A stretch of 64,000 bases of DNA from Tillus elongatus (Eukaryota; Arthropoda; Insecta; Coleoptera; Cleridae): assembly GCA_964006375.1 (NCBI GenBank), contig OZ023262.1:90589654-90653653 (forward strand), read 5' to 3'. The translations under genes were made by a program, and so were the position numbers. The notes under the pieces were generated by a model. It had not been told where the DNA came from and did no database searches. It was given only the letters and a program-made list of their open reading frames with translations. Shown one piece after another: positions 1 to 64,000 of this stretch; within the stretch, counting starts at the first letter, position 1; each line of letters opens with the position of its first letter.

Positions 1-304
1 AATTACAAAGGTATTTTAATGACATTTGGTGGATATGTTGCCTTGTAAAAGACCTTACTACACACTAAAACTCAGCTTTCTACATTTTTAGAAAATTAAC
101 TTATTAAAATTTTGAATTTTCTTTTGAAAAGAAACTTATTCTCCGAATATTACAAAGTTGTTTTGATGAAATTTGGTGGATATATTGCGCTAGTAAGGCC
201 CTACTATGCACCAAAATTCAACTTTCTAAGTTCGTATAAACTTGAGTTATTCACATTTGAAGCATTTAATAAAAAATTACTACCGTAACGCACTTGCTGC
301 GTCC
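1..304 (+). repeat. R-family repeat, partial copy with hairpin end
   Basis: AT-rich repeat running in from the left edge and ending at 277-304 in the R-family hairpin terminus (ACGCACTTGCTGCGT, 5-bp stem ACGCA/TGCGT). Phrases such as 'atttggtggatat' and 'ctaaaattcaactttctaa' recur in inverse orientation at 33400-33700. A T-run follows the end. The family is described under 31269-32073. Confidence 0.7.
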
Positions 305-312
305 CAAACTTT

Positions 313-357
313 TTTTCTTGCGCACCCCCAATGCATTAAGGCACGAGCCGCTACTGG
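313..357. mobile_element. hAT-type terminal fragment
   Basis: This is the reverse complement of the left end of the hAT element at 58755: 'cttgcgcacccccaatgcat' followed by a piece ending in CCGCTACTG. Only about 45 bp is present, so it is a truncated end. Confidence 0.6.
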
Positions 358-450
358 TTCTGGGGGCCTAATTAGCGCTGATTTGAAGAAATTTTTTCAA
401 AATTCAATAGTCGGGATCTCCTCATTAGTGATTTTTTTTTAAATTCACAA
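358..450 (-). repeat. R-family 5' module
   Basis: Contains the diagnostic order (read on minus) TTAGTGA-palindrome, GAGATCCCGAC, AAATTTCTTCAAATCAGCGC, TAGGCCCCCAG. It is directly joined to the hAT fragment at 357. Confidence 0.6.
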
Positions 451-1319
451 AAACCAATGTCACATTTCGTTGATTTCTTTAAGCTGTAGAACTTCCTTAG
501 TTATCGAACTAGGCATATTTCTAAATTTCCTTGCTTGTTCATAATTTTTACAATTGAATAAGAAATGTGACTCTGATAGTTGTACACAACACTGACTACA
601 TGTAGGGGGTGCTGTTCCTCTTACAAAATTATTTTTTTCCTGGTTATGTAGATTTTATTCTAATCTGCCATCTTACTGTTTCTGAGAAAAATGTTTTTAT
701 CTAAATTGGCTTCCATAGTGGACTTAGGTACTGCATCAAAAATTTTTACGAAACGGTTGTGCTGCCACATATCAACCCAATCAAATTCATTACGGCTTTT
801 AACATTTGTTTAGTGAATCTCATTAGTGATAAATATTGATGAAATGCGCCTTGAGTTTTTAATAAACATTATGTAAATAAAATGATTGTATTTGAATTCT
901 TGATTCGTCAAATTTTTTTACAACTCGACATCGTATGTAATTACTTACTTTCTCTTGACATGTCTACGTTGTGATAAAGCTAATTTATAACTTGTGACAC
1001 TCTCCTCGAACGGGTTATCGTCGACAAGCCATAACTTATGTTATTTCCGCTCTTTTGCTCTATAAAAATACGGGAAAATCGCGTCAGTCTAATTAGTTAA
1101 CTTGATTGATAGCCCCTGTTAATGTGAAACTCCTCATGCGCGACCGTCGGATGCTAAAATAAACATGTATTATTACAGAACGACACTTTTGTAAATTGCT
1201 TACAATTTTAATGTCAGACTGTCATACACCTTTAAAACAGACAGCTGTAATATGATAAATCACAAGCAGAAATTTATATAAAATTTCACACATATTGAAT
1301 ACATTCTCCTTAGATTTGT
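451..1319. other. No gene recognised
   Basis: AT-rich sequence without a coding-like ORF, RNA gene or repeat matched elsewhere in the window. A short (TG)n follows at 1318-1335. Confidence 0.5.
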
Positions 1320-1679
1320 GTGTGTGTGTGTGTGTTTTTTTTTGTTGTTTTAACGTCGGCCTATTTCCGTGACTATAGCCAATCACCGATGCCAGGAAGC
1401 AGTTTCACCTCACTATCCTGGAAATTTTTCCGAAGCGCTGCCTTTCTGTAAGGATGGAAGCGTCTTTAACGTGCCCAACATCGCATGGCCACGGGACTAA
1501 TGGCATTACGCCCCCTCCGAAGAGCAGAACGTGGAGACGTTCAACTTGCTCAAATACAATGCCAAAACCTCGGTTGATGTTAATGTTACAGTTTGTACTG
1601 AAAAAGTGAAAGGAGAACCCTGGGATCGAACCCAGTACTCGGTTCAGAGACACACGTTCATGCTCCTGAACCACCGAGG
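1320..1679 (-). mobile_element. tRNA-derived SINE, family 1, near full length
   Basis: Read on the minus strand, it begins GCCTCGGTGGTTCAGGAGC (degenerate A box TGGTTCAGGAG) and continues to a perfect B box GGTTCGATCCC at about 1620, the internal RNA polymerase III promoter of a tRNA-derived SINE. The body (AACATCAACCGAGGTT, GTATTTGAGCAAGTTGAACG, TTGGGCACGTTAAAG) recurs at 22258-22545, and pieces recur at 13645 and 15208. The 3' end GATTGGCTATAGTCACGGAA runs into a purine-rich/(CA)n tail. The apparent 89-codon ORF is incidental. Confidence 0.8.
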
Positions 1680-1893
1680 CTCTATTCTCTTTAGATATTA
1701 ATTACTACTTTAATTGTATAAATTGAGTTTTATATGTTTCTCTTTAGAAATCCAATTAAACAGTCCCAGTCTCAGCAGAACCAAAAATAACACAGTATTC
1801 TTTTAAAGACAGACCCATAGGCTTTCCGTCTAGCTTCACATAACTCCTTCAACCGATGTCCCCGTTACGGCACAGTTATGGCAGAAACTGTAC

Positions 1894-2290
1894 TGCGAGC
1901 GTCTCGCCACAGTAAAGACCGGTTGCATTGATCATGCGCACTTCGCAGAATATAGAGTAACGAAATAAAAGACCTCCCTGATGTGCTGTTTACACACAAT
2001 TCTCCCAACTGAGCTATCTGACCTGCCCTGACATCCGTTTGCCTAATTAAAAGCTAAAAGGGAAAGGAAAATCAACCCTGCGTTCATGTGAGAATAATGT
2101 TTTTCCTTCCCCTTTTTCCTTCTTTTAGCTCTTAATTAGGCAAACTGATGTCAGGGCAGGTTAGGAAGGTGAGTTGGCAGGATTGTGTGTAAACAGCATG
2201 CGAGAGAGGTCTTTTATTTCCTTTCTTAAAATATTCTGCAAAGTGCGCATGATCAATGCGACTGAGTCATTACTGTGGCGAGACGCTCGT
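1894..2290. repeat. Long fold-back (palindromic) repeat with tRNA-like A box
   Basis: Two arms of about 180 bp (1894-2075 and 2105-2290), separated by about 30 bp, are imperfect inverted copies. Shared blocks include GAGCGTCTCGCCACAGTAA, GATCATGCGCACTT, TGTTTACACACAAT and CCTGCCCTGACATC. On the minus strand the left arm reads GATAGCTCAGTTGGGAG, a perfect tRNA/SINE A box. It is probably two opposed copies of a tRNA-derived repeat. The 70-codon ORF across the right arm is not supported. Confidence 0.75.
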
Positions 2291-2325
2291 CTACTTGATA
2301 TACCTGCTAGTACATACATGTCGAC

Positions 2326-2640
2326 AGTGGCCGAGTGGGCTAAGCACTGTACATCAGATAATCGAGTCCTATATGACGAATTCTAATCCTAGTTAGTCAC
2401 TTCACTTTTTATATTTTTTTTAGTATCATTCCACTTTACCCTTATTTGGTCAGATTGTTGTTATCCCGATGAATTTTTTACCGAGTTTTTGTATAAAAAA
2501 TAATGTAATAAAGCGAAGATGAAAACTTCTAGACTTAACTCAATTTGAATAGCATATCTGGCCTGTTGTTCTTGTCCTAACTTATCGAAACCGTCCCAAA
2601 TTTAATACACTGGTAAACTTTTCCCGTGGCTTCACAAATG
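2326..2640 (+). mobile_element. tRNA-derived SINE, family 2
   Basis: Starts GTCGACAGTGGCCGAGTGG (A box TGGCCGAGTGG) with a decayed B-box region near 2380. It shares a long body with 63288-63605 (minus) and 57133-57480: 'gatgaattttttaccgag', 'gacttaactcaattt', and a 3' end 'cccgtggcttcacaaatg'. Three copies with the same ends establish a family. Confidence 0.7.
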
Positions 2641-2649
2641 TTTGTTTTT

Positions 2650-2756
2650 GTGGATTTTCGTAACAAAATTCACTAATGAGGAGATGCCGACTTTTGAATT
2701 CAGAAAAAATTTCTTTAAATTAGCGCGAACTGGGCCCCCAGAACCCATATCCAGGG

Positions 2757-2836
<80 letters not shown>

Positions 2837-3337
2837 ACCGATAACTCACGAGATAACGGGCCCATTTTGATCAAATTGGCTAAGTACCTTCCTTTTGTAA
2901 GTGGCTTGGATGCGTTCGTTAGCCAGGAAAATTGGCCCCGATTTATACGGAAAATTTTGCGTTGTCTTTTCGGGAAAAATGTATATCTCCGGAAATAACA
3001 AAGTAGTGTTTGTATTATAAAGGGTGAACCATTTACCAAAATTTGGGTCTGAATGTTTAAAGACGAAAATGTTATAGGAATTTAAAGAAAAAAAAATCGT
3101 TTTCCTCAAAACGTCAAAGTCGCGATTTGAAAGGTTACAATTGGCAACATCTAGGCAAAGAACCTGAAAGACATACAGATTATGTAAAGAGTGTTCTGCA
3201 AACCCTTCAAGTTCAGATTCAGCCATCATTGCCCTTCATTATACTAAAATATTTCCAGAAAATTTATTTCAACTAGAGCCTTTCTCTGATGCTTTGGCAG
3301 TAGTTAAGTTCATGGTTTAACGGTCTATAATTTTTAG
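2650..3337 (+). repeat. R-family copy with internal (TA)n
   Basis: 5' palindrome GATTTTCGTAACAAAATTCAC, then GAGGAGATGCCGACTTTTGA, GCGCGAACTGGGCCCCCAGA, (TA)n at 2765-2833, ATCACACCGATAACTCA, and the recurring body 'gttagccaggaaaattgg'. The hairpin end is missing. Apparent ORFs through the microsatellite (poly Ile-Tyr) are artefacts. Confidence 0.7.
2765..2833. repeat. (TA)n microsatellite
   Basis: Perfect dinucleotide tract inside an R-family copy. Confidence 0.99.
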
Positions 3338-3600
3338 CTAATTTTCGTAGAAAAAATTCGTTAATGAGGAGACCGCGAATTTTTAATACTAAAAAGATTT
3401 ATTCGAATGAGCGCAAACTAGGCCTCCTAGATTCCATATCCGGGTTTACTTTCTGTTTGCATATATACAGGATGACACATTCCCACGGTAAAGCTCAATG
3501 TAATTGTTATTATGCAAGAAACGAGAAAAAATTGTATACGTTACTCGTAAGGTGTCTTGAGCTGCATCTTATAAACTAATTTTGACAATCAAAGTGTGGC
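3338..3600 (+). repeat. R-family 5' module, second copy
   Basis: Begins with the palindrome AATTTTCGTAGAAAAAATTC, then GAGGAGACCGCGAATTTT and a truncated core. Here 'catatatacaggatgacaca' replaces the (TA)n, which suggests a pre-expansion state. Confidence 0.6.
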
Positions 3601-3699
3601 CCATAAGTCGTTGGTGTTACCTACAAATTTTTTTTGAACTTTCCTTATTTCATTTGTGGATTTTTCATCGAAATATGATGCATGTTTGTAAAAAAAGAT

Positions 3700-3961
3700 C
3701 GAGACGCAGTAAGTGCGTTTTGGTAGCGAATTTTCATTCGTCGGCTAGGAAACGAGTTTTCTCGGAAACATTTTAAGTTTACTTTCGGAAAACTTTTGTA
3801 CATTTTCAAACAATAAGATATTTTGATAAAATATGGTACATTGTTTCTACTATATAGATTATACCGGTGACAAAACTGATGCCTGCTTGCATTAGAAAGA
3901 CATATTTGCTATTAAAAATATTTTTATGAAAATTCACGTCCATAACGCACTTTCTGCGTCC
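3700..3961. mobile_element. R-family MITE (hairpin ends on both sides)
   Basis: A 262-bp unit whose two ends are inverted copies of GACGCAGTAAGTGCGTTTTG followed by GGTAGCGAATTTTCAT. T or A runs lie outside both ends. The same compact form recurs at 19374, 40397, 44311 and 62944. Non-coding. Confidence 0.75.
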
Positions 3962-5445
3962 AGAGTTTTTTCTGTTTGCTTAACTTTTTGTTTGGTAATG
4001 CTTGCTTGTTCATGATAAATGTACATCTCACCCTTACGGATGGCCACACCATGATTTTAATGTGAAGACGTAGTAGCAATGTAGCTAAAATCAGCCATTG
4101 GTTGCAATTTCGTGTGGTATATACGTTAGCTTTGTAGCTCCTGTGTGGGTTATGCACTGGTGGTGAGTTTGTACGTTTTACGATGTTACTGGTTCCCATA
4201 CCGGCCATACGCCTTCTATTGCTCAGTGGACGTCCGCTCTCAAACGGGCCCCAGAGACATTTCAGCACCGAATCTCGTCACATTTCCAACATCTCCATCA
4301 CAGAATTAAGTGTACACAAGGCTACTGGGAAACTCCTCGGCGATTTATTCCTCACATTTTACAGTTACAAAGTATTCTTCTGAAAATGGAAAGATGTAAG
4401 GCGCAGATAAAAGTTATAGATGGTATAGGAGAGGAAGCCTTTGTTAATAGTATTACATATGTATAAATTTGTAATTTGACGTTAAAACGCTTCGTCATTT
4501 AAAAGTATCATACATTTAAATTAAAATAAAGTTGCGCTGCCTTAGAAAATATGTCTGGTACAGCAAGTGCGTTATGGTAGCGATTTTACATTAAAATATT
4601 TCAAGCATGGAAAATAACAAAATAATGTGACCTGACCTGACCTTCTTGTTTACTTTTGTGTTGTCTAGGAATTTTGTTGGTCATGTTAAATGTGTTACTT
4701 TATGTGTACTGCCTGTGGCCAACGTATTTATGTATACTGAATGCATCTTTATGAATTCTGCTTGTCAGTGCTTGAAAATCATAAATATTGACTCATATCG
4801 AAATGCATAAATAGAATGTTTGATCTAAAATTATACTTCTGAAAAAAGATAGATATAAACATATACATATATTATTTACCTACCCTATTAATTAGCTGAA
4901 CTGTCATCTCAATGGGCCTGGGATCACTATAAAACCTATATAGGACTTGGTTCTGAAATTGACTTTCTGAACAAATTTTATGGTTATGAATGTTTTCTCA
5001 AATTAAGTTAACTATGAAATTTCCTTTTGAACAAATAAAATATTATTTAAGATAAACAAATTGTTGATATAATAGTTTTCAAATTACACTCATTTTAAAG
5101 AACAAATTTAGCTTCTAGAAAAAGTAATCCCTAATTTAGTGTACACATTATAAAGGTTTTCTTTTAACACAAATGGATTCTTTGTAATTCTGCTTTCTTA
5201 TTACGTTTCTCATAGAAACACAAATGATTAATCACACAGTGAATTAAAAGTTATTATTTTCACGATACCTGAAAACGCTCTCTATCTTCCTCTGACCATG
5301 ATGCTCCTTCTTAATTTCAAGTTATAAGAATAATAAACTAAATGACATTTATCCTTGTTATTATGTCATTGTTTGCGTCCAAAAGATATAATTCGTTCTT
5401 GCAATTCACTTCAGGACAATATTTATTCTTTAAGATTCATGGTCC
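3962..5445. other. No gene recognised; solitary R-family end at 4552-4600
   Basis: AT-rich and without a supported gene. Positions 4552-4600 hold an isolated R-family hairpin end (CAGCAAGTGCGTTATGGTAG). At 4630 three TGACC pentamers occur in tandem. Confidence 0.5.
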
Positions 5446-5591
5446 TATTGTTTTGATTTTAACTTTAATCTAAAATTTCCAATCAAATTCATATAAACCG
5501 TCATAAGGGCTTTATTATTAATGCATTTGCTAGCACATTTATTTACCTTTATTTTTTTGATGCAATTATCAACCGATTTTGCACTCTTAAC

Positions 5592-5594
<3 letters not shown>

Positions 5595-5673
<79 letters not shown>
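5595..5673. repeat. (TA)n microsatellite
   Basis: In the first unit of the tandem duplication. Confidence 0.99.
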
Positions 5674-5678
<5 letters not shown>

Positions 5679-6134
5679 ATGATACATTTTTTACAACTTT
5701 GAAAACAAATTCTCTAATTAAACAAAACATCTTAAAATTCCAAAATGCCCAAAATTTGCTGATAATTTAGTATATTAGCTCATTGTCTTTATTTTTGGAA
5801 ATTAAATACATACGTTAAAATGGCATTACTACCCTTTGAGTTATCTTCACTGATAGTGTCTTCACTTATTTGTGAGTCTTTAGATCATTGTTTACTGTCT
5901 TTAGAAGTGAATTTTTGTTTATTTTTCACACCTTAATTAGTCCGCAAATGATTTTCCTATGTATTTGCCTAGTCCGACTTCTTGTCCATTGTGTTGATTT
6001 TAATCTTCATCTAAAATTTCAAAATAGAATTCATGTAAACCGTCATATGGTATTTATTGTTAATGCATTTGATAGGAGATTTATTTACCTTAATTTTTGT
6101 TTGATGCAATTATCAACGGATATGACATTGTTAA

Positions 6135-6136
<2 letters not shown>

Positions 6137-6207
<71 letters not shown>
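6137..6207. repeat. (TA)n microsatellite
   Basis: At the homologous place in the second unit. Confidence 0.99.
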
Positions 6208-6212
<5 letters not shown>

Positions 6213-6394
6213 GTGATCCATTTTTTACAACATTAAAAAAAAATTCTCTTATTAAATAAAACATTTTAAATTAATATTTACATTTTGATTTGTGTCCAGA
6301 ATTTGCTGATAATTTAGTATATTAGCTCATTTATTTTTGTAACGTAAATACATAGGTTAAAATTGCATTACTCCCCTTTTCACTGATAGTGTCT

Positions 6395-7240
6395 TTGGAG
6401 CTGCATACTACTTGGTTTCGCAACGAGATGGCGACACGTGTAAAAAGCGTGTCTTACATCTAACTTAGTTTTGCGAGGTTGCCTACCATTGCAGTATTAC
6501 TTTATTGGTGTATTTTCGCTACAATTAGCGTGCCGTACTGACGAGCTCTAATTAGAGCGAAACCAGTCTACGGTTTTAATTGTGATGAGAATACATCTAG
6601 CCTTACCCTTACATACTTTGTCCCTATATTGGGAAAGAAATAGAGTAGAGATGCCGATTATTTATAGAAATGATCGATTTTCTGTATCGATCTGGATCAA
6701 AACTAGAAAGATCGATCCCCTGTTGACGTAGTTTGTCCTTCGCTACAAATCAAGGACTGATACAATAAGATTTGAAAATTTAGAACCAATTTTGTTGTTT
6801 AAATATATTAAAAAATCAAAAGAACGATCTCTCGAAAATGTTTTTAAAAATATAAATCGCAACATTAAAAAATCGATTCGTTAAATCGATCTTTTTTATG
6901 TAAAGTATCAATTATCGAAAACATAGATTCAGAATCGGCATCCCTAAAATAGAGCCAGGGCTGACAATTTACTAAATTGTTAGTTGGTTGTATAGAGTCT
7001 CTATTTTTTTAAAGATTTTGTGTTATTTGGAGCTGCCGTGACAACATACTACTTGGTTCCGCAACGAGATGGCGACACGTGTAAAAAGCGTGTCTTACAT
7101 CTCACTTAATAGTGTCTTTACTCATTTGTGAGTCTTTAGATAATCGTTTACTGTCTTTAGATGCACATTTTTGTTTATTTTTCACACTTTAATTAGTCCA
7201 CACATGCTTTTCTTATGTCTTTGCCTAGATTTTTTTATAG
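6395..7240. repeat. Dispersed repeat with flanking direct copies
   Basis: An approximately 80-bp block (CTACTTGG, CGCAACGAGATGGCGACACG, GCGTGTCTTACATCT) occurs at 6395-6470 and again directly at 7026-7109. Inverted and diverged copies lie at 26011-26092 and 18755-18805. The interior (6545-6657: AGAGCGAAACC, CATCTAGCCTTAC, ATACTTTGTCCCTATATT) matches 26140-26275. This is a non-coding element. Confidence 0.65.
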
Positions 7241-7454
7241 AAGTAAAATTGATTGTATCACAAACTCTCCGTGTACACATATCGTTTCTACATTTTCTAC
7301 TTAAATTGTTTTTAACATTCATGCACATGTTTACAGTCTTCCAGTCTTTAACTGTATTTTATGCTACTTATTATCTTAGAATATGTAATATACCGAAATA
7401 ATTACAGCCAGGTTTTATTCTTTTAGACAACACCAAAAATTTTCCTACAACGAG

Positions 7455-7463
<9 letters not shown>

Positions 7464-7541
<78 letters not shown>
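7464..7541. repeat. (TA)n microsatellite at mariner copy A left end
   Basis: The tract abuts the element at 7541, where the outer ~70 bp of the terminal repeat is missing. Confidence 0.99.
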
Positions 7542-7543
<2 letters not shown>

Positions 7544-9158
7544 AGGGGTACATTTATGTTTTGACATAAAACTCAACTTTGTCACATCAACCCCTTAAGT
7601 GTGGTGATAATAACCCTTATATTTTAAATAGTGAACATGGGTCGAGTGTTACATCATTTGAAAGCTCTTTATTTTTGGAATTCAGCACACTAATTTTTTT
7701 GGAAATTTTATCAACTTGTTTAAAAGTTATTCACAGTTGAAAATGCAAAAACGCATTTCATTCATTCCGATAAGAAATGTGCTGATAGTCAATGTTTTGT
7801 TGGTTTGTAAACAAACAATTTACTATCAGAACATTTCTTATCGGAATAAGAGAAATTGGGTTTATTATTTCAGTTTATCGGTCGGTTTGATACTTGATAG
7901 TACTATCGAAAATTAATTTCACAATAGTGTATTCTGTAGAAGAAAGAGTTGAAATAATGACTCTTTTTTTCAATAACGATGACTGTGCCAACCGTACCGC
8001 AAATTTATTTAATGAACGACATCCGAACAGACATGTTAACAGAAAATACATTTTGGAGTTAGTTGAAAAGTTTCGACAAAGCGGTTCAGTAGCCAACAAA
8101 AAACGGGATCGTGAACGTGAATTTCCGGTTAGAAATGAGATTACTGAGATTGAAGTTTTAGGACAAATTGCTGCAGACCCAACTTTGAGCACGAGAAAAT
8201 TGGCCACTGTTTCAAACATCAAAAGAAGAGCTATTCAGCGAATATTGAAGCATCATAAATTTCACCCGTATAAAATTCATCTTGTACAACAACTGAATGA
8301 AGATGATTTTGATCGGCGGCTGGAGTTTTGTGAAGTTATGACTGCACGAATAGCTGATAACGGGAACTTTCTGTTCAATATATGTTTTTCAGACGAGTGT
8401 AGGTTTTTATTAAACTCTACATTCAAGCGTCATAATTGTCGTTATTGGGCAAATAATAATCCAAGAAATTTTCACGAAGTCCACACTCAAACTCCACAGA
8501 AATCGAATGTCTGGACGTATTTGGAGTTATTATAAAATATCGTTTACCCTCTACTAATTGACATTGTTGAAAATGATGATCAATATCAAGAAAAGGAATT
8601 AGTGTTTCAACAAGATGGAGCTCCTCCGCGTTTTTCGCAACGTGATAGGGAGTTTTTGAACAAAGAGTTTCCGGGACAATGGATTGGGCGTAGAGGTGCT
8701 ATTGAGTGGCCCCCTAGATCACCGGATTTAACTCTTTTAGGCTTCTTTCTATGGGGTCATTTAAAGAGTAGAATTTACGCGACAGAACTGGAGTCACTGA
8801 AAGAATTACGACGACGCATTGTTGAAGAATGCCGTCTAATAACTCCACAAATGCTCCAGAATGCCAGAGCTCGTTTTGAACAAAATTTGTACTTTTGTAT
8901 GGAAGCTGGTGGTGAACAATTTGAACTCTTACTTAACTGAATAAACATTTTTGAACGTTTGGTTTTGTTATTTAGTATTTATTTAACGAAAAATTGACTA
9001 ATTAGTGCATTTCTTATCACAATGAATGAAATACGTTCTTGCAACTCCAATTGTGAATAATTTTTAAACGAGTTGATAGAACTTCAAAAAAAAATGAGTG
9101 TGCTGAATTCATAAAAGAAAGAGCTTTCAAATGATGTAACACTCGACCCATGTTCCCA
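7541..9158 (+). mobile_element. Mariner-like element, copy A (family M1)
   Basis: Holds the long left inverted repeat (GACATAAAACTCAACTTTG, CATCAACCCCTTAAG, AACATGGGTCGAGTG), an internal hairpin around 7771-7853 (ATTCCGATAAGAAATG ... CATTTCTTATCGGAAT), the transposase remnant 7924-8940 and the start of the right inverted repeat. The right repeat breaks off at CTCGACCCATGTTCCC, where copy B begins in opposite orientation. Complete copy D shows the full element is about 1.9 kb. Confidence 0.85.
7924..8940 (+). pseudogene. Mariner/Tc1-superfamily transposase, family M1 copy A (defective)
   Basis: A cut-and-paste DNA transposase. The N-terminal HTH looks like the DUF4817 type (YSVEERVEIM, FNERHPNRHVNRKYILELV, FRQSGSV), followed by a second HTH (LSTRKLATVSNIKRRAIQRI). 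The catalytic domain has FSDEC (first Asp), FQQDGAPP (second Asp) and WPPRSPDL (third Asp), with 36 residues between the last two by my count. Defects against copies C and D: the initiator is ATA (7924-7926) instead of ATG; 63 bp are deleted in frame after 8516 (loss of about 21 residues); and GAA became TAA at 8533-8535. Apart from these the frame is open to the stop at 8940, so the copy is recently dead. Confidence 0.85.
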
Positions 9159-10239
<1,081 letters not shown>

Positions 10240-11164
10240 ACTGGATGGGAATGTATTGCTACCTCCCTTATTATTGGAGATAGGGAGACGGTTAGGTTAG
10301 CAATCTTTTGTAGAATTTCATGATCGTTCCAAATGTGAGTTGTATTTTGCCCTACTTCTTTTCGTTTTCGAGTTATTTTGAAAAAACAAAAATTTGTCGA
10401 TTTGTTTTTTCTTCAATTACTAAGTAGGCGTTGATCTGACATGTTTAAGACTTGCACATTACGAGGACACTTTTTACAGATTAATCTTTATGTACTATTC
10501 TCAACTTTGGATTATCATTTGTTTTTGAGCTACAGGTCACAACGTTTGTTTTTATTATGGCAGCCATAATTGATTTTTGCACATGTGATAGCTTGTGAAA
10601 AGAGATTTCCAACGATGTACAACATGCTTGAGAAATCTTGTAATTGAACTGACCATTTTGAGAAAAACCGTTTTGAGGATAGTAGGCTATAAAATCCAAT
10701 ACCAGAAAACAAAAGACCAAAAAAAAGTGTTCAAAAAGCAGTAGGACATGGAGCCTAAGACTTCTACCTTTAACATAATTCTCCGTAATGATTCACGATA
10801 AAAAAATATGAACTTTGAGCACACCAATGAATCGGCCCATTATTGCAAATGATATTTTGCATTAAAACATTATCCTAAAAAATTGCTATAATTTAATTAA
10901 ATAGGTAAACCTAGTAAATAACTTAATTAACTAACAGAACTCAGTAAAAACAAAATGATTTACGAAGACGCCTTTAAAAATTGTTTGATATTTTAACGTA
11001 AGTCAACAACAGAAGAAAGGTTGCTATGGAAATAACACTATCTCGACAATTAAGAATACTGTCGTTCTTAATTATCTGAACAATTTGAGGTGTATTTAAC
11101 ACGTTGCTTAAAGTTTTGTATTAAATAGTTTGTTTCCTGTTTATCTTAAATATTATTCAACAAT
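10240..11164. other. No gene recognised
   Basis: AT-rich sequence; ORFs of 60-80 codons on the minus strand at 10480-10720 show no recognisable motif. Confidence 0.5.
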
Positions 11165-11400
11165 ATGTTCAGTAATGAAGAATATTTTGACATGTTGGAA
11201 CGTTATATTCGTTCTAACCGAAATATTGAGGCAGCTGCAAATTCATATCAAAACAACTACCCAGAAAGACGACAACCAAACACCAAAATATTTCGCAGAA
11301 TAGTGACCAATCATTTGAACGACGGTGACTTCCACGCAAAGAAACTACCAATGCCTAGAAATGAAGAAAATGGGAAATCGTTACCACTCTATAAGCACAA
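11165..11400 (+). pseudogene. DUF4817-type HTH fragment of a mariner-like transposase
   Basis: Codes for MFSNEEYFDMLERYIRSN, then AAANSYQNNYPERRQPNTKI, FRRIVTNHLNDGDF. This matches the pattern of the DUF4817 HTH at the N terminus of insect mariner-like transposases (EEY-DM, A--Y---(F/Y)P-RR-P, F). Similarity ends near codon 60 and no catalytic domain follows, so it is a 3'-truncated relic of a family different from M1 and M2. Confidence 0.65.
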
Positions 11401-12506
11401 TTTTCTCTACCAAAATTCGCAATGAACGTATTGTGTTTTCTATTGTAGGCCAAGTACTTTTCCGCATCTATATTTTCCATGTTCGTCAGAAAAGATTTAA
11501 CAAAAGCAACAAAGTAAAAGATCATAGATATGTGTGTGTGACGGCAGGTTGCATTGGCTGCTGTATGGATTCGCACATTTTAAAAACCATAGATAGAAAC
11601 ACTGATTATAAATATAGCTAACTTTACAACTGGAAGCAAGCCGTTAGATGAGTAATTATTTTTAGAAATAGAGCCCTTGGTATATAAGGTGACCCATAAA
11701 AAGCACAAGGATACATTTTTCTTTGTAAACGCAGGAGGGGCTCAAGAGGGGAATAAATAACATTAGCCACACATCTTGTCATCAAAATTTACGAGCAGTT
11801 GTTATGTAACCGATAAAACGTCCCTTCATATTTTAGACGCATAGTCGCAGATACAGACCCAGAAAGGGGTATAAATCGGTGGATGCGTAGCGGATGTAGA
11901 TAAATAGAATATACGTCTGTTTTAGGCCAGCGTAATTCACCGCGAGGGTAATAGAGCGCATTAACACCATAAACCAGCCTTACCGTAATGGCAACGAGTC
12001 GTTGAAGTCGTGAGAGGGTAATATGTTTCTATTATCGGTGCAAACTATTGCTGCCAGCGTATTAGGGGGAGAGCTTCTCCTCACAAAATTGCCTTCCATA
12101 TAAATATATTGAAGCCATAAATTCGAGAAAACGATTCAGCATAAAGAGAACGTTTATTTTATACAGTCGCCTTGATATACAGCATATTGGCAACAGTGGA
12201 GTCATACATTATTCTATGGGGCACATAAAAGGCGGAACCTACATGACATTTATCATAAAAAGAATAACGAAATAATTGTATATGATATAGTATTATGAGG
12301 GTTCTAAATTATTGCAGCAATCGGTGCGTTATTCATGTTTTATAGCCTGGGCTTAGCTCATAACCGGTTGGATAGAAATTACACCACATGATCAAATGAG
12401 AATACAAGAACAATGTGGTATAAGATCAAATTTAGATGTACTGGTTAATCATAAAATATTAAATTCATTGATTGTTGTTGCCCTTACTTGGTGAAACTTG
12501 TCCATA
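11401..12506. other. No gene recognised; possibly single-copy sequence
   Basis: Less AT-rich than its surroundings between 11640 and 12240, not matched by any repeat in the window, and without a coding-like ORF. It is a candidate for unique non-coding sequence. Confidence 0.4.
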
Positions 12507-13454
12507 CTACATACAGACTTGGAGACTACTTCTCTGGCTGTTGGTTTTCGTTTTTGTAGGCGATGCGAAGGACGTAGCCAGCGCGTAAGCTAACTGGACA
12601 GATAGAAATTGAATTAGTACGAAATCATGACAACTACAAATAAAGATCTGTTGTTATGTTATAATATGATGTTTTGATCAAAAAAATTATTAAATTGAAA
12701 ATAAAATGAAACACAGATGACAGATGAGGCTTTCAAAATGTCTATGTGATGTATGTCAATATTTAACATAAAAATATAACTAGCCTATAATAACTATGAT
12801 AACAGTTACAACAATAAAATAATTAACAATAACAGTATAAAAGTAGTCTCTATACAACGAAAATATCGACATACATCAACTCATTATCTTATTACAACTT
12901 TTTTGAAAGAATAGTTACATTTATTTTCTTTGACTTATTTAATTAGAAAGAAGAATATCCACGAAAGGGGAATTCATTAAATCAGTATGCTCTTTTAAAA
13001 CAAGGTAGCTATTGTCATGTGTGTGCTTTTTGACTTCTAAAGCTTCAAAAAAGTCTAGTTTACGTTTGTCATTATAAAAATGTTGTGGTTGTGTGCGGTT
13101 ATTTACTGTAGGTCTATGTTCGGTATCAATAATATGTTTTACAAATGTAGATTTGTCAGGGTGGTTATTTCTAAATCTGCATTTGCAAATTTTTTGATCA
13201 AAACATCATATCATAACATAGCAACAGATCTTTATTTGTAGTTGTCATGATTTCGTACTAATTCCATTTTAATCTGTCTGTGAATGCTGTCAAGCAGCGA
13301 AACTATAGTCACAGAAACGTTGAATAACATCCTAGAACATCCAGAATTCGTAAGGGCCACTTGCTCCAGTTAGCTTACGCGCCGGCTACGTCCTTCACCT
13401 ACAAAAACGAAAACCAACAGTGAAGCCAGAGAAGTAGTCTCCAAGTCTGTATGT
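12507..13454. mobile_element. Penelope-like element remnant flanked by inverted repeats
   Basis: 12507-12686 and 13190-13454 are inverted copies (ATACAGACTTGGAGACTACT, TTGGTTTTCGTTTTTGTAGG, GCGCGTAAGCTAACTGGA, AGTACGAAATCATGACAACT, ATGATGTTTTGATCAAAAAA). The right arm keeps ~80 bp that the left arm has lost. Between them on the minus strand lies a GIY-YIG C-terminal fragment (12939-13187). Inverted terminal copies around a 5'-truncated body are known for PLEs. Confidence 0.7.
12939..13187 (-). pseudogene. PLE GIY-YIG endonuclease, C-terminal fragment
   Basis: About 80 codons ending in TAA at 12939: CRFRNNHPDKSTFVKHIIDT, EHRPTVNN, then RKLDFFEALEVKKHTHDNSY. The pattern F-KH---T-H, then KLD-FE-LE--KH, is that of the C-terminal half of PLE-type GIY-YIG nucleases, including the Glu of the E-x-E-I/V helix. 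The GIY and YIG strands themselves are missing. The family assignment rests on this motif pattern only. Confidence 0.6.
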
Positions 13455-13644
13455 ATCATAAAATATTAACTCATCGAATGCCAAAGCACACCATACCTAC
13501 AACAAAATTGTTTGTTATAATATGCTGTGGTCAAAGTATCTTCTTTCAAAATATTGTTTGGCTTCATCAAAAAACTTACTCGAACGAAATATTTTATATT
13601 TTATAGGGGTAACTTTTTGTTAGTAAATGTTTTCGCTAAATCTC

Positions 13645-13840
13645 GTAGTTTCGGTGGCCCAGTAGTAAGAACGTACCCCACTAATTACAAGTAGAAGCAT
13701 GATTTCACTTTTCAATCACATACTATAAAATTGATATTAATCGAAGTTTTGTATTGTATCTAACAAGTTGAATGGCTCTACGTTCCTCCTTTCGGAAGGG
13801 CCGTAAGGTAGTTGGTTCCCTATACTAAACTCTGAATGAA
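13645..13840 (+). mobile_element. SINE family 1, diverged copy
   Basis: Starts TTTCGGTGGCCCAGTAGTAA (tRNA-like head) and retains ATCGAAGTTTTGTATTGTAT, AAGTTGAATGGCTCTACGTT and CTTTCGGAAGGGCCGTAAGG. It is truncated before the 3' end. Confidence 0.6.
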
Positions 13841-13881
13841 AAGGCTTCCTACCAGACAACAAATTTATTCATTTAATCACT

Positions 13882-13922
13882 TCCCGACGCGTTTCGACCT
13901 CCAAGAGGTCATCCTCAGGGGA
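13882..13922 (-). ncRNA. Probable hammerhead ribozyme (PLE type)
   Basis: On the minus strand, in order: stem I strand UCCC (13922-13919); core CUGAGGA (CUGANGA, 13918-13912); one unpaired U; stem II GACCUC/GAGGUC with loop UUG (13910-13896); core GAA; a minimal stem III AC-GC-GU (13892-13887); the C after which cleavage is expected (13886); and stem I partner GGGA (13885-13882). All universally required core positions are there. Ultra-short stem III is known for hammerheads of Penelope-like elements, and PLE coding remnants lie on the same strand upstream (14788-15210). The extra U beside stem II is a deviation. Confidence 0.6.
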
Positions 13923-14787
13923 TAAATCTATAATCACAATTAGAAGGTGTGTCCGAAAAGCATTAGTTTTTCCGGTAGGCAATTGTGCACGTTAGAGCAC
14001 AATGATGACAAGATATTTTCTACAGAAAATGTCAAAAGTTAAAATCACAAGTCACACAGTATAATGTCAACGAATAGTCACGCTAAAATCTGAGAGAGCT
14101 ACAAAATAACACAAGCAGATACAGTAACACAAGCTAAAAAACTATGTTAAAGCTAAAACATGCAATTAAAAGTCAAATTAAGCTAAATATTAAAGCAAAA
14201 ATGATAAGCGTTGAAAGCCACAATACTAGAAAAATATATTGTCTGAAACAACTAAGCATTAAAGTCTATTGTAGAAAACAAAGCAAGGCCAATGAGTAAA
14301 GCTGACAGGTCAAACAACACAAGCAGGCAGGCACAGTCAAGCAGAAACCCAATGAGAACCAGTAATTTAAAGAAATTTGTGAAAAATTACTAGTGAACAA
14401 AACAAAATGGACACCACTTACTTGAACAATTTTCAAAAATTGTACTTGAAAACTATACAAAAGGTTCAATAGGCCAAGACTTCATTCTCTGTAGCAGGGG
14501 GCATACTACACTACATCTGAATTCGCCAGAAAATTTGTCTCTAATCAAAAATCAATAAGAAAGATCAGCGATTTAAACGACAGCATTGTTGAGGGGCAGC
14601 CATTCTTCTACCTTGAACATGCCGGGGCAACGGCGCAGGTGCAGAAGAGTGAATAAGAAACAATTTGCAGAAGCATCATATGTCAATGACAAACAGGGTA
14701 GAAAATGGAAGGAGAGCCACAGAGCAGCCATCTTCAAGACACCATACTTCTGGTCAAATAGAAAACCATAGAGTTCAGCAGCACTTA
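13923..14787 (-). other. Probable 3' untranslated region/pLTR of the minus-strand PLE
   Basis: Lies between the GIY-YIG stop codon (14788) and the ribozyme motif on the same strand. It is purine-skewed and without a supported ORF. Assignment is by position only. Confidence 0.35.
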
Positions 14788-15210
14788 TTACACAAATTGT
14801 CCATAGAAGGAAGCAAAATTAGTTATATCAGTGTTGGACATGTTCAAAACTTCACTGACTTGGTAACTGAAATGCTTGAAAATCTCAATTTCTTCTAAAA
14901 CGAATTGTTCCACATCAAAACATGAGGGATGTAAAATCTCAGCATCTGTATTTTTATTAAAGCAGTGGCCACTTTCCCTCAAATGGCAACCAAAGACTGA
15001 CGTGTCATTGTTGGGTTGGTTTCTACTTCTGAGGTGTTCCGTGATTCTGGTGCTCAATGATCTTCCGGTTCTTCCAGTATAGACAGCTTTACAACCGGGG
15101 GTACCACACCGATAGACACCTGACTTCTTCAGGTCTGGGATGTTATATTTGTTGTGAATGAACAAATTGTTAACGGTGCTTAAAGACTTCCCTATATTTT
15201 GATCTGCTTA
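14788..15210 (-). pseudogene. PLE GIY-YIG endonuclease fragment (minus strand)
   Basis: About 135 codons with the GIY-YIG signature KKSGVYRCGTPGCKAVYTGR followed by TGRSLSTRITEHLRSRN, the catalytic Arg in the helix after YTG, FGCHLRESGHCF, and a C-terminal E in VEQFVLEEIEIFKH. This endonuclease domain sits at the C terminus of the PLE polyprotein and nicks target DNA. The reverse transcriptase part is missing, cut at about 15210 where a SINE 3' end begins. It is about 75% identical by eye to the plus-strand copy at 16454, so both come from one PLE family. Confidence 0.8.
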
Positions 15211-15330
15211 GCACGTTAAATATTTCTACCCTCCTTACCAAATATAAGGAGATAGTCAAAATTTGCACGGTGGTGTCACTGACATCAGTGATTGGCCATA
15301 GTCGTAGAAATAAACAGACATTCAAGAACC
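15208..15330 (+). mobile_element. SINE family 1, 3' part
   Basis: Contains TAGCACGTTAAATATTTCTA, CCCTCCTTACC and GTGATTGGCCATAGTCG, the 3' half of the family seen at 22420-22530. Confidence 0.65.
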
Positions 15331-15351
15331 AAAATACAAATAATAGAAAAA

Positions 15352-15398
15352 AGTCAGGACGCAGCAAGTGCGTTATAGTAGCGAATTTTCATAAGTTT
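15352..15398 (+). repeat. Solitary R-family hairpin end
   Basis: GGACGCAGCAAGTGCGTTAT followed by AGTAGCGAATTTTCATAA, without a matching second end nearby. Confidence 0.65.
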
Positions 15399-15436
15399 TG
15401 TAATAATAAACCGTAAGTAAAGAGAAGCATCCGAAA

Positions 15437-15595
15437 ATGGAAGTCGTAGAGCAAGAGTCAGTACAAGTAATTGTGAAGCAACAGCGCCGTGAAGAAGATG
15501 TAATTTTACCAAAATTGATAGTGACAATCCCAGAAACTTTTATACAGCGAAAGTTTATTTGTACAACTTGTACTAAGTATATGTATGCAAAGTAA
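15437..15595 (+). CDS. Small open reading frame, 52 codons, unknown
   Basis: ATG at 15437 to TAA at 15593. The start MEVVEQESVQVIVKQQRREE leads into an acidic/basic stretch, then ILPKLIVTIPETFIQRKFIC, TTCTKYMYAK. The composition looks coding-like (charged, few Ile/Phe/Lys runs, a CTTC pair that could bind metal). There is no homologue I recognise, and it sits between TE fragments. It may be a relic of an exon, a transposon-derived reading frame or chance; chance is a real possibility at this length. Confidence 0.25.
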   Translation: MEVVEQESVQVIVKQQRREEDVILPKLIVTIPETFIQRKFICTTCTKYMYAK

Positions 15596-15862
15596 ACTAT
15601 AATATACATAACGCTACTTACTTTGTGTCCTAGGCGTATCCAGAAGCGGTTTTAACTTAAATTTAAATAGCTGCTTTTTATAAACAAGCATCTCAATTTT
15701 TTTCCAACGATTCAATATAATACGTCACCGAAATTTTTTGGTTAGAAACGTTATTGACAAAAATCATTTAATATCCATCTTTACTTAATTTTAAATTCCA
15801 CAATAACAACAAGGAATATATTTCTTTCCTAACGACACACAGTCTGAGATATACATTGCCTG

Positions 15863-16105
15863 GCCCAGAACTTCTTTCCGTTTGATGATAGGATTTTTGT
15901 CCAGAAGGACGGTCTCTCCATGGGTAATCCTTTGTCACCCCCTTGCGCGAAGATTTTCATGAGCTTCTTTGAGAGGGACCTGGGTTTCAGAGACTACAAC
16001 CCTTATTTGAGTCACATTTCATCTTGGCCACGCTATGTCGACGATGTACTTGTTGTTTCCTCATTTTCGACAATTATAGAAAACCCACTCAAATCAACCG
16101 CCTGA
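15863..16105 (+). pseudogene. PLE reverse transcriptase fragment
   Basis: Reads FFPFDDRIFVQKDGLSMGNP, LSPPCAKIFMSFFERDL, then SWPRYVDDVLVV. QKDGLSMGNPLSP is RT motif 4 of Penelope-like RTs (normally DGLAMGSPLSP), and YVDD is the catalytic motif with the metal-binding Asp pair. The upstream fingers and the thumb are missing or frame-shifted after 16105. PLE RTs are related to telomerase RT and lack LTR-type protease/RNase H. Confidence 0.8.
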
Positions 16106-16453
16106 TCTGTTCAAATTTTGCCATCACATTTCTCACAAGTTGACTTCAACCAGATTCCTGGTCGACAGGCAGTTCAGAGTCCCACTGTCGGGGACGAATT
16201 TTATTATAGAACTAAACCTTATCAAGCAACTCGTAGTTAACAACGAGTATCCAGTTAGTATCGTTGACAGGATGGTTATTAAAAAGTATTAAAAAGAGCC
16301 CTCAGCTCTTAGTGAAAATGTGCACCAGTCTACCCCTCGCCCAGCCAGAAGGAGTGTCTCACTTATTGTGGTCCTTGGTTCAACACCATAGTTAAATCCC
16401 TCAAGAGAGAAAATGTAAAGTTTTAGTTCAAATCCACGAACATAGTCAGTAAT

Positions 16454-16775
16454 ATGTTAATCCGTAACAAGGACAATATTCCAGACCTTAAGAAGTCAGG
16501 TGTTTATCGTTTAACATGTGATATCCCTGATTGCAATGCTATCTACATCGGGAGAACAGAAAGATCATTAAGCACCAGGGTGTCAGAACACCTTAGAAGT
16601 AGAAATCAGGGCGGTAATGACACGTCAGTTTTTGGTTGTCATTTAAGAGATAGTGGTCACTGCTTCAATAAGAATACTCATGCTAAGATTTTACATACCT
16701 CAAGTTTTGGAATTGAACAATATGTCTTAGAAGAAATGGAGATTTTTCAAACATGTCAAATGCTCCAATAGTGAA
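16454..16775 (+). pseudogene. PLE GIY-YIG endonuclease fragment (plus strand)
   Basis: KKSGVYRLTCDIPDCNAIYI, GRTERSLSTRVSEHLRSRN, FGCHLRDSGHCFNKNTHAKI, EQYVLEEMEIF. GVY and YIG are intact, the Arg of the catalytic helix is present, and so is the C-terminal acidic helix. The frame closes prematurely at 16771, just after ...IFQTCQMLQ, compared with the minus-strand copy that continues for about 22 residues. Confidence 0.8.
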
Positions 16776-17719
<944 letters not shown>

Positions 17720-17781
17720 CAGCAAGAGACAGAAAGCAGTAGAATTGTATCACCAAGCTATGGGCCTAAATGGCCTGTGAA

Positions 17782-17784
<3 letters not shown>

Positions 17785-17848
<64 letters not shown>
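17785..17848. repeat. (TA)n microsatellite
   Basis: Perfect tract 67 bp after the preceding compound one. Confidence 0.99.
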
Positions 17849-17851
<3 letters not shown>

Positions 17852-18974
17852 AAGCTTTCGTTGCGGTAATATTCCTATTTCTTAAAAAATTAATGGGATA
17901 ACCGTCAGTTGCAAGATAAAAACTCTATATTATATTGGAGATTTCGGAACTATTTATCCCTTTATCAATGATATAAAGCGAGTTTTAAAATTAAATAACA
18001 AGAATAAACAAAAATTTTTTGTTAAATTTGAATTAAGTTTATACGAGTCAATCTGGTTTAACTGTGGACACATGGGGGCCGTCATCTTTCATCCTCCGTT
18101 GATACGTCGTCGTCAGTTGCGTTGATTGAATATATTTTATTTATTTTTTCATTAAAACCTTGCACCCGTTACAACTTATATGTTTCTTAAAGAAAATTCA
18201 TTAAAGCCTGAGCGCATCAAGTTATGGAAATGAATTTTCATAAAAATGTCTTTCATGGCAAATATGTCTCTTTAATGCAAAGAAATGTTCCGAAAATCTC
18301 TCATATGTATCCAGCCGATAACTTAAAAAATACTTCACTGATTTGGACCAAATTTGGGAATTACGGTAATTTGCTAATGGCTTGGATGAGTTCATTCATC
18401 AATTCTTAAGGGCCAATTTTTCTTAGTAAAAAATTAAAAAATATTCTTTAAAACGCAATATCTCTCAAATTGTCCAAGTGATTGAAACGAATATTTACAA
18501 CTTAAAAGAACATAGGCAGACGTGGTTTTGTACCAATTTTTAAGTCGTTTGATCAAAGGAAAATAAAGTTATTCGAAATTAATTATAAAATAATCCTCGA
18601 CATCACGATTCTGTAATGCAATATCTACAATGTTAGACAAAGACAGATGACGTTATCTGTACTGCTATGATATTTAAATAAATCGTAGATAAAAGTTTAA
18701 ACAATGGAAGTTGTCGCCAGATGTCAGCCTGTAGAACGTTGCGAGAGATTCGACAGCGACGCTATCTCGGTGCAGAACCAGGTAGTATGTTGTCACGATA
18801 GCTCTAGTTTACACAACATTTTATAGATAGAGCTGTGTACAATTTACAATCAACTAAGAATTGTGTAAATTGTGGGCCTTGGACCGTTTTTTTTTCTTCA
18901 TAAAACCAGGACAAATTTTGTGTTCAAAAGCGCTAAATTTAAGCATGCGAATGTTTACTATAAATCCAAAATTT
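17849..18974. other. No gene recognised; one dispersed-repeat piece
   Basis: 18755-18805 is a diverged copy of the ~80-bp block seen at 6395 and 26011 (GGTAGTATGTTGTCACG). R-family-like body phrases occur at 18220-18450. No ORF is supported. Confidence 0.45.
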
Positions 18975-19373
18975 CGGGACGCGAGAAAGTGGGTTATAGT
19001 AGTAAATTTTTATAAGAATTGTACACTATTGGTAAGATATGTTATTAAAACTAATTCTTTAAATTTAAATGGACCTTAGAGTTCGGTTTTTGAGTCCCAG
19101 TTAGCGATTATTTGAAAAAAATTATATTCTATATGGAGCTAAAAAATTAAAATTTGGTCTTAGATATAATATGTAAGTACTACAAGTGCCTTAAACAATT
19201 ATGTTACAAATTTCATTAAAGAGACAAAAGTTTTTCAGAAATAAAAGTAATTCTTTACAAAGGGAATGTACCTGTCAAATTATAAATATGGCAGGTATTT
19301 TTCCTTATTAATTACTTGGATGGTTTTGTTTTAGTCACCCCATCCAGTTTTTGCAAACAATAAACAACAAAAG
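18975..19373 (+). repeat. Inverted repeat, left arm (pair at 20903-21291)
   Basis: About 400 bp matching 20903-21291 in reverse: TTTAAATTTAAATGGACCTT, GTCCCAGTTAGCGATTATTT, GGAGCTAAAAAATT, GTCTTAGATATAATATGTAA, CAAACAATAAACAACAAAAG. The outer end is an R-family hairpin variant (GGGACGCGAGAAAGTGGGTT). Confidence 0.75.
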
Positions 19374-19678
19374 TCTGGACGCCGCCAATGCGTTATGGTA
19401 GTGAATTCTCATAAAAATGTATTTAATAGCAAATATGTGTTTTTTTTTAAGAAAGCAGGCATAAAATTTGGTGTACCCGTATAACCAATATAGCAGAAAC
19501 AATGTGACATGTTGCACCAAAATAACTTTATTCTTTGAAAATGTAAAAAAAATTCCAAAAAGAAACACCAAAAAAAAACTGGTTTCTTGGTCAACCTTAT
19601 AGGTTAATAGCAAATTGAGCTATTAAAATTCGAAGCATTTAAAGAAAATTCGCTACCATAACGCACATGCTCAGTCCC
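19374..19678. mobile_element. R-family MITE
   Basis: 305 bp with inverted hairpin ends (CTGGACGCCGCCAATGCGTT; right end ACGCACATGCTCAGTCCC), joined directly to the left inverted-repeat arm. Confidence 0.7.
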
Positions 19679-20716
<1,038 letters not shown>

Positions 20717-20902
20717 TTTTTAATGTTGTAGAAAATTTTCGTAAAAATATTTCATATTAGATAGCTCAATAAATTTCCCATTAAGCCAGAATCTTCAATC
20801 TTGTACCATAGTAACACCTATGTAAACGCACGTGGGTAATAAATTAAAGAAAAATAACATAATGAGGTTCACGGATAACAACAAATTTGTTTTAAAAACC
20901 TT

Positions 20903-21291
20903 TTTTGTTGTTTATTGTTTGCAAAAACTTGATGGATTGACCAAAACAAAACCATCCAAGCAATTAATAAAGAAAAATACCTGCCATATTTATAATTTGA
21001 CAGGTAAATTCCCTTTGTAAATAATTAAATTTATTATGAAAAACTTTTGTAACTTTAATGAAATTTGTAACACCATTTTTTGCAGTACTTACATATTATA
21101 TCTAAGACCAAATTTGAATTTTTTAGCTCCATATAAAACATAATTTTTTTCAAATAATCGCTAACTGGGACTCTAAAACCGATCTCCAAGGTCCATTTAA
21201 ATTTAAAGAATTAGTTTTAATAGTGTATCTTACTAAAAGTATACAATTCTTATGAAAATTTACTACTATAATGTACTTGCTGCGTCGCGAA
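20903..21291 (-). repeat. Inverted repeat, right arm
   Basis: Partner of 18975-19373, ending at the R-family hairpin variant (TGTACTTGCTGCGTCGCG). Confidence 0.75.
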
Positions 21292-21458
21292 TTTTTTTTC
21301 TTGCAACTGACGACTATCACACAATTTTTTATATAAGGAGAAAGGTTAAGGGCAAGGCCGCAAGGAGACAACCGCATACACGTGTTTCAAGCTTATTAGC
21401 TATAAGTACGGTACAACCAGGTGATGATGGGAACACTCTGGATGAAGAAGCACATTTG

Positions 21459-21614
<156 letters not shown>

Positions 21615-22257
21615 CTAGCGGCTCATTCTTCGCGCTCATTTGGAAACTTTTTTTTAAGATTCGGAAGTTGTTACCTCTCTATAAGCGAATTTTTTGTATT
21701 AAAATTCGCTGAAAACTAAGTGTTCTTGCAATATATGTATTGAGAACTTTCGCAGGAAACGTGGTGATAGAAAGGCAACAATAGTAACACTGAAAAGAAA
21801 ACGCGTGGAGATTGGGGCGTCTAGAGAATGGGTCCTCTAGGAACGTATCATCACAAAATTACACCTGAAAGAATGCTATTAAATCTCATAGTGTGTTCAG
21901 TTATCATCTTCCTACGAATTTTTTAACATCAGAAAGTGATTGTGTAAGGACGCCAAATTATAGTCACACAATCTTATAAATAACAGGTACCTTACCAAAA
22001 AATCTTGCATTTATTCCTGTTCGACAAGACCTCTAGTTTGTGCCAGCGGTACGACAGTTCCTTGTTAAATCGATTTTATATAACAATAAACAAATATCAG
22101 GTTTAAACTAAAGGTAAGGTGCGCGTTTTTCTACTTAAGCCTGTATTTGGTAGGATGTAAGGAGCTCTTTCGCGGGCAAGTTTTGTAATACTTAACGCAG
22201 CTTACCTCATGCTATGGATATCATTGGACCTGTTTAAACTCATTTATGTTACATTTA
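21615..22257. other. No gene recognised; short R-family piece
   Basis: 21615-21720 carries a decayed R-family 5' module (CTAGCGGCTCATTCTTCGCG, CTCATTTGG). The rest is unmatched and non-coding. Confidence 0.45.
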
Positions 22258-22545
22258 GTCTGTGGGTGATTGATAACCTTTCCTTTTACCTTTTCAGTAC
22301 AAACTGTAATACATTAACATCAACCGAGGTTCTGGTATTGTATTTGAGCAAGTTGAATGTCTACACGTTACGGCCTTCGGAGGGGCCTAAAGCCGTCGGT
22401 CTCGTGTCCTTGTGATGTTGGGCACGTTAAAGATTTCTACCCTCCTTACAAAAAGGCGGGGGTTTGGCAAATTTCGAAGATAGTGAGGTGAAACTGCTCA
22501 CTGGTGTCGCTGATTGGCCATAGTCGCGGAAAGAGGAAACATAAC
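22258..22545 (+). mobile_element. SINE family 1, copy lacking the tRNA head
   Basis: Matches the minus-strand copy at 1320-1620 throughout: CAGTACAAACTGTAATACAT, AACATCAACCGAGGTTCTGG, TTTGAGCAAGTTGAATGTCT, TTGGGCACGTTAAAGATTTC, GATAGTGAGGTGAAACTGCT, GATTGGCCATAGTCGCGGAA. Confidence 0.8.
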
Positions 22546-22608
22546 TCTTAGCACCAACCCCAGGCGTTTGTGGCAGTGACAATGCCATATGGGCAGACAT
22601 TGTCACCC

Positions 22609-23450
22609 CGGGGAGTGTATACAATCGAATTGTTGATCCAATTTTAATTCGTAGTAGTTTGGAGAAATTTGCTGTATCATTATACAGCAAATGTGTCCAG
22701 TTAAACTAGAGATATATGTTTTGAAAACCGAAATATTGGAAAATTATGAGAATCCCATCATCAATGAGCTACATTTTCAGGAAGGTGGTGCCCTTACTTA
22801 TTTTGCAGCTTTGGTTAGGAGATTTTTGGGAAATCATAATCCAATTTGGTTGTTATTTGGTTTTAATATAACAGCTCATTTAAAGGGGATGTAATGTTAA
22901 AAATTTACGAAGCATATTCCGAAATTAAAACTAGTTTGTAATTCAGGTTTGTCCAATTTTGTTTTGTGTTTGACGTCAGTGGATAGGAGGAAAAGGTTAT
23001 ATTTAATGACCAGCTAGATCTCCAGACGTGAATATCCTAGACTTTTTTCTATGTAGATTTTCAAATAGCAAGATCTTTCGACAACGAACCACAAGATCTG
23101 CAGGAACTGAGGGAGATAATTACTACTGAATATTATAAAATATTCCTGGAGATGTTGGAAAATGTGAGAAGAGGATTTGATCACAGACTGTATTGTACTG
23201 TATTTTATTGTACGGTTGTCATTTTAAGCGAGTTTTAAATTAGAAACACAATTGCTAATTAAATTTTGTCGAAACACCCAAATCAATTTTTATAGTAAGG
23301 ACAAATGGAATAAAACATTAGTGGAACCACTTATCCTAAAAAAGAGCTGTAGTTGCATCTACATAATCGTAATTTCAGACTTAAACACAAAAATACCATT
23401 AGTTCAGACGTCCCAGTTAAAAGTTTTAAAAGCAAATTTCTAAAAAAAAA
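22609..23450 (+). repeat. Direct segmental duplication, unit 1, carrying a mariner remnant
   Basis: Homologous to 23961-24740 from 'gtatacaatcgaattgttga' to 'cagttaaaagttttaaaa'. Homology continues beyond the mariner end GAAACACCC (23271-23279), so the copies arose by duplication of a locus, not by two insertions. Confidence 0.75.
22691..23279 (+). pseudogene. Mariner-like transposase C-terminal remnant, unit 1
   Basis: Reads ENPIINELHFQEGGALTYFA, ALVRRFLGNHNPIWL, then in shifted frames RSPDVNILDFFLC and LQELREIITTE. This is the second/third catalytic block of a mariner transposase in which (Q)DGA has become EGGA, so the catalytic Asp is lost. The region ends at a GAAACACCC terminus. The 5' two thirds are missing and several frameshifts are present. 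Confidence 0.6.
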
Positions 23451-23579
23451 ACCTTTTCCCCTCTCAGATTCCCGTAACACACATTTTATGTGTTAATTTC
23501 AGTGTTACGGATGCATCTCTGCTGATTCTACATACCTGAAACGGTTTCTCTTTAACCCACTGTTACATGAAATAATAAT

Positions 23580-23604
23580 AACACACACATACACGCACAC
23601 ACAC

Positions 23605-23674
<70 letters not shown>
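23580..23674. repeat. (AC)n then (TA)n compound microsatellite
   Basis: AC-rich 23580-23604, TA 23607-23674. Present only in the first duplication unit's flank. Confidence 0.99.
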
Positions 23675-23678
<4 letters not shown>

Positions 23679-23960
23679 TAATAAATTGAACCCTTTATAA
23701 ATAAAGATCTTCTATGCAAATGCGCTTGAAAAGTGTTTTTCACGAAAATTGGAAAAATTTACACAAAATTCCCTACAACAAGTTGTTTACATGTATCCGT
23801 TGAAAATTGTTTTTACGCGATAATTCGCTAAATAATATAATTGTAGTAAATATTTGCTTAAAAAATTTGCGTAAAAAAAAATTTCCAAGGACATCTCCTA
23901 AAACAATTTCTTAATATTTTTGCACGAAAATTCATTAAAAAATTGCTTTTCACGGTTGGA

Positions 23961-24740
23961 CGGGGATTGTATACAATCGAATTGTTGATGCAATTTTAAT
24001 TCGTAGTAGTTTGACTGAAGAAATCATTATACCACAAATTTCTCCAGTTAAACTAGAAATAGATGTTTTGAGAACCGAAATATTGGAAAATTATGAGAAT
24101 CCCAACATCAATGAGCTACATTTTCAGCAAGGTGGTGCCCTTACTTATGTTGCAGCTTTGGTTAGGAGATTTTTGGAAAATCATAATCCAATTTGGTTGT
24201 TATTTGGTTTTAACATAACAACTCATTTGAAGGGGATGTAATGTTGAAAATTTACGAAGCATATTTCAAAATTAAAACTAGTTTGTAATTCAGGTGTGTC
24301 CAATTTTGTTTTTTGTTTCAGGTCAGTGGATAGGAGGAAGAGGTTTTATTTAATGACCAGCTAGATCTCCAGATCTGAATTATAGAGATTTTCAAATAGC
24401 AAGGTCTTCCGACACTGAACCAGAAGATCTGCAGGAACTGAGGGAGATAATTACTACTAAATGTTATAGAATATTTCTGGAGATGTTGGAAAATAAAGAG
24501 GATTTGATCACAGACTGTGTTGTACTGTATTTTATTGTACGTTTGTCATTTTGAGCGAGTATTAAATTAGAACCACAATTGCTAATTAATTTTTTTCGAA
24601 ACACCCAAATCTATTTTTATCCTAAAAAAGAGCTGTAGTTGAATCTACATAATTGTAATTTCAGACTTAAATACAAAAATACCATTCGTTCAGACGTCCC
24701 AGTTAAAAGTTTTAAAAACAAATTTCTAAAAAAAAAACTA
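23961..24740 (+). repeat. Direct segmental duplication, unit 2
   Basis: See unit 1. It lacks about 40 bp that unit 1 has after its mariner end. Confidence 0.75.
24011..24606 (+). pseudogene. Mariner-like transposase C-terminal remnant, unit 2
   Basis: NPNINELHFQQGGALTYVAA, LVRRFLENHNPIWLL, same architecture and same loss of the DGA aspartate as unit 1. The shared lesion supports duplication after inactivation. Ends at GAAACACCC (24598-24606). Confidence 0.6.
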
Positions 24741-25592
24741 TTTGGTCAATGTAAAGTTGCAGCCTAAATTTTGCAAGCCAATATCTAAAAAATTAATTGG
24801 TATATTTTTAAATTGCCGCTTTGAATCGATAATCAAAAGAGCTCTCCAAAAAAAGAGCCACTCGATATAGCTTCTCTATTAAAATCAATGGAAGAAAAGT
24901 CACCCCCGTTAGGGGTTGAAGGTTCCAAATTCTGTTAGACTTCAAAAAATTGTACCAATCGCAAGCCAAATCGAAGTGTTTTAAAGTTTTTCGAAATTCT
25001 CAGCAGTTCTCGAGAAACCTCTGGTGCAATATCTTACAATGGATACCCTGTCTAATTAGATCTAGTCTAGTCGTTTTTAAATAGTTGAGCTAAGCTTTGT
25101 TTGGTACTTCTATTGAGGTAATGAGCAGTCCATTTGAATACTTTTATACACATACTTGAGCTACTGTTACCTACATTTGAGACTTGAATGGGACATCTAA
25201 AATGTTTAGTCAATATTGTTGGCGTCAGCTACGAAAACAAATGTTTATTTTAATGACAACGAGTCACTAAAGCTTTCATTTAAGCCAATTAACATTTGTA
25301 TTCTTATTGACGGTCCATTAATGTCTACACACTAAATGCCCAAAGTAAAGTGCTTATGCTGTTAATGACGTGTTTATTATTATAACTGAATTTACTGAGA
25401 AAGTGGTAAGCAAACACAAAAACACAGCGAGTAATTTTCATATATGATACATACATGTATATAATTTTTAGACAAACTAATTTTAAATTGGTAAATATCC
25501 TATTAAAGGTAAAAAAGGTAAGATGCTTACTAGTAATTAGGCCAATGCTGACCCTTTTTGCTCATCTTAACTAACCTACCCTCCACCTTTAG
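24741..25592. other. Unique-looking non-coding sequence upstream of a candidate exon
   Basis: Not matched elsewhere in the window. It ends in a pyrimidine-rich run CTACCCTCCACCTTTAG that fits a 3' splice site. Confidence 0.4.
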
Positions 25593-25709
25593 CTCGATCT
25601 CAACGACAGAGATGATTTGAAAAATCATTCGCTGCCGGTGAGTCTCGACAATCATCCCCCGAGTCCGAATGAGGACGTTTCAGTCGACTTTCCAACACAG
25701 CCACGGTGA
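25593..25709 (+). CDS. Candidate host-gene exon (splice acceptor plus 38 codons to a stop)
   Basis: After the pyrimidine tract and AG at 25591-25592 the frame reads LDLNDRDDLKNHSLPVSLDN, then HPPSPNEDVSVDFPTQPR and TGA at 25707. The composition (Asp, Asn, Pro, Ser, few Lys/Ile runs) and higher GC differ sharply from the surroundings and look like a conserved cytoplasmic protein tail. A strong donor CCG-GTGAGT at 25638 lies in frame after codon 15, so the exon may alternatively be internal and only 45 bp (25593-25637), or alternatively spliced. I do not recognise the gene. No neighbouring exon is visible in the window, so introns would exceed 25 kb. Confidence 0.4.
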   Translation, partial: LDLNDRDDLKNHSLPVSLDNHPPSPNEDVSVDFPTQPR

Positions 25710-25809
25710 CGCAAATATCCTATTAACTCCACATGACCATTTTTCTATGAAAAATATATATTTATGGTCTTACAACTTGCATAACAACAAGAAAATATTT
25801 AAAAAAAGT

Positions 25810-26010
25810 CTGGACGCAGCAAGTGCGTTATGGTAGTGAATTTTCATAAAAATATTTGTAATATCAAATTTGTCTTTTTTAAAGAAAACACGCATCAAGT
25901 TTGTTATTACCAGTATAGTAGAAAAAATGTACTACATTTCATTAAATAACTTTATTGTTTTAAAAAGTACAAAGATGTTCCGAAAATATACATGTTCTTA
26001 GGGTTGTAAA
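25810..26010 (+). repeat. R-family hairpin end and partial body
   Basis: CTGGACGCAGCAAGTGCGTT, ATGGTAGTGAATTTTCATAA, then the standard body. Cut at 26010 by another repeat. Confidence 0.7.
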
Positions 26011-26275
26011 ACTAAGTGAGATGTAAGACACGAAACACGTGCCGCCATCTCGTTGCGGAACCAAGTAGTATGTTGTCACGGCAGACCCAAATAACATAGA
26101 ATGTTAAAAAATAAAGACTGTATATAACTAACAATTTAGTAAATTGTCAGCCCTGCCCCATTTCTTCCCCAATATATGGACAAAGTATGTAAGGCTAGAT
26201 GCATTCTCACCACAATTAGAATCGTAGACCGGTTTCGCTCTAATTGTAGTGAGAATGCATCTAGCCTTACTTACT
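26011..26275 (-). repeat. Dispersed repeat ending in a palindrome
   Basis: Inverse copy of the 6395-7110 element (CGCAACGAGATGGCGGCACG on minus). 26190-26272 is a near-perfect palindrome with ~32-bp arms (GTAAGGCTAGATGCATTCTC ... GAGAATGCATCTAGCCTTAC), long enough to form a stable cruciform or RNA hairpin. Confidence 0.75.
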
Positions 26276-26317
26276 GTTTGTACTTACTGTTTTTATTAGT
26301 TGTTTAATGTAATAAAA

Positions 26318-26630
26318 ATGTCTGGACGCAGCAAGGGCGTTATGGTAGCGAATGTTCTTAAAAATTTTTAATGGCAAATATGTCTTGTTTTTAAAAGAAG
26401 GACATTTGGTTGACAGTATAACCTATATAGTACTAACAATGTACCATATTTTATTAAAATAGCTTTGTCGTTTCAAAAACTACCAACATTTTTCAAAAAT
26501 AAACTTTAAAAGTTCCAGGAAAAACTGGTCCGATTTTCCTGGTAAACGAACCTCTTCAAGCCATTTACGCACCTGCCAAAATATAATTATTGACAAACAG
26601 CTTTAGGACCAAAATTGAGAAAAAATTTTG
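26318..26630 (+). repeat. R-family hairpin end and body
   Basis: CTGGACGCAGCAAGGGCGTT then ATGGTAGCGAATGTTCTTAA and the recurrent body to about 26630. No second end. Confidence 0.7.
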
Positions 26631-27487
26631 TATGAAGATTTGTAAAAATTTCTTTTTCAAAAATCCACCGTTTTTTTTACAGAAATTGTTACACTAAATT
26701 ATATTTTTCACAAATATGCGACAACTTTTTTTTACAATAACTTACGAAACATTTATATTAATTACCAACATATCACAAAGATCTTACAAAAAATGATTTC
26801 TACGGAAACACTAAAAACATTTCTGTGAAAACTTTCAAATTTAGCCACTATTTGAGATTGCCTGTATACGTTACTTCGATTTTTGCAACGAGTAATAGAG
26901 ACAAAAAGCTCTCTGAATGCGTTTTGTGGAGCTCCGCTATCTATTGGTAAAAAGGTATCACAATTTGTGGTATGTGCCAAAAACGAGAAAGTTGCAAAAC
27001 AATTGAAATAACTCAAAAACGGTGAACGATATCATTTTTTTACCTTACAAACAATAATAATAATTTGGTGGAAAATACAAAAATGCAATAACATAAGGGG
27101 TGTTCTATTATAAAAAGAAAATGTGTATCAGCAACGACTTATGGGCTTATGTGATTGTCAAAATAAGTTTATAAGATGCAGCTTGAAACACACTATAATT
27201 AACGTATATAATTTTTTCTCATATCTTGCATAATATTGAGCTTTACCGTAGAAATGCGTCATCCTGTATATGTGTAAACAGACAAAACTGAAACTGACCA
27301 CGTATATGGGTTTTAAGGGTGCTAGTTCTCGCTCATTTGAAGAAATCGTTTTAAAATTCCTAAGTCGCGATCTTCTCAAGAACGAATTTTTTCTACGAAA
27401 ATTTCCTAAAATATAGAGTGTTAAACCATAAACTCTATGGGTGAAACTACTGGCAACGTATCAGAAAGAGGGTCGTCTTGAAATCGA
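26631..27487. repeat. R-family-like body sequence, no gene
   Basis: Pieces shared with 3460-3600 and 40190-40300 (GAGCTTTACCGTAGAAATGC, GCAACGACTTATGGG) and a 5' module on minus at 27290-27420. The 84-codon minus ORF at 26762-27016 has no recognisable motif. Confidence 0.5.
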
Positions 27488-29275
27488 TTGACATAAAACT
27501 CAACTTTGTCACATCAACCCCTTAAGGGTGGTGATGACAACCCTTATATTTTAAATAGGGAACATGGATCGAGTGTTACATCATTTGAAAGCTCTGTATT
27601 TTCTGAATTCAGCACATAAATTATTTTGGAAGTTTTATCAACTGGTTTAAAAATTATTCACATTTGAAAATGCAAAAACGCGTTTCACTGATTCCGATAA
27701 GAAACGTGCTGATAGTCAATGTTTTGTTAGTTTGTAAACAAAAAAATTGACTATCAGAACATATCTTATCGGAATGAGAGAAATGCGGTTTATTATATCA
27801 GATTATCGGACGGTTTGATACTTGATAGTACTACCGAAAATTAATTTCACAATGGTGTATTATGTAGAAGAAAGAGTTGAAATATTACTCTTTTTTTCAA
27901 AAACGACGACTGTGCCAACCGTACCGCAAATTTGTTAAATGAACGACATCCGAACAGACATGTTAACAAAAAATACATTTTCGAGCTAGTTGCAAAGTTT
28001 CGACAAAGTGGTTCAGTAGCCAACAAAAGACGGGATCCTGAACGTGAATTTCCGGTTAGAAATTAAACTACTGAGATTGAAGTTTTAGGAAAAATTGCTA
28101 CAGACCCAACTTTGAGCTCGAGAAAATTGACCACTGTTTCAAACATCAAAACAAGGACTATTCAGCGAATATTGAAGCATAATAAATTTCACCCGTATAA
28201 AATTCATCTTGTACAACAATGAATGAAGATGATTTTGATCGGTGGCTGGATTTTTGTGAAGTTATGACTGCACGAATAACTGATAACGGGAACTTGCTAT
28301 TCAATATCTGTTTTTCAGACGAGTGTACGTTTTTATTAAACTCTACAGCCAATCGTCATAATTGTCGTTATTGGGCAGATAATAATCTAAGAACTTTTCA
28401 CGAAGTCCACACTCAAACTCCACAGAAATTGAATGTTTGGACTGGCATTTTTTGGACCGTTTAATCGGACCAATTTTTCTTGATGGCAATTTGAGTGGCG
28501 AAACGTATTTGGAGTTACTAGAAGATATCGTTTGCCCTCTATTAATTGACATTGTTACAAATGATGATGGCTATCAAGAAAATCAATTAGTGTTTCAACA
28601 AGATGGAGCTCCTCCGCATTTTTCACAACGTGTTAGGGGTTTTTGAACAGAGATTTTGCAGAGCTATGGATTGGGCGTAGATCACCGGATTTAACTCCTT
28701 TAGAGTTCTTTCTATGGGGCCATTTAAAGAGTAGATTTTTGGAGTCTCTGGAAGAATTACGAGCGACGCATTCTTGAAGAACGCGGTCTAATAACTCCAC
28801 AAATTCTCCAGAGTGTCAGAGCTCGTTTTGAACAAACTTTGTACTTTTGTATGGAAACTGGTGGTCAACAATTTGAACACTTACTTAACTGAATAAACAT
28901 TTTTGAACGTTTGGTTTTGTTTTTTAGTTGTTTTTTTTACGAGCAATTGACTAATTAATGCATTTCTTATCACAATGAATGAAATACGTACTTGCAAATC
29001 CAACTGTGAATAATTTTTAAACGAGTTGATAAAACTTCCAAAAAATTAGTGTGTTGGATTCAGAAAAGACAGAGCTTTCAAATGATGTAACTCTCGACCC
29101 ATGTTCCCTATTTAAAATATAAGGGTTGTTATCAACACCCTTAAGGGGTTGATGTGACAAAGGTGAGTTTTATGTGAAAACATGTCCCCCTCAATATTAA
29201 AATTGACATGTTTCAGGGTTTCTTAAAAAAATTCTCTGGACGCAAATCGGTCTGTTTCGTTTTCAATGCGCCACC

Positions 29276-29280
<5 letters not shown>
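27488..29280 (+). mobile_element. Mariner-like element M1, copy C
   Basis: Left inverted repeat starts at GACATAAAACTCAACTTTG (outermost ~80 bp missing). The right end is complete and ends GCGCCACCCTGTA at 29280 beside (TA)n. The order of inverted repeat, hairpin (ATTCCGATAAGAAACG at 27690) and transposase is as in copies A and D. Confidence 0.85.
27852..28891 (+). pseudogene. M1 transposase, copy C (multiply broken)
   Basis: Retains the ATG (27852) missing in copy A, followed by MVYYVEERVEI. Defects include a frameshift in the poly-T near 27890, a TAA at about 28064 (GAG to TAA in VRNETTE), a one-base loss near 28220, a frameshift after 28436, and loss of about 30 bp around 28675 including part of the IEWPPRSPDL block. 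The recognisable parts are LNEDDFDRWLDFCEVMTARI, FSDECTFLLNST, FQQDGAPPHFSQRVRGF and a C terminus QFEHLLN. An old inactive copy. Confidence 0.8.
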
Positions 29281-29359
<79 letters not shown>

Positions 29360-29360
29360 T
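29279..29360. repeat. (TA)n microsatellite at mariner copy C right end
   Basis: Begins exactly at the element end. Confidence 0.99.
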
Positions 29361-31029
29361 AACACCGATCTCCTCAATAGTTAATATTTCGTTTTACGAC
29401 AAATCCGGTAAAAAGGCCACGGAATGAAATACATCACAAAACCAGTTGGGCTTGGTCGTGGGTATAGTTTATGTTGAACGAAGTTCGGAATAATTGTGAT
29501 AATTATATATGTAACTATTTCAATCATTGTATGTGTAATTATAATGGTAGATTAAATTGGGTGCAGTACTTTAAATTGATAAAATTTTATACAACTCGGT
29601 TATGAAATTTTTTTGTTATATGCGCATTTTCATTTTCAGTGTATTTTTGTTAAGTATATTTCCTGTTTCTAACTTCTTTTCTTTGGCTTATTTATACAAC
29701 GGACTGTGCAAACCATTAGTAGAGTTTTATGTAGAGATCTTGTATTTTATTCGTCCTTTCTGTAGTGCCTACTTTTCTTTACTAAATCAAAAATCTTAAT
29801 CTTATGAAAATTCACTACCATAACGTACTTGCTGGGTCTCCGAATTTTTTGTGGTGCTTGTATAGTTGCACAGCAATATAGAAAGTAATTCTTGAAAAAC
29901 AAAGAGCTCAATTTTTTCTTCATACAGGTGGAGTTGGTAATATTTTTTATAAAATACATAAAAGAAAAAGCGGCGTGTCATCAACAGATATATCTGGGCA
30001 ATAATTCTTCACGGATATTTCATCTGAAATGTTGCGTGCAAGTTATACTGTTGTTTCTCCTAAAAAGTTTATTGAGTATAATACTCCGTTATGATTTTGG
30101 CGATAGGCCATTTTTATGCCATATAAGTCGCAGTTATATATCGATATCAAAATTCTTATGGCGATATTTCCACGCGTTTCACTCTTTTTACGTTCGGGCC
30201 TAACAAAATGCTGCTCTAGTTACATATTATATTCGGCCCCATGAATTATGATTATGGTCCGGGGTGGTGCAGAAGAAACGCTCGAAGGGCTAGGGAATTA
30301 TTGTTTTCCGATGTTTATGACACTGTTTCGATTTCATAACTCGCCGGAACATGGGGGATTTGAGTGCACGTTTTTAATTTATCAGGCTCTATATCAAGTT
30401 ATACGGCCCTTTAGTCGACAGACCCCGCATTTCCACAAATCATTACGGCTGAAATGAAAAAATGTATCATTTCAGACGATTCTAATCCCAAGATATGTAG
30501 CATACACTGGATGCTGATCCGACGAAATTTATATCCCATTCTGAATTGTTTGTTTCGTTATTTATCATCGTGCCTAACGAATGATTTATTCCCAATGATT
30601 TCCCGTATGTAATGTTCTTTTATGCTGAATGACGGAAATTCCATTTTTCCATTCCATTCGATATTTCAGCCTCCTTCACCCCTCTTAGCTTCTGTACAAA
30701 ATATATTTTATTTAATTTATTACAGCATAATAATGAAAGATACTTCTCTTTTCACCCCATCACATAAATATTTTCTTTAGCTTAGTATTAAGTTTTTAAA
30801 GATATCCTTATTAGTTTTGTGATTGTTAAATAACAAAATATTTTAGTGATGTTTGACAAACTATAAATTTTATAAAAAGATTTTAGCCATTTATATAGAA
30901 GAGAAGACTAAACGCAATCATTTACTGAGCTAACTGAATGTTTTTAACCTGTCAAAGCAACTACTATTGTTACTAAAGAAGGGGTTTGGGTCCTACAAAT
31001 TTAACGAAAGCAAATTGTTGTAGATTTTT
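29361..31029. other. No gene recognised; partly unique-looking
   Basis: An isolated R-family hairpin end lies at 29806-29850. 29860-30700 is less AT-rich and unmatched in the window; an open frame at 30248-30457 (MIMVRGGAEETLEGLGNYCF...) has no known motif or splice context and I do not call it. Confidence 0.4.
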
Positions 31030-31264
31030 CAGTAAGTATTAGCAAACACTTCTGGACTCATACTAAATTTATTAGGAATAATTTCTGCAAGAGCACGTTC
31101 CCACCTCTTGTTTCAGGTGATGAAATTGTTTCTATCGCCTTGTGCAAGGCTGTACCTTTTGCCTCGTTGTTCGCCGGCAATTCTACTCTCAACCCACCTC
31201 CAAATGTTCAACCACCAACAGTTCCCAATGTCGCGCATAAAATGAAAGATATCATTTTCAAAAC
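31030..31264 (+). pseudogene. Jockey-like LINE fragment (plus strand)
   Basis: Encodes FRNNFCKSTFPPL-type sequence: CARARSHLL in one frame and STFPPLVSGDEIVSIALCKA, SLFAGNSTLNPPPNVQPPTV in another. At the DNA level it matches the minus-strand LINE at 32550-32750, reversed, at about 85% by eye. This is the region between endonuclease and RT. It ends where the R-family element at 31269 starts. Confidence 0.7.
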
Positions 31265-31450
31265 TAAAAATCTCGGGACGCAGCAAGTGCGTTATGGTAG
31301 TGAATTTTCATAGAAATGATCTGGCGCAAAATATTTTATTATAACTTTTTTTTCTTGTAACATAGAAATCTAAATTTTGGTGTATAGTTTACTTTTTATA
31401 TCGTAAACCTACCTACCAAATTTGGTTATCATAGATTTTTTATTTTTTAA

Positions 31451-31871
31451 GATAAAAATTTTTTTCAAATGAAAACTCAAAATTTTTTCAGAAAACCTCG
31501 TCCGATTTTTCTGATTAACGAACTTATCAAAGCCATTTACAAAAGGGAGGTACATGCCAAATTTTATTAAAATCGGCTTATTATTCTTTGAGATAAAAAA
31601 ATTTTTCGAATGAAAACTCAAAATTTTCTCGGAAAACCTCGTCTGATTTTCCTGACTAACAAACTTGTCAAAGCCATTTACAAAAGGAAGGTACATGCCA
31701 AATTTTATTAAAATCGGCTTATTACTTTTTTAAATAAGAATTTTTTTCGAATGAAAACTCAAAATTTTCCCGGAAAACCTCGTCCGATTTTCCTGACTAA
31801 CGAACATATCCAAGCCATTAACAAAAGAAAGGTACATGCCAAATTTTATCAAAATCGGCCCATTATTTTTT
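31451..31871. repeat. Three tandem ~141-bp units
   Basis: Each unit holds 'gaaaactcaaaattttc', 'ggaaaacctcgtc', 'gattttcctgactaacgaac', 'caaagccatttacaaaaggg', 'aggtacatgccaaattttat' and 'aaaatcggcttatta'. Units start near 31451, 31592 and 31732. Confidence 0.85.
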
Positions 31872-31884
31872 TAGTTATCGGTGT

Positions 31885-31898
<14 letters not shown>

Positions 31899-31976
<78 letters not shown>
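31899..31976. repeat. (TA)n microsatellite
   Basis: Inside the complete R-family element. Confidence 0.99.
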
Positions 31977-31980
<4 letters not shown>

Positions 31981-32073
31981 CTAGTTCGCGCTCATTTGCA
32001 AAAATTTTTTCAAAATTCAAAAGTCGGGATCTCCCCATTAGTGAATTTTTTCTACAAAAATTCACTAAAAGGT

Positions 32074-33165
32074 ACAAAAGCTCTCTTCTCTTAATGCCAG
32101 GTTCCATAGACTTGTTTTAAGAATGGGTGACAAAGAAAAGGAGGTCGGCAGTTGATCTGCGCTGACGGAATCCATACTGCCTGTAGTGGATTATACTGTG
32201 TTTTTCAAGAAATTTTAGTAATTCTTATACTTTTTCATCACTTTAGAGACGACTGAAAAGAGAGAAATAGGCCTGTAGTTGCTAGAAAGCGCTTTGGATC
32301 CCTTCTTGGGGACGGGTTGTACTCGTGCAGTTTTCCAGTTACTAGGGAATATCCCTCTATTGTAAGATGTCTGAAACAGACGAGTCAGTACAGGAGCAAG
32401 TTCTTGTGCGCATTTTTTGAGAACAATTGCTGGGATCTCGTCAAGGCCAGCGGCTTTCCTGGTATTAAGAGAAGAGAGCATCTTTGGTACCATTTTAGTT
32501 TTGAAAAAGGTATCGTCATTTTATGCATGACACTGGGGACTGTTGGTGGTTGAACATTTGGAGGTGGGTTGAGAGTACAATTGCCGGCGAACAACAAGGC
32601 AAGAAGTGCAGCCTTGCCCAGGGCGGTAGAAAAAATGTCATCCCCTGAAACAAGAGGTGGGAACGTGCTCTTGCAGAAATTATTCCCAATAGATTTAGCA
32701 AGAGGCCAGAAGGGTTTGCTGCCGTTGGAGCTTAAGAGGACTTTGTTTTTGATGTGGTTATTAAACGAGTTTTTTTCCTCAGAATGAATGCGGACATAGC
32801 AGTTTTTTGGTCGTTAAATGCTTGACGGTTTTCTTGACTGAGATTGTGTAGAAGCGTTTTGTGAGCTTTGACCTTTTCAAGGCTGGCCTTGTCACAGGAT
32901 TTAGAGAACCAGGGCTTTTGAATAGCTGAAGAGGTTTTCTGTGTACGTGGAATAACTAATTCCATGCCAGCTTGGATAATCTCGGTGACGCTTTGTGAGA
33001 TATCAGAGGGGTTAGGATGAGAGAAGCAGACAGACGCCCATGGAAATGAGGAAAAGTAATCCCGCATTTCGTCCCAGTTCGCAGAGTTGTAGTGCCAAAC
33101 AATACGTGGGTGTGATGACTGTGTGACCTCGGGTTGCATTGCGCAGGAAGCAGTGACCATGCCGT
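32074..33165 (-). pseudogene. Jockey-like LINE reverse transcriptase fragment
   Basis: On minus from 33160: the post-endonuclease linker (RIVWHYNSANWDEMRDYFSS, PRTQKTSSAIQKPWFSKSCD), then FCKSTFPPLVSGDDIFSTAL, then RT: LNTRKAAGLDEIPAIVLKKC, APVLTRLFQTSYNRGIFPSN, WKTARVQPVPKKGSKALSSN, YRPISLFSVVSKVMKK and, past a stop, FLEKHS..YRQYGFRQRRS. These are RT motifs 0-2 of jockey/CR1-type non-LTR elements. The catalytic YADD part and the endonuclease are absent, and there are at least two frameshifts. It is cut at 32074 by the R-family element. Confidence 0.8.
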
Positions 33166-33183
33166 TTACTTAATGCCGGTGAA

Positions 33184-33312
33184 TCCTAAATTGAAACTGA
33201 CCCCGGATATGGATTCTAGCTTTCCTGGTTTGCGCCCATTCGAAATTTTTTTTGCAGTCTCACCATCGATACCTCTCTATTAGTGAATTTTTTAAAATAA
33301 AAATTCACTCAA
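33184..33312 (-). repeat. R-family 5' module
   Basis: Palindrome TAGTGAATTTTTTAAAATAA..ATTCAC plus AGAATCCATATCCGGGGTCA on minus. It abuts the LINE fragment. Confidence 0.65.
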
Positions 33313-33362
33313 AATTTGGGTTTTTCTGAAAACGTAAAAAGTCGCGATTTGAAACGTCAAAA

Positions 33363-33831
33363 ATTCTGGACGCCGCAAGTGCGTTATGGTAGTGAATTTT
33401 TATTAAATGCTCAAATTTGAATAACTCAATTTTCTATGCACTTAGAAAGTTTAATTTTGGTGTGTAGTAAGGTCTTTGCTAGGGCAAGATATTCGCCAAA
33501 CTTTATTCAAATAACTTAGTAATATTCGGAGAAAAATTTTTTTTTCCAAAGAAAATTCAAAATTTGAATAACTCAGTTTTATATTAACTTAGAAAGTTGA
33601 ATTTTGGTGCCTAGTAAGGTCTCTCCCAAGGCAACATATCTGGTGAATTTCACTAAAATAGCTTTGTAATTTTCGGAGAAAAAAAAATTATTTCGAAAGA
33701 AAACTCAAAATTTTCCCGGAGAACCCTGTACGATTTTCCTGCCTAAAAAGCTCATCTAAGCCATTAATAAAAGAAAGCCATTTGCCGAGTTTCATTGAAA
33801 TCGGTTGATTATTTTTGGAGTTATCGGATGT

Positions 33832-33923
<92 letters not shown>
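33363..33923 (+). repeat. R-family copy with duplicated internal block and (TA)n
   Basis: Hairpin end CTGGACGCCGCAAGTGCGTT, two ~130-bp direct repeats (33410-33540, 33541-33690: 'aatttgaataactcagtttt', 'tagaaagttgaattttggtg'), then CCCGGAGAACCCTGTACGAT and (TA)n 33839-33923. The 5' module is lost at 33924. Confidence 0.7.
33839..33923. repeat. (TA)n microsatellite
   Basis: Terminal part of the truncated R-family copy. Confidence 0.99.
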
Positions 33924-33926
<3 letters not shown>

Positions 33927-34998
33927 GCTGCGAAATTGCACATTATAAACTATTAGTACATCAGAGTGTACATAATATGAATTCCCAATAAATTTTACTA
34001 TAAAACAAAAATGAGAACTCTTACGGAAAGCTAGTCTGATGACGTTAAGCTCCGATTATTGGTTAAATTATATAAATCTTCCGACCTACGTATATTGGGG
34101 GGTTATCTTACGACCACTGGTCAGTAGTAAGTACAATACTTACGGTTTACACATGATGTATATGGGCTTTTTGTAGATTATGTATATATCCACATCGTTC
34201 GACATTTTGTTCTAAACACTAAAACATAAAAACAAAATAAAAACATTAATATACAATCATATTCTCTATTATTGTTAGTCAATGTTATTTGTATGAGCAA
34301 TGACAGGTATAAAGCCATAGTTTTGAGATTTATAACTAGCAAATTGGGACAGTATCTCAGTTTAAATGGGTTTAAAAGAGCCAAAAATCTATATGCAAAT
34401 AGCTTAAACTCTTAATCATGACATTCAACCAAAGAATTATGCTCTAAAAACAATATTCACTTTGATAAGTTAGCATAAGATGTAATAAAAAAAACACTTT
34501 GTATAATGTATATGTAAGAGTTTTTTTTATGTAAGCAATGGACTGGAGTTTACCAAAGACAGAGTTTTTGTGTTGTGAGACTTTTGAAATCAAGATTGCA
34601 ATATATAAACTTTTTTTAGTTTTAAAATTATTATTGTTTGTTACTGAATAGATTTAAGGTTATGCCAAATGTCATTTTCAATAATAACGATCTAGAATAA
34701 TAAGACTCAAACTTACCGCGTCTTTTCAAAACATGAACAGATGTCAAATCATTTCAAGGAAGATTGCTTTGAAAACAGGAAAGAATATTCGAGATGAAAT
34801 TGGACGAGACTTCCGCTTTTGTTGTTCGTTGATTGTTAGTTATTAATAAATTAAGACGCGAGAACGGCGTCATATCTTGCTTCCCAAAGAATTTAAATAT
34901 TTTAAAGTAAATTTTGTGTTAAGAAGACCCATAGTATCCCTAGAAGGAACAGAAGTATTGAATGAATGTTTTGCCGTAATAATTACACTAGACAACAG

Positions 34999-34999
<1 letters not shown>
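33924..34999. other. No gene recognised
   Basis: AT-rich and not matched elsewhere in the window. No convincing ORF or RNA gene. Confidence 0.5.

Positions 35000-35083
<84 letters not shown>
35000..35083. repeat. (TA)n then (GA)n compound microsatellite
   Basis: Same order as at 17585-17718. Confidence 0.99.
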
Positions 35084-35746
35084 ATAACCACATCCAGAAA
35101 TACCTACCAAAACTAGCCAGGAACCAAGGTATGAAATCCATTTTATTTTGTTTAAATCAGAACAAGGGGGTCCATTAATTCAATACTGTCATTACAGTCA
35201 ATACTGTCAAGTATCAATCAGCAAAATCATTTATGGGAAATAAGATTTTCTACAAAAATAAACAGAGATCTTATTTGCGTTTTTACATAGTTCAAAATTA
35301 CAAACTTAGATGGCGTGAAGACCGCAATATAAATATTCGAAAAGGCCATTTTAAATATTGTTCATAAACATTTGCAAACCAATTAAAATTCTGTCAATAA
35401 TTTTCACCATCTATTTTGTTAATAAGATTTAAGATTTGTCATAGAGGATCCGATTAAGTTTTAATTTAAAATTCTGTCAAATAAAACTTGTTATAAAAAA
35501 ATTATTGAAGACATAATACTTTGCGAAAATGATAAAACCTAAAATAAGATTAGTTGCATATTAGCAGGCTATTTTCTCCTAATTAGCAGAATCCACTACT
35601 GCGAAGAAAGAGAGAGCTAGGGCATAGAAGTAAGTAAAGTAAAAAGGTAAATTGATTACAATAATTAAATTATAATTATTACATTTGACTAAGGATTAAG
35701 GGGGATATGCAACCAATAGTGCACTGAAGTTAATTTAATATAACAC
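35084..35746. other. No gene recognised
   Basis: AT-rich flank of the complete DNA transposon. Confidence 0.5.
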
Positions 35747-35750
35747 ATAT

Positions 35751-35780
35751 CGTCGCTCAGAAGTCAAAACCTCGTATCTC
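35751..35780 (+). repeat. Left terminal inverted repeat (30 bp)
   Basis: Exact reverse complement of 39311-39340. Inner ten bases are CTCGTATCTC. Confidence 0.97.
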
Positions 35781-36319
35781 TAAATTTGTAGTTTTCCAGA
35801 AAACAGCAAAAACTCCCCTAGCAAAGTAAAAATATGTAATTGTGGGTTATTTTTGAACATTTATGTATTATAACTGATTTCAATTTTGTATGAAAGTGGA
35901 TTGTGCACTACTGCCTTTCTTTTTTTTATATGGAAGAAAAAATGCGAGATACGAGATTTTTGGTTGCAATCGATACTATTATTATATTGAGTTACGTGAT
36001 TATGTTACTAAATATTAGTATTTAAAAACACAATTTACTTAAGATTTATTCTGGTTAATACAACACAAATAATACATAATACGTATTGAAATGGGAGATT
36101 ATATCAATCCTAAAAAATAGTACAAAAAACAAAATAAATGGAATATTATTTTAACTAACAGGTTCTTGTTGATCTCTGAGTATTATGATAAAGTAACTTA
36201 CATGAATAAAAAAGTTCAAACCAGGCAAATAAAACTCTTAAAAAACAGGGTTTAGACTTAAGTTTTCTCTCTAAACTCTAACTTTGGTATAGTTCATTGG
36301 AAATTAGAGATGATGCTGT

Positions 36320-39064
36320 TCAATGGCGCAACGAATCATAAAAACCGTGATAGTCTTCATGGATAACTGACTTGAGAGACTGTAAGTGGTTAAACTTGTC
36401 ACCCTTTAAAGGTAGGGGGGAGTCATAAAGTTTTTTTATCTCTCCAGTTGAAGTGGATGCACGAGAGGGTAAAGGCTGCCAGTCTTCATCGAAAGTCAAT
36501 TTGTAATGGGCTGGAAGTTCTTTGGAATACTTTAAAGCTCTTAGATCGGTCACGCATGGGTCTGAAACTTTTTTGCCAGGACGAATCGAAGAATAGTACT
36601 TAATATTCGAATGATCTTTGAAAAATGTATGATTTATATACTTTACTTTGTAGGGACCTTTTTGTGAATCCTTTCGGGCATCAGTAATTATTTGAACAAA
36701 ATTTGAAGGTGAATAAATGCATTTATTCTTTTTCATTCGTTCAATAGTAGAATGTACAATGTCACACTCCATTTGCGAGTGTCCTTTAACAAGGTACTTT
36801 TGAATAATAATAGTGTCGTTTAAGATTGCATAGTACTGTAACGCATTAGCCAAAGTAACATTACGATTTTGTGCGGAACAACCGTCACTATAAAAAATTT
36901 TGGTTTTGGACTTTTCAGTCTCATCCAATTCTTCGGACATAAAATCTGTTAAACAAGAAGCAAAGCAGTTACTATCCATCCCTCCTTCGCCCTCATGCCA
37001 AACGTAGCATACAACTTTGTCATTGCCCAAATTGTAAATAGTAAAATTATGTACTGCTAATTTTTGCTTAAAATACACCATTCCTGCAGGTACATGGGGA
37101 ACAAGTTGGACTGCCTGCACATCTACAGTGAAGACACATACTTCTCCAGCCAAAGCTCTTTCTTTGTCAACATTTTTCTCTCTTCGTGCCCGATCTTTCT
37201 GATTAATATGCTGTGTGTATGTTTCCAAAGTTACATTTCCTAATTTTTGTGAGAAACATAGATCACATTGATCTTTTCGAGGATGAAAAATGTCTATATT
37301 GAGATTTTTCATTTCCGAAAGGAATACATCATACCCTGTGGCATCTTCTGGAACAACTTCATTTTTATAAAATTTGTACACTTCACTATATGACTGAAAA
37401 ATTGATTCCAGATACAGCTTGTTAGTTGAAGATCGACAGTAGTGAGAAGGCATTTTAGGAAGACGCTGGAAAAATTCCTTAATTTTAAGTCTTTTTTCGG
37501 AATTAATTGTTCTAGATTTATTTGGAAATTTTGTAGTGTTTTGCACTATACCAGAATCTGAGCTATTTTTTACCCAGTTAAGTACGCTCCACTCTCCTAC
37601 ATTCAAAGTAGCCAGAAACATTTTTTTACAGACGGGTACAAGAGAATTCTCTACTTTCAAGTGGTAAGACAAACTTACACCACGTCGAGATTTTGTTTTG
37701 GTAGTTTTCTCTTTAGTTGCACTTTTGTTGACTAAAGTAGCTACAAAGATCTTCCTTTGCCTCCAGTCCATATGAGCCCAAAACTCTTCAAATATGCGTT
37801 TTCTCTGTTCTTCAGTAATTCTAGAGCACTGCCTTTTTTCTTTAGATTTCAAGCACCTCGATGAATTACATCTTGGCCCCATTTCTCTTGGACTTTTCTT
37901 CAGATTAACGACTGTCCCATTTTTTTCAATCTTTTTTGTATCATATTCCGTTCCTTTCATTCTCATTAATTTAGAAACATTTCTTTTCCATAAGGAAGTT
38001 TCTGAATGGCCCTTTTTCTTTCGTATAACTTCTGCTAGCGATTTATCCGCATCAACGACAATCGTTGGTTGTTGCGAACGTTGACGTTTCTTGCTTTTTC
38101 TTCTTTCTTGAATTTCATTCTCTGAGTCTGATGAGATGTCTGTGGGGTGGCAACTGGAACCAGAATCTTCAAATGGGTCTGGGATGCATGTGTCCGGGAT
38201 ACTAATATCATCTTCGTCATTTTTTGTTTTGCTTCTTTCTGGTGTAGACTTTCCAAAAGTAGAGCTGCTAGGTATTGTAGACACTGTTGGAATGCTCACA
38301 TTATCTAATGCAGAGTAAGATGAGCTATGGCATTCGTTGTTCATCGGAACGTCATTTCTTGTGTTGTGATTGTGAACATGAGTTGCATATTCTAATTCTG
38401 CTTGGCGAAGAGCCATTTCCAGTATTTTATAAGAACGTGTTGTCTAGAAAAAAAAAACCCGACTCAGTACTTCATGTACTCATAATTCAGAATAATCTCA
38501 CAAAATATAGGACATAGGTAGATTAAATTATTCAACCTACACTACTTGCAGTGTTTAATTTTTCATTAATATGATATTATTCTTAAGTTCAGTAGATACG
38601 AAAATTAATTCCTAGAACGCAGAACGATCGAATCTCCTTACATAAAAATATCTGAATTTATTTCCATATAGGTATCACTGTATTTCTTTATTTTAGAACA
38701 GTATACAGATATTTAATTTTTATTTATAATAATATATAAAGTGAGAAAATTAAAAAAATCTCGGCAAAAACCTCGTATCTTTAATCAAAACAATAGCAGA
38801 CCAACTATACGAAAACCTCGTAACTCATAGCTTAAGAAAATAGGTCTTACAACACATTTTACTACGTCAAACAGGCATATTATGATTTATTATTGCTATT
38901 CTCATACTTAGTAAGTAACCAGAGATTGAGTGAAACCTTACATTTCAATTCATAACCTCACTTTTTAAAGGAAAGCCGGATAGTAAATTTAAAGAAATAC
39001 CTACATTTATTTAATAATGATTATCATGTAAATCTTAGGTAGACTAATATAATGTACTTACCAT
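36320..39064 (-). CDS. Transposase of the DUF7869-like insect family, two exons, intact
   Basis: Exon 2 is 38443-36320 (stop TGA/TAA side at 36320). A first exon ending in ATG at 39064-39062, directly followed by the donor GTAAGT, joins a strong acceptor TTTTTTTTCTAG (AG 38445-38444). Joining is in frame and adds MTTRSYKILE before the internal ATG at 38416, for about 708 residues (numbering below from 38416). Seen: a Ser/Asp-rich N terminus with a basic patch RRKSKKRQR (105-113), Cys183/188/197, HPRKDQCDLC with Cys384/387, and an RNase H-like block FTVDVQAVQL (Asp432), FYSDGCSAQN (Asp511), KGHSQMECDIVHSTIER (Glu550 or Glu559), then YYSSIRPGKKVSDPCVTDLR. This spacing suits a DDE nuclease. Similar proteins are common, mostly unannotated, in insect genomes; I believe Pfam calls the core DUF7869. 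No disabling change seen. Confidence 0.8.
38444..39061 (-). other. Intron of the DUF7869-like transposase gene (predicted)
   Basis: 618 bp from donor GTAAGT at 39061 to a polypyrimidine tract plus AG at 38444. It contains two of the subterminal CTCGTATCT/CTCGTAACTC motifs (38772, 38815), so regulatory or transposase-binding sites lie inside the intron. Confidence 0.6.
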
Positions 39065-39310
39065 TGTGGATATTCACACCATAAAACACGAAGGATAACC
39101 ATGAAAATAAAAACAAATTAATACCAACAACAGGTTGATTCCCGCCGAGCAGCAAGATACGAGGTTATAGAACAAAAATTGAGATACGAGTTTTTGAAAT
39201 GAATGCAGCGCATGCTCTCTGCTGCGGCTATAAACACACGAGGTTTTGCGACAGATGCGCCATAATATATATGTAATGTTGAAGCTCGTAACTCGAAATC
39301 GTGAAAAATC

Positions 39311-39340
39311 GAGATACGAGGTTTTGACTTCTGAGCGACG
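39311..39340 (-). repeat. Right terminal inverted repeat (30 bp)
   Basis: Exact match to the left end. The inner GAGATACGAG is preceded by further copies at 39181 and 39155. Confidence 0.97.
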
Positions 39341-39344
39341 ATAT

Positions 39345-39585
39345 ATACAGATCTGAATTCAAATAATTGAAACACCACAATCATTAAACATTTATTCAAC
39401 AAACAAATACAGTAATAAGATCTACAGGGTCATACATAAACATTGTGTGTAGACTGTCAATATAAATGTTTCTATTTACATTTTTAAATACAACAAATAA
39501 AAGTAATATCATCCTAAATTGTACCAATTTAAACTATAAAATCAAAAAAAATACATTTATACAGGGTGATTATTTATTGGAGATA
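39345..39585. other. No gene recognised
   Basis: AT-rich right flank of the transposon. Confidence 0.5.
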
Positions 39586-39895
<310 letters not shown>

Positions 39896-40396
39896 AAAAT
39901 TTAGACAAAGAACCAGAAAGAAATACGGATTATGTAAAGAGTGTTCCGCAAACCCTTAAGTTTCAGCTTAAACTATCATTGCCCTTCATTTTAATAAAAT
40001 ATTTCCAGAAAATTCATTTCAAATAGAAACTTTCTCTGTTACTTTGGAAGTAGTTTTAGTTAAATTTATGGTTTAACGGTCTTTAATTTTTAGCTAATTT
40101 TCATAGAAAAAATTCGTTAACGAGGAGACTGCGGCTTTTGAATTCTAGAAAGATTTCTTTACATATATACGGTTCGACGCATTTCTACGGTAAAGCTCAA
40201 TATAATTGTTATTATGCAAGATACGAGAAAAAATTATATACGTTACCTATGGGGTGTTTTGAGCTGCATCTTATAAAATTATTTTAACAACCACAGGATG
40301 GCCCATAAGTCGTTGGTGATACCTACATTTTTTTTGAACATTCCTTATTGCATTTTTGCATTTTTATCGAAATATGATGCATGTTTGTAAATAAAA
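39896..40396 (+). repeat. R-family body sequence, no gene
   Basis: Parallels 3170-3700 almost throughout (AGACTGCGGCTTTTGAATTC, AGGATGGCCCATAAGTCGTT), so the 3.2-3.96 kb and 39.9-40.7 kb regions are copies of one composite. Confidence 0.65.
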
Positions 40397-40691
40397 TCGA
40401 GACGCAGTAAGTGCGTTTTAGTAGTGAATTTTCATTACACGCTTCAAAATTCAATAACGCAATTTGCTATTAACCTAAGGCTCGTCAGCTAGGCAACGAG
40501 TTTTCTCGGAAATGTTTTAAGTTTATTTTCGGAAAATGTTTGTACATTTTCAAACAAGTTATGTTGGTAAAATAGCCCACTATATAGGTTATACCGGTGA
40601 CCAAATTGATTCCTGCTTGCATTAAAGACAGATATTTTCCATTAAAAGCATTTTAAGAAAATTCACTTCCATAACGCACTTGCTAGGTCCA
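40397..40691. mobile_element. R-family MITE
   Basis: Inverted hairpin ends GACGCAGTAAGTGCGTTTTA and TAACGCACTTGCTAGGTCC; 295 bp; internal 'tcggctaggcaacgag' and 'ataggttataccggtgac' shared with 3700-3961. Confidence 0.75.
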
Positions 40692-40711
40692 TACTTTTTT
40701 TGGCAGTTCTG

Positions 40712-40736
40712 CAGCTCTGCAGCACTTATGCACCAA
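40712..40736. mobile_element. hAT-type terminal fragment
   Basis: GCACTTATGCACCAACCGCCACTG resembles the right end of the hAT at 58755-60092. As at 313-357 it follows an R-family hairpin end, so the same composite junction was copied. Confidence 0.5.
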
Positions 40737-41640
40737 CCGCCACTGGATAATATCAATATAACACGAAATTAATCAAACAATATAAATTAGCTGGTGGTAG
40801 GGCTGACAAAATTAATCAATATAAATCTTGTAGGTGTTGTAACTTAATGTATTATTGTATTTCATCGGTGGCATTAAATCATGTTCGATTTCAATATCCA
40901 TTTCTCTGTTTACAGTGTCGAAAAAATTATTTCGGATATTATCCACAGTAAATAAATCACATTACGTTGTCGTTGAACCGGCATTCCCTTCCTTCATATC
41001 AGATTCACTCTAAATCTGAAACAAGAATAAAAACGCAGGTGTAGAATAAATAACCTCAATAAAAATACACAGCTGTAAGTGTGATTTATGCCGTTCTCAT
41101 CATCCTTTATGTATCCTCACCATCGCCAGTCTCTGATACCAATAAATCTGCTGGATTAAGAACCCATTGTCCGTATTTTATTTATTATAACCATTAACAC
41201 TAGTAATAATGCATTTGTTATCCTTCAGAGGATCATATTTTACTGGTGTGTCAGCGGTAGCACATGTGTGCTCAGTCAGGCTCGCATTCTCCACAGAACA
41301 GAAGCCAGTCTTTAGGATTAATGGTGTGCGGTGTACCTTTTCGAGCAACTGAATATCTCCAACATAAATCAGTAACAAACACTGTGTTCTATCATTTGTT
41401 GTGTGAATGTCATTCATTTTACGCCCATATAATGCCAACTCCGCTATTATTAATACGTGAAAACAAGTTATACACTCACGATTTATATGAAATCATTAAT
41501 TATCGTTTTCTGCTTGTCGTTCTCCGGTTTCTAGCTACTTCTTTTTATACCAGGCACGTTCATTAATTTTATACTTCACAAAACACGTCTTGACAGACGA
41601 CATCTTGCCGTATCTATCAACAAACTAGTTCTCGTTTTGT
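40737..41640. other. No gene recognised; unique-looking
   Basis: Moderately AT-rich and unmatched in the window. The 100-codon ORF at 41264 lacks recognisable domains. Confidence 0.4.
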
Positions 41641-41750
41641 AAATTTTCTTTTAAAAAAATACACCATTGAAGAGATCCCGACTTTTGAATTTTGAAAAAA
41701 ATTCTTCAAATGAGCGCTAATTAGGCGCCGACATACCCTGGGTCAGTCTC
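41641..41750 (+). repeat. R-family 5' module
   Basis: GAAGAGATCCCGACTTTTGA, CTTCAAATGAGCGC and a decayed AGGCGCCGACATACCCTGG core, directly followed by the LINE fragment. Confidence 0.55.
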
Positions 41751-41754
41751 AACA

Positions 41755-43885
41755 TCTCATGATCACAACCGGGGGTAGTCTGAAAGTAGTGGCCTGTTCG
41801 GCCTATTTCCCCGCAGACAGAGATGCAGAACAACCACCTCCAGCAGAGGTGCGGAAATTGATCACCTACTGCAAGAGGAATAACTATCACCTTGTAATGG
41901 GTCCCATCATTTGGTTTGGGGGAGCACGGACACTAGAAGGCGAGGTGAGTCACTATTTGAATACATATTAGGGGATGAGCTGGTTGTTAACAACATAGGC
42001 TCGGAACCCACCTTTCTAACGGCCAATCATAGAGAGGTTTTAGATCTCACGATCAGCTCAAGGCTGTTTAGCTCAAAAATCTTCAAATGTTTGGACCATG
42101 CCCATATTATATTTGAAATTGAAACAGGCCCTAGACCTGTGGTGGAGTATTGCGACCCGAGGAGGATGGATTGGGAAGGGTACAAGCAATCCATCGCTGC
42201 CCGATTTGTGTCCGCAATCCTCACAGTGAGGGATCGTGAAGAGATTGAGATTGTGGCTGAACAGGTAAGGGATGCTGTGGTTTCAGCATACCACGAAAAC
42301 TGTCCACTAAAGTCAAAAAACGATAGTCGAGGATCTTCTTGATGGAACAATAACCTCGAAAAACTACGAAGAGAAGTGAGACGGCTTTTCAATCGTGCTG
42401 AGACAACAGGCAACAGGGAACAATATAAATCCGCTCTGACACATTACAACAAAGGGATAAGGAACGCTAAGAGGGAATCGTGGAGGAGGTTTTGCGGGGA
42501 CATCTGTAATTTGCCTAGCAGCGCCAGAATCCACAGAATTCACTCACGCGAGCGTGTCCAGGAACTGGGATGGATAAAACGACCAGATGGCTCCCTTACT
42601 GAATCACGGAAAGAAACGTTAGAGCTCTTAGCACACACACACTTTCCTGATTGTCTGATCCTGAGCAACGAAGATGTCCTGCCAGCCGACGGTCGATTTA
42701 AACGCCTTCAAATGGAGGACTGGCGAGTTGCTCGGAGAATAGTTACAACCTCGGCAGTGGAGTGTGCTGTGAAACATGTCCAGCCATTCAAGGCGCCAGC
42801 GGAGGATGTGGTGGTACCGGTCCTACTACAAAATGGACTGGAGATTCTCCTACCTTTCCTAATCAGGTTGTGTAAAGCCAGTCTGGCTTGGAACTATATT
42901 CCATCCATCTGGACGGTGATTAGGGGGGTTTGCATTCCCAAATTGGGACGTAATGACCTCCTACCCACATCACTGAGCTCTCTCAGTATTACATCTTAGT
43001 CAACAACACCCTTAATAGTCACCAGTATGCCTACCAAACTGGAAAATCTACTGAGTTAGCACTCAATAACCTAGTCGAGAAAATCACACACTCCCTGGAT
43101 AACAGGGAGGTGGCTGTGGCTGCATTTCTCGACATTGAAGGAGCATTTAATAATGCATTACCTATCTCCCTCCACGAAGCCACTATCGCTAGAGGGGTGG
43201 AACCTACCATTTGTGGCTGGATCGGAAGCATGCTCCACAATCGGACCGTTATTACCTCGTTGCAGGGGGAGGTGGTCAGCTTCAGGGCTGCGTGGGGGTG
43301 CCCTCGGGGGGAGTTATATCCCCCTGCTCTGGTCCCTCTTTGTGGATGATTTGCTGGCTATCCTGGGGCTATGTGAGGTTGAGGTCCAGGCGTATGTTGA
43401 TGATCTAGTCATAATGGTTAGGCGCAAATCTGAGAAGGAACTAGCAAGTACTCTTCAGGAGGCACTAAATGTAGTGAATTATTGCTGTCGGAGGGAACAG
43501 ATGTCTGTGAACCTATTCTTATGGGGGAAACGATTCCATTTACGGAACAAGCAGAATCTTTGCGGGTTACCCTAGATAAGAAGCTCAACTGGGAGGTACA
43601 GTTAGAGAATGTAATCCGCAGGGCTAAACTGTCCCTGTGGATATGCCGTAGAATCTGTGGAAATAACTGGGGAACAAACCCCCAACAGATGTACTGGCTC
43701 TATGTAGTGGTTCTCAGACCAATTGTAACATATGAAGCCATAGTTTAGTGGCCCAAGGCACTTCGTGATATCACGAGGGCCAAAATGGCTCATCTACAGT
43801 AACAAGCTTGTCTGATGATAACGGGAGCGATAAGCACCGCACCGTCAGCCGCTCTGGAGGTTCTCCTTAATATTCCACCTCTTCA
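41755..43885 (+). pseudogene. R1/jockey-group LINE ORF2 (endonuclease plus RT), frameshifted and truncated
   Basis: In order, in shifting frames: endonuclease VACSAYFPADRDAEQPPPAE, VWGSTDTRRRGESLFEYILG, SEPTFLTANHREVLDLTISS (41759-42340); linker to RT (42376-42999: VQPFKAPAEDVVVPVLLQNG, YIPSIWTVIRGVCIPKLGRN); RT palm AVAAFLDIEGAFNNALPISL, then GCPRGGVISP, LWSLFVDDLL and the catalytic AYVDDLVIM (43110-43475); thumb RAKLSLWICRRICGNNWGTN (43482-43748). The WGSTD--RGE endonuclease and FLDIEGAFN RT motifs are typical of arthropod I/jockey/R1-group non-LTR retrotransposons; the clade is unresolved. At least five frameshifts or stops are present, and both the 5' end and the RNase H/3' end are missing. 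Confidence 0.8.
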
Positions 43886-44165
<280 letters not shown>

Positions 44166-44310
44166 AAAGGCAAACAAACTTAAACACCTACGCAAAGGAT
44201 GTCAGTTTTCAACTCAATAGGAGTCAATTTTCAGTTATCAGAAAAGCACGCTGTTGGCGTACTTCTAAAAGAAAAGTTTTGACAGTGATGAAATATAAAC
44301 AAAAAAGTCA

Positions 44311-44619
44311 GGACGCACCAAATGCGTTATGGTAGTGAATTTTCATAAAACGTTTTAATTTGAAAATATGTGTTTTTTTTTAAGAAAGCATTAATCAAAT
44401 TTGGGGACCAGTATTACCTATATAGTATAAACAATGTACCATATTTCACCAAAATAACTTTACTGTTTGAAAGTGTAAAAATTTTTCGAAAATAAACTTT
44501 AAATGGTCTTGAAAAAACTAGTTTCCCGACCAACGAACCTTAAAGGTTAATAGCAAATTGAGCTATTCAAATTTGAAGCATCTTATAAAATTTTGCTACC
44601 ATAACGCACTTGTTGCGTC
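44311..44619. mobile_element. R-family MITE
   Basis: 309 bp; ends AGGACGCACCAAATGCGTTA and CATAACGCACTTGTTGCGTC in inverse orientation. Confidence 0.75.
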
Positions 44620-45059
44620 CCGAATTTCTTTTCTTACAAACATGCATTATAATTTTGTGGTCGAAAATCAATACATTAAAGATCAGCTCAGAACTGGTAC
44701 AGACCGAGGAACTTCGACTATCATTGTTTAATCTATTTGAATTGAGCCGATTAACCTAAAAATTCGCTACAATAACGGACTTGCTGCATCCCGACGTTTT
44801 ATTTTTTCTTTCGTTAATGTTATGTATTACGTAAAGCAAAGCCTAGCTTAACATGCTAAAATTCCCCAATACCGCAAAGCATTTGCATTTGATTAAACTG
44901 AGATCCTTATTTAGAGGCTCACTTCTAAAAAATAGTGGTTCTGCGAAATAGGTATTTGTATATATTAAAAGTTCTGTATTATGGCAAAAAGTTACTGAAA
45001 TTTACCTAAAAGAAGAAAAATATAGTAAAATAATTATTTAAACAAAAAGTTAAATTGTT
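44620..45059. other. No gene recognised; solitary R-family end
   Basis: 44757-44795 holds a diverged hairpin end (CGGACTTGCTGCATCCCGAC). The rest is AT-rich. Confidence 0.5.
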
Positions 45060-45152
45060 TTCAGCCGGTCACCCATCCAATTACTGACCGCGACCGTAGT
45101 TGCTGAACTTCAGTGATCGAGCCGATGTAGTCAACGCGGTATTGCTTTGCCT
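45060..45152 (-). ncRNA. 5S rRNA-derived sequence (SINE3-type head or pseudogene)
   Basis: On minus: GGCAAAGCAATACCGCGTTG, ACTACATCGGCTC, GATCACTGAAGTTCAGCAAC, CGGTCGCGGTCAGTAATTGG, ATGGGTGACCGGCTG. This follows eukaryotic 5S rRNA from near its 5' end through box A/internal element and box C (GGATGGGTGACC) and then departs before the 3' stem. About 90 of 120 nt are present. AT-rich sequence follows, so a 5S-derived (SINE3-like) retroposon or a truncated pseudogene are both possible. Not a functional 5S gene. Confidence 0.75.
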
Positions 45153-45853
45153 GTTTGACAGTATTTATTTTAAAGATCTTAATGAACCGCTGCATTTACT
45201 AAAAACTACTGCCAAATCATCAGATAATGGGTCCATTTGAAAAGAATTTTGTGCAAATATTTTAGTAAAACGAAGGACAATGATGGTTGAAGCTGTAACT
45301 TGAGGGTTTGTAAAACACATTTATTATGAAACTTGCTTTACATAGACCGTATTTGTTTCAGGTTCCCCGTCTAAAAATTGCAAATTTTGACGTTTCAAAT
45401 CGCGACTCTGACAATTAGAAAAAAACTATACAATATTCAAAGTAATTTTTGTGTTATTTCTTGACCTTCTTGCGTTAAGGTTACCCAATCTTTGTCTGTG
45501 TTATACAATATACATATACATACACACAAAATATTCTGGTTTTGTGCATTTCTCTGGCCATCAGTGCCACCTAAAATATTTATTAAACGTCTATAAATTA
45601 TTATTTTTTCGACCTACAGATCTGAATTTTGGCATGTAATGTACGTTTAATAGCCTAAAGCTAAGTGCCAAATTTGGTTGTTATAGCTTAGTTATTTTCG
45701 GAGATACAAACATTTTCCGAAAGAAAACCCTATATTTTCTGGGAAAAACTGGTCCGATTTTCCTGGATAACGAACCTATCTAATCCACTTGCAAAAGGAA
45801 GACACCTACCAAATTTCATCAAAATCGGGTTATTATTTTTTGAGTTATCGGTA

Positions 45854-45943
<90 letters not shown>
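45153..45943 (+). repeat. R-family body with (TA)n
   Basis: Body phrases 'aatgatggttgaagctgtaa', 'tttcaaatcgcgactctgac', 'aaaactggtccgattttcct', then TTGAGTTATCGGTACGATA and (TA)n 45856-45943. Mariner copy D sits in the TA tract. Confidence 0.65.
45856..45943. repeat. (TA)n microsatellite, left flank of mariner copy D
   Basis: Continuous with the R-family copy; probably the target of copy D. Confidence 0.99.
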
Positions 45944-45949
<6 letters not shown>

Positions 45950-47831
45950 TCGCATTGAGAACGAAACAGACCGATTTGCGTCCATATTTATTATTATTGC
46001 ATAATATTTAGGGGGACATATTTTGACATAAAACTCAACTTTGTCACATCAACCCCTTAAGGGTGGTGATAACACTTATATTTGAAATAGGGAACATGGG
46101 TCGAATGTTACAACATTTGAAAGCTCTTTGTTTTCTGAATTCAGCACACTAATTTTCTTGGAAGTTTTATCAACTCGTTTAAAAATTATTCACAGTTGAA
46201 GATGCAAAATCGCATTTCACTAATTCCGATAATAAATGTGCTGATAGTCAATGTTTTGTTGGTTTGTGAACAAAAAATTTACTACCAGAACATTTCTTAT
46301 CGGAATGAGAGAAATGCGGTTTATTATTTCAGTTTATCGGTCGGTTTGATACTTGATAGTACTACTGAAAATTAATTTCACAATGGTGTATTCTGTAGAA
46401 GAAAGTAGAGTTGAAATTAATACTCTTTTTTTTTCAAAAACGATGACTGTGCCAACCGTACCGCAAATTTGTTTAATGAACGACATCCGAACAGACATGT
46501 TAACAGAAAATACATTTTGGAGTTAGTTGCAAAGTTTCGACAAAGTGGTTCAGTAGCCAACAAAAAACGGGATCCTAAACGTGAATTTCCGGTTAGAAAT
46601 GAGACTACTGAGATTGAAGTTTTAGGACAAATTGCTGCAGACACAACTTTGAGCACGAGAAAATTGGCCACTGCTTTAAACATCAAAAGAAGAACTATTC
46701 AGCGAATATTAAAGCATCATTGATTTCACCCGTATAAAATTTATCTTGTACAACAACAGAATGAACATGCTTTTGATCGGCGGCTGGAGTTTTGTGAAGT
46801 TATGACTGCACCAATAGCTGATAGCTGGAACTTTCTGTTCAATATGTGTTTTTCAGACGAGTGTACGTTTTATTAAACTCTACAGGCAATCGTCATAATT
46901 GCCGTTATTCGGCAGATAATAATCCAAGAAATTTTCACGAAGTCCACACTCCACAGAAATTGAATGTCTGGACTGGGATTTCTGGAGACCGTTTAATCGG
47001 ATAAATTTTTCTTGATGGCAATTTAAGTGGCGAAACGTATTTGGAGTTACTAGAAGATATCGTTTACCCTCTACTAATTGACATTGTTGAAAATGATGAT
47101 CACTATCAAGAAAATCAATTTGTGTTTCAACAGTATGGAGCTCCTACACATTTTTCACTACGTGTCAGGGAGTTTTTGAACAGAGAGTTTCCAGAGCAAT
47201 GTATTGGGCGTAGAGTGGCCCCCTAGATCACCCGATTTAACTCCTTTAGACTTCTTTCTATGGGACCATTTAAAGAGTAGAGTTTACGCAACAGAACCGG
47301 AGTCTCTGGAAGAATTACGACGACGCATTGTTGAAGAATGCCGTCTAATAATTCCACAAATGCTCCAGAATGTCAGAGCTCGTTTTGAACAAAATTTGTA
47401 CTTTTGTATGGAAGCTGGTGGTCAACAATTTGAACACTTACTTAACTGAATAAACATTTTTGAACGTTTGGTTTGGTTTTTAGTTTTTTTTTAACGAAAA
47501 ATTGACTAATTAATGTATTTCTTATCACAATTAATGAAATACGTTCTTGCAACTCCAACTGTGAATAATTTTTAAACGAGTTGATAAAACTTCCAAAAAA
47601 AATTAGTGTGCTTACTTCAGGAAAGAAAGAGCTTTCAAATGTTGTAACACTCGACCCATGTTCCCTATTTAAAATATAATTGTTGTGATCACCACCCTTA
47701 AGGGGTGGATGTGACAAAGTTGAGTTTTATGTCAAAACATGTCCCCCTCAATATTAAAATTGACGTGTTTCAGCGTTTCTTTAAAAAAAATTGTCTGGAC
47801 GCAAATCGGACTGTTTCGTTTTCAATGCGCC

Positions 47832-47836
<5 letters not shown>
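45944..47836 (+). mobile_element. Mariner-like element M1, copy D (both ends complete)
   Basis: About 1.89 kb. Left end TAGGGTATCGCATTGAGAAC, right end (reversed) TAGGGTGGCGCATTGAAAAC, both followed by GAAACAG(A/T)CCGATTTGCG. The terminal inverted repeats are far longer than usual: homology runs inward for some 250 bp (CATCAACCCCTTAAGGGTGG, CATGGGTCGAATGTTACAAC). Both flanks are (TA)n, consistent with TA target duplication. Confidence 0.9.
46383..47449 (+). pseudogene. M1 transposase, copy D (frameshifted)
   Basis: ATG at 46383 (MVYSVEES). A frameshift in the poly-T at about 46430 precedes the HTH FNERHPNRHVNRKYILELVA. The frame then runs to TGA at 46722 (KHHK to KHH-stop) and breaks again near 46870. 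The DGA block has become QYGAPTHFS, losing the second catalytic Asp, and the WPPRSPDLTPLDFFLWDHLK block is in a shifted frame (deletion before 47213). The C terminus is ARFEQNLYFCMEAGGQQFEH. Inactive, though the termini are intact and could be mobilised in trans. Confidence 0.85.

Positions 47837-47901
<65 letters not shown>
47836..47901. repeat. (TA)n microsatellite, right flank of mariner copy D
   Basis: Starts exactly at the element's right end. Confidence 0.99.
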
Positions 47902-48165
<264 letters not shown>

Positions 48166-49014
48166 AATTATCCCATAAACAATAGCGAAGAGTGTTTATC
48201 AACATCAGTATAGTAGAGTCAATCCACAGAGCCAATAAAAATATATATAAGTGGCTTTGTAATACAAACTAGAGGAAAATTAAAAGCAAATGTCAATAAA
48301 CTTCCCCAGTTAAAAGGTTATGACAATTCGCTGCTATAATGCACTGGTTGTGCCCCAATTTTCGAGTTAAGTAAAAGTATATATTGTATTTGTACCTACT
48401 TTAGAAGGGTTTTGCCAATTGGGTGCCGCAAAATATATAAATAAATTAACATATTATATATTTTTCTTTAATGACCGCAGTTACTATTAAGTAAATCGTT
48501 AAATGCATTAATCTTTAGCTAAAATTATATGTTTACAAATATTTGCGAAAGCGCAGTGTAATATATTTTCCATTAATTGACGCTTATTAACAACATATAT
48601 ATTTTATATTCGAATGGAATTAATTGCACATTTCATTTATATATCGCCTAGTGTCATTAGTAGAAGCTTGTAGGATTATAACAGTAATTAGTTTGTTGTG
48701 TATACGGTAATCAAATTTATTGCTATATTTTATGTCATAAAATTGTGCAAATACATTTAGCTTTGTCATATGAGTCATTCCCTTGTATTAGAAAGCGTCA
48801 AGTTTGTTTCAAATTTGCATCAGTGAAATCAATTTACGGAGGTTTTGTTTGGATAAGTTAATATGTTCTTTGTTAAGTGGCATTGGTTCAATTTTATTTA
48901 ATTAAAATAATATTAAACTCGTAACCGACGTGGTGCCATTTTCGAACACAAACCACGCTTTGTGGTCACTGGGACTCCCATTAGTCCACAAGAAATAATT
49001 ATATTTAGCGATAT

Positions 49015-49018
<4 letters not shown>
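48166..49018. other. No gene recognised; weak tRNA-like block
   Basis: 48328-48352 is a decayed R-family end. On minus around 48985-48925, GTGTTCGAAAATGG beside CACCACGTCGG faintly resembles a tRNA T-arm, perhaps of another SINE; too weak to name. Confidence 0.35.

Positions 49019-49080
<62 letters not shown>
49019..49080. repeat. (TA)n microsatellite, left flank of mariner M2
   Basis: Ends at the element's first base. Confidence 0.99.
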
Positions 49081-49085
<5 letters not shown>

Positions 49086-49496
49086 GTTTCTAAATTGATG
49101 CGAAAAATTTTACAAGGTGACTCTTTGGCGAAAAATAAGGGGTGTCTTTTTTATAAAGTTTTTCTTGAAACCCATTCTCCTTCACGTTACAGCACTTTGA
49201 AATTTTGGCAAGAAAAAGGTTTTCATTAAATTTATCCTTTATGAAATAATTTAAAAGAACAAAATTTTGCAGATGTATATAGCTAACAGAATGACAGTTT
49301 TAAATGGATTTTGTAACCCTATAATGTTATCACAAGAGGGTAAAAACCTACCATTACATTATTTTGTATCAGTACTTTTTATTGTGTGTACCGTTTTCTA
49401 TAAAAAAAAAGATTTAGAAAGAAGGATTCATTTGTCAACTTTTTTATGTCTTGACATTTTCTCATAAAATTGTTAGTTTCATCACAAAAAATAAAA

Positions 49497-49838
49497 TATT
49501 ATTATTATTATTACCTTTATTGTTAAAAATTATACAACATGTTTATTCAATAAGTCTAAGACTTGTGGTAAATATTAACATAATTTTATACATAGTTGCA
49601 TCCAAAACTGCTTCACAACACTCCAAATTCAACAACCTTAAAATTTTGACATTCCAAAAAATTTCTTTCCTGTTCCACTTCGTTCTTCTAATGATTCACC
49701 TGATACCTCTATTTACAATAAATACCAATCACTCTATAATACTTTTCCAACTGCAAACCTTTCTCAACTACCCATATTTTTTCCGAAATTGTAAATTTTG
49801 TACGAGACCAAAAATGACATTTTAATTTGACAGTTACT
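49497..49838. other. Insertion in the M2 left inverted repeat
   Basis: Breaks the otherwise collinear match to 51310-51330. Starts with (TTA)n at 49497. No recognisable ends or target duplication, so either an insertion in this arm or a loss from the other. Confidence 0.55.
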
Positions 49839-49998
49839 TACTCAGATCAATGTCACATAAATTTACAGAGTGGTTATTATTTGCTGAAAAATCAAGTACG
49901 TGGTAGGCTGTCAAATAATGTCACAATTACACTAATATTAATTGTTCTGGTTGTTGTCGATCTATCGAGAATTTTTTAAACACAAATAAGTGAATAAA

Positions 49999-51069
49999 AT
50001 GGTAAATTATACCAATTCCGAAATGGTGGAGATGCATTTATAATATGGCCGCGTTAATGGCAATGGATTGAGAACACAGCGCCTCTACACTGAGTTATAT
50101 CCAAATAGAACTGTACCCCATTACAGCATATTCGCACGCATTCATCAACGTCTGCAAGAAGGAAAATTTTCAAGAAGTGCCGCCGATTGCAAGCGTTCTA
50201 GAGAAGTAAGAACTGTAGCACTTGAAGAGGCTGTCCTCAATTTAATTGAAGAATCTCCTGGTACAAGTACAAGAAGAATCGCTCAAGTTTTAAATGTCAG
50301 CTATTCCACGGTATTTAAAATTTTAAAAGAACAACTGATGTATCACTCCCATATCCAACGAGTTCAAGCGCTCTTACCTCGTGATTTTTTACCTCGTTTA
50401 ATTTTTTTACAATGCATGCTTCTAATGGTCACGCAAATTCCACAGTTCTTATCTCGTATTTTATTTACTGATGAGGCCAAATTTTCAAGAGAATCTATTA
50501 GAAATTTTCATAATAACCATATATGGTCTGAAGAAAACCCACACGAAATTACGGAATCTCATTTTCAACACCAGTTTTCATTAAATATATGGCTTCCTGT
50601 CATTGATGATGACTTAATTGTACCATATTTTCCTCCGATAAGACTAAATGGAGAAGTGTACTGTCATATACTCAAAGAAGAGTTGCCCATACTTCTTGAA
50701 AATATTCCTTTACAAATTAGACAACAAATGTGGTACATGCACGACGGGGCTCCGGCTCATTTTAGTATCAACGCTCGTAGCTACTTGAACGAAGTTTACC
50801 CAAATCGTTGGATAGGTCGTGGAGGCCCACAAAATTGGCCTGCCCGATCTCCTGAATTGAATCTGTTGGATTTTTGCCTGTGGGGTTTTCTGAAAACCTT
50901 AGTTTATTCAAGTCCTGTTGAAAACATCGATGACCTCAGAAATCGTATTATCGCATCATGTGATATAAGAAACACACCCGGTATTTTTCATAGAATACGA
51001 AGTTCAATAAGAAACAGACTAGAGTCATGCGTTCTCTCCGAAGGGGGGCATTTTCAACATTTATTATGA
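49999..51069 (+). pseudogene. M2 mariner-like transposase, intact except one nonsense codon
   Basis: ATG at 49999 gives MVNYTNSEMVEMHL, then TAA (50041-50043), then YGRVNGNGLRTQRLYTELYP, NRTVPHYSIFARIHQRLQEG. This is a DUF4817-type HTH with the stop at codon 15. From there 342 codons are open: second HTH TSTRRIAQVLNVSYSTVFKI, first Asp in FTDEAKFSR, second in YMHDGAPAHFS, third position WPARSPELNLLDFCLWGFLK. The third residue is Glu where the sister family M1 has Asp, with 36 residues between by my count. Length (about 356 codons) fits a full mariner transposase. A TTG or downstream start could still give an N-terminally cut protein, but the first HTH helix would be lost. Confidence 0.85.
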
Positions 51070-51628
51070 TGATACGTACTGACATTTTGTTAATATTTCT
51101 TTTTTTTTTTCTTAGTTTGTTAATTATAAATTATAAAATAGTAGTACAATAGTAGTTGTTTCTTATTATGAATTTTTGGAAATTAGTAAAAGCCAGAACA
51201 ATACATATTAACATATTAGTGTAATTATGACGTTATTTGACAGCCTACCACGTACCTGATTTTTCAGCAAATAACAACCACTCTGTAAATTCATGTGACA
51301 TCAATCTGGGTAATGTTTTATTTTTTTGTGATGAAACTAACAATTTTATGAGAAAATGTCAAGATATAAAAAAGTTGCTAAATGAATCCTTCTTTCTAAA
51401 TCATTTTCTTAAATAGAAAACGGTACACACAATAAAAAGTACTGATAAAAAAGAATGTAAGGGTAGGTTTTTTCACCCTCTTGTATAGGGTTACCAAATC
51501 CATTTAAAACTGTCATCTTGTTAGCCTTATGCTTCTGCAAAATTTCTTTTTTTAAATTATTTCATAACAGAGAAATGTAACGAAAAACTTATTTTTTACA
51601 AAATTTTTCGCATTAATTTGGAGACACC

Positions 51629-51631
<3 letters not shown>

Positions 51632-51707
<76 letters not shown>
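51632..51707. repeat. (TA)n microsatellite, right flank of mariner M2
   Basis: Begins at the element's end. Confidence 0.99.
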
Positions 51708-51712
<5 letters not shown>

Positions 51713-52497
51713 CTCTAGTTGAAACAAACACAAAAAGAGTGTTCAGCTCTAGCCACAATGAAAACAGGTGTTCCTAAATGCGTAGATAACTTTTTCGATT
51801 AGATTTTTCCACCATTCAGTGGTTGTGGACTTTTACTGGTATTATGGTAGCTGGTAGCCCAAAAGGGATTTGTATAAAAAACTGCAAGTGATTATATACC
51901 GTGATTTTTTATACATTGATTCGCTTTCATTCACCTCAACGAACGAGGCATTTTTGGCAGGTCTTCTTACAGCATTGTAAGCAGATTGACCTTTGCATTT
52001 TGAACAGGTAGTCCCATTTTGGCTGCAGTTTATGGGAATCTCAGTTATTAGTTAAGATAGAACCTTCCGGTTTACGTGAACCCAGGCTACTTTTTTTCTG
52101 AAACGAAATATGCCGCAAACAAAATTGTCATAGCCCTCTTAGTTTCGGAGCTACAGCGCAATATTGCAAATATTGCATTTTCTGGGACCCTTGTATTTCA
52201 GTTGTCTGACAACTTGTCAAAAACCAATCTTTTTACGTAGAATCTAGTGGCCTAGTTAGTTTTATTTTCTACATGGTATTGTTTTTGAACTATTCACCAA
52301 TGTTTTTTTTTGGAACACCTGTATATTTGTCAAGATATTAAATTTGAATTCTCAAAAGCCTCTCAAAAATATATAACATTATGGGTCTATCAACGAAAAA
52401 AATCCTAACTTTCATAATTCGCATTCAAAATTTTGCAGTATGCTATGCAAAAAATTCTGTGTTTCATTTTAAAAGTCGGCTGGTTTCTATGTATTTA
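51708..52497. other. No gene recognised
   Basis: AT-rich, no repeat match or ORF that can be supported. Confidence 0.5.
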
Positions 52498-52622
52498 TTA
52501 GTGAATTTTCGTAGAAAAAAGTCACCAATGGGGAGATCCCGACTTTTCAATTATGAAAAAATTTTTGCAAATGAGCGCGAACTAGGACCCCTAGAACCTA
52601 TATCCGAGGTCAGTTTCAATTT

Positions 52623-52700
<78 letters not shown>

Positions 52701-52878
52701 CTCCAAAAATGAAGAATCTGTGCCAACCAAATTTGGTAGGTAGGTTTACGATATAAAAAGTAAACGAGACACCAAAATTGAGATTTCTATGTTACAATAA
52801 AAAAAAGTTATAATAAAATATTTTGTGCCAGATCATTTTTCTATGAAAATTCACTACCATAACGCACTTGCTGCGTCC
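52498..52878 (+). mobile_element. Complete short R-family element with (TA)n
   Basis: 381 bp. 5' TTAGTGAATTTTCGTAGAAA, then ATGGGGAGATCCCGACTTTT, GAGCGCGAACTAGGACCCCT, AGAACCTATATCCGAGGTCA, (TA)n 52629-52699, 'aaatttggtaggtaggttta', then GAAAATTCACTACCATAACG and hairpin ACGCACTTGCTGCGT. It lacks the 141-bp tandem units of the 31269 copy, which shows the same ends with a variable core. T-run follows the 3' end. Confidence 0.75.
52629..52699. repeat. (TA)n microsatellite
   Basis: Core of the short R-family element. Confidence 0.99.
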
Positions 52879-53764
52879 AGGCTTTTTTTATTGTATGAAG
52901 GTATATTTGTGACTGGCAGTAAGACAAACTTTCGAACATTTTGATAAATACGATATGTTAGCTTGTTTTATATTAGGCAATGAAATTGTTGAAGTTGCAT
53001 CTGTGATGTATTTTAACAGGTAGATAGTTGGTGTTTAGTTATGTGTAAATATTATTGCTTTATTTTTACTTAAATATACACAAGCGAGAAATCACAAAGC
53101 TATAGCAGCCAAATTTGGTAGGCAGGTTTGTATTGTAAAAACCATACCGTACACCAAAATCTAGATCTGCATGTTGAAGGAAAAAGTTAGAGGATTTTAA
53201 TAAGGCAAAATTTTAGTGCCACTAGAAGTCAGAGACACCGCAACACCAATATATTGTATGCGTTTAACAAAATCTATTAAATATTACAGATAACGTTTAC
53301 TTTTAAATGGCGCAAAAAGGTCAATATGTACGAGAAAAATTACTTTTAATATTTTTTTATTTTACTCCTCTAAATGTCAAACTGGAGATGTGAATCGTGA
53401 AATTAGTATAACTATTGCAGTTTATAAATGGTAAGTGTTGCATAAATGTATATTAGAATGTTCTAGATTTATGCTACTTCACTTATCTGTTGAAATAGTT
53501 ACAAAAAATGCGTCTAAAATAGACCTTACATATTACAAATTAGTAACTGAAGACCAGTATGGGTTATCTGCCATTTATTGCACTTTTATTACCAAGCCTC
53601 ACGGTAGTTGAGGGGTTAGATCGCTGCTTCATTAAATACCTCAGTAAATACAGCAGTTAATAGACTACAGTATAAATGCACAGGTTTGTTATCTTTGGTC
53701 CTAATTTAATAGAATTCTTCCTAATAGAGGACCCAAATCTATTATAGTAAAATTAAACATCTTT
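52879..53764. other. No gene recognised; possible tRNA-like SINE head
   Basis: 53596-53640 (CCTCACGGTAGTTGAGGGGT then TAGATCGCTGC) resembles a tRNA A-box region; no clear B box. Otherwise AT-rich without features. Confidence 0.35.
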
Positions 53765-56700
53765 GTGTAGATGAAGTTCCAACGGCTTCCACAGTGCGGT
53801 GCAGAAGGGAAACAGAAGTCCCACTACACTATCATTCCATTTATTCAACATGGCTGAAACAAATATAAACATGGCCCTCAGTCCGGGATACCCCTTAAGC
53901 GGGGAGAGGGTGCGAAGAATCCCCCCGTCCATGAAAACCACAGAATACAAATATATAGAAAACAAACCAGAACTGCAACGTGGAATATACGTAGCCTATG
54001 TATGTCGGGAAAACTCGCCAATGTAGATGCAGAAATGTATAGATTGGGAGTCAAGATCTTGGGGCTAAGCGAGGTACGATGGCCAGGCACTGGGAATCAC
54101 AAGACTAAAAATGGCGTTCTCTACTACTCTGGTGGCGACGACCACAAACACCAATACGGCGTAGCTATACTCATCTCCTCTGAACTAGAAAAATCGGTAA
54201 TTGGTATTTATCCCACTCGGAGATCGAGTGATGCTCTTGAGACTCCTCACTACTCATAGAGTTATGAACGTAATTCGAGCGTACGCTCCAACAGGGGACA
54301 AACCTGATGAGGCGGTTGAAGAATTCTACTCTGCTTTAGAAGAAGCTATGAAAACAACAAAACAAGGGGAGATGACAATTGTTCCTGGCGACTTTAACGC
54401 CAAAATCGGGAAGGGCGCTGATGGCGGGGTCTGCGGAGATCATGGTCTGGGAACATGCAACACTAGAGGGGATCGTCTGGTGCAATTTTGTACAGAGCAC
54501 CGCCTCTCTGCTGCCAACACCTACTTCAAGCAACATCCTAGACGTCTATACACGTGGAAATCCCCAGCAGATCGTGATAACCACATAGTGAGAAATCAGA
54601 TCGATTTTATCCTCATTAAGAGCCATTTAATGAAGTTTGTCAAATCAGCAACAACATACCCTGGCGCCGACGTCAACAGCGACCACAATCCCGTAGTAAT
54701 AAGTCTACAGCTTCGCCACTTCAATAGAGTCCAACGTCCAAATAAACCTAAGCGAGTCGATGTCAGAAGACTTCTTGATCCCGAGATACGAGCCAGAGCA
54801 GCCGAGAGTCTCGAGGCGCGTCTACAAACAACTAACTCTTGCAATGACAACGACGTAGAGCCTCGGTGGACTGTTTTGAAGAAGGCACTTTTGAAAACCC
54901 AGGAGGATGACATTGGATATGCACAAGCCTTTAAAAAGCAACAGTGGATGACAGACGAAATTCTCCAACTTATGAACGAGAGAAGGAAATACAAGGCCAC
55001 AGACAATAACCGATACAAGGAGCTGAACAGGGCGGTGAGATGGGAATGCAGAAAAGCAAGGGAAGGATGGCTAGCTGAAAAATGTAGTGAAATGGAGACA
55101 CTAGAAAAAAAGCACGACTCGTTTAATCTCCACAAAAAGATCAAGGAATTCACAAACACACAACGCAGGCAGATCCACGGTATTTTGAAGGACACTAACA
55201 ACAAGATCTTAACAAGCGTTGAGGAAAAGCTTAAAAGATGGAAGGGGTATGTTGAGGCCCTCTTCAATGACACACGACCCCACCAACCACCTAGGAACTA
55301 TGATGATATCAACGAACCCAGCCCTGCTATCACGGCAGAGGAAGTGAGACGTGCTATAAAACTTCAGAAAAATGACAAGGCTGTAGGACCAGACAATATT
55401 CACGCCGAAACCTTGAAATTGTTCGTCAGTGCAGATGATGGAGGCCTAAAACTTCTTACATCGTTGTTCAACTCAATATATGAAACTGGGAAAATACCAA
55501 CGGACTGGCTGAGGTCGACGCTCATCGCTCTGCCAAAGAAACCAAACGCTTCTCAATGCGACGACCACCGAATGATAAGCCTGATGTCTCACGTCTTCAA
55601 GGCCTCAAGGTGTTTCTTCGCATTGTTCACACTCGCATATACGCCAGATGTGAGGAACAGGCTGGGGAGACGCAGTTTGGATTTAAGAACGGAATGGGCA
55701 CGCGCGAGCCTCTCTTCTCTCTCAACGTTCTCACACAGCGATGCCGATACATGAATGTTGTTATATACGCCTGCTTTATTGACTACCGAAAAGCTTTCGA
55801 CTGTGTCTCGCACCAGAAGCTCATTGAGATCCTAAAATACACCGGAGTCGATGCGGGAGATCTGAACATCATCACGCAGCTGTACTGGCATCAGACTGCG
55901 GAGATTAGGATAGAGGGCATAACATCCGAAGAAACAAAAATCAGAAGGAGTGTTAGACAAGGATGTGTCCTGTCCCCTCTACTCTTCAACATATACTCGG
56001 GGGTGGTGTTCCGGGAGGCACTGGAGAATGTGAAAGAGGGCGTTAAAATCAACGGCACCCTTATTAATAATATACGATTCGCCGACGATACGGTCGTGGT
56101 CGCCGACAGCCTACCACATCTCCAGAATATGATGGATGATCGTTGAGCATATCACACGGTATGGTTTACACATAAACGTTGCCAAGACCAAGGTGGTTGT
56201 GTTCTACAGGGCACCAAGAGGGGCGATCCTTCAAATTAACAACCAGGTTGTGGAACAGGTGCCGTCCGTTAAATACCTTGGAGCCCTCGTCAACGAGAAC
56301 AGTGACCCTAAAATGGAAATCAGATTAAGGATAGAACAGACCAGAAGGACATTTATCTCCATGAAGAAACTCTTCACCAGTAGAGACCTAAACCTACAGC
56401 TTCGCATACGTATATTGCGCTGTTATATCTTCCCAGTGCTACTCTATGGCTCCGAGAGCTGGACATTCTGCCAATCAATGGAGAGCCGCATTGACGCCTT
56501 TGAGATGTACTGGTATCGCCGTATACTGCGTATATCCTGGGTAGACAGGATAACCAACGAGGAAGTGCTAAGGAGAATAGGTAAAGGCAAAGAACTGCTG
56601 ACAACCATCAAAGAACGAAAGCTCCAATACATCGGGCACATTATGAGGGGGGAGCGGTACGAGCTCCTCCGACTCCTGATCGAAGGAAAGATCGAGGGCA

Positions 56701-56869
56701 AACGATCTGTGAGCAGACGGCAGAACTCATGGCTGAAAGATCTGCGTCGATGTTTCGGACGGACATCTGTGGAGATTTTCAGAGGTGCGGTATCACGCAC
56801 CATTATAGCCAGTTGGATCGCCAACCTTCGTAGGGAGACTGCGTCTTAAGAAGAAGAAGTGTAGATGAA
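53765..56869 (+). mobile_element. RTE-clade LINE, near full length, with 11-bp target duplication
   Basis: GTGTAGATGAA occurs at 53765-53775 and 56859-56869, flanking the element 53776-56858 (3.08 kb). It ends in AAGAAGAAGAA, the short simple-repeat 3' end typical of RTE/BovB-type elements instead of poly(A). The interior is one damaged ORF. GC content is much higher than the surroundings. Confidence 0.9.
53970..56849 (+). pseudogene. RTE LINE endonuclease-reverse transcriptase, frameshifted
   Basis: The polyprotein copies its RNA at a nicked target. Endonuclease: TATWNIRSLCMSGKLANVDA, ILGLSEVRWPGTG, then after a shift near 54210 NVIRAYAPTGD, VPGDFNAKIG, IDFILIK and the catalytic His in NSDHNPVV. 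RT: KAVGPDNIHAETLKLF, WLRSTLIALPKKPNASQCDD, then after a shift near 55600 YACFIDYRKAFDCVSHQKLI, RRSVRQGCVLSPLLFN, catalytic RFADDTVVVAD; a third shift near 56140 leads to TKVVVFYRAPRG, CYIFPVLLYGSESW and the RTE-type tail YWYRRILRISWVDRITNEEV, RKLQYIGHIMRG. Three +/-1 shifts plus a damaged 5' start are the visible lesions; no internal stops within blocks. Known RTE elements are about 3.2 kb, so little is missing. Confidence 0.9.
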
Positions 56870-57132
56870 AGTGAAAAAAAAAAACGCAAACGAAAACAAG
56901 GGTTTTTTTGGAAAGCTTTTCCCCGTATAATAATAATAATAAATAAAATAGACATAGATAATGTTAGGTCTTAAGTAATTAGGAAACTACCTCATAAGAA
57001 AATTTTACTAGATTAAGTTAGACGACATTGTATAAGCTTTATAGCTGTAGCATTGTAACATATTTTATTTACACTTGTACATATTTTGGTATTTAAACTA
57101 TGCTAGATAATAAAGCTTGTTGAATTTAAATT
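56870..57132. other. No gene recognised
   Basis: Short AT-rich segment with (TAA)n near 56928. Confidence 0.5.
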
Positions 57133-57480
57133 TGCAGCCCCATGAGCGAAGGGACGTGGATTCAAATCTCTCTGTTGACTGAAATTCTCTTACAACTTTT
57201 TTTCGTCTTTGATTCAATTTTAACGTTGTCTGATCAGATTGTGTAAATCCTATATTTTTTAGAGAACTTTTTATTGAAAAAATTACTAATGAAAGTTAAG
57301 GACTTTTAAGACTTTTGAGACTTTTAATTCGAGTTTAAAGGCAGCTCTTGTTTCTCTTAGTTGGTAAAACCGTTCCACAGACATAAAGATTTGTGATTTC
57401 AGAAGAGTTTGTTTTTTCATTGCAAGCGGATTCAATTTTTACAGCATAGACGGGCAAAATAACTTTGTCTGTGAAGTCAC
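57133..57480 (+). mobile_element. SINE family 2, diverged copy
   Basis: B-box-like GGATTCAAATCTC at about 57169, then 'tctgatcagattgtgtaaat', and 3' 'tctgtgaagtcacaggaaaa', matching the copies at 2326 and 63288. Confidence 0.6.
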
Positions 57481-58112
57481 AGGAAAAATATATACCTCTG
57501 TATTTGGATCAGATTTTGAATATTTTTAAATTTATTTATCTTATTTTTACTAGCGAATTTTCGTGCACAAAATGTTCTTTTAATAGCGAATTTTCTTATA
57601 AATGGGTTTAATGAATTTTCTTTGAAGAAACATTTGTTGTGAACTTTAGTATGAAAAATTATTCAATTGATTTTTGGAAAATAAGGTTTTACTGGATTTT
57701 CGTGCAAACAAATTATTTTATTTTCAATTTTAATTACATATTATGTATATAATTTAATTTGAATTTTATGTATTCTTTTAGCCAAATTTGGTGAAAAAAA
57801 ATATTTAGCCAGTTTTCGCAGTTTTTTTTGTGTTTCCGTAGAAAGCATTTTTTGTAAGATTTAGAGTTGTTATAAACATGTTTTGGGATTTTCTTGGAAA
57901 AATTGTTTGCAAATTTTCATTAACTTTTTTTAAGTTTGATCGAAAAGGTTTTTGTAAATAATTATATTTTGGTAGCTAACTTGAAGAGGTTCGTTGGCTA
58001 GGAAAATCGGACCAGTTTTTTCGCAAACATTTGAAGTTCATTTTTGGAAAGATTTTGTACTTTTTCAAACAACAGCGTTATTTTGATGAAATATGGTATT
58101 GTAAAATATAAC
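57481..58112. repeat. R-family-like AT-rich body, no gene
   Basis: Repeated 'gaattttc' palindrome remnants and 'ttcgttggctaggaaaatcg' near 57995. No ORF. Confidence 0.5.
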
Positions 58113-58625
58113 GGGTTACTAAAAAGTACCGAGACGCTTAGAGAACTTCAAGACCGCTAAAGTTATGCCTATCAAAATTGGCATTTGGACGTTGCTGGGC
58201 ATTCGCAATTGAACAATGATATCGGCATTGTTGCCAGATTTTTCAGTTTTTCCAATATCATTGTTCAATTCCGCATGTCTAGAAGCCCCAAAATTCCGAA
58301 TATAATAAGAGCAACTTTAGCGGTTTGAAGGATATTCAGCATTCCCGCACTTTATACTGAAAATGAGCCACTAGTAAAGGTACAATTTTGAAAATTTGGT
58401 ATCATACTAAATTTAAGAGCCTTACTCATTGCTATAAAAATAAATGGGGTATCACATCTAATATAACAGAGAGATTACGTGTAGCGCAAAACTGAAAAAT
58501 CTGGCAAAAGTGTCCATATCATTTTTTGATTCCCCATGCCTAGAAATGCCTAAATGTCAGTTTTTGTAGTGGTAACTTAAACGATCTTAAAAATATTAAA
58601 GCGTTTCGGTATCTCTTACCAGCTC
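58113..58625. mobile_element. MITE-like imperfect inverted repeat
   Basis: Outer ends TTACTAAAAAGTACCGAGAC and, reversed, GGTAAGAGATACCGAAACGC. Inner matching blocks are CCAGATTTTTCAGTTTT (58232) against AAAACTGAAAAATCTGG (58490), and GCATGTCTAGAAGCC against its near-inverse (58545). About 510 bp, non-coding. Confidence 0.6.
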
Positions 58626-58746
58626 GCCGTATCCACAAAGAAATATGTTCATCTGAAATTTTCTTCACCATCTCTGTCCAAGTTACCACGTTTAAGCACA
58701 TTTTCTGCTAAAACATATCGTCTTTGAGTGATTTGTTTGTGTGTGT

Positions 58747-59210
58747 GTGTGGTTCAGTAGCGGTTCGTGCCTTAATGCATTGGGGGTGCGCAAGAAAAAA
58801 AAATGAACGGCTCCCCTCTTTTTTTACCCGAAAATGTATTATAAAAAAGAAGCTGCTTACTAATCTTAATAATTATTAACTACTTACCAAGTTTGCCTCT
58901 AGTTAGTTATAGGTTATAGTAGTTAAAAAGTCCTTTCCTTTGATAATTACTAACTAACTATATAATTTTAAATGTGTTGTTTGATATAAAGACATGACAA
59001 TATGTGATCTTTGTCATTTTATACTTCACGTATCTTTTCAATTTTATTATATTTATTTATATGTTCATTTACTCGTCTAGTAATGTATATATTTATAAAC
59101 GGCTAAGCCTATGTAGGTTAGCATTATATAATTTCAAATGTTTTGTTTGACATTGAAACATGACAATATGTGACCTGTGTTGTTTTATACTGCACATATC
59201 TTTTCAATTT

Positions 59211-59294
<84 letters not shown>

Positions 59295-60100
59295 TTTTTT
59301 AACTTGAATTTTAAGATTGAATGAATTTTATGAAAATACGCGAGAATGCCGTACTTGATAGACGCAAACTTATTATAAATTTAGACTAAATAATTTAATA
59401 TACTTTAAAATGTCTAAATGTGAGATGCTATTGACGAGGATCTAATCTATCGTAGTTATATTCCTTCTACTAACCCTATATTTTAGATTATATTTAATTA
59501 TCGTTGTTTCAATTACGTAATATTTTACTATATATAAATCAATAATAACATTGCTTTAAGAAAAATAATACGGTCCTGGCGATAAAATGGGCGATTACGC
59601 CTGTGATTCGAGAACAGCATAACTGTATGCCGAGTCCCACCCTGGTCCGTTAAGCCGTAGCGTTGTGGGCAAGGTCAAATATTTTATTCTCACAACATCA
59701 AAGGGCCGCACTGCAAGATTCAGTGCTGGGTCTTATTATGCTGTGCTGCAAGTGTGGAATTTTAAAGCGCACAACGGGATTGCTTATTCGGTCGTTTTTG
59801 ACGAAGATAGTCGATCATTTCGTATTTAGGTAGAGCGCCGAAGAACACACACCGACGCAGGACTGTGTATATGGATGTATATAACGACGGCAACCATTAA
59901 CACACTATACTTCTTCTGATTCTGTATTAATGGCTGCCGACTCTGCGATCCTCGATATACCAATTTTGTTTGTGTAGAATGCAGGAGGTAAAAAAGAAAA
60001 ATTTATTAAAATATAGCATAGCAAAAATATTATTTTCCCCCGGCAGGCGGCAGTGCGCGCGCATGGGCGCACTTATTGAGGAGCCGCCCCTGGTGTGGTT
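58747..60100. mobile_element. Non-autonomous hAT element with perfect 8-bp target duplication
   Basis: GTGTGGTT flanks both sides (58747-58754, 60093-60100). Element 58755-60092, 1338 bp. Ends: CAGTAGCGGTTCGTGCCTTA and, reversed, CAGGGGCGGCTCCTCAATAA, with shared GTGCGC further in. The CAGNGGCGG start and 8-bp duplication are hAT hallmarks. No transposase ORF, so it needs an autonomous partner. Carries (TA)n at 59214-59293. Confidence 0.88.
59214..59293. repeat. (TA)n microsatellite
   Basis: Inside the hAT element. Confidence 0.99.
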
Positions 60101-60663
60101 ACACGGAAAATATTAGTTCCCTGCTTATAAAAGACAATGGTTTGATCAAATTTCCATGTTGGTTAGGCAAAACTGCATCTTCTCTTTTATAATATATAAT
60201 GAAATACATATTCTCCAAATAAATGATATAAAATAAATGAACAAAAATATAAATATATTATATTCCATAATATTAATTACGCTAACCTAATACCGATTTT
60301 TACCAGCAAAGCTACACTTTTTGTTTCAGTCTTACGGATAGATATGTACAAAATGTGATACATGTAAAAAAAAACGTTGTTTGGTAACTCATACTTTTAA
60401 AGAAGAGAAAACAACGAGAAATATAATTTATCATTCAATCTAAATCTGTTCTCATTTTGTCCAAAATATTAAGTTTTTTCTTAATAGTTTTTCTAAATAG
60501 TCCTATATAGATCATATTCTTTTATCCCTTAAACAGTTAGTGTGGATTTTCATACCTGCATGTATTCATCCAGTGATGCAGCTCCCAGTTCTGTTGTGTA
60601 AACATATCATATGGTGGTTGCCACTATTATTGTCACTAGTTTTTGTACAAATTTACTAAAGCT
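60101..60663. other. No gene recognised
   Basis: AT-rich, no repeat match or ORF. Confidence 0.5.
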
Positions 60664-61995
60664 TTTTTTTTAAGTTAAATAATCTTCAACGTTTATGTCG
60701 TTTATTTGGGTAACAGTTTCAAGGAAGTACTGCATTTTGTTAGTGATTTCAACGACATTGGCGTAAAACTCGAACCTATGTAGACAGGTCTCCTGCTCTG
60801 TCTTGCATATGGTGCATTTGTCATCTGGTGCTCTTCCAAACATCTGTAGGAAACTTTGGGACATGAACGCCCCATGTGCTGCTTTGTACAGTATTTCTTT
60901 TTGTTCACTTGATAGGTATTTGTTATGAATACATTTCAATTTAACAGCGTCTGTATGCTTGTGTGTTAGTCGTGTTTTGGAGTATGGGTTGACTATATAA
61001 GCTTTTCGATGATAGCTCAGGTTGGAGCCATCTCTTTGTATCCAGCTTCTTGCACAAACGCTTTATGTGAGAGGCTTGATGAGCTATCGCATTTATGTAG
61101 GGTGAATTTGTTACCGTTGCCCCGAAATTCAAGTAATCAAGGGCAATACTGTGTTTCCTTTTACATTCCATTGTCCGATGTATAAAAAGTGCGTTTGCTT
61201 TAACCCGAGCGTCTTGCAAACCTAGACCACCTTCAAGTTTTGGGAGAATCAGAGTCGTTCCTGAGATTCTGTTTGATGTTCCCATCCATATAAAGTATCC
61301 ACAGATGGTATATATGCGCTTTGCTACCAGCAGAGGTATGGGAAGGGTTTCACTCAAATACCAGATTTTGGGTAACTTATAAGTGTTAACAAAGAAGACC
61401 CTTTGTATGGTTGTCAATGTCCTGTTTCGGTTGTTAAGTAGTGTGATGTGCACTAGTGATACCGCCGCTTCTCAGTTGGTTGTGGCCATTTCATGTAAGT
61501 TGTTAGTGAATTTAATTCCCAGAACCTTGATACTGTCCTCGATTGGCAACCATGTGTTATCAGGTACAGGTGTGTTACTTCTTTGTCTGCCTAGTGTCAT
61601 TCCTTTGGACTTACTTGGATTTAGGACTGCTACAGTTATTTGGCAAAATGTGTTGACTTTTGTGTAAATCATGTTTATTTCTTTAGGATTTTTAATGGTC
61701 ACGTTAATGTCGTCCGCATAAGCATGTACTTCTGTAGTTGGTGATTTTAAGAATTGGATCAGTGGCTCCAAATAGATGATAAATAAACTCATGAATAAGG
61801 GACATCCTTGCCTTAGAGCACATTTTATCTCTACTTTTGTGCTGTGTCCCCTGTTGATTTGCACACAGGAAAAAAGGTTCGTATACATTTGTCGTATGTT
61901 GATGATAAATCTGTGTGGAAATCCATATTGTTCTAGTGCCCACCACAAGTACTCATGATTGACTCTATCGAACGCATGGTGCATCGGGGCGCGAG
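60664..61995 (-). pseudogene. L1/Tx1-like LINE, 3' part of ORF2 with poly(A)
   Basis: On minus: RT palm HHAFDRVNHEYLWWALEQYG, FPHRFIINIRQMYTN, RQGCPLFMSLFIIYLEPLI, catalytic HAYADDINVTI, LNPSKSKGMTLG (61990-61472); after a stop, the thumb/post-RT region TYKLPKIWYLSETLPIPLLV, FIWMGTSNRISGTTLILPKL, EGGLGLQDARVKANALFIHR (61453-60941); after a frameshift, a C-terminal zinc-knuckle-like CTICKTEQETCLHRF (60939-60670). The run LEQYGFP, RQGCPL--LF--YLEPL and a CCHC-like tail fit the L1/Tx1 group. Nine A's follow the stop at 60664-60673, a retroposition tail. The endonuclease half is missing (5' truncation at about 61995). Confidence 0.8.
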
Positions 61996-62050
61996 TGATT
62001 GGCCATAATCGCGTAAATATGCTAACGTTAAAGAAACAAAGCACATACAA
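61985..62050 (+). mobile_element. SINE family 1, 3' end only
   Basis: GTGATTGGCCATAATCGCGT then AATATGCTAACGTTAAAGAA, matching the 3' end at 1330-1380 (reversed). It abuts the 5' truncation point of the LINE. Confidence 0.55.
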
Positions 62051-62943
62051 ACATACACAACTGTAGGTAGTGGTGACGAAGGTGATTACAGTAATTGAAA
62101 AAATACATAAATCATAAACTTGGTCTATGTTTTTATAATGACACTTTAATTATTGGGACCAAATTATTCAATGTGACAAAGCAATTATGTTTCGTATAAT
62201 CAAGAGTACGCCTCCTTACATCATTTGTACAAATAATACTTAATTTCGTTTTCCTGCACACAATGTACAAACTAGATTATTAATAACTATTTAGAAAATA
62301 GCTTACCTGACATCCAGGTTATAATTTATAAAGGGAAAATTAGCCTGTTCGGTTTATAATAACGACAATGTACTTTCCGTGACAAACGAGCCCCGTTAAT
62401 ATTTCCTTTGCGTGTGTCAGACGGTTGCGTCCGATAATGGTCTATTGTCTCGCTCTGCCACTCTCTAATTCGGTTATCACCGCCTTGCTCCATTGTATTA
62501 GCTCGCATAATTAGACCTTTCTGTTGTTAATTGTCACTACCTATGTTTCTGTCATTGTTTCATGAGAATTTATCAATGTCCATCTGTGTGGTTGGTCTGA
62601 AAGAAAACATTACGGCGTATAAATGTGCTTTTGTATATATAGACCATTGAGCAGTTAAAAATAGTCACCTAGCTTACCACAGACCAGTCAGACTACAAAT
62701 GCTTCACTATTTACTGGTCATATTCATTTATCTGCTTTGGTGAGGTATCTAATTGGTCCAGAAATGCACTGAGCCTTGCAAATTATCGAAAATTACTTTT
62801 AATAATAATAAAAATAATAATCATAATCTTTATTATCCTACGGGATAAACCCAATTACAAGATAGAAAGACACTACATATAAGACAAAACACATTAAAAT
62901 TGCAAATCTTAAATACAACTTAGTAAACTAATTGAATATAAAG
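62051..62943. other. No gene recognised; unique-looking, moderately GC-balanced
   Basis: 62330-62560 is less AT-rich and not repeated in the window. A 60-codon minus frame (62508-62326, EQGGDNRIREWQSETIDHYR) has no known motif and no clear splice context. (TAA)n at 62798. Confidence 0.35.
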
Positions 62944-63256
62944 GTCTGGTCGCAGCAAGTGTGTTATGGTAGTGAATTTTCATAAAAACGGTTTTAATAA
63001 CAAATCTGTCTTTTTTTAAAGGAAGCAGGCATGAAATTTGGTTACCAATATAACCTATATAGTAAAAACAATGTACCATATTTCATCAAAATGCCTTCCT
63101 TGTTTAAAAATGTACAAAAATGTTTCAAAAATAAACTTAGAATGTTCCCGAAAAAACTGGTTCCTGGCCAACGAACGTTAGGTTAATAGCAAATTGTGCT
63201 ATTGAAATTTGAAACTTTAAAAAAAAATCGCTACCATAACGCACTTGCTGCGTCCA
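62944..63256. mobile_element. R-family MITE
   Basis: 313 bp; ends CTGGTCGCAGCAAGTGTGTT and ACGCACTTGCTGCGTCC in inverse orientation, with the common interior (TAACCTATATAGTAAAAACA, CTGGCCAACGAACGTTAGGT). Confidence 0.8.
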
Positions 63257-63287
63257 TTTAAAATTGAAATCGATTGCAGAAAAGAAC

Positions 63288-63605
63288 AAGCACTTGTGAA
63301 GCCACGGGAAAAGTCTACGGTTGTATTGAGTATGGAAACGGTTTCACTAAAATAGGGCAATAACAAACAGACAGATGTACTATTCAAATTTAATTAAGTC
63401 TTAAAAGTTTTCATCTCGTCCTAATTGAATTTGTCATACAAAAACTCGCTAAATAATTCATCGGAATTACACAATCTGATCAGATAACAGTAAAATGAAA
63501 TAAAACTTAAAAAAAGTTAAGTCACTAACTGAGATTAGAACGCGTGTTATAGGAGTCCATTATAAAATCAACACTGCTGCCTTTACCTCTCGGCCATTTT
63601 CGACA
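63288..63605 (-). mobile_element. SINE family 2, minus-strand copy
   Basis: From 63605 on minus: GTCGAAAATGGCCGAGAGGT (A box), AAGGCAGCAGTGTTGAT, GCGTTCTAATCTCAGTTAGT, TCTGATCAGATTGTGTAATT, GACTTAATTAAATTTGAATA, and end CCCGTGGCTTCACAAGTG. Best copy of the family in the window. Confidence 0.75.
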
Positions 63606-64000
63606 TGACAGATGTATTTACTAACAGGTATATACTCTAGTATATTACTTTTCTATAGTCTTGATTATTTACACCATACAATTCTTGTATAAAATTGAAT
63701 TTTTTTTCTCATAGTTTAACCAAATGAAGCAAAATGACGGCTGCGACACAGATCTAGGAGCTTGTTAGTCATTTCTAGCCGTATCTTTAACTCACAAAGC
63801 GCTAATGCGTACTATTATACTAATGCGCTAATGTACGACTACTAGAATTATCAATTTTGACGTTTCAATTTCTTTTTAATCAAAGGCATATAATTTCTTT
63901 GCCTTTTAACCTAGAGATCTAATTTTGGCACAAAGGATGCTCTTCATGACAAAAACCAGCACACCAAATTTGGTTACCATCGCTTTTTAATTTTCGGAGA
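63606..64000. repeat. AT-rich sequence passing into R-family body
   Basis: From about 63850 phrases such as 'tcaattttgacgtttcaat', 'gcacaccaaatttggttacc' and 'ttttcggaga' match R-family bodies and continue out of the window. No gene. Confidence 0.5.

Follow-up and report, generated by a model that had tools for sequence, protein, structure and literature searches.

The locus considered here raises two questions: whether it is a complete DNA transposon that carries its own transposase gene and, if so, to which kind of transposon it belongs. The preliminary description of the window (the whole 64-kb stretch of DNA analyzed) had proposed a transposon, and its ends, 4-bp duplications, genomic copies, and predicted RNase H-like core now agree with that reading. 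We are highly confident that it is a complete, probably autonomous DDE/D DNA transposon with a DUF7869-like transposase. The element is of a known kind and very young, and it gives DUF7869-like proteins a predicted function.

Boundaries and Ends of the Element

The element proper occupies 35751-39340 of the 64-kb window and is 3,590 bp long; the interval first given for it, 35747..39344, does contain the element and includes in addition the target duplications on either side. The perfect 30-bp terminal inverted repeats already reported are CGTCGCTCAGAAGTCAAAACCTCGTATCTC at 35751-35780 and 39311-39340. When up to three mismatches are allowed, the first 21 bases of this repeat are found in the 64 kb at the element's two ends only, and in none of 100 shuffles. 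The many internal copies claimed for a "terminal decamer" proved to be something else: what recurs is the half of the inverted repeat that faces the interior (on one strand, GAGATACGAGGTTTT), and all eight sites in the window that match it with three mismatches or fewer lie within the element, two of them toward its left end and six toward its right. The features of the two ends are as follows, with the basis for each in parentheses.

35747..35750, no strand: left target duplication ATAT, 4 bp (length set by other genomic copies)
35751..35780, plus strand: left terminal inverted repeat, 30 bp (repeat match, mismatch scan, shuffles)
35946..35960, plus strand: subterminal GAGATACGAGGTTTT-like site, 1 mismatch (motif scan)
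38767..38826, minus strand: two subterminal motif sites, 38767-38781 and 38812-38826, 1 mismatch each (motif scan)
39154..39247, plus strand: three subterminal motif sites, 39154-39168, 39181-39195, and 39233-39247, with 2, 1, and 3 mismatches, respectively (motif scan)
39311..39340, minus strand: right terminal inverted repeat, 30 bp (repeat match, mismatch scan, shuffles)
39341..39344, no strand: right target duplication ATAT, 4 bp (window letters and other genomic copies)

Copies in the Genome and Their Age

A search of the genome (1.72 Gb in 30 contigs) with the element protein returned at least 65 matching rows, of which 40, at no fewer than 33 coding loci, constitute the element's own family; 39 of these rows show 94-100% identity, and one fragment shows 81%. 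The entire protein is spanned in 19 rows, each with a 707-codon frame free of stops, and three more rows have that frame with a single stop. The terminal 24-mer, with two mismatches or fewer, matches the genome 34 times in the forward and 34 times in the reverse orientation, and its reversed control matches nowhere. As for short nonautonomous derivatives with unchanged ends, the closest facing pair seen among these 24-mer matches lies about 3.5 kb apart. The genomic copies whose ends were read terminate exactly where the window element does.

The 24 copies that were aligned diverge from their majority sequence by 0.03-0.25%, with a pairwise median of 0.25%, and the window copy departs from that majority through a single insertion event and 4 substitutions over 3,589 positions. 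Within the reading frame, the 24 copies carry 72 codon changes (54 nonsynonymous, 15 synonymous, and 3 nonsense), where random changes would be expected in fractions of 0.69, 0.27, and 0.04. Counts that look this neutral imply that copies decay after insertion; they say nothing about function. Together with the low divergence, they indicate that the spread of the family was very recent and that its copies are now drifting. The recent activity claimed at the outset is thus supported, in the sense of a very recent spread, by the number of coding loci, the 19 full stop-free frames, and the narrow range of divergence among the 24 copies.

Two of the copies, L012 and L013, lie about 61 kb apart on contig C7 and have identical flanks, as though the stretch had recently been duplicated in place. 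Extra element ends are present in one region of contig C8.

Target-Site Duplication and Empty Site

ATAT had been described outside both ends, and it is present at 35747..35750 and 39341..39344. ATAT reads the same on both strands, so the window copy by itself would allow a 4-bp duplication, a TA duplication, or inverted repeats that reach further out; it is the other genomic copies that identify a true 4-bp duplication. Both ends could be read at 31 of the 33 loci (24 copies, plus 7 with larger insertions between the ends); a single end was found at L036 and L041. An exact 4-bp direct repeat flanks 30 of the 31 (ATAT in 26, AAAT in 2, TTAT in 1, and AGAT in 1), the exception being L024, with ATAA at the left and ATAT at the right. 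Five of the ATAT cases (L011, L016, L022, L030, and L038) lie within AT repeats, where longer matches occur too. Since AAAT, TTAT, and AGAT are not palindromic, they establish both the 4-bp duplication and the CGTCG terminus; a TA duplication and a 34-bp inverted repeat, each possible from the window copy, are ruled out by the other copies. The identity of the L012 and L013 flanks leaves 30 independent sites. As a target, ATAT is strongly preferred.

These flanks also bear on the idea that the copies arose by segmental duplication or assembly error, without any transposition. The flanks common to L012 and L013 and the extra ends on contig C8 would suit such an origin, but the flanks listed for the other copies differ, and these copies share their terminal bases and have 4-bp repeats of their own. 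We consider this explanation extremely improbable.

Empty sites had also been proposed as a check, and one was found: the joined flanks of L027 match window positions 27018-27470 straight through the junction, with a single ATAT, at 82% over 477 columns. What stands empty here is a paralogous repeat copy; it is not the L027 locus as found in a second individual. When the flanks of L017, L023, and L033 were joined in this way, the junctions aligned less well or with gaps, L022 yielded simple repeats only, and no excision site of the element was found. The interspersed repeat that hosts copy L027 is represented by window positions 3187-3699 and 27018-27470 and by loci L018, L019, L043, and L046.

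A Second Family in the Same Genome

Twenty-five of the at least 65 matching rows belong to a second DUF7869-like family, at 41-44% protein identity to the window protein, and seven of the 25 (L042-L048) were taken with their flanks. The left end of L048 is unreadable; each of the six members with both ends has an exact 4-bp duplication (ATAT in 4, AAAT in 1, and AGTA in 1). In L042, 3,343 bp lie between the ends, and a 31-bp inverted repeat with 28 matches begins CGTCGGCTTAC. The second-family members compared are approximately 99.5% or more alike in DNA and share the CGTCGGCTTAC ends. A CGTCG end and a 4-bp AT-rich target are therefore common to two families whose proteins are approximately 42% identical.

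The Gene and a Predicted Intron

The one long undamaged gene of the preliminary description is there: an open frame of 698 aa at 36320-38416 on the minus strand, without damage. The main exon frame extends beyond it, to 707 open codons and a stop at 36320-38443 on the minus strand, and the 698 aa are counted from its first ATG, at 38416. The true start of the gene is probably in an additional upstream exon, with an intron right behind the start codon. An ATG at 39064-39062 directly adjoins a GTAAGT donor, and the main frame begins just after a T run ending in CTAG; the predicted splice of this ATG to 38443 would yield a protein of 708 aa beginning MTTRSYKILEMALRQ. Among 112 homologues, 22 carry a motif from that start somewhere in their first 90 residues, where 200 shuffles averaged 0.115 and never exceeded 2. 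Most of the 24 aligned copies have kept the intron signals: 23 have the donor, and 21 have the acceptor with all 16 bases unchanged.

36320..38443, minus strand: main exon, 707 codons and stop (open reading frame)
38444..39061, minus strand: predicted intron, GTAAGT donor to polypyrimidine-CTAG acceptor (splice signals, copies, homologues)
39062..39064, minus strand: predicted start codon, the last codon of exon 1 (splice prediction)

It could be argued that the window copy, despite its open frame, is itself nonfunctional or is moved by the protein of another copy. The neutral-looking substitutions in the frame (54/15/3 in 24 copies) mean that no copy is visibly kept by selection. The window copy nevertheless differs from the majority by so few changes, and so fully retains its open frame, splice signals, and both ends, that we judge this quite unlikely and continue to regard the element as probably autonomous.

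Relatives of the Protein

Homologue searches at E ≤ 1e-3 returned 199 proteins, 207 with a first profile, and 64 with a profile of distant members, the best 120 being listed from each of the first two. Organism-named homologues among the matches listed come from beetles, moths, butterflies, a planthopper, gastropods, and fish. A FastTree phylogeny built from 112 sequences places the window protein beside one other protein (support 0.96), followed by two from Callosobruchus (0.89) and one from Anthonomus (0.98), a grouping that suggests, but does not establish, a beetle host.

The description of the protein as DUF7869-like holds for its relatives and less strictly for the protein itself, which scores 18.5 bits against Pfam DUF7869 (PF25273), where the cut-off is 26. 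Thirty-two of the 34 aligned family members match this domain at E ≤ 0.01, and 13 of the relatives scanned singly (30 of the 33 in the alignment) pass the cut-off, P0004 and P0043 among them; P0002, the nearest relative of the window protein, gave no DUF7869 match in the single-sequence scan. Since the window protein falls below a cut-off that its relatives pass, it is best called a relative of DUF7869 and not a formal member. The Pfam domain, which is described as being of unknown function, spans just part of the catalytic core discussed below.

Other collections added little. No relatives were confirmed in the viral and prokaryote collections, the terminal 21-mer had no exact match in viral contigs, and NCBIfam gave one match, which is meaningless. 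By sequence, the window protein matched no solved structure at E ≤ 10, and the 112-sequence alignment gave six weak matches only, all to the acidic N-terminal part.

Predicted Fold and Catalytic Residues

The predicted model of the protein (pLDDT 81.2 overall) has the strands and helices of an RNase H fold in their proper order; the N-terminal 135 residues gave no usable model. Its best structural matches are the Metnase and Mos1 transposases and retroviral integrases. We predict with high confidence that the protein holds an RNase H-like DDE/D transposase core. The fold anticipated in the preliminary description is present in the model, with the acidic residues placed in the expected strands and helix.

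The catalytic triad proposed with it (Asp432, Asp511, and Glu550 or Glu559) would need partial revision. Asp432 and Asp511 are found in 112 of 112 homologues, whereas Glu550, at 107 of 112, is the least conserved candidate; Asp552 and Glu559 are each conserved in 111 of 112, and Asp552 fits better than Glu559 does. We favor Asp552 as the third catalytic residue, with Glu559 as the alternative.

37289..37390, minus strand: probable winged-helix part, codons 343-376 (model and weak Pfam matches of relatives)
36731..37141, minus strand: RNase H-like catalytic core, codons 426-562 (model, structure comparison, conservation in 112 homologues)
Within the core, minus strand: Asp432, 37121-37123; Asp511, 36884-36886; Asp552, 36761-36763; Glu559, 36740-36742

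In the winged-helix region, the model shows helices at 343-353 and 362-371 and a strand at 374-376; weak winged-helix Pfam matches of four relatives (E 0.005-0.1), used solely in combination with the model, map to residues 340-406. Overall, the protein would consist of a disordered N-terminus, a cysteine-rich part, the probable winged-helix part, the RNase H-like core, and a conserved C-terminal part.

The succession of strands and helices obtained from averaged Chou-Fasman propensities is compatible with the model, which supersedes it. Weak RNase_H Pfam matches, seen in 5 of the 34 members (best E 0.018), were rejected as evidence for the fold: in P0003, P0004, and P0097 they correspond to window residues 504-579 and take the strand before YSDGC as strand 1, and since that order contradicts the order in the model, they were not used. 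No piggyBac, hAT, or RAG chain is among the 50 VIA-align rows listed, which is no argument against any of them.

Superfamily Placement

The 4-bp AT-rich duplications lead us to favor Sola, group Sola2, as the probable home of the element. In the portion of the literature available to us, Sola elements are described as having 4-bp duplications, DDD transposases, lengths of mostly 2-9 kb, and inverted repeats of 11-1124 bp (PMC10741241), and dictyostelid Sola2 elements as having AWWT duplications, a pattern reported there from a few families, with ATAT, AAAT, and ATTT in one species (PMC3627910). Judged by these partial accounts, the element resembles Sola2 in its 4-bp AT-rich duplications, ATAT and AAAT included, and in its DDD or DDE/D transposase, and both its size and the length of its inverted repeats fall within the ranges given for Sola (PMC10741241). 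Asp432, Asp511, and Asp552 are conserved, as a DDD reading would have it, but so is Glu559. Of the duplications in the two families, 33 of 37 fit AWWT; one mismatched pair does not, and neither do TTAT and AGAT in the element's family and AGTA in the second, in which respect they are unlike Sola2 as far as it is described in that source.

Those three duplications would also suit a different placement, in which DUF7869 proteins define a superfamily of their own, apart from Sola2 and the other named superfamilies, and the 4-bp AT-rich duplications are shared by chance. The absence of any Pfam transposase model among the matches listed for 34 and for 16 relatives (25 of 30 families being listed in one case), and of any paper naming DUF7869 in the literature searched, would be in keeping with this. 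It must be set against the agreement of duplication length, target, size, and inverted-repeat length with Sola and Sola2 in the parts of the publications consulted, where DDD is also reported for Sola, as a third acid at Asp552 would give. We think a separate superfamily rather unlikely. Unlikely, too, is the proposal that DUF7869-type elements are an unnamed cut-and-paste superfamily, characterized by a DD(40)D core, CGTCG termini, and AT-rich duplications of 4 bp, with a family that is still jumping; were it true, the element would be the first active one of its kind.

Several other superfamilies were considered and rejected. The available text of one paper gives TTAA as the duplication of piggyBac and Kolobok (PMC9587614), and TTAA is found in none of the 37 duplications; that of another gives 3 bp for Zator and 8 bp for Merlin (PMC10045372), where the element has 4 bp. 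The TA duplication of Tc1/mariner is contradicted by AAAT, TTAT, AGAT, and AGTA. Mos1 and Metnase, which are of the Tc1/mariner type, match the model structurally at 10% and 7% identity, but the element differs from them in its 4-bp duplication.

Proposed Mechanism and Significance

We suggest that the N-terminal and winged-helix parts of the transposase bind both the subterminal GAGATACGAGGTTTT-like sites and the inner half of each inverted repeat, and that the two element ends are brought together as a pair. The catalytic core, presumably through Asp432, Asp511, and Asp552 (or possibly Glu559 as the third residue), would then cut the element out at its CGTCG ends and join these, staggered by 4 bp, to AT-rich, ATAT-like DNA; repair by the host would convert the stagger into the duplication. 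The class of enzyme suggests cut-and-paste movement rather than copying.

The evidence indicates that some 200 DUF7869-like protein clusters from insects, molluscs, and fish would be transposases or derivatives of them. A widespread protein family of unknown function thereby gains a predicted DNA-cutting role, and many of its members, being transposases or derived from them, are best handled as mobile elements. With copies so little diverged and 19 intact frames, this family is a promising candidate for a functional transposon. We know of no laboratory-active member of the element's group, and the family could perhaps serve as a genetic tool that targets 4-bp, ATAT-like sites.

Other Elements in the Window

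The element had been called the only coding element in the window without visible damage. A check confined to the best rival seen, a mariner-like element at 49838-51313, agrees with this to the extent that the rival has an in-frame stop. Its inverted repeats are about 101 nt long and 92% complementary, and its transposase frame is nearly open, with the one stop at approximately 50041. A broken Tc/mariner-like transposase lies at 7891-8940 in two open pieces, the first with matches to Pfam DUF4817 and HTH_Tnp_Tc3_2, and a non-LTR retrotransposon is represented at 53858-56849 by pieces that match endonuclease and reverse transcriptase.
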